From Flavobacteriaceae bacterium (GTDB lineage: Bacteria; Bacteroidota; Bacteroidia; Flavobacteriales; Flavobacteriaceae): DNA of 40,762 bases. The DNA lies in the NCBI GenBank assembly GCA_024643385.1, contig JAHEMZ010000019.1, positions 1-40,762 on the forward strand, in the 5' to 3' direction. The notes below the pieces were generated by a model that searched no databases, had not been told where the DNA came from, and saw only the letters and a program-made list of their open reading frames with translations. The first letter of the stretch is position 1. Each line of letters starts with the position of its first letter. Shown in pieces: positions 1-40,762 of this stretch. The translations under genes were made by a program, and so were the position numbers.

Positions 1-1
1 T

Positions 2-1273
2 TTATCGCGTTGTCAAATATTTGATTTTAAGCGTATTACAGTTAGCGATATCAAAGAACAGTTATCCGACGTGGCGGCTGCGGAAGGAATTACTGCGGAA
101 GATGATGCCTTGCACATTATAGCACAAAAGGCAGACGGTGCTATGCGTGACGCCCTGTCAATTTTCGATCGGGTGGTAAGTTTTTCAGGAAAGAATTTGA
201 CGCGCATTGCCGTGACAGAAAACCTGAACGTACTGGATTATACTTACTATTTTGAGATCACCCGCTTGTTATTGGAAAATGATATTCCAAAGGTGTTAAT
301 GTCCTACGACGAAATTTTATCCAAAGGCTTTGACGGACACCATTTTATTTCCGGTCTCGCGTCACACTTCCGTGATTTATTAGTCTGTCACAATCAGGAT
401 ACCATTGCACTGTTAGAGGTTGGGGATCAAGTGAAGGAAATGTATTTAAAACAATCCAAAGAAGCACCTCAAGAATTTCTATTTGAAGCGATAGAACTGG
501 CTAACGATTGTGATCTCAAATACAAGAATAGTCGCAATCAACGATTACTGGTAGAACTTTGTTTACTGCAATTGGCGTCATTGACCTTTGCTTCTGAAAA
601 AAAAAAGTCCACTAAAGACCGTTTTGTAATTCCCCCCTCCCATTTTGCGGTTTCCCCGTTAAACCAAGTAAAAAAAGAGCCTGAAGCAGCCCCTGTTGAA
701 TTACCAGTAGCCGTAGAGTTACCTGTGGCAGAAGAAGTGATTACCGCAGTAGAGGAAACCTCTGAAACGACCAAAGTATATGAACGGCCTCAAATATTGG
801 CCGAACGAAATGCACAAAGAGTTTCGGCCTTATCGATGAAAAGCATTCAGAAGAAACACGAAATTAAAAAGGAATTGATTGCTCAACAGCCTTCCGCTGA
901 AGAATTACCTGTTGAAGATTTTACCGAAGGAGCTATGCTGTTGGCTTGGGAGGCCTATACGCAAAAGATCGAAAGTTTGGGTAAATTTAATATGCATTCA
1001 CACCTTACGATGGGAATTCCACGTCTCGAGGGAAATTTAATTCATCTGATATTTCCTAACGACACCATAAAAGTAGAGGTAGAAAGAGAAAAACACGAAT
1101 TATTGGATCATTTGCGTTCAACACTTAGCAATTATGAAATCGACCTCTCTATTGAGGTAGTTGAAAGTGAGATCAAACGATATGCCTATACCGCCAGAGA
1201 AAAATTTGAAAAATTAAAAGAAAAAAATCCTTTGATAGAAGCATTGAGGAAAGAATTTGATCTGGATGTTTAA
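2..1273 (+). CDS. dnaX: DNA polymerase III subunit gamma/tau, C-terminal part (5' truncated by window edge)
   Basis: The reading frame is open from base 2 to a TAA stop. It begins in the clamp-loader ATPase with LSRCQIFDFKRI, a signature of DnaX, followed by the conserved helical stretch ending ADGAMRDALSIFD. The GTG at position 71 lies inside the protein and is not a start. After the collar-like domain III (ending about position 590) comes a charged, low-complexity linker rich in K, E, P and V, then a folded C-terminal region to the stop, as in tau. DnaX oligomerises with HolA/HolB-type subunits to load the sliding clamp, and tau links the loader to the polymerase. A run of ten A at 597-606 and a run of seven A at 670-676 sit at the domain III/linker junction and may permit synthesis of a shorter gamma form. 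A MiaE-like gene follows after 11 bases. Confidence 0.95.
   Translation, partial: LSRCQIFDFKRITVSDIKEQLSDVAAAEGITAEDDALHIIAQKADGAMRDALSIFDRVVSFSGKNLTRIAVTENLNVLDYTYYFEITRLLLENDIPKVLMSYDEILSKGFDGHHFISGLASHFRDLLVCHNQDTIALLEVGDQVKEMYLKQSKEAPQEFLFEAIELANDCDLKYKNSRNQRLLVELCLLQLASLTFASEKKKSTKDRFVIPPSHFAVSPLNQVKKEPEAAPVELPVAVELPVAEEVITAVEETSETTKVYERPQILAERNAQRVSALSMKSIQKKHEIKKELIAQQPSAEELPVEDFTEGAMLLAWEAYTQKIESLGKFNMHSHLTMGIPRLEGNLIHLIFPNDTIKVEVEREKHELLDHLRSTLSNYEIDLSIEVVESEIKRYAYTAREKFEKLKEKNPLIEALRKEFDLDV
597..615 (+). promoter_or_regulatory. Candidate frameshift/slippage site in dnaX (A10 run with immediate -1 stop)
   Basis: Ten consecutive A bases (597-606) are followed by G. In the dnaX frame this reads GAA AAA AAA AAG, containing the heptamer A AAA AAG in the same phase as the E. 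coli dnaX slippery site. In the -1 frame translation continues GTC CAC TAA, stopping at 613-615. In the +1 frame it stops about eight codons later. The site lies just after domain III, where known gamma subunits end. No convincing upstream Shine-Dalgarno stimulator or strong downstream hairpin was seen, so transcriptional slippage is an equally good mechanism. Function is inferred. Confidence 0.55.
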
Positions 1274-1284
1274 ATTGTAAGATA

Positions 1285-1893
1285 ATGGAAGATAAAAAGG
1301 AACATATTAAAATGCTCGGACTTAAATTACCTACCGATCCACGTTGGGTAAACATTGTTGAGAAGAACATAGATGAGATCTTAACAGACCATGCCTATTG
1401 TGAGCAAAAAGCTGCGTCTACAGCTATATCCCTTATTATTGGATACCCTGAATACAAGGAATTGGTGAGTGAAATGACCTTGTTGGCTCAAGAAGAAATG
1501 AGTCATTTTAAAATGGTCCACGACCGGATTCTCGAAAGAGGTGAACATTTAGGCAGAGAGCGAAAAGATGCCTACGTGAACAAATTAAGAACCTATTTCC
1601 CTAAAGGCGGCAGTCGTAATACACATCTGATTCAGAAATTACTTTACGCTGCTTTGATTGAAGCACGCAGCTGTGAGCGATTCCGATTGTTAAGCGAAGA
1701 ATTAAAAGACAAGGAACTCGCCGATTTCTATCGAAAGTTGATGATCAGTGAGGCTAATCATTATACAATGTTCTTAAGTTTTGCTCGTCAGTACGGAAAT
1801 CGCGAAGAAGTTGACCAGATGTGGCAAGGACTACTTGCGTTTGAAGCTGAAATAATGAAGGATCTAGGCAAAGAAGAAACTGTCCATGGTTAG
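1285..1893 (+). CDS. miaE: tRNA-(ms2io6A)-hydroxylase, MiaE family
   Basis: A 202-residue diiron ferritin-like protein. Visible diiron ligands follow the family pattern: E in DHAYCEQKAA, the ExxH of EEMSHF, E in EARSCERFRLL, and the second ExxH in SEANHY. MiaE hydroxylates the isopentenyl group of 2-methylthio-N6-isopentenyladenosine at position 37 of tRNAs. The first ATG gives nine extra residues; the ATG at 1312 (MLGLKLPTDPRW) is where many family members begin and could be the true start. It is 11 bases downstream of dnaX and probably co-transcribed. Its stop overlaps the stop of the convergent ppx gene by four bases, so no terminator separates the two. Confidence 0.88.
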   Translation: MEDKKEHIKMLGLKLPTDPRWVNIVEKNIDEILTDHAYCEQKAASTAISLIIGYPEYKELVSEMTLLAQEEMSHFKMVHDRILERGEHLGRERKDAYVNKLRTYFPKGGSRNTHLIQKLLYAALIEARSCERFRLLSEELKDKELADFYRKLMISEANHYTMFLSFARQYGNREEVDQMWQGLLAFEAEIMKDLGKEETVHG

Positions 1894-2801
1894 AAAAGCT
1901 TCGGCCCGCTTGTTAATTTCTCGTTATACAAGCTTTTTACGATACCATCTGCCAATCCTATTTTTGGCACATACATGTTTTTAGCACGGCTCCATTTCAT
2001 AGCGGAGAGATATATCTTTGTTGCCGGTATAATTACGTCGGCTCGATCGGGATTCATTTCAAGTTCATAAATGCGTTCGTGGTATGTATACGATTTTAGC
2101 TTTTCGTAATAATTAGCTAAAAAGAAATAACTCAAAGGTCTGCCTATCTTTTTCCCGCTGGTGCTGTAGATGCTGTTTATATTCCCTCCCGATCCAATAA
2201 CGTTCACACTTTCGTATTTCTTAGTGTAATTTACGATCCAGTCTCGTACTTCATCCCAACTATTCTCGCGAACCATGTCATTTAAGATACGAACAGTTCC
2301 CAACTTAAAAGATTTCGAGGCTACCACATTTCCTTCCGCAAACACAGTAAATTCTGTACTTCCACCTCCCACGTCTACATAAAGGAAGACCCTTTCAGAA
2401 TCGATAAGATCCCTTAAATCTGTAGAGGCAATGATCGTGGCTTCAATATCACCGTCAATGATCTCAATATCCACCCCGGTTAACTCTTTTATCTTTTGAG
2501 CTACTTCTACTCCATTTTCAGCTTCGCGCATGGCAGAAGTCGCGCAGGCCCTAAATTTAATAACATTGTGTGTCTTTATTAGAAGATGAAAAGCATTCAT
2601 AGCATCTACCATCCTCTTAAAATTCTTTTCTGAAATTTTTCCTTCCAAAAATACATCCGCCCCCAATCGAATAGGCACCCGTACCAAAGAGGTTTTCTTG
2701 AACCTGGGAGGACGCTCCCCCATTTCAGTAACCGTAGCAATTAGTAACCGAATGGCGTTAGAACCAATATCTATCGCCGCGTATTTTTCAATGTTTAGCA
2801 A
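1890..2801 (-). CDS. ppx: Exopolyphosphatase / guanosine pentaphosphatase family protein (Ppx/GppA)
   Basis: A 303-residue protein of the ASKHA (actin-like) fold. The N-terminal phosphate-binding motif AAIDIGSNAIRLLI and the second motif DVGGGSTEFTVF are intact. The length matches the short Ppx/GppA forms that lack the C-terminal HD domain. Such proteins release phosphate from the ends of polyphosphate or hydrolyse pppGpp; which substrate is used here cannot be told from sequence. The start appears to be TTG at 2801-2799: an in-frame TAA lies two codons upstream and the next ATG would delete the phosphate-binding motif. It starts one base after the ppk stop, which implies translation coupled to polyphosphate kinase. 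Confidence 0.9.
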   Translation of the reverse strand: MLNIEKYAAIDIGSNAIRLLIATVTEMGERPPRFKKTSLVRVPIRLGADVFLEGKISEKNFKRMVDAMNAFHLLIKTHNVIKFRACATSAMREAENGVEVAQKIKELTGVDIEIIDGDIEATIIASTDLRDLIDSERVFLYVDVGGGSTEFTVFAEGNVVASKSFKLGTVRILNDMVRENSWDEVRDWIVNYTKKYESVNVIGSGGNINSIYSTSGKKIGRPLSYFFLANYYEKLKSYTYHERIYELEMNPDRADVIIPATKIYLSAMKWSRAKNMYVPKIGLADGIVKSLYNEKLTSGPKLF

Positions 2802-2802
2802 A

Positions 2803-4890
2803 TCAGTTTAGTTTTTGTAAATAATAATCATATAACGCCAATTGTGATCGAACTTCAGGTTTATCATTTCTCACATAATAATTATCCTGCTTCTCTGAAA
2901 TAATTCTGGCTTTCACATTGTCACTCCAGCAAATTTCAAAAGTATCTAATAGTTCCTGTTTAATATCTTCATCATAGATCGGACAGGTGATCTCAACCCG
3001 TGAATCCAGATTTCTACCCATAAAATCTGCTGAAGAAATATAGAACTTGGATTGGCCCCCATTATCAAAGATGTATAATCTTGGATGCTCCAGGAATTTG
3101 TCTACAATACTTATCACTTCAATATTTTCGCTCATCCCCTTAACTCCCGGGATCAAAGAACAAATACCTCTGACAATTAATTGAATTTGAACCCCGGCTT
3201 TACTTGCTGCATACAATTTATCGATCATTTTATAATCTGATAAACTATTCAATTTAAGCTTAATTCCACTGGATAGCCCATTTTTCTTATTTTCAATTTC
3301 CTTTTCAATCAAATGATAAAAAGCATTTCGAGTATAATGTGGGGACACAATAAGGTGTCGATATTTCTTAACCTGATAATTCACCTCAAAAAAGTTAAAC
3401 ACTTTATTGATCTCTTTACTTATACCTTCATGAGCTGTGAAAAGCGTTAGATCGGTATAAATCTTAGCGGTAGACTCATTAAAATTACCGGTACTGATAA
3501 AAGAATAGCGTTTTAGTTTCCCATGTTCCATCCGTTCCACCACACAAGCTTTACAATGTACTTTAAGGCCCTTCACGCCAAATATCAATTTCACCCCCTC
3601 TTCCTGCATTTGCTCTGCATAACTTATATTGGCCACTTCGTCAAAACGAGCCCGAAGTTCTATCTGTACCGTTACATCCTTTCCGTTTTTTGCGGCATTG
3701 ATCAAGGAACTGGCAATATGTGAAACCTCTGCCAAGCGGTATATGGTAATTTTTATGGAATGCACTTTTGGGTCTAATGCAGCTTCGCGAAGAAACTTTA
3801 CCACATAACTAAATGTATGATAAGGCGCATATAACATATAGTCCTTCTTTGCGATCTTATCCAATAAACTACCTTGTAAACTTAGCCCCGGTATTGGAAG
3901 CGGTTCTTTAACGTCATATAGCAAATCTTTCCGCCCCAAATTTGGGAATTTCATATAATCCCTTCGATTGTGATATCTACCGCCGGGAATAATACTATCC
4001 ATGGTATCAATACCCATCTTATTCATTAAATATTGAAGAGTATCCTTATCTATGCTACTGTCGTATACAAATCGAACCGGATCTCCCGAACTGCGCCTGG
4101 CGACACTTTTGGAAATTTTTTCCAAAAAACTTCTACTCAAATCGGAATCGATATCCAGCTCCGCATCTCGCGTGATCTTGATCATATGCGCAGCAATACT
4201 TTCGTAGTAAAAAATGCTAAAAATATTTCCCAGGCAATGGCGAATTAGATCATCTAGTATGATAATGTATTTCTTTCCATCTTCCTCAGGTAAGACCACA
4301 AATCGGTCGATCACTCTCGGAATTTCAATTAAAGCGTAATTAATTTTCGATTTGAAGGTTTCATCTTCCTCCTGCATCACCATTCGAACTGCCAAATACG
4401 CAGCACTATCCTTTAACATCGGGAATTCTTCCAATTCAGACAGCATGATAGTAACCAATGCAGGGCTCACCACTCTGATAAAATACTCCGAAATGAACTT
4501 GCTTTGTGAAGGTGAGATCTGGGTTTCGTCTATGATATGAATATCCTTTTTCCCCAATTCAATTTCTATATCTTTAAGGATCTCAAGACTCATATGCTGT
4601 TGATCGATTACGGTTTGGGTAATCTCTTCGAGCAACTCTGCCGCAGCAACACCTCCCAATTCGCTTCTTCCTACTTTTCCGGCTTCAACAATTCGCTTGA
4701 TGGTAGCATACCGTACCTTAAAGAATTCGTCCAAATTATTTGAGAAGATACCGAGGAATCTTAAACGCTCCAAAAGGGGAACCGAAGGATCCTCTGCTTC
4801 TTGCAGTACCCTTCCATTGAATTGCAACCAACTTAGATCACGATTGATATATTTTTGTTGCTTATGTTTGGTAACGATTATTCCTTTCAT
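2803..4890 (-). CDS. ppk: Polyphosphate kinase 1
   Basis: A 695-residue PPK1, the usual family length. It makes polyphosphate reversibly from ATP via a phosphohistidine. The N-terminal domain begins YINRDLSWLQFNGRVLQEA. The C-terminal PLD-like catalytic domains show KVHCKACVV, which contains the expected autophosphorylated His, then STGNFNESTAKIYTD, and SADFMGRNLDSRVEI in the second domain. The longer frame reaching 4950 starts inside sixA. I chose the ATG at 4890 because it forms an ATGA overlap with the sixA stop, typical of translational coupling. The order is sixA-ppk-ppx. Confidence 0.95.
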   Translation of the reverse strand: MKGIIVTKHKQQKYINRDLSWLQFNGRVLQEAEDPSVPLLERLRFLGIFSNNLDEFFKVRYATIKRIVEAGKVGRSELGGVAAAELLEEITQTVIDQQHMSLEILKDIEIELGKKDIHIIDETQISPSQSKFISEYFIRVVSPALVTIMLSELEEFPMLKDSAAYLAVRMVMQEEDETFKSKINYALIEIPRVIDRFVVLPEEDGKKYIIILDDLIRHCLGNIFSIFYYESIAAHMIKITRDAELDIDSDLSRSFLEKISKSVARRSSGDPVRFVYDSSIDKDTLQYLMNKMGIDTMDSIIPGGRYHNRRDYMKFPNLGRKDLLYDVKEPLPIPGLSLQGSLLDKIAKKDYMLYAPYHTFSYVVKFLREAALDPKVHSIKITIYRLAEVSHIASSLINAAKNGKDVTVQIELRARFDEVANISYAEQMQEEGVKLIFGVKGLKVHCKACVVERMEHGKLKRYSFISTGNFNESTAKIYTDLTLFTAHEGISKEINKVFNFFEVNYQVKKYRHLIVSPHYTRNAFYHLIEKEIENKKNGLSSGIKLKLNSLSDYKMIDKLYAASKAGVQIQLIVRGICSLIPGVKGMSENIEVISIVDKFLEHPRLYIFDNGGQSKFYISSADFMGRNLDSRVEITCPIYDEDIKQELLDTFEICWSDNVKARIISEKQDNYYVRNDKPEVRSQLALYDYYLQKLN

Positions 4891-5375
4891 TTCTTTAGAT
4901 CTCTTGGAAATACGGTTTCTATCGTAATTCCTGTAGTGATGTTGCTCCACTGGTCTTCAGTGAATTGTATTTTAACAAAGCCGCAGGTTGGTACATTATC
5001 AATATACTTATTTCCCATCATATTTGCAACGGATGTAAACGCATGATTATGGCCCACAATTAAGACAGTATGGTAATCATCACTTAAATTTTTAATAATC
5101 TCCATTACTTTTTGTCCGCTGAAATCATACAAATTAGGAGTAACCTTAAAATTGATGTCAGAAACGCCAAAAGCATCCTTAAAATATTGCGCCGTAGCCA
5201 TCGCCCTCACAGCATCACTGGTGACAATTTGCTGTGGAGCATTAAAATTTTCAGCAACATATTGTGCGACCAAGCTCCCATCTTGATTTCCTCGTTCTTT
5301 TAAAGGGCGCTTGTGATCAATTACATCAAACTCCCATGAAGATTTGGCGTGTCTCACCATATACAATGTCTTCAT
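4887..5375 (-). CDS. sixA: SixA-like histidine phosphatase
   Basis: A 162-residue histidine phosphatase superfamily protein. The catalytic motif is MVRHAKSSWE at the N-terminus, and the second histidine lies in VLIVGHNHAF. SixA in E. coli acts on phosphohistidine of PTS-related proteins, but Bacteroidota homologues are uncharacterised and could act on other phosphoesters or phosphohistidines. Its ATGA overlap with ppk, whose enzyme works through a phosphohistidine, suggests a function linked to polyphosphate. A short inverted repeat (ACTTAA/TTAAGT) lies just before its ATG. The pdxH stop is 25 bases upstream. Confidence 0.88.
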   Translation of the reverse strand: MKTLYMVRHAKSSWEFDVIDHKRPLKERGNQDGSLVAQYVAENFNAPQQIVTSDAVRAMATAQYFKDAFGVSDINFKVTPNLYDFSGQKVMEIIKNLSDDYHTVLIVGHNHAFTSVANMMGNKYIDNVPTCGFVKIQFTEDQWSNITTGITIETVFPRDLKK

Positions 5376-5400
5376 AACTTAATGCTTTTAAGTGTTATGC

Positions 5401-6045
5401 TTAAGGGGCAAGTCTTTCAATGACCCAGTCATAGCCCTCCATTCGGTAACGAAACCGGTCATGAAGTCGATTGGGTCGACCTTGCCAAAATTCAAATTCT
5501 ATAGGTCTCACCAGATATCCACCCCAATCCTCAGGCTTAGGCACTTCTTGCCCTTCATAATTCTCTTCCAGGGCCTTTAGTTCATTTTCTAAGACATCGC
5601 GGTTGGGGATAACGGTGCTTTGATGGCTGACCAAAGCACCTAACTGACTTCCTTTCGGGCGTGAAGCAAAATAATTCTTCGAATCAGACTCACTCGTCGG
5701 CTCAGCGGTTCCTTTGATAATTACCTGCCGTTCAATATTGGGCCAAAAGAAAGATAAACAAACTTTGTTGTGGACTGTAATTGACTTTCCTTTTTCGCTG
5801 TTGTAGTTGGTGTAAAAATAAAACCCGTTTTCATCGTACTTTTTTAAAAGCACCACTCTTCCTTTAGGGAATCCATCCACTCCCAAGGTAGAGAGTGTCA
5901 CGGCATTTACTTCATCTACACCACCGGCATTCTGAACATTATAGAACCAAGTGCGAAATTGTTGAAATGGATTAGGATCTACCGATTCTTCATCCAGAGA
6001 TCCATGTTTGTAGTTTTTACGATAATCGTGTAGATTGTCACGCAT
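5401..6045 (-). CDS. pdxH: Pyridoxamine/pyridoxine 5'-phosphate oxidase
   Basis: A 214-residue FMN-dependent oxidase that makes pyridoxal 5'-phosphate in the vitamin B6 salvage and synthesis pathway. Family landmarks are the FMN-binding stretches GRVVLLKKYDENGFYFYTNY and SEKGKSI, the region SRPKGSQLGALVSHQS, and the C-terminal signature FEFWQGRPNRLHDRFRY. Length and start (ATG at 6045) agree with the family. It lies 79 bases after rnz on the same strand. The upstream gap holds no perfect -7 motif, so it may be read from the rnz transcript. Confidence 0.95.
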   Translation of the reverse strand: MRDNLHDYRKNYKHGSLDEESVDPNPFQQFRTWFYNVQNAGGVDEVNAVTLSTLGVDGFPKGRVVLLKKYDENGFYFYTNYNSEKGKSITVHNKVCLSFFWPNIERQVIIKGTAEPTSESDSKNYFASRPKGSQLGALVSHQSTVIPNRDVLENELKALEENYEGQEVPKPEDWGGYLVRPIEFEFWQGRPNRLHDRFRYRMEGYDWVIERLAP

Positions 6046-6124
6046 AGCTAGCCATTAATAGTTGCAAGTTACAAGTTTTACGGATGAAGGTAATGAAGCA
6101 ACGATTTAAATTTGGGTTAAATTG

Positions 6125-7033
6125 TTAATCAATAACAAAAACTTTCCCATCAGCTGCTAATTCAACCTTCTTGAAGTGTTCCTGTGCTTCCTTTCGAAAC
6201 AATTCAAAATCTGAATAACGTCCCGAATAATGCCCTAATAGTAAGGTGCCTACTTGCGCTTCTTTTGCAATTTGACCCGCTTGCTCCGCTGTACTGTGCT
6301 TCGTTTTCTCACAAAGATGCACATGGGTCTTTAGAAAGGTAGATTCATGGTACAAAATGGTCGAACCTTTGATCTGAGGCACGATAGAAGGATCATATGC
6401 GGTATCGCTGCAAAAAGCATAACTTTTCACAGGATCCGGGTCGTGGGTAACGGATTTGTTGGCGATCTCTTTTCCTTCCCTGTTCTTTACATTAAACCCT
6501 TGCTTTAGCTTCGGAAAGTAAGATTGGTCAATTTTAGCATTCACCGCAGCCGTTACATCCAATTTCCGCTCACCTTTTTTTTCTTTAAATAGGAAACCAT
6601 TGGTATAAACTCTGTGATCTAAAGGAATAGTATGAACAGTTAATTGATCGTCCTCAAATATTTGTTCCGGTAAATTTCCCTCCAATTCGTGGAATAATAG
6701 TGGGTAATTTGTCCAACTATTACCCAATTTCAATTGTAAGGTGATCACCTCCTTGATCCCTTTTGGCCCATAGATGTGAAGCTCTGCCTCTCGACCCAAA
6801 AGTCGGAAGGTGGAAATAAGTCCAATCAATCCAAAGAAATGATCACCATGCAAATGTGAAATAAAAATATGCTTTATCCGTGAAAATTTCACTTTACATC
6901 GACGTAATTGAATTTGTGTCCCTTCTCCACAGTCAATCAAGAACATATGTCCTTTGACTTCCAACACCTGTGACGTAGGATTATGATTTGCACGAGGGGT
7001 AGCTGAATGACAACCTAAGATGGTTAATTTCAA
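6125..7033 (-). CDS. rnz: Ribonuclease Z (tRNase Z)
   Basis: A 302-residue metallo-beta-lactamase-fold endonuclease that cuts 3' trailers from pre-tRNAs. The zinc-binding motif HLHGDH is followed by FFGLIGLI, and later ligands include the D of CSDTAYD and the H of LLLGHYSGRYSD. A flexible-arm region (about residues 155-185) is present. The start is TTG at 7033-7031 (MKLTILGCHSATPR); no in-frame ATG lies nearby and homologues begin at this point. It is encoded after pyrR-pyrB-STAS on the same strand, but a 101-base gap separates it from the STAS-like gene. Confidence 0.93.
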   Translation of the reverse strand: MKLTILGCHSATPRANHNPTSQVLEVKGHMFLIDCGEGTQIQLRRCKVKFSRIKHIFISHLHGDHFFGLIGLISTFRLLGREAELHIYGPKGIKEVITLQLKLGNSWTNYPLLFHELEGNLPEQIFEDDQLTVHTIPLDHRVYTNGFLFKEKKGERKLDVTAAVNAKIDQSYFPKLKQGFNVKNREGKEIANKSVTHDPDPVKSYAFCSDTAYDPSIVPQIKGSTILYHESTFLKTHVHLCEKTKHSTAEQAGQIAKEAQVGTLLLGHYSGRYSDFELFRKEAQEHFKKVELAADGKVFVID

Positions 7034-7134
7034 AATGGCACGGTTAAAAATTATAGGTAAAGAACTCTTTATACTTTTGCAGGAATTCTACCGAAAGATA
7101 AAAAATGGTGCTTGATCTGCCAATGATCTCCCGA

Positions 7135-7470
7135 TTAAAAACCTAAATCACGTTCGATCTCTTCCATTTCAATAATATCTTCCGCTTCTTGAAGGGTGGG
7201 TACAACAACCAGTTCTTCGGGGATTTCGTCTGGATCTACTGCGCTATTGATGATAACAAAAGAATTCTTGGCCGAACGGTGTGCATTGGAAAGAATCAGA
7301 AGTTCTAATAATTCATCTAAGGTAATATGGGTATATTTCAAAAGATCGATGACGACATTCTTCCCTTGGTAATGTTTTATAATCTGTTGTTGTAAAAAGG
7401 GAACAAAATCGGCGTAAGCACCCCTATCATCTGAAAGAATAACACAATTATTTCCGACGTCAATCTTCAT
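7135..7470 (-). CDS. STAS-like domain protein of unknown function
   Basis: A 111-residue soluble acidic protein. Hydrophobic beta-strand/helix alternation, with KNVVIDLLKYTHITLDELLE followed by NSFVIINS, resembles the STAS fold of anti-sigma-factor antagonists, with a strongly acidic C-terminus. Its start is one base after the pyrB stop, so it is likely translated with pyrB. It then precedes rnz by about 100 bases. No clear phosphorylatable serine in the canonical STAS loop can be assigned. The name is a fold resemblance only; partner and role are unknown. Confidence 0.7.
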   Translation of the reverse strand: MKIDVGNNCVILSDDRGAYADFVPFLQQQIIKHYQGKNVVIDLLKYTHITLDELLELLILSNAHRSAKNSFVIINSAVDPDEIPEELVVVPTLQEAEDIIEMEEIERDLGF

Positions 7471-7471
7471 G

Positions 7472-8398
7472 TTACTTAATTTTGGAAGCTAATAGGTAAA
7501 TTACCGCCATCCGAACAGCCACTCCATTTTGAACCTGATCCAAGATGATCGCTTGTTTACTATCGGCTACATCGCTTGTTATTTCCACTCCGCGATTGAT
7601 TGGTCCCGGGTGCATGATAACTATTTCTTTTTCTAAAGAATCCAGGATCTTCTTTGTCAATCCAAATTGCTGTGCATATTCACGGGTAGAGGGAAAATAA
7701 CTGATATCCATACGCTCGTTCTGGACCCGCAACATATTGGCGACATCACACCACTCCAACGCTTTGATCAGATTTGGTTCCACATGAACCCCTAATTTTT
7801 CTATATATTTAGGTATAAGCGTCTTAGGTCCACAAACCTTAACCTTAGCTCCAAGTTTTTGTAGGGCAAATATGTTAGACAAAGCAACTCTAGAATGTAA
7901 AATATCTCCAACGATCACTACTTTTTTTCCGGTCACATCTCCCAGTCGCTCGCGAATACTGAAACAATCCAACAAAGCTTGCGTAGGATGTTCATGCGCT
8001 CCGTCACCTGCATTTACTATGCTCGCTTTAATATGCTTTGAAAGAAAGACGCCCGCACCCGGGTTTGGGTGTCGCATCACTACCATATCCACTTTCATGG
8101 ATAAAATATTATTCACAGTATCTATGAGGGTTTCCCCTTTTTTTACAGAAGAAGATGAAGCTGCGAAGTTAATGACATCGGCTGAAAGTCTTTTTTCGGC
8201 CAGCTCAAAGGAAAGCCTTGTACGGGTACTATTTTCAAAAAATAAATTGGCTATAGTAATGTCTCGCAGCGAAGGAACCTTTTTGATCGGTCGGTTTATC
8301 ACTTCCTTAAAATGATCGGCTGTTTCAAAAATGAGTTGTATATCATTTTCGGTGATATCTTTAATTCCCAGTAAGTGGTTGACACTTAATTCACTCAT
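7472..8398 (-). CDS. pyrB: Aspartate carbamoyltransferase catalytic subunit
   Basis: A 308-residue transcarbamylase that joins carbamoyl phosphate and aspartate, the first committed step of pyrimidine synthesis. The carbamoyl-phosphate motif ENSTRTRLSFELAEKRL is intact, as are MRHPNPGA, HPTQALLD in the hinge, and the aspartate-side motif MHPGPINRGVEI. A TTG four codons upstream would overlap pyrR; the ATG at 8398 is preferred because it begins one base after the pyrR stop. No pyrI is adjacent. The operon order is pyrR-pyrB-STAS. Confidence 0.95.
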   Translation of the reverse strand: MSELSVNHLLGIKDITENDIQLIFETADHFKEVINRPIKKVPSLRDITIANLFFENSTRTRLSFELAEKRLSADVINFAASSSSVKKGETLIDTVNNILSMKVDMVVMRHPNPGAGVFLSKHIKASIVNAGDGAHEHPTQALLDCFSIRERLGDVTGKKVVIVGDILHSRVALSNIFALQKLGAKVKVCGPKTLIPKYIEKLGVHVEPNLIKALEWCDVANMLRVQNERMDISYFPSTREYAQQFGLTKKILDSLEKEIVIMHPGPINRGVEITSDVADSKQAIILDQVQNGVAVRMAVIYLLASKIK

Positions 8399-8399
8399 A

Positions 8400-8939
8400 T
8401 TATTTTTCAACTAGATAAACGGCGTCTTCCCCATCATTTTCTTTCCAACAGACAATTACTTTTTCTTTATTTATAGCATCCACTTGCCTCCCGCGATAAT
8501 CAGGCTGAATAGGCAAATGACGGCTGAACCTTCGATCGACCAGCGTAAGTAATTCGATTTCCAAGGGTCGTCCAAAGGATTGTATGGCAGTAAGTGCCGA
8601 GCGGATACTCCGTCCGGTATATAATACGTCATCTATGAAAACCACTTTTTGATCATCTACGATAAAGTCGATCTTGGTTTTATTTGCTTCTAAGGGTTTT
8701 TCACTTCTTCGGAAATCGTCACGATAAAAGGTAATGTCCAGATAGCCTAATCTTACATTTTTGATTTGGTAATCTTTTTCCAATAGTTGCTTTAATCTTT
8801 CGGCTAAAAATACACCTCTTGGCTGAATGCCAATAAGTACAGTGTTTTCAAAAGTGTCGTGATTTTCAATCAGTTGACAAGCCAAACGGTGAAGAGCGAT
8901 GTTAATTTCAGTGGCGTTTAATAGCACTTTTTGGCTCAT
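8400..8939 (-). CDS. pyrR: Bifunctional pyr operon regulator / uracil phosphoribosyltransferase PyrR
   Basis: A 179-residue type I phosphoribosyltransferase. The PRPP-binding motif VVFIDDVLYTGRSIRSAL is intact, and LIGIQPRGVFLAERL and LVDRRFSRHLPIQPDY are PyrR signatures. In Firmicutes PyrR binds pyr mRNA and controls attenuation; in Bacteroidota RNA binding is less certain, although its position ahead of pyrB agrees with a regulatory role. The short leader (about 30 bases after the predicted promoter) shows no attenuator hairpin, so regulation by the classical mechanism is not supported here. Confidence 0.93.
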   Translation of the reverse strand: MSQKVLLNATEINIALHRLACQLIENHDTFENTVLIGIQPRGVFLAERLKQLLEKDYQIKNVRLGYLDITFYRDDFRRSEKPLEANKTKIDFIVDDQKVVFIDDVLYTGRSIRSALTAIQSFGRPLEIELLTLVDRRFSRHLPIQPDYRGRQVDAINKEKVIVCWKENDGEDAVYLVEK

Positions 8940-8967
8940 AGAATCTATCTGAATCGTGTTCAGAGGT

Positions 8968-8975
8968 CAAATTTA
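8968..8975 (-). promoter_or_regulatory. Predicted -7 promoter element for pyrR-pyrB
   Basis: On the minus strand the sequence TAAATTTG matches the Bacteroidota -7 consensus TAnnTTTG exactly, about 29 bases before the pyrR ATG. No TTG occurs at the expected -33 distance, so the element is incomplete. Confidence 0.5.
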
Positions 8976-9017
8976 CATGTTTTTGACGAATAAAAGGAAA
9001 TTCTGCCTACAATTAAT

Positions 9018-9046
9018 AAAAAAGCCCTTCGGTTAGGAAGGGCTTT
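9018..9046 (-). terminator. Intrinsic terminator of rpsA
   Basis: A ten-base-pair perfect stem (AAAGCCCTTC / GAAGGGCTTT) with a six-base loop, followed on the minus strand by a run of T. It lies just after the rpsA stop and upstream of pyrR, separating the two units. Confidence 0.9.
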
Positions 9047-9067
9047 TCTTATCTTAAAACAAAAGGA

Positions 9068-10906
9068 TTATTTTTTCTTTCCTTCCATTTTATCTTTAAT
9101 TTCCTGAAGCTTGGCATTGGCATCACCTAAAGTTGGTTTTGACTCTTCCGCTTGCTGTGCAGCTACTTTGGCAGCTTGCTTTACAATTTTAGCCTCTTCT
9201 TCTTTGTGGACAGACATATGAGAAGCAACTACTTTCTTGAATTCTTTATTGAATTCAATGATCACGAATTGTGCTTCTTCTCCTTTTTTCAAGTCAGTTC
9301 CATCTTCCTTCTCTAAATGACGTTTAGGTACAAATGCGCTGATGTCTTCATTGAAGTTGATTACCGCACCTTTGTCAACGATCTCATCGATCTTGGCAGT
9401 GTGCTTAGTACCTACCGCAAATTCACCTTCATATTTATCCCAAGGGTTATCAGTGGTTTGTTTATGACCTAAGCTTAACTTACGACCTTCAACATCCAAT
9501 TCTAAAACAACGACGTCCAAGGTATCTCCTATATTGGTGAATTCACTTGGGTGTTTAATTTTCTTGGTCCAAGAAAGATCACTGATATAAATAAGTCCGT
9601 CGATTCCCTCTTCTAATTCTACGAACACACCAAAATTGGTGAAGTTGCGCACAATTCCTTTATGGTTGGAACCAACAGGGTATTTTTTAGTGATGTCGGT
9701 CCATGGATCAGGAGTTAATTGCTTGATACCTAATGACATTTTACGTTCATCACGATCCAGAGTCAATACTACCGCATCTACTTCATCTCCAACTTTCACG
9801 AAATCCTGAGCACTTCTCAAATGAGTAGACCATGACATTTCGCTTACGTGGATAAGACCTTCAACCCCTTCAGCAACTTCGATAAATGCACCGTAATCGG
9901 CAATAACAACTACTTTTCCTTTTACTTTATCCCCTACCTTAAGACCATCTCCCAATGCATCCCATGGATGAGCATTTAACTGCTTCAATCCTAATTGGAT
10001 ACGAGTTTTATCTTCATCAAAATCAAGGATAACTACATTCAATTTTTGATCTAGATCAACGATTTCGTTCGGATGATTGATCCTTGACCATGATAGATCG
10101 GTGATGTGGATCAATCCATCAACACCTCCAAGGTCTACGAATACACCGTAAGAAGTTATATTTTTAACAACTCCTTCCAATACTTGACCTTTTTCAAGTT
10201 GTCCAATAATTTCTTTTTTCTGTTCTTCAATATCAGCCTCGATCAACGCTTTATGAGAAACTACAACGTTCTTGAATTCGTGGTTGATTTTCACAATCTT
10301 GAATTCCATTGTTTTTCCAACATAGATATCGTAATCTCGAATTGGTTTCACATCGATCTGTGAACCCGGAAGGAAGGCTTCGATTCCGAATACATCGACG
10401 ATCATACCTCCTTTAGTTCTGCATTTTACAAAACCATTAACCACAGTTCCATCATCATGAGCTTTGTTCACACGATCCCAAGCCTTGATGGTACGAGCTT
10501 TACGGTGAGAAAGGATCAACTGACCGGTCGCGTCTTCACGAACATCGATTAACACTTCTACTTTATCCCCTACTTTAAGGTTTGGATTGTAACGAAATTC
10601 ATTTAAAGAAATCACTCCTTCACTTTTCGCATTGATATCGATAATAGCGTCACGGTCGGTCATATGTACTACCGTACCTTCCACCACTTCATCATTCAAT
10701 GTGTCTACAAAGTTAGCAGCCACTAATTTTTCAAATTCTTGTAACTGAACTTCATCTACTTGGTCGATACCTTCCTCGTAGTTGTGCCAGTTAAAATCTT
10801 TAAGGAATTTTTCAGGATTGCTTTCTTTTAAAGAAACTTCCTGTTTTGGTTGCTCCACTACTACTTCTTCTACAGTAGCTTCAGCCTTACTTGCTTTTTC
10901 AGCCAT
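9068..10906 (-). CDS. rpsA: 30S ribosomal protein S1
   Basis: A 612-residue protein with six S1 (OB-fold) repeats, beginning at roughly residues 55, 140, 230, 320, 410 and 490. The best conserved repeats carry the typical GVFVDLGGVDGLIHITDLSW and YGAFIEVAEGVEGLIHVSEM patterns. The N-terminus is an acidic extension rich in E, V and A, and the C-terminus is a lysine/alanine-rich tail, as usual in Bacteroidota S1. S1 binds mRNA and helps initiation on unstructured leaders, which is relevant in a phylum with few Shine-Dalgarno sites. It forms its own transcription unit with a consensus promoter, a leader of about 150 bases and a strong terminator. Confidence 0.96.
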   Translation of the reverse strand: MAEKASKAEATVEEVVVEQPKQEVSLKESNPEKFLKDFNWHNYEEGIDQVDEVQLQEFEKLVAANFVDTLNDEVVEGTVVHMTDRDAIIDINAKSEGVISLNEFRYNPNLKVGDKVEVLIDVREDATGQLILSHRKARTIKAWDRVNKAHDDGTVVNGFVKCRTKGGMIVDVFGIEAFLPGSQIDVKPIRDYDIYVGKTMEFKIVKINHEFKNVVVSHKALIEADIEEQKKEIIGQLEKGQVLEGVVKNITSYGVFVDLGGVDGLIHITDLSWSRINHPNEIVDLDQKLNVVILDFDEDKTRIQLGLKQLNAHPWDALGDGLKVGDKVKGKVVVIADYGAFIEVAEGVEGLIHVSEMSWSTHLRSAQDFVKVGDEVDAVVLTLDRDERKMSLGIKQLTPDPWTDITKKYPVGSNHKGIVRNFTNFGVFVELEEGIDGLIYISDLSWTKKIKHPSEFTNIGDTLDVVVLELDVEGRKLSLGHKQTTDNPWDKYEGEFAVGTKHTAKIDEIVDKGAVINFNEDISAFVPKRHLEKEDGTDLKKGEEAQFVIIEFNKEFKKVVASHMSVHKEEEAKIVKQAAKVAAQQAEESKPTLGDANAKLQEIKDKMEGKKK

Positions 10907-10958
10907 CTTTAAGTTAAATCGTTTTCAGAAAAATATTCTCTTCAAACGCTTTTTTGTA

Positions 10959-10999
10959 TTCTGTGTGCTTCCTGAAAGTGATGCGACCGGCCCACAGAA
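10959..10999 (-). promoter_or_regulatory. Possible structured leader in rpsA 5' UTR
   Basis: Within the roughly 150-base leader between the promoter and the rpsA ATG, a seven-base perfect pairing (TTCTGTG/CACAGAA) encloses 27 bases. It could be an autoregulatory target, as S1 represses its own mRNA in E. coli, but this is inference. Confidence 0.35.
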
Positions 11000-11060
11000 G
11001 GGTTATGTTTTTGTTATTTATTCCTTTACGCTTTCAAAATAATGCCGCCGAAAAGGGTGG

Positions 11061-11090
11061 CAAAATTAATGTTTTTGTTTTGATTTTCAA
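11061..11090 (-). promoter_or_regulatory. Consensus Bacteroidota promoter for rpsA
   Basis: On the minus strand TTG (11090-11088), exactly 19 bases, then TAATTTTG (11068-11061) match the TTG-N19-TAnnTTTG consensus of the primary sigma factor in this phylum. It is the only candidate in the window with both elements at ideal spacing, fitting a highly expressed ribosomal gene. Confidence 0.8.
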
Positions 11091-11162
11091 AGGTTTTCTT
11101 TATTGTGTATGAATTTTTTGTATAAAATAATCTTTTATCTTTATGTCTCCATTGAAACGTTT

Positions 11163-11735
11163 ATGAAAACAGGTCGTTTAGAAGCCTTTAGTGATGGTGT
11201 TTTGGCAATTGTCATCACTATCATGGTCTTGGAGTTAAAAGCACCGAAGGAAGTGTCTTTAGAAGCTTTAAGTCATGAATGGCCCATTTTTGCGAGTTAT
11301 TTATTTAGCTTTATTTATATAGGTATTTATTGGAATAATCATCATCATCTGTTTCAAGTGACCGAAAAAGTGAACGGGAAAATTCTTTGGGCTAATTTAC
11401 ATCTTCTATTCTGGCTATCCCTTATTCCCTTTACTACCTCTTGGTTAGGTGAAAATTACACCGTATCGTTAGCCGTTGCTTTGTACGGATTTAATCTATT
11501 AATGTGTGCCATTGCTTATTTCACCTTACAAGGAACTATCCTTCGTTCACATGGAGATGATTTTATATTGCGAAAACAGATCGGGAAAGACTGGAAAGGC
11601 AAACTATCCTTACTGTTTTATATTTCCGGTCTAGCTCTATCATTTGTAAATACTTGGGTTGCCATTGGGTTCTATATTTTAGTGGCAGTTATGTGGATCG
11701 TTCCTGATAAACGAATTGAAAGACATATTTCCTAA
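11163..11735 (+). CDS. TMEM175-like (DUF1211) potassium channel family membrane protein
   Basis: A 190-residue membrane protein with about six hydrophobic helices. It opens with RLEAFSDGVLAIVITIMVLE, the FSDG signature of TMEM175/DUF1211 proteins, in which the first helix lines a potassium-selective pore in tetramers. Further signatures are IYWNNHHHLF and WANLHLLFWLSLIPFTTSWL. The ATG at 11163 was chosen over an upstream TTG at 11103 because the family begins directly at the FSDG helix. It lies divergent from rpsA. Ion conduction is known for some prokaryotic members but not shown here. Confidence 0.88.
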   Translation: MKTGRLEAFSDGVLAIVITIMVLELKAPKEVSLEALSHEWPIFASYLFSFIYIGIYWNNHHHLFQVTEKVNGKILWANLHLLFWLSLIPFTTSWLGENYTVSLAVALYGFNLLMCAIAYFTLQGTILRSHGDDFILRKQIGKDWKGKLSLLFYISGLALSFVNTWVAIGFYILVAVMWIVPDKRIERHIS

Positions 11736-11787
11736 ACTTCTTCCCTATTTTACCCTATTTACTGTTAAATATTGTTAAATCATTACT

Positions 11788-11811
11788 TTGTTATGCATAG
11801 TACTGTAACAA
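11788..11811. promoter_or_regulatory. Inverted repeat upstream of the small-ORF pair
   Basis: TTGTTA and TAACAA form an inverted repeat separated by 12 bases, about 65 bases before the first small ORF. A near-match to the -7 element (TTACTTTG, one mismatch) overlaps its left arm, a geometry that would suit an operator. The regulator is unknown. Confidence 0.3.
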
Positions 11812-11874
11812 AAAAATATTACGGTCGTCTTAATAGTAAATAATTTAATCACAAACCAATAAAAACAAATAGAA

Positions 11875-11961
11875 ATGAGAACTTTAGATCGTAACACATT
11901 GACTGAAAAACCTAAAACAACTTTAGGATTTGTATGGAATAGCAAAAGAAGGTATCGTTAG
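11875..11961 (+). CDS. Small basic ORF (28 aa), unknown
   Basis: ATG at 11875, stop TAG at 11959-11961. The peptide begins MRTLDRNTLTEKPK, continues TTLGFVWNSKRRYR, and has eight Lys/Arg in 28 residues. It has no signal peptide, membrane segment or double-glycine leader. It occupies a 490-base stretch otherwise without genes, after the TMEM175-like gene, and is followed 25 bases later by a second small ORF and then a terminator. The region between the channel gene stop and 11874 is AT-rich with no other gene seen. I do not recognise the peptide; coding is inferred from the arrangement only. Confidence 0.45.
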   Translation: MRTLDRNTLTEKPKTTLGFVWNSKRRYR

Positions 11962-11986
11962 TATTTAATCATAAAATCATACTACT

Positions 11987-12121
11987 ATGAATCGCTTTTT
12001 AAAAATTCCGCACATGTCGAAAAGAGAACTAAAACGAAGGGACTTGCATTTTTTAAAACAATTGTACCCCTTGTATCAGAATGAAGGCTGGAATGCTCTT
12101 AGCGTACCCATATACATCTAG
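11987..12121 (+). CDS. Small basic ORF (44 aa), unknown
   Basis: ATG at 11987, stop TAG at 12119-12121. It begins MNRFLKIPHMSKRELKRRD and ends NEGWNALSVPIYI. The first half is strongly basic and amphipathic, the second half aromatic and neutral. It has no signal peptide or cysteine. The stop is followed 13 bases later by a strong hairpin terminator, which supports a genuine transcript ending here. It could be a small regulatory protein, a toxin or a nucleic-acid-binding peptide; the sequence does not decide between these. Confidence 0.5.
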   Translation: MNRFLKIPHMSKRELKRRDLHFLKQLYPLYQNEGWNALSVPIYI

Positions 12122-12134
12122 CCCCATATAAAAC

Positions 12135-12162
12135 AAAAGCCGTTCGATTGAGCGGCTTTTTT
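12135..12162. terminator. Bidirectional intrinsic terminator
   Basis: An eight-base perfect stem AAAAGCCG / CGGCTTTT, extendable by a TC/GA pair, followed by a T run on + and preceded by an A-rich stretch that gives T on -. It ends the small-ORF transcript and, from the other side, the convergent osmC-type gene. Confidence 0.85.
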
Positions 12163-12224
12163 CATTTTACAACAAATCCAAATTTACTTTCCAACTTTTC
12201 TAACTTGAAATAGTCAGTATTAGA

Positions 12225-12647
12225 TTAGGGTCTGTTCAATTTGTAGGTCACGTGGATCTTTGTGTTCAAAAGCTTTGAAATAGGACAATTAGCTTCTGCA
12301 TCTCGCACTGCTTCTTCAAAAGATTCTTCTGAAATACCTGCCACGGTCGCTTCCAATTCTAAATTAGAAGCAGTGATGGATCCGTCTTCCAGCACAATCG
12401 TACAATTGGTTTTTAACTCTGTCGGTTCAAAGCCCTTCGCTCCCAAATTAAAGGATAATTTCATGGTAAAACATCCTGAATGGGCAGCCGCAACCAATTC
12501 CTCAGGATTCGTTCCTTTTTCATCGGTCTCAGTAAACCTTGTATTAAACGAGTACGGGGTTTGATTCAGTACCCCGCTCTGAGTATTCAACCTACCCTTA
12601 CCTTCTTTTCCACTTCCGTTCCAAATAGCTGTTGCTCTTCTTTTCAT
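12225..12647 (-). CDS. osmC: OsmC family peroxiredoxin
   Basis: A 140-residue OsmC-type thiol peroxidase that reduces organic hydroperoxides. The two redox cysteines are in HSGCFTMKLSF and ANCPISKLL, the arrangement typical of the OsmC branch. The motif TNPEELVAAAHSGC is intact. The ATG at 12647 follows an AT-rich leader without a perfect -7 motif. It lies after cmk on the same strand but is separated by 86 bases holding two palindromes, so it is probably its own unit. Confidence 0.92.
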   Translation of the reverse strand: MKRRATAIWNGSGKEGKGRLNTQSGVLNQTPYSFNTRFTETDEKGTNPEELVAAAHSGCFTMKLSFNLGAKGFEPTELKTNCTIVLEDGSITASNLELEATVAGISEESFEEAVRDAEANCPISKLLNTKIHVTYKLNRP

Positions 12648-12680
12648 GTTTAAAATTTTAACTGTTTGACATTTGTTTCC

Positions 12681-12716
12681 GCGATTCTTTAATCGCCTAT
12701 CTTTTCTGGCCAGAAA
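12681..12716. repeat. Two adjacent palindromes between cmk and osmC
   Basis: GCGATT-cttt-AATCGC (12681-12696) is a perfect six-base hairpin. TTTCTGGCCAGAAA (12703-12716) is a perfect 14-base palindrome with no spacer. Neither is followed by a long T run on the minus strand, so a plain terminator is not convincing. They lie upstream of the osmC-type gene and could be an operator. Confidence 0.5.
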
Positions 12717-12733
12717 TTGATGTGGTTCAAGCC

Positions 12734-13426
12734 CTAAATTCGGCCGGCAATCCGATCCTTAGCTAACTGCAGGATCATATGGAATTGATCTTCCGGATTC
12801 ATTTCACTATTATCGACTATTATAGCATCATCTGCAATTTTTAGAGGGGATTGTGCTCTGCTGGTATCCATTTGATCCCTTTCTGTAACGTTTTCCAATA
12901 CTTCTTCATAACTCACCTCGATTCCTTTGGATATCAATTCCCGAAATCTGCGCTGTGCCCGAACCGGAGCAGTAGCTGTCATAAATATTTTCAATTCTGC
13001 TTTCGGAAAGACAACCGTGCCTATATCTCTCCCATCCATAACTACTCCACCTTCTTTACCCATCGATTGTTGTTGCTGCACCAATTTTTTTCGAACTTCT
13101 AAAACGGTCGCTATCGGACTCACAAACTCAGAAACTTCCATCGTGCGGATTTGTTTTTCAATATTTTCGCCGTTTAGAAAGATTTCATCCTTTCCTAAAT
13201 TGTTTTTTCTAAACTCCAGTGAAATATTTTTCAAGTCATCGATCAGCATCCGGCTATCAAAATGATTCGCATCAATGAAACCATTTCGCATGGCATAAAG
13301 CGTTACCGCACGATACATGGCTCCTGAATCCACATAAACATAACCCAGATAATCGGCCAACTGTTTTGCTACCGTACTTTTACCGGTGGAAGAGTGACCA
13401 TCTATGGCTATGGTAATTTTGCGCAT
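12734..13426 (-). CDS. cmk: Cytidylate kinase
   Basis: A 230-residue kinase that phosphorylates CMP and dCMP. The P-loop is AIDGHSSTGKSTVAKQLA at the N-terminus, followed by the family motif YVDSGAMYRAVTLYA. The substrate-binding segment VVMDGRDIGTVVFPKA is clear, and the lid carries RAQRRFREL and ERDQMDTSRAQSPLK. Its ATG overlaps the porQ stop by one base (TAATG), so translation is probably coupled to the outer-membrane secretion gene upstream. That adjacency is common in Bacteroidota and is probably an operon convenience. Confidence 0.95.
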   Translation of the reverse strand: MRKITIAIDGHSSTGKSTVAKQLADYLGYVYVDSGAMYRAVTLYAMRNGFIDANHFDSRMLIDDLKNISLEFRKNNLGKDEIFLNGENIEKQIRTMEVSEFVSPIATVLEVRKKLVQQQQSMGKEGGVVMDGRDIGTVVFPKAELKIFMTATAPVRAQRRFRELISKGIEVSYEEVLENVTERDQMDTSRAQSPLKIADDAIIVDNSEMNPEDQFHMILQLAKDRIAGRI

Positions 13427-14445
13427 TATTGTAAGTTAATATTTAATCCAAAATAGCTGGTGGCTGCCGCTGAATTATATTTTGAATAGGCATAACTTAA
13501 ACGAAGTTTATTCAGTTTTACGGAAAAACCTGCGCTAAGTCCTGCGAAAGAGCGTTGTTCAATAATACGCAATTCCTCTCCTCTACGAAGATTATACCCC
13601 AAACGCAGGTTAAATCCACTTTCAGGGAATAATTCGATTCCGAAGATCATATGCCGAAAGGCGTTATCAATAAAAGTTATCTTTTCGGAAGTTGCATTCC
13701 CTTCCAGATCTATTTCATCACGGTTGGGATTTGCAAAGGCAACATTCCAGCGTTGTACATTTTCCAACGTAAAATGCCATCGAATCGGAATATTTTCCAG
13801 GGTTTGAGACATTCCGAAGATCAATTCAAAAGGAAGTTTTTCAATGGTCGTTTCATAAGGTTCTATCTGCGTCCCTATATTTCGAGCCACCAAAGCAATA
13901 TTTAGGTCCCAATCTTCATAGACATACATCAAAGCGACATCAAGGGCAACACCCAAAGAAGAATATTGTTCCAATTTGGAGGAGATAAATTTAACATTCC
14001 CACCTACATGAAATTTTGTAAAGGCAATGTTCCGAGCATGGCCGAACGAAACTGCCACTTCACCTCCACCAAAACTGTCGGTTGAATTGCCTTGTTCATC
14101 ATATCCTGCAAACTTTCCGTAATTGATATAGGTAATCCCTGCATGCAAGACCTGGGTACGTCGATCCCATAAATAAGCGTAGGCCGCCGTTCCATAACTA
14201 ACATCTCCAATATAATTGTTATAGTTTAGCGACAACTGATTATCCATTTCAGGATTGATACTGGCAGGATTGAATAATCCCTGAGTGGGGTCGTAATCGT
14301 AATTGGTTACTACTTTTCCTCCAAGAGCAACTTGCCGGGGGGAAATACCTAAATTTAAAAACTGGTAGGTAGCTCTTCCCCCTACTTGCGCTATAGAAGT
14401 GCAGGCAAATGCAAGGCAACCTAAAACCATTAGTTTTTGAATCAT
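13426..14445 (-). CDS. porQ: Type IX secretion system outer-membrane protein PorQ
   Basis: A 339-residue predicted beta-barrel of the PorV/PorQ (FadL-like) type. From the ATG at 14445 it starts with a signal peptide, MIQKLMVLGCLAFACTSIAQ, followed by the PorQ hallmark GGRATYQFLNLGISPRQVAL and LFNPASINPEMDNQLSLNYN. A longer frame to 14523 begins with TTG and puts residues ahead of the signal peptide, so it was rejected. PorQ is a component of the T9SS attachment complex that anchors cargo with A-type C-terminal signals. It lies 95 bases after lon and overlaps cmk by one base. Confidence 0.9.
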   Translation of the reverse strand: MIQKLMVLGCLAFACTSIAQVGGRATYQFLNLGISPRQVALGGKVVTNYDYDPTQGLFNPASINPEMDNQLSLNYNNYIGDVSYGTAAYAYLWDRRTQVLHAGITYINYGKFAGYDEQGNSTDSFGGGEVAVSFGHARNIAFTKFHVGGNVKFISSKLEQYSSLGVALDVALMYVYEDWDLNIALVARNIGTQIEPYETTIEKLPFELIFGMSQTLENIPIRWHFTLENVQRWNVAFANPNRDEIDLEGNATSEKITFIDNAFRHMIFGIELFPESGFNLRLGYNLRRGEELRIIEQRSFAGLSAGFSVKLNKLRLSYAYSKYNSAAATSYFGLNINLQ

Positions 14446-14540
14446 TAACCTAGTAACGCTTTCCTTGGAGTTTAAACGAGTACAATGATAATTTATTTTT
14501 GGGAGGGAAAAAAGGTTTCCCAACTCATCCTATACTTCCG

Positions 14541-16991
14541 TTACAATTTTTTAGCATTCTTTACCTTTTGATGAGTTATGGCTACATCCAACACGTCGCT
14601 CATTTCCTTAACATAATGGAAAGTCAATCCTTTTAGATATTCCGGTTTGATCTCGTCAATATCCCTGCGATTGTCTTCACACAGTATAATTTCTTTGATG
14701 CGCGCACGCTTTGCCGCTAGTATCTTTTCCTTTATCCCGCCAACAGGAAGAACTTTCCCTCTTAAAGTGATCTCTCCGGTCATTGCCATACTTTTTTTCA
14801 CTTTTCGCTGAGTAAATAAAGACACCAATGAAGTGAGCATAGTTACTCCGGCACTCGGACCGTCCTTCGGTGTTGCCCCTTCAGGTACATGTATATGAAT
14901 ATTGTAATTCTCAAAGGCCTCCGGGTTGATCCCTAGCTTTTCAGCATTCGATTTAATATATTCCAAAGCAATGGTGGCCGATTCTTTCATAACCGTTCCC
15001 AAGTTACCCGTCATCGTTAGTACCCCTTTCCCCTTGGACAGAGCAGACTCTATAAATAAAATATCCCCACCCACTCGCGTCCATGCTAATCCGGTCACTA
15101 CACCAGCCACTTCATTGTTCTCGTATTTATCGCGTTCCATTCTCGGAGCGCCCAAAACGTCAATAATCATTTGGTTGGTCACCTTAACTAGGTAAGTTTC
15201 ATCCATCGCGATCTTCATGGCTGCATGACGAACCATTTTGGCGATTTGCTTTTCTAACATCCTTACTCCACTCTCTCGCGTATATCCCTCTACAATGCGC
15301 TCCAATTGAGGTTTGGCTATTTTTAAATGACTTTCATTTAGCCCGTGCTCGGATAATTGTTTGGGCAGTAAATGACGCTTTGCTATTTCAACTTTTTCTT
15401 CGATCGTATATCCCGAGACCTCAATGATTTCCATTCGATCACGCAAAGCAGGCTGAATGGTACTTAAGCTATTTGAGGTGGCCACAAACATAACCTTGGA
15501 TAAATCGTAACCCAACTCCAAGAAGTTGTCGTAAAACGAGTTGTTTTGTTCGGGATCCAATACCTCCAACATTGCTGAAGAAGGATCTCCTTGGTTTCCT
15601 ACCGATAGTTTATCTATTTCATCCAATACAAAAACAGGGTTTCCGGTCCCCGCCTTTTTAATACTTTGAATGATTCGTCCCGGCATTGCGCCGATATAGG
15701 TTTTTCGATGTCCTCGAATTTCCGCTTCGTCTCTTAATCCTCCTAAAGATATACGCACGTATTTTCTACCCAAAGCTTCTGCTATGGATTTACCTAATGA
15801 AGTTTTTCCAACGCCCGGAGGTCCATATAAACATAATATCGGAGACTTCATGTCATTTCTCAATTTCAACACGGCCAAATATTCTATGATTCGTTGTTTT
15901 ACATCGTCCAAACCATAATGATCTCTGTCTAAAATTTTTCGAGCCCTTTTTAGATCGAATTTATCCTTACTAAACTCGTTCCAGGGTAAATCCAATAATA
16001 AATCCAGATAATTTTTTTGAATGCTGAATTCCGCAACCTGTGGATTCATCCGCTGCAACTTGGCTATTTCCTTTTCAAAATGACTGGACACCTCCTCATT
16101 CCATAGCTTGGTTTTTCCTTTCGCGCGCATTGATTCAATCTCTGCCTCATAAGAGGAACCTCCCAATTCTTCTTGAATGGTTTTCATCTGTTGCTGAAGG
16201 AAATATTCTCTTTGCTGTTTAGAAATATCGCTTTCTACTTTGGATTGAATATCCATCCTTAAGGAAAGTTTCTGCAATTCAATATTTAAAAACTTAAGTG
16301 TTTGCATGGCTCTTTCCTTAAGATCATTGATCTCTAAAAGCCGTTGTTTTTCTTCTACTGAAATATTTAAATTGGAACAAACAAAATTAATAAGGAAAGA
16401 ATTACTCTCAATATTCTTAATGGCAAACGCTGCATCGGAGGGAATGTTCGGGCTATCCTTGATGATGTCAATGGCCAATTCCTTTATAGATTCTATAATC
16501 GCTAGAAACTCTTTATTGTCCTCAGCCGGTCTGGCCTCATCCACCTCTTTGATCGTTGCTGTTAAATAAGGCTCCGTTGTCATCATCTGTGACACTTCGA
16601 AGCGTTTCTTGCCTTGGATGATCACCGTAGTATTACCGTCAGGCATCTTTAAAACCCTTAATATTCTGGCTACTGTTCCGACGGTATTAATATCTTCTAT
16701 GCCGGGATTTTCCTTACTTTCATCCTTTTGGGAGACTACCCCGATCACCTTTCCGCCTTTGTTGGTCTCGTTGATCAATTTAATAGACTTATCGCGACCT
16801 GCGGTAATAGGTATCACTACTCCCGGAAAAAGTACTGTGTTCTTTAAAGGAAGGATGGGTAAGGTCTCCGGCAATTTCTCCTTGGACATGGCATCTTCGT
16901 CTTCCGGTGTCATTAAGGGAATCAATTCAGCATCTTCCTTCAAATCTTGTAATGACAAACTGTCCATGGTTATAAGCTTTGTTTTAGTCAT
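14541..16991 (-). CDS. lon: ATP-dependent protease Lon
   Basis: An 816-residue LonA protease. An N-terminal LAN domain ([19 protein letters not shown]) precedes a helical region, an AAA+ module with Walker [14 protein letters not shown] at about 390 and Walker [11 protein letters not shown], and a protease domain with the Ser-Lys dyad, Ser about 713 in [11 protein letters not shown] and Lys about 756 in GGIKEK. Lon degrades misfolded and regulatory proteins in the cytoplasm. A longer frame to 17009 begins TTG; the ATG at 16991 (MTKTKLITM) is preferred, and one at 16967 remains possible. An inverted repeat lies directly upstream. It is divergent from the sigma-factor operon. Confidence 0.97.
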
Positions 16992-16999
16992 ATGTATAG

Positions 17000-17018
17000 T
17001 GTGAGACAATATGTCACA
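17000..17018. promoter_or_regulatory. TGTGA-N9-TCACA inverted repeat upstream of lon
   Basis: TGTGA (17000-17004) and TCACA (17014-17018) flank nine bases, starting nine bases before the lon ATG. The spacing differs from the N6 of CRP sites. A near -7 match on the minus strand (TAATATTG) lies just upstream. It may bind a regulator of lon. Confidence 0.35.
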
Positions 17019-17199
17019 ATATTAGTAACTCCTATTGTCTTGTTTTGTAACTTAGGTTTTCTCGAATACTGTAATCCGTTGAAATTTCAACTTTTTACAG
17101 CAATTTTTCATCTATATAAGTCAATAGTTATGCCATGTCCGATTTTTTTCAACGACAAGTGTAACAAATTGCGTTCTGTGCTATCTATATATTAAACCA

Positions 17200-17757
17200 T
17201 TGTTTTTTTTGACACTAACCGAACATAAAATAGAAGACTTACTCGCTCTTTGTCAGAAGGGGAATCAATTGGCTCAGTTGGAAGTATACAATCGCTACCA
17301 GAAAGCCATGTATAATGTTGCCCTTCGTATTGTAAAAAACACTGCTGAAGCAGAAGATGTAATGCAAGAGTCCTTTATAGCCGCTTTCAATAAGTTAGAA
17401 AGTTTTAAGGGAACGGCCACTTTCGGATCCTGGTTAAAACGAATCGTTGTGAACAACAGCATCGTACAGTTCAGAAAGAATCAACGATTCACCGAACTTA
17501 CTGAAAATGGAATCGCTGAAGAAGCGTATGACGGATTCACAGAAGAAGATTACACGCAAGTAAAGGCAGTCAAAGTGATGGAATGTATGAGAAAATTGAA
17601 TGAAAACTATCAAAACATTCTGTCTTTACACTTTATTGAAGGGTATGACTACGAAGAGATCTGTGAAATTTTGCAGATAAGTTATGCGAATTGCCGAACA
17701 ATGATCTCACGTGCCAAAGAAAGTTTAAGAAGTAAAATGGAAACCAATGAAAGATAA
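17200..17757 (+). CDS. ECF RNA polymerase sigma factor (sigma-70 family)
   Basis: About 185 residues with region 2 (LRIVKNTAEAEDVMQESFIA, then FKGTATFGSWLKRIVVNN) and region 4 (LHFIEGYDYEEICEILQISY, then NCRTMISRAKESLR). No in-frame ATG lies before region 2, so initiation is probably at TTG 17200 or TTG 17209; both precede LTEHKIEDLL. The stop overlaps the anti-sigma-like gene by 11 bases. ECF factors redirect RNA polymerase in response to envelope or other stress, normally held by a partner anti-sigma. The upstream 180 bases are AT-rich, with no perfect -7 motif, which fits autoregulation by its own, unrecognised promoter. Confidence 0.9.
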   Translation: MFFLTLTEHKIEDLLALCQKGNQLAQLEVYNRYQKAMYNVALRIVKNTAEAEDVMQESFIAAFNKLESFKGTATFGSWLKRIVVNNSIVQFRKNQRFTELTENGIAEEAYDGFTEEDYTQVKAVKVMECMRKLNENYQNILSLHFIEGYDYEEICEILQISYANCRTMISRAKESLRSKMETNER

Positions 17758-18298
17758 TGACAACATAGACAAATTATTCCAACGATTGGAGGGAGAATTT
17801 AACCTAGAGGAAACTCCAAAAGGGCATGACAAGAGATTTATGGAAAGATTGCAGGCCTCGACGAGCCTGCCAAAGTCAAAATATTTTAACTGGTGGAAAC
17901 CCTTATCGATAGCCGCTTCTTTGGCGTTATTGATAACACTTGGATTCTATAACATGAATAATAACCGAGAAGTGTCGGATCTTGCCAGTGTTTCTCCTGA
18001 AATGGAAAAAACACAGTCCTTCTTTGTTACAACCATCAATCAAGAAATTGAAAAACTAAAGAGTTTTGAAGATGTCGATAGCCAAAAGTTGGCAGAAGAC
18101 GCGCTCAAAAGCCTGGATGTTTTAGAACAAAATTATGAAAGATTAAAATTGGATTTAGCACAAAGTGGTAATGACAAACGTGTTGTTGCAGCCATGATCG
18201 CCAATTTCCAAAGTAGAATTGAAATCCTTGAACAAGTATTAATCACAATTGATGAAATTAAAACACTAAAAGCAAACCGAAATGAAACTACTATTTAA
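17747..18298 (+). CDS. Putative membrane anti-sigma factor
   Basis: A 183-residue protein with a soluble acidic N-terminus, a single hydrophobic helix at about residues 49-66 (KPLSIAASLALLITLGFYNM) and a heptad-rich, probably coiled-coil periplasmic C-terminal half. The topology and the 11-base overlap with the sigma gene indicate an anti-sigma factor, although no zinc-binding HxxxCxxC motif is present. The 3' end overlaps the next gene by 17 bases. The family assignment rests on position and topology, not on a recognised domain. Confidence 0.75.
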   Translation: MKDNDNIDKLFQRLEGEFNLEETPKGHDKRFMERLQASTSLPKSKYFNWWKPLSIAASLALLITLGFYNMNNNREVSDLASVSPEMEKTQSFFVTTINQEIEKLKSFEDVDSQKLAEDALKSLDVLEQNYERLKLDLAQSGNDKRVVAAMIANFQSRIEILEQVLITIDEIKTLKANRNETTI

Positions 18299-19370
18299 AT
18301 GCCTTGCAATCTCTATTGCTTTTCCAATGGCGCTAATGGCAACCAATCCAAAATTGAACGGAAGGTTTACCAAAGAAAAAACAATAAAAAAGGAATATAC
18401 AGTGAATAGAGACGCTGAATTATCCGTCGACAACTCCTTTGGAAATATCGATATCGTAACCTGGAATGAAAACCGAATCGTTATTGAGGTCGTGATTAAA
18501 ACCAATGGAGATAATGAAGAAAAAGTTCAGAAGAAACTTGACAATATTGATGTTGAGTTTACAGGCAGTGCCTCGAGTGTCGTAGCGCGTACCCTATTTA
18601 AAAATAAGAAGAACTCCTCTTGGAGTTTTTGGGGAAATGACGAGAACAACGTTAAAATGGAAATCAACTATACCATTAAAATGCCCATCTCGAATAGCGT
18701 GGATTTAAGCAACGATTATGGAGGAATTAGCCTGAATAAGCTTGAAGGGGTCGCCAAGATTAATTGTGATTATGGACAAATAAATATTGGTCAATTGATG
18801 TCGGATAATAACGATATTAATTTTGATTATACAAAAAATTCTACCATAGGCTATATGAAAAGCGGTAAGATCAACGCTGATTATTCAAGCTTTACCATTG
18901 ACATGGTTGATTATTTGGATCTTAATGCGGATTATACGCATTCTGAGATCGATGATGCAAAGTCCATCAATTACAGTAATGACTATGGGAAGATAGAAAT
19001 TAATAAAGTTGGAAAACTCATGGGGCGTGGCGATTATGTTCCTTTGCATGTGAAAACATTGACCGAAAGCCTTAATGTGAATACCGATTACGGAGCAATC
19101 ACGGTTGACCGAATGATGTCGGGTGTTAAGGATGTTACAATTAATTCGGATTATGCCGGTATCAAACTGGGGTACGATAGTAACTATAGCTTCAATTTTA
19201 AGATTGACTTAAACTATGCCAGTCTGAACGGTGAGGACGATCTGGAAGTTCTTAAAACTTCAAAAGACAATTCAAGTAAATCCTATAGTGGTTACCACGG
19301 TACCAAGGATAGTGGAAATACCATAACTATTAACTCTGATTACGGCGGTGTAAGCCTTCAGAAAAAATAA
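18282..19370 (+). CDS. Secreted DUF4097-like repeat protein
   Basis: A 362-residue protein with a signal peptide (cleavage near ALMATNPK). From about residue 140 on it is built of short repeats of about 17-21 residues, each centred on a D-Y pair: residues 145, 163, 182, 200, 217, 234, 251, 269, 290 and 353, commonly as NDYGGISL or TDYGAITV. That spacing fits a right-handed beta-solenoid like DUF4097/DUF2807 proteins. It overlaps the anti-sigma-like gene, so it belongs to the sigma operon. The substrate or partner is unknown; a sensory or envelope-protective role controlled by the sigma factor is inference. Confidence 0.8.
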   Translation: MKLLFKCLAISIAFPMALMATNPKLNGRFTKEKTIKKEYTVNRDAELSVDNSFGNIDIVTWNENRIVIEVVIKTNGDNEEKVQKKLDNIDVEFTGSASSVVARTLFKNKKNSSWSFWGNDENNVKMEINYTIKMPISNSVDLSNDYGGISLNKLEGVAKINCDYGQINIGQLMSDNNDINFDYTKNSTIGYMKSGKINADYSSFTIDMVDYLDLNADYTHSEIDDAKSINYSNDYGKIEINKVGKLMGRGDYVPLHVKTLTESLNVNTDYGAITVDRMMSGVKDVTINSDYAGIKLGYDSNYSFNFKIDLNYASLNGEDDLEVLKTSKDNSSKSYSGYHGTKDSGNTITINSDYGGVSLQKK

Positions 19371-19384
19371 ACCAAAGAAAGTAT

Positions 19385-20113
19385 ATGAAAACAATCACAA
19401 AAATTGCTTTAGCCTTATTCTTAACTTTTTGTTTTTCTCAAAGCCATGCACAATGGGGTCAAAAGAAAATAGAAGGAAATGGAAATGTCACCACAAAAAC
19501 TATTTCAACAGGGAACTATGATGGTATCAAAGGAGTTGGATCCATGGATATCCACTTAGTGGCTGGAAATGAAGGTTCTATTTCCGTTGCTACCGATGAA
19601 AATCTACATGAATACCTGGAAATAGAAGTCAATAATAATGTACTTACAATAAAAACAAAGAAGAACCATCACTTGAAAAGCAAAAAGGGTATTCATATCA
19701 CTGTACCTTTTCAGGAGATTAGTTCATTAGGTTTGGTAGGATCAGGAGATATTGATACTAAGGATACGATTAAAGCAGATACTTTTGAAATAAATGTAAC
19801 CGGATCAGGAGATATAAATGTAAGCGTTGATACTCTTACACTGAACGCAGAAGTTACCGGATCAGGAGATATTACATTGACCGGAAAGACCAATATATTG
19901 GATGTTAACGTAACCGGAAGTGGAGACTTTAAAGGATATGACTTAATCTCTAATACCACAGAAGCATACGTGAGTGGATCGGGAGATGCGAAAGTTTATG
20001 CGAAAGAAAGCCTTAAAGCCCGAGTAAATGGTTCAGGAGATATTTCATACAAAGGAAACCCTGAAAGAAAAGACACTAAAACGGCAGGTTCTGGAAATAT
20101 TTCATCAAATTAA
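19385..20113 (+). CDS. Secreted DUF2807 (head-GIN type) repeat protein
   Basis: A 242-residue protein with a signal peptide ending near SQSHAQ. The repeat GSGD recurs at about residues 119, 140, 159, 178, 198 and 216, with a last GSGN near 236, a period of 18-21 residues typical of the DUF2807 beta-helix. The N-terminal section (IKGVGSMDIHLVAGNEGSI) is the usual entry to that domain. The repeat is visible at DNA level as GGATCAGGAGAT-like units. It is 14 bases after the DUF4097-like gene and ends the operon at a strong terminator. Function is unknown. Confidence 0.87.
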   Translation: MKTITKIALALFLTFCFSQSHAQWGQKKIEGNGNVTTKTISTGNYDGIKGVGSMDIHLVAGNEGSISVATDENLHEYLEIEVNNNVLTIKTKKNHHLKSKKGIHITVPFQEISSLGLVGSGDIDTKDTIKADTFEINVTGSGDINVSVDTLTLNAEVTGSGDITLTGKTNILDVNVTGSGDFKGYDLISNTTEAYVSGSGDAKVYAKESLKARVNGSGDISYKGNPERKDTKTAGSGNISSN

Positions 20114-20132
20114 CATCAAAGCTAATTATCAT

Positions 20133-20164
20133 AAAAAAAGCCCGACAGTTGTCGGGCTTTTTTT
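20133..20164. terminator. Bidirectional intrinsic terminator of the sigma operon
   Basis: A seven-base GC stem (GCCCGAC / GTCGGGC) with an AGTT loop, flanked by seven A on the left and seven T on the right. It ends the sigma operon on + and serves the convergent lipoprotein gene on -. Confidence 0.93.
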
Positions 20165-20179
20165 ATAGATCAAAGTCTA

Positions 20180-21577
20180 TTAAGGAATCGTTAAAGTAAA
20201 AAAGCCATTCGTTATTTGATATACGTTTGGATTATTACCTAAAGGATCTATCGCCGAAAATACGAAACTACCCTCAATTACCCCATTCCCATATTGATAA
20301 CTGGTCACCGTAAAAACGCCCGGATCAGATTTAAATAAAATAGAGGTGCCTATGTCCGGATTAAAAATCCCAATTATCTCTTCTCCTGTATCCGGAAAAG
20401 GAGACATATCAAAATTACCGACCGTAATATCTATTGGAAAAACCAGAGACACACTTTGATTGGTCGTTTCATTAATTGTGGTCACATTAACCAGCGTTTT
20501 TCCTTGAAAAGGACTCAGCACTATTTCAATGGTATTAGGAACATAATCCTCACCATCAATCGAAGCAGTAAAGATATTCTCAGTAGTACCAGAACTTGGT
20601 AAATAATCTATATTGAAGACTCCTTCAGTTACTTCAATTACCGTTGTGCTACCTCCAACAGGATCGGTTCCCGTAAACGAAAATGTAGCCCCTATTTTAC
20701 CTGTAATCAACCCGAATTCATTGAAGGTTATGCTTCCGGAACTTGAGGTCAAACTTTCACTTCCGTCTGCAGAAATATAGGTCACAGTAAGATTAGAGCC
20801 ATTAAAAATTGGTTCAAAGTCGTAGGTTCCAACACCCAGATTGGGAGGGATAAAGAATTGTATCTGAGCTCCCGCAGCATTTGTAGCGGTCACTTTTACG
20901 ATATTATTACTTCCAACCATTATTTCTTCAGACACAAAATCAGTATCCACGAATTCTTCTCCATCCACCAAAGCATAAAAACTATCATCAGGATCAGTAA
21001 CCCCTGTTCCACCTCCACCACCATTGGGGTCACAGGCATTTGGCTCAGCACTTCCGTTGATCAAACTAAATGGGATGGAATCAAAAACACCAGACGATAC
21101 TACAATAGATTCTGTAGTTGTACCTCCCGCTCCATCTGATATTTCACGAACTCCCGTAAAGGAGAAAGTTCCTGATACGGTTAATGCATCTGCATCATAA
21201 CTGTCAATGGTTGCAGTACCGGAACCCCCCAGGGCTGCTGTAGTGAGATAAGGGTCGTTTATTTGACCGTTCAGAATAAAGGAAGAAATGTTAAACGCAG
21301 AAGTTAGATCAAATGTACATTCTCCGACATTGCTAATAGTGAGTGCTATAATATTTCCACTGGAGTCAATTCCGGATAGTAAGAGAACACCATTGCTTAA
21401 TTGCCCTGAGGTCGTTTGAGCCTCAAAAAATTCACCATTAACACTCGCTGTGAAACCGCCTACCTCTACTCCATCGTCGGTAATAAATTCGCCTTCCAAA
21501 GGCTCGTTGTCACAAGCAAAAAAACTGAAAGCAATCAGGGCAGAGAGCGACCAGTTCCATAGTCGATAATTTTTCAT
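20180..21577 (-). CDS. Lipoprotein with three DUF6252-like domains
   Basis: A 465-residue predicted lipoprotein: signal peptide MKNYRLWNWSLSALIAFSFF followed by the lipobox cysteine in FFACDNE. Three related domains follow at about 41-171, 200-327 and 335-463. Each opens with F-x-A-x-V/I-N/D-G-E (FTASVNGEFF, FYALVDGEEF, FTASIDGEDY) and closes with a GTFSFTG or GSFVFSA strand and GVF or GFF. Between the first and second domains lies a glycine linker of five G. Single-domain relatives occur widely in Bacteroidota with unknown function. A surface or periplasmic beta-rich binding role is plausible. The domain name is from memory of the family pattern. Confidence 0.75.
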   Translation of the reverse strand: MKNYRLWNWSLSALIAFSFFACDNEPLEGEFITDDGVEVGGFTASVNGEFFEAQTTSGQLSNGVLLLSGIDSSGNIIALTISNVGECTFDLTSAFNISSFILNGQINDPYLTTAALGGSGTATIDSYDADALTVSGTFSFTGVREISDGAGGTTTESIVVSSGVFDSIPFSLINGSAEPNACDPNGGGGGTGVTDPDDSFYALVDGEEFVDTDFVSEEIMVGSNNIVKVTATNAAGAQIQFFIPPNLGVGTYDFEPIFNGSNLTVTYISADGSESLTSSSGSITFNEFGLITGKIGATFSFTGTDPVGGSTTVIEVTEGVFNIDYLPSSGTTENIFTASIDGEDYVPNTIEIVLSPFQGKTLVNVTTINETTNQSVSLVFPIDITVGNFDMSPFPDTGEEIIGIFNPDIGTSILFKSDPGVFTVTSYQYGNGVIEGSFVFSAIDPLGNNPNVYQITNGFFTLTIP

Positions 21578-21636
21578 AAGTAAGATTTGCTTAGGTATCT
21601 AACGCAAACATAAGTAAAAATTGTTTAACCCCCTTT

Positions 21637-22947
21637 TTATTTCTTCGGAACTCTTGTCAATAAAATGATCCCAATTACAAAGAAAAGAATCAAAAAAAGT
21701 ACAGAATTTCGCATACTTCCGGTAATCTGGTCGATAAAACCATAAATAAGCATACCAATCACAATTCCGATCTTTTCAGCGACATCATAAAAACTAAAAT
21801 AGGATGTCGTGTCTGTTGTTTCGGGAAGAAATTTTGAATAGGTCGATCGGGAAAGAGATTGTATTCCTCCCATGACCAAGCCTACAAAAGCGGCAGCAGT
21901 ATAAAATTGCTGGGGCGAATGCATGGAAAAGGCATAAATACAAATAACCACCCACACTCCGTTGATAAATATTAGTGTAGGAATATTTCCGAATTTTTCT
22001 GAAGCTCTGGAGGTGAGTGTGGCTCCTAAAACTGCTACGAATTGAATGATTAATATACTTACAATCAATCCGGTTGTTTTTGCGCCGTCATCTCCCCAAT
22101 CAATCTCTTGCTCTCCAAAATAAGTCGCCACGAGCATAATGGTTTGTACCGCCATACTATAGATGAAAAAAGCACCTAAATAGCGTTTCAATCTTTGATT
22201 TTCCGAAAGGGAGTGGTATACGTTCCGAAGTTCCTTTAATCCATTAAAAATAATATGCCTGTGGATTTTAGCTCCACTCCCTCTGCCTTTTGGAAGAAAA
22301 TAAAAAGCATATTGCGCAAAGCCTATCCACCAAATACCTACCGTAACAAAGGAAATTTGCATGGCTCTCATACTCCCCTCTCCGCCTTCTACTAATCCAA
22401 ACCAGGTAGGGTTCATCACCATCATTAAATTAAAAATCAACAGAATAACGCTGCCAATATAACCCAAAGAATAACCTTTTGCACTCACTCTGTCTTGTTG
22501 TTCAGGGAAAGCAATATCAGGTAAATAGGAATTATAAAAAACGACACTACCCCAAAACCCAACCAATCCCAGGAAATAAAGCAGCAAACTCAAGTAAATT
22601 CTATCAAGACTGAAGAAATAGAGTCCCATACAGGACAACCCTCCCAAATAGCAGAAAAATTTCATAAAATTTTTCTTATTACCTAAATAATCGGCAATAC
22701 CGGAAAGTATGGGCGCAAGAACCGAAACGACTAAAAAAGCCGCCGCGGTGGTATAACTAATAAGAGGTGTACTTCGAATTTCACCCCCAAAAACTATGAC
22801 ATATTCTAACCCTTTACTATTGAACAAAGCTCCATAGAATATAGGAAACACAGCCGAGGCTATAACGAGGCTATACACAGAATTCGCCCAGTCATAAAAG
22901 GCCCAGGCGGTCAATAATTTTTTACTCCCTTTTACTAATGGAACCAT
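21637..22947 (-). CDS. MFS permease, UMF1 (Atg22-like) family
   Basis: A 436-residue protein with about twelve hydrophobic helices. The N-terminal motif AWAFYDWANSVYSLVIASAV is the signature of the UMF1 family, related to yeast vacuolar effluxer Atg22. A second landmark is GGIQSLSRSTYSKFLPE between helices 10 and 11, followed by SFYDVAEKIGIVIG. The substrate is unknown; export of amino acids or drugs is speculative. It follows the M48 gene on the same strand after 43 bases that contain a hairpin, so it may be read through partly or have its own promoter. Confidence 0.88.
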   Translation of the reverse strand: MVPLVKGSKKLLTAWAFYDWANSVYSLVIASAVFPIFYGALFNSKGLEYVIVFGGEIRSTPLISYTTAAAFLVVSVLAPILSGIADYLGNKKNFMKFFCYLGGLSCMGLYFFSLDRIYLSLLLYFLGLVGFWGSVVFYNSYLPDIAFPEQQDRVSAKGYSLGYIGSVILLIFNLMMVMNPTWFGLVEGGEGSMRAMQISFVTVGIWWIGFAQYAFYFLPKGRGSGAKIHRHIIFNGLKELRNVYHSLSENQRLKRYLGAFFIYSMAVQTIMLVATYFGEQEIDWGDDGAKTTGLIVSILIIQFVAVLGATLTSRASEKFGNIPTLIFINGVWVVICIYAFSMHSPQQFYTAAAFVGLVMGGIQSLSRSTYSKFLPETTDTTSYFSFYDVAEKIGIVIGMLIYGFIDQITGSMRNSVLFLILFFVIGIILLTRVPKK

Positions 22948-22950
22948 ACT

Positions 22951-22978
22951 AAAAAAGTTGCACCCAAGCGGCTTGGGT
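22951..22978 (-). terminator. Probable terminator between M48 and UMF1 genes
   Basis: A seven-base perfect stem ACCCAAG/CTTGGGT with a three-base loop, followed on the minus strand by GCAAC and then six T. It lies between the M48 stop and the UMF1 ATG. The five-base gap before the T run makes it weaker than the others. Confidence 0.55.
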
Positions 22979-22990
22979 CTATTTGTAAAC

Positions 22991-23803
22991 TTAATTCTTA
23001 AACGTGGTTACACCAAATTTTCGAGCTTCCGCCTTCGCGGCAGGGGCCCAACTTGTAATATTACTTATTCGTGTATCACTGGATGGATGCGTACTTAAAA
23101 ATTCGGGGGGGGCTTGACCTCCCGAGTTGGCTTTCATTCTTTCCCATAATTGGGCAGCAACCATAGGTTCATAACCGGCAATAGCCATTAATTGCAATCC
23201 TATTTGATCGGCTTCTGATTCATGACTCCTGCTAAATGGCAACATCACTCCTACATTACTTCCAATTCCATAAGCTTGGTTAAATATTTCTTGATTTTCC
23301 GGATCTTTACTTAAGGCAATATTCCCTGCCACTGAACCTAGGGCTTGTAACTGCCCGGCACTCATTCGCTGTTGACCGTGATTGGCCAAAGCGTGTGCTA
23401 CCTCATGTCCCATAATAGCCGCTACTCCTGCTTCCCCTTTAGCGATAGGTAAAATTCCCGAGTAGAATACAATTTTACCTCCCGGCATACACCAGGCATT
23501 TACCGTTGGGTCATCTACTAAGTTGTATTCCCATTGATAATCTTTTAAATACCCGGCATAACCATTAGCATTGAGCCATCGTTCCGCTGCCACAGAAATT
23601 TTCTGCCCGACATTTTTGATCATCTGTGCATCGGATGTCCCTTTAATTACTTTATGCTGATTTAAAAATTGATCATATTCCTGAAAAGCCATAGGAAAGA
23701 TTTGAGAATTTGGCACCAAAGCAAGGGTCTTTTTCCCTGTGAATGGATTGGTACTACAAGAGAGAAATACAACTACAGCTAATAGTGAGACAATTTTTTT
23801 CAT
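22991..23803 (-). CDS. M48 family metalloprotease lipoprotein
   Basis: A 270-residue predicted outer-membrane or periplasmic lipoprotein (MKKIVSLLAVVVFLSC, lipobox LSC). The zinc motif MGHEVAHALANHG is intact and the third ligand is the Glu in HESEADQIGLQ, as in BepA/LoiP-type M48C proteases, which maintain envelope protein quality. An ATG four codons upstream (23815) is possible; the start shown gives a standard signal peptide. The C-terminal motif LSTHPSSDTRI is typical of the family. It is divergent from the small lipoprotein gene at 23934. Confidence 0.92.
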   Translation of the reverse strand: MKKIVSLLAVVVFLSCSTNPFTGKKTLALVPNSQIFPMAFQEYDQFLNQHKVIKGTSDAQMIKNVGQKISVAAERWLNANGYAGYLKDYQWEYNLVDDPTVNAWCMPGGKIVFYSGILPIAKGEAGVAAIMGHEVAHALANHGQQRMSAGQLQALGSVAGNIALSKDPENQEIFNQAYGIGSNVGVMLPFSRSHESEADQIGLQLMAIAGYEPMVAAQLWERMKANSGGQAPPEFLSTHPSSDTRISNITSWAPAAKAEARKFGVTTFKN

Positions 23804-23933
23804 TTTCAATTCCATTATAAATTAATTCTTAGGTTAAATATAGCGATATTTACATAGATAAAAAGTACGCCTTGTTTTAATGTAAAAATAATTTGGAACG
23901 ACTTTTGAAGATCATTTCTTAAAACTATAAATT

Positions 23934-24416
23934 ATGAAAAATATTCTTGCCCTTTCTATTTTGTCTATCTTGTTGTTCACCTCTTGTGAGGGACCTTCAG
24001 GTCCTCCAGGACCTCCGGGAATTAATATTCTAGGCCAGGTTTTTGAAGCAACCATCAATTTAAATAATTTTAATAATTTTCAAAAAGTAGTAACTATTCC
24101 AAATTCGATAGAGGTATATGAAAGCGATGTGGTCTTGGTTTATCGCTATGAAGGTACGTTCGACAATGCGGATATCTGGACCCCACTTCCCGCCACTTAT
24201 TTCGATGCAAATGGCACCTTTCTCTACACTTTTAATCATACCTATTTTGATTTAAAATTCTTTTTGGATGGAAATTTTAACCTTAATACGTTAGGAGTGG
24301 AATGGACGAACGACCAAACCTTCCGTATAGCAATTGTGCCTGCTGAATTTGCCAGTGCTAACTTGACTATGGAACAATTAGAGAGCTCTGCGAATGTGGA
24401 GTTTATAAGTAACTAA
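23934..24416 (+). CDS. Small lipoprotein with short collagen-like segment
   Basis: A 160-residue lipoprotein (signal MKNILALSILSILLFTSC). Directly after the lipid-bearing Cys is EGPSGPPGPPGINILG, a minimal run of Gly-x-y triplets like collagen, then a beta-rich domain of about 130 residues (VFEATINLNNFNNF onward). Proteins of this layout are frequent in Bacteroidota and have no known role; the triplets may act as a rigid spacer or let the protein trimerise. It starts the lipoprotein-msrB-msrB run on +. Confidence 0.8.
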   Translation: MKNILALSILSILLFTSCEGPSGPPGPPGINILGQVFEATINLNNFNNFQKVVTIPNSIEVYESDVVLVYRYEGTFDNADIWTPLPATYFDANGTFLYTFNHTYFDLKFFLDGNFNLNTLGVEWTNDQTFRIAIVPAEFASANLTMEQLESSANVEFISN

Positions 24417-24427
24417 AGTTATATTAA

Positions 24428-24907
24428 ATGAATAAAATTGCATTGCTGATTTTTACTTTCTTGATGGTTAGTTGCAATTCTAAGGCGCAAGATTCGAAAA
24501 AAGAAGAGAAATTCTCCATCAACAAAACGGATACGGAGTGGAGAGCCCAATTAACGGAGGTACAATATCACGTCTTAAGAGAGGAAGGCACAGAACCTGC
24601 TTTTAGTAGTAAACTGAATAAAACTTACGACCCTGGAATCTATGTCTGTGCTGCTTGTGGAACTCCTCTCTTTAAAAGTGAACACAAATTTGACAGTGGA
24701 TCCGGTTGGCCCAGTTTTGATAGAGAAATTAAAGGAAATGTAGCATACAGTACCGATTATAAAATTGGTTATGCCCGCAGCGAAGAACATTGTGCTGCTT
24801 GTGGGGGTCATTTAGGACATGTCTTTAATGATGGGCCTAGTAAAACGACGGGGATGCGACATTGCATCAACGGCGCTGCGCTAAAATTTATTCCGAAAGA
24901 TGAATAA
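24428..24907 (+). CDS. msrB: Peptide-methionine (R)-S-oxide reductase, lipoprotein form
   Basis: A 159-residue MsrB that reduces methionine-R-sulfoxide in proteins. A lipoprotein signal (lipobox VSC, Cys16) places it outside the cytoplasm. The zinc pairs are C74-C77 (CAAC) and C122-C125 (CAAC), and the catalytic Cys146 is in RHCINGAALKF. The recycling position is Ser92 (SGSGWPSF), where the adjacent second copy has Cys, so this looks like a one-Cys enzyme needing another reductant. It follows the small lipoprotein after 11 bases and overlaps the second msrB by 8 bases. Confidence 0.93.
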   Translation: MNKIALLIFTFLMVSCNSKAQDSKKEEKFSINKTDTEWRAQLTEVQYHVLREEGTEPAFSSKLNKTYDPGIYVCAACGTPLFKSEHKFDSGSGWPSFDREIKGNVAYSTDYKIGYARSEEHCAACGGHLGHVFNDGPSKTTGMRHCINGAALKFIPKDE

Positions 24908-25295
24908 ATATCCGATTCAAAAATCAGAAGCTCAATGGAAAGAGGAATTAGGAGCGGAACGCTACCGAATCCTTAGAGGAAAGGGAACAGAAAGACCCTT
25001 TTCAGGCACTTACAATTTACATTTTGAAGACGGAGCATATACTTGTGGTGCCTGTCATACCCCTTTATTTGAAAGTAATAGCAAATTTGAGAGCGGCTGT
25101 GGCTGGCCCTCTTTTGATAAATCGCTACAAGGGTCTATCGAGTATGTTCGGGATAGTAGTTTTGGAATGATTCGTACTGAAATTCTATGTGCAAATTGCG
25201 GAAGTCACTTAGGCCACGTATTCGATGACGGTCCCACCAATACGGGCCAACGCTATTGCGTGAACTCACTTTCCGTAGATTTTAAAAAGAAATAA
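24900..25295 (+). CDS. msrB: Peptide-methionine (R)-S-oxide reductase, cytoplasmic form
   Basis: A 131-residue MsrB without a signal peptide. Zinc ligands are C49/C52 and C97/C100. The catalytic Cys120 is in RYCVNSLSV and the recycling Cys67 lies in SGCGWPSF, the classical two-Cys arrangement reduced by thioredoxin. Its ATG is eight bases inside the preceding msrB. The two copies are only distantly related, which suggests old paralogues specialised for two compartments rather than a recent duplication. Confidence 0.95.
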   Translation: MNKYPIQKSEAQWKEELGAERYRILRGKGTERPFSGTYNLHFEDGAYTCGACHTPLFESNSKFESGCGWPSFDKSLQGSIEYVRDSSFGMIRTEILCANCGSHLGHVFDDGPTNTGQRYCVNSLSVDFKKK

Positions 25296-25302
25296 ACTTT
25301 TC

Positions 25303-25354
25303 AACCACCACTTCATTACGGTTTTCCAAAACAAGCCTTTTTTGGTGGTTTTTT
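25303..25354 (+). terminator. Possible terminator after the msrB pair
   Basis: AACCACCA (25303-25310) pairs with TGGTGGTT (25343-25350) and is followed by T and A-T-rich sequence. The 32-base loop is unusually long for an intrinsic terminator, so this is tentative. Confidence 0.45.
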
Positions 25355-25400
25355 ATTTCGTAAATTCGCTACTTCAAAACTACTACTTTAAATTTTCGAA

Positions 25401-26777
25401 ATGAGTAAATACGACATCATTGTATTAGGAAGTGGACCCGGAGGTTATGTGACCGCGATCAGGGCCTCACAATTAGGTTTTAAAACCGCTATTGTGGAAA
25501 AAGAAAATCTGGGCGGCGTTTGCCTTAACTGGGGATGTATCCCAACCAAAGCATTGTTGAAGAGCGCACAGGTATTCGACTATTTAAAGCACGCTGAAGA
25601 CTATGGTCTAACTATTAAAGAATTTGATAAAGACTTCAGCAAAGTGGTGCAAAGAAGTCGTGGTGTGGCTGATGGAATGAGCAAAGGGGTTCAATTTTTA
25701 ATGAAAAAAAATAAAATTGACGTCATTGACGGTTACGGAAAGGTAAAGCCGGGAAAAAAAGTGGAAGTGGATGGAAAAGAATTTAATGCTGACCATATCA
25801 TCATTGCCACCGGAGCAAGATCCCGCGAATTGCCTAACTTAAAACAAGATGGAAAAAAAGTGATTGGGTATCGAGAAGCAATGACCTTAACCAAACAGCC
25901 AAAGAAAATGATCGTCGTGGGTAGTGGTGCCATTGGAGTAGAATTTTCTAATTTCTATAATAGCATGGGTACGGAAGTAACCATTGTGGAATTCCTTCCG
26001 AATTTAGTTCCCCTGGAAGATGAAGAGGTCTCAAAACAATTTGAACGTATATTTAAAAAGAGCGGGATCAATGTGATGACAAATTCCTCCGTTGAAAGTG
26101 TAGACACCAGTGGAACCGGAGTAAAGGCAAAAGTGAAAACCCAAAAAGGAGAAGAGATCTTGGAAGCCGACATTGTCCTTTCTGCGGTAGGAATTGCGGC
26201 TAATATTGAAAACATTGGTTTAGAAGATGTGGGTATTGTGACGGATAAAGGGAAAATTATGGTCAACGATTGGTACCAAACCAATATTCCCGGCTATTAT
26301 GCCATAGGAGATGTTGTACCCGGTCCGGCATTAGCGCATGTGGCTTCTGCAGAGGGCATCACCTGTGTTGAAAAAATAGCAGGATTACATGTAGATCCTA
26401 TTGACTATGGAAATATTCCCGGATGTACCTATACATCCCCGGAAATTGCGAGTGTTGGACTTACTGAAAAACAGGCAAAAGAAAAAGGCTATGAATTAAA
26501 GATCGGTAAGTTTCCTTTCTCAGCAAGTGGAAAGGCAAGTGCTGCCGGAACCAAGGATGGCTTTGTTAAAGTTATTTTTGATGCAAAATATGGAGAATGG
26601 TTGGGCTGCCATATGATCGGAGCAGGAGTAACCGACATGATTGCGGAGGCCGTTATAGCCCGTAAATTGGAAACAACAGGTCACGAAGTATTAAAGACCA
26701 TTCACCCCCACCCTACTATGAGCGAGGCGGTTATGGAAGCCGTAGCAGACGCCTACGGAGAAGTAATACACTTGTAA
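25401..26777 (+). CDS. lpdA: Dihydrolipoyl dehydrogenase (E3)
   Basis: A 458-residue FAD enzyme that re-oxidises dihydrolipoamide in the pyruvate and 2-oxoglutarate dehydrogenase and glycine-cleavage complexes. The FAD motif is VLGSGPGGYVTAIRA. The redox disulfide is C41/C46 in GGVCLNWGCIPTK. The NAD-binding GSGAIGVEF motif and the C-terminal HPHPTMSEAV with the active-site His and Glu are present. It is monocistronic in the window: E1 and E2 genes are not adjacent. A bidirectional terminator follows. Confidence 0.97.
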   Translation: MSKYDIIVLGSGPGGYVTAIRASQLGFKTAIVEKENLGGVCLNWGCIPTKALLKSAQVFDYLKHAEDYGLTIKEFDKDFSKVVQRSRGVADGMSKGVQFLMKKNKIDVIDGYGKVKPGKKVEVDGKEFNADHIIIATGARSRELPNLKQDGKKVIGYREAMTLTKQPKKMIVVGSGAIGVEFSNFYNSMGTEVTIVEFLPNLVPLEDEEVSKQFERIFKKSGINVMTNSSVESVDTSGTGVKAKVKTQKGEEILEADIVLSAVGIAANIENIGLEDVGIVTDKGKIMVNDWYQTNIPGYYAIGDVVPGPALAHVASAEGITCVEKIAGLHVDPIDYGNIPGCTYTSPEIASVGLTEKQAKEKGYELKIGKFPFSASGKASAAGTKDGFVKVIFDAKYGEWLGCHMIGAGVTDMIAEAVIARKLETTGHEVLKTIHPHPTMSEAVMEAVADAYGEVIHL

Positions 26778-26792
26778 TACAAACGAAATAAT

Positions 26793-26819
26793 AAAAAAGC
26801 CCCGAATCGGGGCTTTTTT
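26793..26819. terminator. Bidirectional terminator between lpdA and aroQ
   Basis: GCCCCGA paired with TCGGGGC, flanked by six A and six T. It terminates lpdA on + and aroQ on -; its right arm and T run overlap the aroQ stop codon at 26818-26820. Confidence 0.92.
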
Positions 26820-27234
26820 AGTTTAGAAAACTTTGCAAAGCGAGTTCGTAGCTCTGAAGCCCGAACCCAAGGATCACGCCTTTTGCACCCGGCGAAATAT
26901 AGGAATGATGCCTAAATTCTTCACGTGCGAAAGTATTTGAAATATGCACTTCCACCACAGGAGTTTCAATGGCCTTTACAGCGTCTCCAATACCAACCGA
27001 AGTATGCGTATAAGCGGCAGCGTTTAAAATAATACCATCAAAGGAAAAGCCGACCTCTTGAATTTTATTGATCAACTCTCCTTCCACATTTGATTGAAAA
27101 TAGGATATATCAATAAGGGGATATTTATTTTTTAGCAATTTAAAGAACTCTTCGAAGGTAAGGTCTCCATAAATATTTCGTTCCCGCTTTCCAAGCAGAT
27201 TCAAATTAGGACCATTGATGATGATGATTTTCAA
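26818..27234 (-). CDS. aroQ: Type II 3-dehydroquinate dehydratase
   Basis: A 138-residue dehydratase of the shikimate pathway, converting 3-dehydroquinate to 3-dehydroshikimate. The N-terminus IINGPNLNLLGKRE is followed by the catalytic Tyr22 in NIYGDLT. The segment EVHISNTFAREEFRHHSYI carries the catalytic His. The start is TTG at 27234, because an in-frame TAA lies upstream and no ATG precedes the essential NGPNLN motif. It is the last gene of the strand block fabG-VWA-SPFH-aroQ, 11 bases after the SPFH gene. Confidence 0.95.
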   Translation of the reverse strand: MKIIIINGPNLNLLGKRERNIYGDLTFEEFFKLLKNKYPLIDISYFQSNVEGELINKIQEVGFSFDGIILNAAAYTHTSVGIGDAVKAIETPVVEVHISNTFAREEFRHHSYISPGAKGVILGFGLQSYELALQSFLN

Positions 27235-27245
27235 TGATAAACTTT

Positions 27246-28064
27246 TTAATTATTTCCCCCTAAAATGATGGGTAAGCCATCTTTTCCTGATCCTATTACA
27301 ATGACCTTGCTGTTGGGGGACTCAGACAGTCTTAAAGTTGCTTCTATTCCTTTATCCTGAAGGATTTTATCGGTAAGTGATGCACTCAAAATTCTGTTGG
27401 CATCGGCCTTTCCTTGCGCTTCAATGATTACTTTTTCTGCTTCTTTGGCTGCCGTGACCAATCTAAATTCATATTCCAACGACTCTTGTTCCTGCTTTAA
27501 TTTTCTTTCGATGGCATCTTTTATGGTGTTTGGAAGTGTCACATCTCGTACCAAAATTTCATTCAATTGCACATATTGAAGATCCAATATTTTTTTGGTC
27601 TCTTCAAATATTTCTTCCTGAATAGCATCTCTCTTAGAAGAATATAGTTGTTCAGGCGTATACCTGCCTACCACGCTACGTGCAGCACTTCGAATGGCAG
27701 GCTGAATGATTCTCTCCAAATAATTTTCTCCTTTTTCCTGATGTAATTTTCCTAGATCATTTGAAACAGGCTGATACCAGGCGGAGGCATCTATTTGGAT
27801 TTCGAGTCCATTAGAAGAAAGTACTTTCATCTTTTCAAACAATTCTTGCTGTCTAACTTCGTATATAATAACCTTATTCCAGGGAGCTACGATATGAAAT
27901 CCTTCTCCTAAAGGAGGTTCATCGGTCACAACCCCATTGTCAAAAGTTCTGTATAGCACACCTGCCTGTCCTGAACCTATGGTTACTGCCGATTTGGCGA
28001 TAACTATAATTAGTATAATGATTACTACGATAATCGGTATTCCTACCTTGGGTAATTTGTCCAT
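27246..28064 (-). CDS. SPFH/band 7 (prohibitin-like) membrane protein
   Basis: A 272-residue protein with an N-terminal membrane anchor (IPIIVVIIILIIVIAKSAVT) and an SPFH/prohibitin domain. Landmarks are GSGQAGVLYRTFDNGVV, VRQQELFEKMKVLSSNGLEI and the helix RKLKQEQESLEYEFRLVTAA. SPFH proteins assemble into large membrane rings or microdomains and often assist FtsH or other proteases. It is 10 bases after the VWA gene and 11 bases before aroQ, so the three are probably co-transcribed. Confidence 0.92.
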   Translation of the reverse strand: MDKLPKVGIPIIVVIIILIIVIAKSAVTIGSGQAGVLYRTFDNGVVTDEPPLGEGFHIVAPWNKVIIYEVRQQELFEKMKVLSSNGLEIQIDASAWYQPVSNDLGKLHQEKGENYLERIIQPAIRSAARSVVGRYTPEQLYSSKRDAIQEEIFEETKKILDLQYVQLNEILVRDVTLPNTIKDAIERKLKQEQESLEYEFRLVTAAKEAEKVIIEAQGKADANRILSASLTDKILQDKGIEATLRLSESPNSKVIVIGSGKDGLPIILGGNN

Positions 28065-28074
28065 AATTTAGTTT

Positions 28075-30108
28075 TTATATCAATCCGTTATATTTTCTAA
28101 TAAACCACTCCGCGGCTAGCGTAAAAGCTATGATCGCCAGTAGATATTTCCAATCGATTAAAGGTACGATTTTTCGTTGGGTCTTTTGAATGGGTCGAAA
28201 GGATTCGTCATTTAAAAAATTCTGAATTAACCGATCCGTGTCCTTTAAAAAATACCATTTACCATCGGTATGTGTCGCTAAACGAGACAACTTCGTTACA
28301 TCAGCATTCAGAAATTGCTTTTCTACGTTAAAGTCCAAAATAGTGAAATTACCATTTCGAGAGACGGCCTGATCCCTGACAACTACCGTAAAACTATAGT
28401 CTCCCGAAGGTAAGGAATTGAGATCGACCTCATAAAAATTGCTTTTTAGCAGCATTGGGAAAACCGTTTCTTGTTCACTTTCCTGATGCATCACTCTAAT
28501 TTCAACTTGGGCTCGATTGTCAAAAACAAAACTTTTATCGAAATATTGTGCGGCTATGGTAATCGGATTATTGCTATAATAAAAAGTCTCGTGTGTCACT
28601 TCCAACCTACTTCTTATTTTATTAGAAGCCATATATTGAACAAGTTTGCCGACAAAATCATCAAATTCTTTAAAGGTGCCATTTTCCAAAAAATTATGGG
28701 CACGCCATTTCCAAATTCCTTCACCATCCCAAATAGCGCTTTTTCTTCCATTGAGATCGGTGGTGGCCAACATAGGGCTTCCGGTGGCAAAACCGTTTAT
28801 TTGTTGATCGAGTAATATTTCGAAAGGTACATTGATCGCTAAATCTCCAAATTCGGTACGTAACGGAGGAAAATTGGACCAACCCTCGTCTTCTATCGCA
28901 TAGTTCCCATAATTGAGATTCATAAGGCCATTTACATCTTCTTGAACATTGGCCACTTCTTTTTGAAAGATACTTTGAGCTGAATTTAAAAAATTCCAAT
29001 CCGTTCTAGTTCCCGATAAAATAATAAGGTTTTTACCGAGGCGGTTGATTTCTGAAAATAAGTTTGAAAAATTTCGGGAAGGCTGAAATAGAATTATCAA
29101 CTGATATTCTTCCAAAGTTGTGGAGGGAATACCGGGTTTTTCCAAAGTAACCGTACGTTGTTCATTGGTTTCAATCGCTTTTTTCAACGCTCCTAGATCA
29201 GGGTGTATCAGATCTGAAACAATAAGTACTTTTGTCGCTTGGTCTATCACTTCTACCGCGAATTCTTTGGTGTTATTGGTTTTATTCTTTTCTACGGAAA
29301 CAGGTTCGAGCACCGCTGTAAATCTCTGTAATCCCACTCTACTAGCCGGTAAGCTCAAAGTTATAGTTTGGGAATTATTTTTAGGAGTGAAAAGAACGTT
29401 CTGTGAATACATTTCGACATTTCCCTGTCTGATGACAAATCGAGAAGAAATATCACCCTCTCCGCTATACACTAAAATAGCTTCCACAGGAAATTCATTT
29501 TTTAGAAAAGAATAACGATTAGCATTTAATTGTTCGATTTTCAGATCCAAATATTGGATGGAATCACCCACTATCAAAGGGTAGATCGCATTATCGAAGT
29601 GGAGCGAGGCAAACTCATAATCTTTTCCCAGGGTTTGATTACCATCGGTAATAAGTATGGTTGGCGCCTTTTCTTTTTTAAATAATTCATTTACCCCTTC
29701 CAAGGCTTGATCTATGCGTGTTTGACTATCGATGAATTGAAGCGAATCCATTTCACGGAAAGTATTTCCGAAAGCAAAGAACTGAACATCAAATTTATCA
29801 TTAAGCTCCTCGTTGTTCTTCAATTGATCCACCGCTGATTTCACTGCCGATGAATCCGTCCATTCTTGGATGGAGCCGGATACGTCTACCAGAATAGGGA
29901 GCTTTGGTTTTTGTAATAGGATTGTTTCACTGCGAAAATTTGGATTGACCAAAAGCAGAAATAGGGAAAAAAGGGTGATAAATCGTAAAGTTCCGAATAC
30001 CCAACTTAAGCTTTTATTGTAGTTTATTCTATATCCATACATATATACCGAAATGGCAAAAGCCAAAACGGCAGCCACAACCATATAGAGTATACTTTCT
30101 GCTGTCAA
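28075..30108 (-). CDS. Membrane-anchored VWA-domain protein, unknown function
   Basis: A 677-residue protein with two N-terminal hydrophobic helices (about 8-25 and 40-55), a VWA-like domain and a C-terminal helix (about 654-668). The metal-site motif DVSGS is at 75-79 and ITDGN at about 153 supplies the second loop. The middle and C-terminal parts are large, beta-rich and probably periplasmic. The start is probably TTG at 30108, with an in-frame ATG eight codons later as the alternative. It resembles the large membrane VWA proteins common in Bacteroidota; an aerotolerance (Bat) role is not supported by its neighbours. Confidence 0.75.
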   Translation of the reverse strand: MTAESILYMVVAAVLAFAISVYMYGYRINYNKSLSWVFGTLRFITLFSLFLLLVNPNFRSETILLQKPKLPILVDVSGSIQEWTDSSAVKSAVDQLKNNEELNDKFDVQFFAFGNTFREMDSLQFIDSQTRIDQALEGVNELFKKEKAPTILITDGNQTLGKDYEFASLHFDNAIYPLIVGDSIQYLDLKIEQLNANRYSFLKNEFPVEAILVYSGEGDISSRFVIRQGNVEMYSQNVLFTPKNNSQTITLSLPASRVGLQRFTAVLEPVSVEKNKTNNTKEFAVEVIDQATKVLIVSDLIHPDLGALKKAIETNEQRTVTLEKPGIPSTTLEEYQLIILFQPSRNFSNLFSEINRLGKNLIILSGTRTDWNFLNSAQSIFQKEVANVQEDVNGLMNLNYGNYAIEDEGWSNFPPLRTEFGDLAINVPFEILLDQQINGFATGSPMLATTDLNGRKSAIWDGEGIWKWRAHNFLENGTFKEFDDFVGKLVQYMASNKIRSRLEVTHETFYYSNNPITIAAQYFDKSFVFDNRAQVEIRVMHQESEQETVFPMLLKSNFYEVDLNSLPSGDYSFTVVVRDQAVSRNGNFTILDFNVEKQFLNADVTKLSRLATHTDGKWYFLKDTDRLIQNFLNDESFRPIQKTQRKIVPLIDWKYLLAIIAFTLAAEWFIRKYNGLI

Positions 30109-30131
30109 TCGATATAATTATTTGGGTAAGA

Positions 30132-30878
30132 TTAGGTCAACATCCCACCGTCAACATTTAATACCTGGCCGGTTACATAAGACGATAAATCACTTGCCAG
30201 ATACACACAGGCATTCGCTATATCCTCAGGGGTCCCACCCCTTTTCAAAGGAATAGCATCCCTCCACGCTTGTACAGTGGCATCATCCAATTTTCCGGTC
30301 ATTTCTGTTTCGATAAAGCCGGGGGCGATCGCATTACAACGAATATTCCTTGAGCCAAGTTCCAGTGCTACGGATTTGGTAAAACCTAAAATTCCCGCTT
30401 TTGATGCGGCATAGTTAGTCTGCCCTGCATTTCCTTTCACCCCAACCACAGAACTCATATTAATGATCGAACCGTTTCGCTGTTTCAACATCACCCGTTG
30501 TACAGCTTTCGTCATATTAAAGACTGATTTCAGGTTTACTTCGATCACTTTGTCGAAGTCCTCTTCAGACATACGCATCAAAAGATTATCCTTAGTAATA
30601 CCCGCGTTATTTATCAAGATATCAATACTGCCAAAATCTTCCATTACCTGCGTCGCTAAGTCCTGCGCCTGCTCGTAATTGGAGGCGTCACTTTTATAGG
30701 CTTTAGCCTTGACCCCTTCTTTGGAAAGTTCCAAAGCCAATGCTTCCGCAGCTTCCGCAGAAGAATTATAAGTAAAAGCCACGTTGGCTCCATTTTTTGC
30801 AAATACCTCTACAATTCCTTTTCCTATTCCTCTACTTCCTCCTGTTATGATCGCTGTTTTACCTTCCAATAATTTCAT
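30132..30878 (-). CDS. fabG: 3-oxoacyl-[ACP] reductase
   Basis: A 248-residue short-chain dehydrogenase. The NADPH motif is TGGSRGIGKG at about 12-21, followed by NNAG at about 90. The catalytic residues are Ser142/Ser143, Tyr156 and Lys160 in YAASK. The C-terminal CVYLASDLSSYVTGQVLNVD is the usual ending. It reduces 3-oxoacyl-ACP in fatty-acid elongation. It lies 103 bases downstream of sucD, separated by a terminator, so it probably has its own promoter. No perfect TAnnTTTG was found in that gap. Confidence 0.93.
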   Translation of the reverse strand: MKLLEGKTAIITGGSRGIGKGIVEVFAKNGANVAFTYNSSAEAAEALALELSKEGVKAKAYKSDASNYEQAQDLATQVMEDFGSIDILINNAGITKDNLLMRMSEEDFDKVIEVNLKSVFNMTKAVQRVMLKQRNGSIINMSSVVGVKGNAGQTNYAASKAGILGFTKSVALELGSRNIRCNAIAPGFIETEMTGKLDDATVQAWRDAIPLKRGGTPEDIANACVYLASDLSSYVTGQVLNVDGGMLT

Positions 30879-30931
30879 AGTTACTTATTTTTGTTGTCTT
30901 CCAAATATAGGAAAACGCTTCGTGTTTGCCA

Positions 30932-30959
30932 TAAAAAAAGCCTTGCGATTTGCAAGGCT
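30932..30959 (-). terminator. Intrinsic terminator of sucD
   Basis: An eight-base stem AGCCTTGC / GCAAGGCT with a five-base loop, followed on the minus strand by a T run. It lies directly after the sucD stop and before fabG. Confidence 0.9.
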
Positions 30960-30981
30960 CATCTATAATTTAGCCCGTAGG

Positions 30982-31854
30982 TTATCCTAAGACTTCCGCT
31001 ACTTTTTTACCTATTTCCGCAGGAGAATCTACCACGTGAATTCCGCAAGCACGCATGATCTTTTTCTTTGCCTGCGCGGTATCATCACTACCCCCAACAA
31101 TGGCTCCGGCATGCCCCATGGTTCTTCCTGCAGGAGCAGTTTCTCCCGCAATAAATCCAACGATTGGTTTTTTACTTCCACTGTTTTTATACCAATTTGC
31201 TGCTTCCGCTTCCAACTGACCTCCGATTTCGCCAATCATCACTACCGCTTCAGTTTCAGGGTCATTAATCAATAATTCAACCGCTTCTTTAGTAGTAGTT
31301 CCAATGATCGGATCCCCTCCGATACCGATAGCAGTGGTAATTCCTAACCCTTGCTTTACAACTTGATCTGCTGCTTCATAAGTTAGGGTACCGGATTTAG
31401 ATACGATCCCAACTTTACCTTTTTTGAAAACAAATCCGGGCATGATTCCTACTTTCGCTTCTCCCGGAGTTATTACTCCCGGACAATTTGGTCCTATCAA
31501 TCTGCAATTACGACTTTTAATATAGTTTGCGGCCACAATCATATCGGCCACCGGAATTCCTTCCGTAATAGTAATAATCACTTTAATTCCGGCTTCGGCA
31601 GCTTCCATTATTGCGTCGGCAGCAAATGCAGGTGGCACAAAAATGATACTGGTATCGGCCCCAACCAGCCTAACGGCATCGGCTACGGTATTAAATACAG
31701 GTCGATCCAAATGGGTTTGCCCACCTTTTCCGGGGGTCACCCCTCCTACAACATTGGTTCCGTATTCGATCATTTGACCGGCATGAAAAGTACCTTCACT
31801 TCCAGTGAATCCTTGTACAATAATTTTTGAATCCTTATTAACTAAAACACTCAT
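30982..31854 (-). CDS. sucD: Succinyl-CoA synthetase alpha subunit
   Basis: A 290-residue subunit that carries the phosphohistidine in the TCA-cycle step from succinyl-CoA to succinate. The CoA-binding N-terminal domain shows [20 protein letters not shown], and GGVTPGKGG is a conserved loop. The ligase domain motif [11 protein letters not shown] is intact. The active-site His248 is in [13 protein letters not shown]. The beta-subunit gene sucC is not in the window, which is normal where sucC and sucD are separated in this phylum. A -7 motif lies upstream and a terminator downstream. Confidence 0.97.
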
Positions 31855-31889
31855 GGAGTTCTACTTTTTTGGTTTGATTTTAAGTTGGA

Positions 31890-31897
31890 CAAAGGTA
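31890..31897 (-). promoter_or_regulatory. Predicted -7 promoter element for sucD
   Basis: On the minus strand TACCTTTG matches TAnnTTTG exactly, 35 bases before the sucD ATG. No TTG is seen 17-23 bases upstream. Confidence 0.5.
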
Positions 31898-31925
31898 AAC
31901 TTTTAGACCCTTTTAAAAAAGTGAT

Positions 31926-32339
31926 TTACACCTTTACTTTGTGGTAAGATTCATTGGTGTCGTCTTTGTCTGTGACCGGCTGACTGACTTGATATCCTCT
32001 ATACATTTTTTCATCTTTCACTTCCCAAATGGCAATAAAATGAGAGATTCCCAATTCTTCATCAGGGTTTTCAATGGTACGGACATAATATTTATAACGA
32101 ATAGTGACATGATTATCGTCTTGCAACAAATGACTCACCTCTACTCGTAAATCTTCGTAAGCCCGGCGTATTTCAGAAAAGAAATCAATGATGTCGTCAT
32201 AATGCATGATCGTAAGACCATCCATACTATTCCAAATAAGTACTAATTCGGGGTGAAAATATTTTTTCAGAACAGTCTTATCGTGCAATATATCAGATAA
32301 ATAGAAATTCCTTACAACTTCTTTTGCAGTTCTACTCAT
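31926..32339 (-). CDS. NTF2-like (SnoaL-type) protein
   Basis: A 137-residue protein with the cone-shaped NTF2-like pattern: N-terminal helix TAKEVVRNFYLSDILHD, then FHPELVLIWNSMDGLTIM, and later strands HVTIRYKYYVRTIENP and HFIAIWEVKDEKMYRGYQVS. No catalytic residues can be assigned. It starts inside the stop of the LpxD-like gene (ATGA overlap), so its translation is probably coupled. Function is unknown; the family includes small ligand-binding proteins and enzymes. Confidence 0.82.
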   Translation of the reverse strand: MSRTAKEVVRNFYLSDILHDKTVLKKYFHPELVLIWNSMDGLTIMHYDDIIDFFSEIRRAYEDLRVEVSHLLQDDNHVTIRYKYYVRTIENPDEELGISHFIAIWEVKDEKMYRGYQVSQPVTDKDDTNESYHKVKV

Positions 32340-33274
32340 GTTAATTTATCTAGTTTTTCAATAATATCAGGAATTAAACGAATGGAGGCAATCTCTTTAT
32401 ATTTCTTGCGAAATTCATCTGCCGGAGTACCAAAATATGATTTGTTTGCCTCCAAGGATTTACTTACCCCACTTTGTGCAGATATTATCGCTTTTTCTCC
32501 TATAGTTATTCCGCTTGTAATTCCTACCTGTCCCCAAATAGTGACGAAATCTTCAATTAATACGCATCCTGCAATTCCTACTTGAGAGGCAATAAGACAT
32601 CTCTTACCGATCACCGAATCGTGCCCCACATGAACCTGATTATCAATTTTAGTCCCTTCTCCTATTATTGTAGATGCACTCACTCCTTTGTCTATCGTAC
32701 ATAAAGCACCAATATCCACATTGTCCTGTACAACAACATTTCCACCACTCAACAATTTGTCAAATTTTTCAGGCCTATTCTTATAATAAAAAGCATCAGC
32801 CCCCAAAACCGTTCCGGCATGAATGGTCACGTTATTTCCAATGATGGTATTATCGTAAATAGCAACGTTTGGATGAATGACACAATCATCTCCGATCACG
32901 ACATTGTTCCCAATAAAAACGTTTGGTTGTATAACAGTATGCTTGCCAATCTTGGAAGATTCTGCTATCACTGCGTTCGCTGCCCTGAATGGATTGAAAT
33001 GCTGCGTAAGTTTATTAAAATCTCTGAATGGATCTTCGGAAATCAACAATGCCTTTCCAATAGGACAATCTACTTTCTTGTTAATCAAGATTACAGTAGC
33101 TAAGGACTGTAGCGCCTTATCATAGTATTTTGGATGATCTACAAATACGATATCACCCGGCTGTACAACATGAATTTCATTGATTCCAAGTATAGGGAAA
33201 TGCGGTTCTCCCACAAATTCACAGTTTAGAATTTGGGCAATAGTATCAAGTGATTGCGGTTTCGGAAACTTCAC
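32336..33274 (-). CDS. LpxD-like acyltransferase paralogue (hexapeptide repeat)
   Basis: A 312-residue left-handed beta-helix protein of the LpxD family, with an N-terminal uridine-type domain (LDTIAQILNCEFVG) and hexapeptide repeats from about residue 100. The catalytic-type His lies in QVHVGHDSVIG. Compared with the other copy at 36129-37154, the GxDGFGF motif is GADAFYYK and DIGAGTTIDRA is DIGALCTIDKG. The substrate may therefore differ. The start is GTG at 33274; the ATG two bases upstream is out of frame. A predicted promoter lies 17 bases upstream. It overlaps the NTF2-like gene by four bases. Confidence 0.85.
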   Translation of the reverse strand: MKFPKPQSLDTIAQILNCEFVGEPHFPILGINEIHVVQPGDIVFVDHPKYYDKALQSLATVILINKKVDCPIGKALLISEDPFRDFNKLTQHFNPFRAANAVIAESSKIGKHTVIQPNVFIGNNVVIGDDCVIHPNVAIYDNTIIGNNVTIHAGTVLGADAFYYKNRPEKFDKLLSGGNVVVQDNVDIGALCTIDKGVSASTIIGEGTKIDNQVHVGHDSVIGKRCLIASQVGIAGCVLIEDFVTIWGQVGITSGITIGEKAIISAQSGVSKSLEANKSYFGTPADEFRKKYKEIASIRLIPDIIEKLDKLT

Positions 33275-33291
33275 ATTAAATAATTACTTAT

Positions 33292-33299
33292 CAAATATA
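33292..33299 (-). promoter_or_regulatory. Predicted -7 promoter element for the LpxD-like gene
   Basis: On the minus strand TATATTTG matches TAnnTTTG exactly, 17 bases before the GTG start. It begins directly where the T run of the efp terminator ends. A TTG lies 14 bases upstream, shorter than ideal. Confidence 0.5.
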
Positions 33300-33336
33300 A
33301 AAAAATCCCACCTCAATTAGGATTGGGATGGGATTT
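33300..33336 (-). terminator. Terminator after efp
   Basis: On the minus strand AAATCCCA pairs with TGGGATTT around an 18-base loop and is followed by a T run. It lies 22 bases after the efp stop, and its T run joins the promoter of the next gene. Confidence 0.7.
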
Positions 33337-33357
33337 ATATTTTCCAATCGAAAAAAG

Positions 33358-33924
33358 TTATTCCTTCATTCGCTCCATATAGTTCCCTTTTTCCGTGTCG
33401 ATCTTAATATTATCTCCCTCATTGATAAACAAAGGAACATTGACACGAGCTCCCGTTTCAACGGTAGCGGGTTTAGTAGCGTTGGTGGCAGTATTACCTT
33501 TTAGCCCGGGTTCTGTCTCTAACACTTTTAAAACAACATGTGCGGGCATTTCGACTGACAAAGGCAATTGATCTTCTGCATTAATGATCACGGTCACTAC
33601 TTCTCCTTCTTTTAACAGATCAGGGCGATCCAGTGCGCTTTCGGGCAATTGAATTTGGGTATAGTCTTCGGTGTTCATAAAATGATAAGTCGCCCCTTCA
33701 TTATATAAATACTGGAATTTATGTGTTTCTACACGCACATCCTCAATTTTATGCCCTGCTGAAAAAGTATTATCTAAAACCTTCCCTGATGTAACGCTTC
33801 GCAATTTTGTTCTCACAAAAGCGGGGCCTTTCCCCGGTTTCACATGTAAAAATTCAATAATCTTATAAATGTCATTATTGTATTTAATACAAAGTCCTTT
33901 CCTAATATCTGAAGTACTTGCCAT
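33358..33924 (-). CDS. efp: Elongation factor P
   Basis: A 188-residue EF-P with the usual three OB-like domains. It rescues ribosomes stalled at proline stretches. The domain I tip is HVKPGKGPAFVRTKLR, so the residue for modification is Lys32, as in lysine-type EF-Ps. The C-terminal signature VNVPLFINEGDNIKIDTE is intact. It is 23 bases downstream of lpxA and probably read from the lpx transcript, ending at the terminator that follows. Confidence 0.96.
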   Translation of the reverse strand: MASTSDIRKGLCIKYNNDIYKIIEFLHVKPGKGPAFVRTKLRSVTSGKVLDNTFSAGHKIEDVRVETHKFQYLYNEGATYHFMNTEDYTQIQLPESALDRPDLLKEGEVVTVIINAEDQLPLSVEMPAHVVLKVLETEPGLKGNTATNATKPATVETGARVNVPLFINEGDNIKIDTEKGNYMERMKE

Positions 33925-33947
33925 AATATATTGTTGTTGTATTTTTT

Positions 33948-34730
33948 TTAATTCTGAAAATAACCCTTCATGATTCCTCGCTTCGAATTTTTGATGAACT
34001 GTAAAATTTCATCACGCTCCGGCGTAGCTTCCATTTCGGCTTCAATTATTTGCGAAGCTTGGGTATTGTTATAATTTTTTTGATAAAGAATTCTGTATAT
34101 ATTCTGAATTTCTTTAATTTTTTCAGGGTCAAATCCCCTCCTACGCAAACCAATGGAGTTAATCCCGACATAGGAAAGTGGTTCTCGGGCTGCTTTAACA
34201 AACGGCGGAACATCTTTTCTAACCAAAGACCCCCCTGTTACAAACGCATGATTGCCGATCATACAGAACTGATGCACCGCGGTCATTCCTGCCAGCACCA
34301 CATAGTCGCCAATAGTTATGTGTCCTGCCAAGGTACTATTGTTTGAAAATATACAATTGTCTCCAACGATACAATCATGAGCAATGTGGCAATAGGCCAT
34401 GATCCAACAGTTTTTTCCAATAACCGTTTTACCTCGATCTATGGTTCCTCGATTTATGGTAACATATTCCCTTATGGTAGTTCCATCCCCTATCTCGGCG
34501 GTTGTATCTTCATCTTTAAATTTTAGATCTTGAGGTATGGCTGAAATTACCGCTCCCGGAAAAATGTTACAATTTTTTCCTATACGAGCTCCCTCCATGA
34601 TGGTAACATTGGATCCGATCCAAGTTCCCTCGCCAATTACCACATTATTATGTATGGTAGTAAAAGGTTCGATTACCACATTTTTGGCAATTTTTGCCCC
34701 GGGATGTACATATGCTAATGGTTGATTCAT
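33948..34730 (-). CDS. lpxA: UDP-N-acetylglucosamine acyltransferase LpxA
   Basis: A 260-residue trimeric left-handed beta-helix acyltransferase, first step of lipid A synthesis. Hexapeptide repeats run from about residue 5 to 185, and the catalytic-type His is in CHIAHDCIVGDNC. The C-terminal helical tail follows GLRRRGFDPEKIKEIQ. Its ATG overlaps the stop of the lpxC-fabZ gene in an ATGA, so translation is coupled. It is followed by efp after 23 bases. Confidence 0.95.
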   Translation of the reverse strand: MNQPLAYVHPGAKIAKNVVIEPFTTIHNNVVIGEGTWIGSNVTIMEGARIGKNCNIFPGAVISAIPQDLKFKDEDTTAEIGDGTTIREYVTINRGTIDRGKTVIGKNCWIMAYCHIAHDCIVGDNCIFSNNSTLAGHITIGDYVVLAGMTAVHQFCMIGNHAFVTGGSLVRKDVPPFVKAAREPLSYVGINSIGLRRRGFDPEKIKEIQNIYRILYQKNYNNTQASQIIEAEMEATPERDEILQFIKNSKRGIMKGYFQN

Positions 34731-36124
34731 TCTATATTTTTAGTTTTTACAATTTGAGCCATAATTTCAGCTTCCGAAACAAGTTTTCCGTTGGCATAGG
34801 CACGGCCAACCATTTGGCACAGACCTCTGCGGATTGGAGCTACAAGGTCTAATTTAAAAATTAAGGTGTCACCAGGCACCACTTGTTGTTTGTACCTAAC
34901 ATTATCTATTTTAAGCAAATACGTAAGATAGTTTTCCGGATCCGGAACTGTACTAAGGACCAAAATACCACCTGTTTGAGCCATAGCCTCAATTTGAAGT
35001 ACTCCCGGCATAACAGGTGCTCCCGGGAAATGACCCACGAAAAAAGGCTCATTCATAGTGACATTTTTCAACCCTATTACATGCGTTTCCGAAAGTTCCA
35101 AAATTTTATCTACCAATAAAAACGGAGGTCGATGTGGTAACATCGCCATAATTTCGTTTATATCTTTTACGGGAGTCGCATTTAAATCAACTTTAGGCAC
35201 ATAATTACGCTTCTCTAACTTGATAATTTTTGCGAGCTTTTTTGCAAATTGTGTATTTACATAGTGACCCGGTTTGTTTGCGATTACTTTTCCCCTGATC
35301 CGTGTCCCTACTAACGCTAAATCGCCAATAACATCAAGCAATTTATGGCGTGCCGCTTCATTAGGGTGGTGTAGAGTTAAATTATCTAAAATTCCATTCG
35401 GTTTTACTGAGATTTTATCTTTTTTAAAGGCGTGTCGCAGCTTTTCCATTGTTCTTTCTGAAAGCTCCTTATCTACATATACAATCGCATTATTCAAATC
35501 TCCACCTTTTATGAGTCCATTTTCGAGAAGCATTTCAATCTCATGAAGAAAACTGAAGGTCCTGGAATCAGAAATTTCATTTTTAAAATCGGAAATATGT
35601 TTTAAAGATGCATTTTGAGTTCCAAGAACCTTGGTTCCAAAATCTACCATTGTAGTAACCTGATATTCTTCGGCAGGAATGACGGTAATCTCACTGCCAC
35701 TTTCTTCATCTATAAAAGATATCACCTCCTCTACGACAAATTCTTCACGAACCGCTTCTTGTTCAACAATTCCTGCTTTTTCGATTGCTTCTACAAAAAA
35801 CTTGGAAGAACCATCCATGATCGGTGGTTCCGAAGCATTTAATTCAAGTATGCAGTTGTCAATCTCCAATCCTACCAAGGCTGCCAATACATGCTCCGAG
35901 GTTTGGATCTTAACCCCTCTCTTTTCTAAATTGGTCCCTCGTTGTGTATTTACCACGTAAGTTGCATCGGCCTCGATCACGGGATGTCCTTCCAGATCCA
36001 CCCGCACAAAAGCATATCCATAATTCTCTGGAGCCGGCTTAAAAGTCAAGGTAACATCCTTACCTGTGTGCAATCCCACTCCGGTAAGCGAAATTTCTTT
36101 GCCTATGGTACGTTGTTTTGACAT
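34727..36124 (-). CDS. lpxC/fabZ: LpxC-FabZ fusion: UDP-3-O-acyl-GlcNAc deacetylase and 3-hydroxyacyl-ACP dehydratase
   Basis: A 465-residue bifunctional enzyme. Residues about 1-300 are the zinc-dependent deacetylase LpxC (TIGKEISLTGVGLHTGKD, SEHVLAALVGLEIDNC, and the zinc motif HKLLDVIGD). Residues about 325-465 are FabZ (AMLPHRPPFLLVDKI, with the catalytic His and Glu in GHFPGAPVMPGVLQIEAMAQ). The fusion links lipid A synthesis to fatty-acid synthesis and is characteristic of Bacteroidota. The ATG at 36124 was preferred over 36136, which overlaps lpxD, and over a TTG at 36154. It is four bases after the lpxD stop. Confidence 0.96.
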   Translation of the reverse strand: MSKQRTIGKEISLTGVGLHTGKDVTLTFKPAPENYGYAFVRVDLEGHPVIEADATYVVNTQRGTNLEKRGVKIQTSEHVLAALVGLEIDNCILELNASEPPIMDGSSKFFVEAIEKAGIVEQEAVREEFVVEEVISFIDEESGSEITVIPAEEYQVTTMVDFGTKVLGTQNASLKHISDFKNEISDSRTFSFLHEIEMLLENGLIKGGDLNNAIVYVDKELSERTMEKLRHAFKKDKISVKPNGILDNLTLHHPNEAARHKLLDVIGDLALVGTRIRGKVIANKPGHYVNTQFAKKLAKIIKLEKRNYVPKVDLNATPVKDINEIMAMLPHRPPFLLVDKILELSETHVIGLKNVTMNEPFFVGHFPGAPVMPGVLQIEAMAQTGGILVLSTVPDPENYLTYLLKIDNVRYKQQVVPGDTLIFKLDLVAPIRRGLCQMVGRAYANGKLVSEAEIMAQIVKTKNIE

Positions 36125-36128
36125 GCAA

Positions 36129-37154
36129 TTAGTCATTTTCTGATTTTTTTTCAAATGAATTTAAACGCTCCACAATTTTTGGGAGGTTTTTAAAGTGCAC
36201 ATAGCTTTTGTTGTAATCACCATAATTTAATGCGGGTGACCCTTGTAATACTTCATTGTCTTTTACGTTCCGTCCTATTCCGCTCTGCGCTTGGATACGA
36301 ACGTTATTTCCTATAGATATATGCCCCACGATACCGACTTGCCCACCGATCATACAATTCTCTCCAATTTTGGTAGAACCTGCGATCCCGGTTTGCGCCG
36401 CAATTACCGTATTCTTACCAATTTCAACATTATGGGCTATTTGAATCTGATTATCCAATTTCACTCCTTTCCGAATTATGGTCGAACCTAATGTAGCTCT
36501 GTCGATGGTAGTCCCGGCCCCAATATCTACATTTTCTTCGATAATCACATTTCCAATTTGCGGCACTTTGTTATACTCTCCTTTTTCATTGGGTGTAAAA
36601 CCAAATCCGTCTGCCCCGATGATAACACCACTATGAATGACCGAATGATTACCGATGATTGTTTCCGAGTAAATTTTAGCCCCCGCAAACACGGTTATAT
36701 AATCACCTAAAACCACATTATCACCAATATACACATTGGGATAAATCTTAACATGATTACCTATGCGAACATTTTCTCCAATATAAGCAAAGGCACCTAT
36801 ATATATCTCTTCACCGTACGTTGATGATCCGGAGATAAAAACCGGTTCTTCAATCCCGGTCTTATTCATTTTAACCTGATTGTAATATTCCAGCAGTTTG
36901 GAAAATGCTTTATAAGCATCATCCACCCGGATCAAAGTAGTGTTGATGGGGCTTTCCAAAACAAAACCATGATCCACGATCGTAATGGATGCTTTTGTCG
37001 TATAGATATAATGTTTGTATTTTGGATTCGCAAGAAAGGTTAAACTTCCTTGTGTGCCCTCTTCTATTTTAGCGAGTTTGGACACCGTTATCTCTCCATT
37101 ACCCTCTACGGATCCTTCCAATATGCCCGCTATTTGATTGGCTGTAAATTCCAT
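36129..37154 (-). CDS. lpxD: UDP-3-O-(3-hydroxyacyl)glucosamine N-acyltransferase LpxD
   Basis: A 341-residue canonical LpxD, third step of lipid A synthesis. The N-terminal uridine-binding domain (FTANQIAGILEGSVEG) is followed by a beta-helix of hexapeptide repeats. GADGFGFTPNEKGEYNKVPQ, NVDIGAGTTIDRA and the catalytic His in QIQIAHNVEIG match known enzymes. It begins the lpxD, lpxC-fabZ, lpxA, efp transcription unit, with a predicted promoter 19 bases upstream. Confidence 0.96.
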   Translation of the reverse strand: MEFTANQIAGILEGSVEGNGEITVSKLAKIEEGTQGSLTFLANPKYKHYIYTTKASITIVDHGFVLESPINTTLIRVDDAYKAFSKLLEYYNQVKMNKTGIEEPVFISGSSTYGEEIYIGAFAYIGENVRIGNHVKIYPNVYIGDNVVLGDYITVFAGAKIYSETIIGNHSVIHSGVIIGADGFGFTPNEKGEYNKVPQIGNVIIEENVDIGAGTTIDRATLGSTIIRKGVKLDNQIQIAHNVEIGKNTVIAAQTGIAGSTKIGENCMIGGQVGIVGHISIGNNVRIQAQSGIGRNVKDNEVLQGSPALNYGDYNKSYVHFKNLPKIVERLNSFEKKSEND

Positions 37155-37172
37155 TTAAATGTTTGAATGCTG

Positions 37173-37180
37173 CAAATATA
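37173..37180 (-). promoter_or_regulatory. Predicted -7 promoter element for the lpxD operon
   Basis: On the minus strand TATATTTG matches TAnnTTTG exactly, 18 bases before the lpxD ATG and just downstream of the HD-domain gene stop. No TTG lies at the expected distance. Confidence 0.55.
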
Positions 37181-37192
37181 AAAAAAGCGTTG

Positions 37193-38419
37193 TTAATGTG
37201 ACTTTGGGTAACATAGATAATGTTTAACTACCTCTTTGGACAATGCCTCAAGGTTTAATTGATCACTTGCTTTGGCCACATCCACCACTTTACCATTTTT
37301 TTTAATTAAATTAATATTATCCTTATCCATATGATAGGCTAAATTTGATATCTCGCCGGTAAACACAAAATAAGATGCTTCATCCGCTGAAAGGTTGTGT
37401 CTCTCCATCACTTCATGCAAGAGCTGATTGACCTTACCCGGCTCAGGAGCATCACTTTTTAATTTTATTTTGAGTAAATCTCGATTCAATAACATTCGTG
37501 ATAACTCTGAAAGCACAAAATCTGTATGACCCTCCCATGCTTTCATAGCGGAAATAATATCGTAATCGTCCAATTTTGAGAATTTCTTTAAAACATCTTC
37601 ATTGAACTCGGTCAAGGTAATATTGTGATTTAAAAAATAGGAGAAAGCTTCACTCGCTTTTAAAACCTCCCCTCGCTGCGATAAAAATTTGGCCCGTTGC
37701 AACAATTTTAGTAATAGTTGCTCGGCCACCAAAGAAGTCTTGTGCAAATAAACTTGCCAATACATCAATCTACGAGCAACGATAAATATTTCAACAGAAT
37801 AAATTCCCTTTTCCTCGACCACCAATTGGTCATTTTTCACGTTCAACATGGCAATGAGTCGCTGGGAATTGATGTTTCCTTCTGCTACACCCGTAAAAAA
37901 ACTATCCCTTCGAAGGTAATCCAACCGATCCATATCCAACTGTCCCGATACCAATTGATGAAGAAAATTTCGATGATATTGGTTTTTAAAAATAGTGATG
38001 GCCAGACTTAATTGTCCGTTAAATCTATCGTTAAGGTGATTCATAAATAACAAAGAAAGATTTTCATGACTCACCTCTTCTACGATGCTGTGCTCCATAG
38101 CATGAGAAAATGGACCATGTCCAATATCATGGAGCAAAATAGCTATTTGCAGTGCAGTCTCCTCTTCCTCTGAAATTGCTATTCCTTTAAATCGAAGCGT
38201 TTGAATAGCTCTTTGCATTAAAAACATAGCGCCCAAAGCGTGATGAAATCGTGTGTGATGAGCTCCCGGGTACACCAAATAGGACATGCCCATTTGAGTA
38301 ATCCTTCGCAAACGCTGAAAATATGGATGTTGTATGATTTCAAAAATTAAATCATTTGGCACAGAAATAAACCCATAGATCGGGTCATTTATAATTTTCA
38401 GTTTATTGGGTGCAGCCAA
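37193..38419 (-). CDS. HD-domain phosphohydrolase (dGTPase-like)
   Basis: A 408-residue HD/SAMHD1-type protein. The metal-binding pattern is HHTRFHHALG, H97-D98 in LLHDIGHGPFSH, and the final Asp in LDMDRLDYLRRD. The N-terminus KLKIINDPIYGFISVPNDLI is the family signature. Members hydrolyse dNTPs or related nucleotides, but the substrate of this branch is not established. The start must be TTG at 38419, because an in-frame TAA lies two codons upstream and the next ATG cuts into the domain. It is divergent from porX. Its stop overlaps the lpxD promoter region. Confidence 0.9.
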   Translation of the reverse strand: MAAPNKLKIINDPIYGFISVPNDLIFEIIQHPYFQRLRRITQMGMSYLVYPGAHHTRFHHALGAMFLMQRAIQTLRFKGIAISEEEETALQIAILLHDIGHGPFSHAMEHSIVEEVSHENLSLLFMNHLNDRFNGQLSLAITIFKNQYHRNFLHQLVSGQLDMDRLDYLRRDSFFTGVAEGNINSQRLIAMLNVKNDQLVVEEKGIYSVEIFIVARRLMYWQVYLHKTSLVAEQLLLKLLQRAKFLSQRGEVLKASEAFSYFLNHNITLTEFNEDVLKKFSKLDDYDIISAMKAWEGHTDFVLSELSRMLLNRDLLKIKLKSDAPEPGKVNQLLHEVMERHNLSADEASYFVFTGEISNLAYHMDKDNINLIKKNGKVVDVAKASDQLNLEALSKEVVKHYLCYPKSH

Positions 38420-38449
38420 ACTTTAACTTTTAATTAGTAATAGAACTTT

Positions 38450-38457
38450 TACCTTTG
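38450..38457 (+). promoter_or_regulatory. Predicted -7 promoter element for porX
   Basis: TACCTTTG matches TAnnTTTG exactly, 79 bases before the porX ATG and in the 31-118 base divergent gap with the HD gene. No TTG is found at the -33 distance. Confidence 0.5.
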
Positions 38458-38536
38458 AGATACTACATCAATATTTTTGATGTTATTAGTATATATTCGA
38501 AAGTACTATACTCGAATACTTCACAAATATACATAT

Positions 38537-40084
38537 ATGAACAACATAAAAGTACTCTGGGTTGATGATGAAATTGACTTGTTAAAACCTCACATTTTAT
38601 TCCTTGAAAACAGAAATTATCAAGTAACTACTGCCCAAAGTGGTACCGAAGCATTAGTTGAAATTCAAAAAGAAACCTTTGATATTGTTTTTTTAGATGA
38701 AAACATGCCGGGACTCTCCGGTCTGGAAACTTTGGCCGAGATCAAAGAACAGCAAGCGAACCTGCCTGTGGTAATGATTACCAAAAGTGAAGAGGAATAT
38801 ATTATGGAAGAAGCCATAGGTTCAAAGATTGCAGACTACCTAATTAAGCCGGTAAACCCCAATCAAATTTTGCTAAGCTTAAAAAAGAATTTAGATCACA
38901 CGCGACTTGTATCTCAAAAAACAACCAGTAACTACCAACAGGAGTTTCGTAAGATCTCCATGGAAATGTCTACTATAAATGATGCTTCCGGTTGGGCAGA
39001 ATTATATCAAAAACTAGTTTATTGGGAACTGGAGCTCGAGGATATTGCGGACGGCAGTATGTTTGAAATTCTAGAATCTCAAAAACTTGAAGCCAATACA
39101 CAGTTTTGTAAATTCATTGAGAAAAATTACGAATCCTGGTTTCAAGGAGATGAAGACACACCTATCATGTCTCACACCTTATTTAAAGAAAAAATTGCCC
39201 CTATATTGGATGACAATCCAACGCTATTGGTCGTCGTTGATAATTTGCGCTATGATCAATGGAAGGCTTTTGAACCTATGCTGTCCAACTCCTACAAAAA
39301 AGTAGATGAAGAGCTTTTTTACAGTATTTTACCCACAGCTACTCAATATGCCAGAAATGCTATTTTTTCAGGCTTGATGCCGAGTGAAATGGAGAGATTA
39401 TTTCCTGCATATTGGTTAAATGATACCGATGAAGGGGGAAAGAATCTTTATGAGGAAGATTTTTTAAAAGCACAGTTGAAAAGATTAGGAAAAGATCTTA
39501 ACTGGAGTTATCACAAGATTTCAAGTTTAAAACAAGGTAAACGACTTTCTGAAAGTTTTAAAACTCATAAAAATGAAAATCTCACTGTAATTGTTTACAA
39601 CTTCGTAGATATGTTATCTCATGCGAAGACCGAAATGGAAGTAATAAAGGAATTAGCCTCAAATGATAAATCCTACCGGTCTTTAACCAAGAGTTGGTTT
39701 AAGAATTCCCCTTTGATGGAAATTATACAGCAAGCCGCACATCTAGGATTCAGATTGGTCATTACAACTGACCATGGCACCATAAACGTCAAGAACCCGT
39801 CTAAAGTGATCGGTGATAAGAATACCAGTCTTAATTTAAGATATAAAACCGGTCGAAGCTTATCCTATGAAGAAAAGGACGTACTGGCATTCAAAGATCC
39901 AAAAGCCATCAAATTACCCTCTATTAATATGAGCAGTTCATTTATATTTGCCAAATCTGATCTATTTTTTGCCTATCCTAATAACTATAATCACTATGTA
40001 AGTTATTACCGAAATTCCTATCAACATGGAGGAGTATCACTAGAAGAAATGATTATCCCATTCTCTATCTTGAACCCAAAGTAA
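38537..40084 (+). CDS. porX: Response regulator PorX (receiver plus PglZ domain), type IX secretion regulator
   Basis: A 515-residue protein. Residues 1-120 are a receiver domain with acidic D10/D11, phosphoacceptor Asp54 in VFLDENMPG and the conserved Lys in LIKPVNP. After a helical linker, residues about 200-515 are a PglZ (alkaline-phosphatase superfamily) domain with VVVDNLRYDQW (Asp235), PTATQYARNAIFSG (Thr267/Thr269), TTDHGT (Asp412/His413) and QHGGVSLEE (His497). PorX with kinase PorY controls T9SS genes, and the PglZ domain is a zinc phosphodiesterase active on cyclic oligonucleotides in studied cases. The ATG at 38537 starts MNNIKVLWVDDE; an upstream ATG adds 20 residues and is unlikely. 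Confidence 0.94.
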   Translation: MNNIKVLWVDDEIDLLKPHILFLENRNYQVTTAQSGTEALVEIQKETFDIVFLDENMPGLSGLETLAEIKEQQANLPVVMITKSEEEYIMEEAIGSKIADYLIKPVNPNQILLSLKKNLDHTRLVSQKTTSNYQQEFRKISMEMSTINDASGWAELYQKLVYWELELEDIADGSMFEILESQKLEANTQFCKFIEKNYESWFQGDEDTPIMSHTLFKEKIAPILDDNPTLLVVVDNLRYDQWKAFEPMLSNSYKKVDEELFYSILPTATQYARNAIFSGLMPSEMERLFPAYWLNDTDEGGKNLYEEDFLKAQLKRLGKDLNWSYHKISSLKQGKRLSESFKTHKNENLTVIVYNFVDMLSHAKTEMEVIKELASNDKSYRSLTKSWFKNSPLMEIIQQAAHLGFRLVITTDHGTINVKNPSKVIGDKNTSLNLRYKTGRSLSYEEKDVLAFKDPKAIKLPSINMSSSFIFAKSDLFFAYPNNYNHYVSYYRNSYQHGGVSLEEMIIPFSILNPK

Positions 40085-40155
40085 ACTTTTTTGTAGGATT
40101 TTTCTACTATATAATCTTTTTAGCGATTTTTTCATCCAATAATCGGAATTAGTAC

Positions 40156-40163
40156 TATATTTG
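40156..40163 (+). promoter_or_regulatory. Predicted -7 promoter element for tsaE
   Basis: TATATTTG matches TAnnTTTG exactly, 16 bases before the tsaE ATG, implying a very short leader. No TTG occurs at -33. Confidence 0.5.
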
Positions 40164-40179
40164 CTTCAGCCCTTGAACC

Positions 40180-40593
40180 ATGGAACGTACTTATTCTGTT
40201 TCTGAATTACCCGAAGTAGCCGGTATGGTATTGAAAAATACACATACCAAAACTTTATTGTTTTATGGGGCAATGGGTGTGGGTAAAACTACCTTGATCA
40301 AAGAGTTGGCAAAAAAAATCGGCGTGCTGGACGAGTTAACCAGCCCGACCTTCTCTTTAGTAAATGAATATGCACTTGAAAAGGATAAACTCTATCATTT
40401 TGACTTTTATCGGATCAAGAATGAATTGGAAGCAATGGATATTGGTATTGAAGAATATTTACAATCTGGACATTGGAACCTCATTGAATGGCCGGATAAA
40501 ATTGTAGGATTACTGCCACAAACAAGTACGAAAATAGAATTGAGAAAAAACGATAACGGAACAAGAACTATAAACCTAATTAATAAGAAATAA
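40180..40593 (+). CDS. tsaE: tRNA threonylcarbamoyladenosine biosynthesis ATPase TsaE
   Basis: A 137-residue P-loop ATPase needed for the t6A37 modification of ANN-decoding tRNAs with TsaB, TsaC and TsaD. Walker A is GAMGVGKTTLIKE, followed by LTSPTFSLVNEY and YHFDFYRI, all TsaE signatures, and LIEWPDKI near the C-terminus. Adjacent to porX, a neighbour relation common in Bacteroidota. It probably has its own promoter. No gene is seen in the following 169 bases. Confidence 0.96.
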   Translation: MERTYSVSELPEVAGMVLKNTHTKTLLFYGAMGVGKTTLIKELAKKIGVLDELTSPTFSLVNEYALEKDKLYHFDFYRIKNELEAMDIGIEEYLQSGHWNLIEWPDKIVGLLPQTSTKIELRKNDNGTRTINLINKK

Positions 40594-40629
40594 AGCAACG
40601 ACAATACTTTTCAGCGTTTTCGCAGTGAA

Positions 40630-40654
40630 TTTCAGTAAAAAATAACCACTGAAA
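40630..40654 (+). repeat. Hairpin downstream of tsaE
   Basis: TTTCAGT and ACTGAAA form a seven-base stem with an 11-base loop. No T run follows, so a terminator is not certain. An exact TAnnTTTG (TACGTTTG, 40734-40741) near the window end may serve a gene beyond it. Confidence 0.35.
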
Positions 40655-40762
40655 ATTGACTCGCATATTTGTAATAGGCATAAACTATACAAACTACGCT
40701 GAAATTAGATGAAATACTTGGCTTTTTTTGGGATACGTTTGTACTATAAACCTCACAAAAAA

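Follow-up and report, generated by a model that had tools for sequence, protein, structure and literature searches.

Two products of dnaX, the gene of a clamp-loader subunit in DNA replication, are the longer tau and the shorter gamma, and both are known from systems that read a run of A's in different ways. The Thermus gene makes gamma by slippage on nine consecutive A's (A9) that are followed by stops in both other frames (PMC1088944, PMC5009743), and in Thermus thermophilus this slippage is transcriptional according to the account of Larsen et al. 2000 given in those two papers. In E. coli, gamma arises by -1 ribosomal frameshifting at the heptamer A_AAA_AAG. The main text of Antonov et al. 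2013 (PMC3711429) lists 17 dnaX genes with two ORFs, taken from 12 genera. All are of the -1 type, nine have 10 A's, and transcriptional realignment is proposed for this GeneTack cluster; no +1 layout, in-frame class or switching between layouts is described in that main text. A dnaX gene with tau in frame would be invisible to searches for frame transitions. Beyond the 2013 GeneTack paper and reviews, our search found no literature on dnaX slippage in flavobacteria or other Bacteroidota, and no paper on a Bacteroidota-wide conservation of the run, on a +1 layout or on frame switching.

The window analysed here, a stretch of 40.8 kb from a member of the Flavobacteriaceae with a GC content of 39%, opens within a dnaX gene (Table 1). 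The fragment matches NF011531, the Bacteroidota-type DnaX model of NCBIfam, over residues 1-423 (E 5.5e-113), and the missing N-terminal residues 1-158 were found at the end of another contig (G000:C4). The Pfam match for domain III (E 0.00015, 22.0 bits) lies just under the gathering cut-off of 24.4. It ends at fragment residue 200 and the A10 run encodes residues 199-202 in a Lys-rich linker, placing the run just past domain III as the initial annotation had claimed. Tau is predicted to be about 578 residues long. The predicted gamma would have about 359 residues and the tail EKKKVH if one A is added, or about 363 residues and the tail EKKSPLKTVL if one A is lost; the gamma proteins of E. 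coli and Thermus extend further beyond domain III than this. A gene for a MiaE-family tRNA hydroxylase (1285-1893, plus strand) starts 11 nt past the dnaX stop and, beyond it on the other strand, there are genes for Ppx/GppA, polyphosphate kinase, a histidine phosphatase and pyridoxamine-phosphate oxidase.

Table 1. Features of the dnaX locus in the window (positions from the first letter of the window).
Feature	Positions	Strand	Basis or conservation
tau-form dnaX frame, truncated 5' by the contig start	2..1273	+	NCBIfam NF011531
Clamp-loader domain III	212..601	+	Pfam DNA_pol3_gamma3, fragment residues 71-200
A10 run, putative slippage site	597..606	+	conserved in 113/115 family genera; 1188-fold enriched
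Predicted gamma stop (TAA) for a -1 shift or an extra A (...EKKKVH)	613..615	+	
Predicted gamma stop (TAA) for a +1 shift or a missing A (...EKKSPLKTVL)	625..627	+	
Tau-specific C-terminal region, predicted to be absent from gamma	860..1270	+	conservation across 67 aligned loci (frame 0, -1 or +1)

The run consists of exactly ten A's, and the zero frame reads GAA (596-598) AAA AAA AAG (605-607) TCC with the heptamer A_AAA_AAG in phase. Reading on in the -1 frame gives GTC CAC TAA, which adds only V-H before the stop, and the +1 frame gives S-P-L-K-T-V-L and then TAA. The initial annotation had described the in-phase run, a -1 shift ending after two codons and an end of the +1 shift within about eight codons, and the sequence bears out all of these. 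No other run of nine or more A's or T's occurs in the window. Pattern searches of the 2.68-Mb host genome found ten distinct A/T runs of at least 10, and only the one in dnaX is made of coding-strand A's within a gene body.

Among the closest known arrangements, that of Thermus thermophilus likewise has an A-run, tau in frame and nearby stops in both other frames; gamma comes from slipped mRNAs there and is predicted to do so here. Unlike the A9 run of Thermus, the source gene carries A10 directly past domain III, and the run is found across the Bacteroidota, where relatives move tau between frames. The two-ORF genes of the GeneTack cluster, as the main text of PMC3711429 presents them, share the A10 run but have gamma in frame 0 and tau out of frame, whereas tau is in frame in the source gene. 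With E. coli the locus shares the gene, the in-phase A_AAA_AAG and a predicted gamma plus tau outcome. It differs in having neither a hairpin nor a Shine-Dalgarno stimulator at the run, in that the heptamer is not conserved in relatives and in that stops are selected in two frames rather than one.

To examine conservation of the run, we compared dnaX across 115 Flavobacteriaceae genera, each represented by a single genome, together with 80 named relatives and with loci of further families within the order, the class and the phylum. Nine or more consecutive A's lie directly past domain III in 113 of the 115 genera, in all 80 relatives and in 112 of 126 loci of other families, counts that come from related genomes and do not represent independent events. 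Run length peaks at 10 A's across the sampled loci, and the encoded residues change with the phase of the run (EKKN, EKKK, LKKK, KKKT). The run also occurs in other Bacteroidota classes, including dnaX loci at 57-64% GC (L420-L423), and it is absent from a number of GC-rich lineages. A long A-run is thus kept at the same place in dnaX across most of the sampled Bacteroidota. The comparison of related genera that had been proposed as a check of the slippage idea found both the run and its stops conserved, the latter in 90 of 90 in-frame genera; a lack of conservation, which the initial annotation had named as part of a refutation, is clearly excluded. Genomes of endosymbiont size with a degenerate tau were excluded from most statistics. 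In these genomes, of about 0.3 and 0.6 Mb (L382 and L383-L393), dnaX is shrunken, the tau region is short or lost and the run is often missing; L390 and L393 keep an A11 followed by an early stop, and dnaX of L382 ends at domain III.

The frame of tau relative to gamma could be scored in 343 of 350 loci. Tau lies in frame 0, -1 or +1 in 269, 66 and 8 of them, respectively; gamma is the zero-frame product in the 74 loci where tau is out of frame, and tau therefore needs a shift there. All 75 split genes that carry the run have the same design: a stop ends the gamma frame in no more than 7 codons and the third frame in no more than 15, and the tau frame is open. One genus has a split gene in each of its 17 sampled genomes, and the out-of-frame tau domain there is free of stops with a dN/dS of about 0.10, which points to purifying selection and thus to production of tau. 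A length of 10 is preferred in split (58/80) and in-frame (222/278) genes alike, which argues against plain run-length errors as the source of the split genes. A tree built from the domain III region requires no fewer than 46 transitions between the three layouts, of which 18 fall inside the family sample; this three-state count is approximate because the tree is short (about 155 residues). A single genus, g122, contains both an in-frame member (L222) and a +1 member (L219). Five of the 80 split genes have no A-run of nine or more: two of these carry a ribosomal signal, a third has A8, and the other two have no evident explanation. The loci L189 (G020) and L335 (G497) have a split dnaX with an intact -1-frame tau domain, no A-run of nine or more and no hairpin.

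One alternative is that gamma is made by programmed -1 ribosomal frameshifting of the E. coli type at A_AAA_AAG while transcription is faithful. If so, the heptamer should be present in one constant phase, a stimulator (hairpin or Shine-Dalgarno) should accompany it and only the -1 frame should carry a stop, whereas transcriptional slippage predicts a run of about nine or more in any phase, without stimulators and with stops in both other frames. The source gene itself offers the ribosomal reading an in-phase heptamer with a -1 stop two codons on. In the wider sample, however, only 60 of the 265 in-frame loci have an in-phase A_AAA_AAG, most having A_AAA_AAT or AAC, and the in-frame loci carry the run in all three phases, such that length is conserved and phase is variable. 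The initial annotation stressed the heptamer, but conservation falls instead on the ~10-A run and on close stops in the two other frames. No stimulatory hairpin was found at 607-666 of the window (MFE -6.0, z -1.2) and no Shine-Dalgarno stimulator was found upstream of its run; over the 265 loci, the 60 nt downstream fold no more strongly than control windows (-7.29 vs -7.32 kcal/mol, p 0.41), and Shine-Dalgarno-like sites occur in 10 loci compared with 5-11 in upstream control windows, which is no excess. The stops are selected in the +1 frame as strongly as in the -1 frame. All 90 in-frame genera have a stop within 15 codons in both other frames, where synonymous shuffling predicts 36 +/- 4; by locus the figure is 260 of 265, compared with 111-138 at control positions. 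Taken singly, the -1 frame and the +1 frame are each closed in all 90 genera, with 45.6 +/- 4.0 expected for the latter. The Ile codon ATA, which hides a TAA in ATA ATT, makes up 50% of Ile codons just past the run and 26% elsewhere in dnaX, consistent with selection for hidden stops in both frames. Most out-of-frame tau regions are in -1 (66 vs 8 in +1), a bias that ribosomal shifting would also give but that insertion of one A explains equally well, and -1 frameshifting cannot serve the eight +1 genomes. Moreover, ten A's are kept although six or seven would suffice for a ribosomal shift. Signals of the E. coli kind do occur in relatives, as two genera of family f7 (L274, L275) have a split dnaX without A10 in which A_AAA_AAG is followed by TAG and then by a hairpin, of 14 bp in L274 (z -5.0, far stronger than shuffles) and 11 bp in L275 (z -1.3); these would make tau by -1 frameshifting. 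Taken as the general explanation, ribosomal frameshifting therefore appears unlikely to us. In the source genome, where the E. coli heptamer is by coincidence in phase, ribosomal slipping could contribute.

Two further readings were weighed. In the first, the run arose by accident where an AT-rich linker encodes many Lys residues, with full-length tau as the only product, and the Lys-rich linker and the 39% GC of the window would fit this. Runs of A10 or longer are, however, 1188-fold commoner at the dnaX site than in the rest of the same loci (1.19 Mb), and GC-rich loci have the run as well. AAA accounts for 76% of the Lys codons elsewhere in the sampled dnaX genes, so that two given Lys codons would both be AAA in ~200 of 342 loci; the run is observed in 325, and Lys codon choice was rejected as its cause on this ground. 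A chance run is ruled out by this enrichment and codon-usage test, and the stops selected in both other frames also speak against it, while the split genes with tau under purifying selection refute tau-only expression for the clade; we regard an accident as highly improbable. The second holds that in-frame and split genes are length variants of a single homopolymer, generated by phase variation at the DNA level or by miscalled bases. Homopolymers mutate and are miscalled readily, and some of the assemblies are fragmented. Yet most split genes have the same A10 (58/80) and it is the flanking sequence that changes frame, single-contig genomes are also split, and the genus with 17 of 17 sampled members split, together with the shared length of 10, led us to reject sequencing error and phase variation. 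Phase variation is moreover improbable for an essential replication gene. Tract variation seems the least likely of these readings, marginally less likely than coding accident.

We conclude that the dnaX A10 very probably serves for programmed transcriptional slippage like that in Thermus dnaX, which would yield both gamma and tau. The suggestion in the initial annotation that slippage produces gamma from the tau gene has gained strong comparative support from the run, the stops and the split genes, which favour the transcriptional version. RNA polymerase would add or drop A's on the run and so create a mixed mRNA population. Messages with a run length that keeps the frame (10, 13 and so on) would give full-length tau, and the remaining messages would terminate after a few codons, whichever of the other frames they enter, and give gamma, containing domains I-III only. 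One extra A would produce the tail ...EKKKVH and one lost A the tail ...EKKSPLKTVL. With such a mixture the genomic frame past the run would hardly matter, which would explain why tau is found in frame 0, -1 or +1 among relatives and moves from one frame to another. We infer both the polymerase slippage on the run and the gamma:tau ratio from these comparisons. A broader version, which we consider on balance probable though clearly less secure, treats the ~10-A run across Bacteroidota as an ancient co-transcriptional switch that works in any frame and controls the gamma:tau ratio. On this view slippage supplies all three frames and so leaves the genomic tau frame free to drift, with some 40 switches to date, and in some lineages hairpin-driven ribosomal frameshifting has taken the place of the run.

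The region that gamma would lack was also examined. The Bacteroidota tau C-terminal region had no match to a Pfam family. The best folds for its structural model (pLDDT 80) were those of DnaA domain I, at Z 9.0, and of DciA, a helicase loader, at Z 7.3, suggestive of a resemblance of the modelled region to the KH-like folds of these replication proteins, while Foldseek matches were not significant (E 0.04 or worse). E. coli tau domain V was not among the fold-search matches, which does not exclude it.

The two-ORF A10 form of dnaX was already reported in 2013 for a few genomes; the new part is the near-phylum-wide conservation of the run irrespective of frame. As judged from these genomes, the result would extend the known Thermus-type kind to most of a phylum rather than constitute a new kind. 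Annotation pipelines may label many such essential dnaX genes as truncated or frameshifted. The group offers many cultivable species for tests and a clean prediction in the form of two different gamma tails. The need for gamma in bacteria has long been disputed, and a two-product layout kept almost phylum-wide, with tau dependent on a shift in about one-fifth of the sampled loci, argues that both proteins matter.
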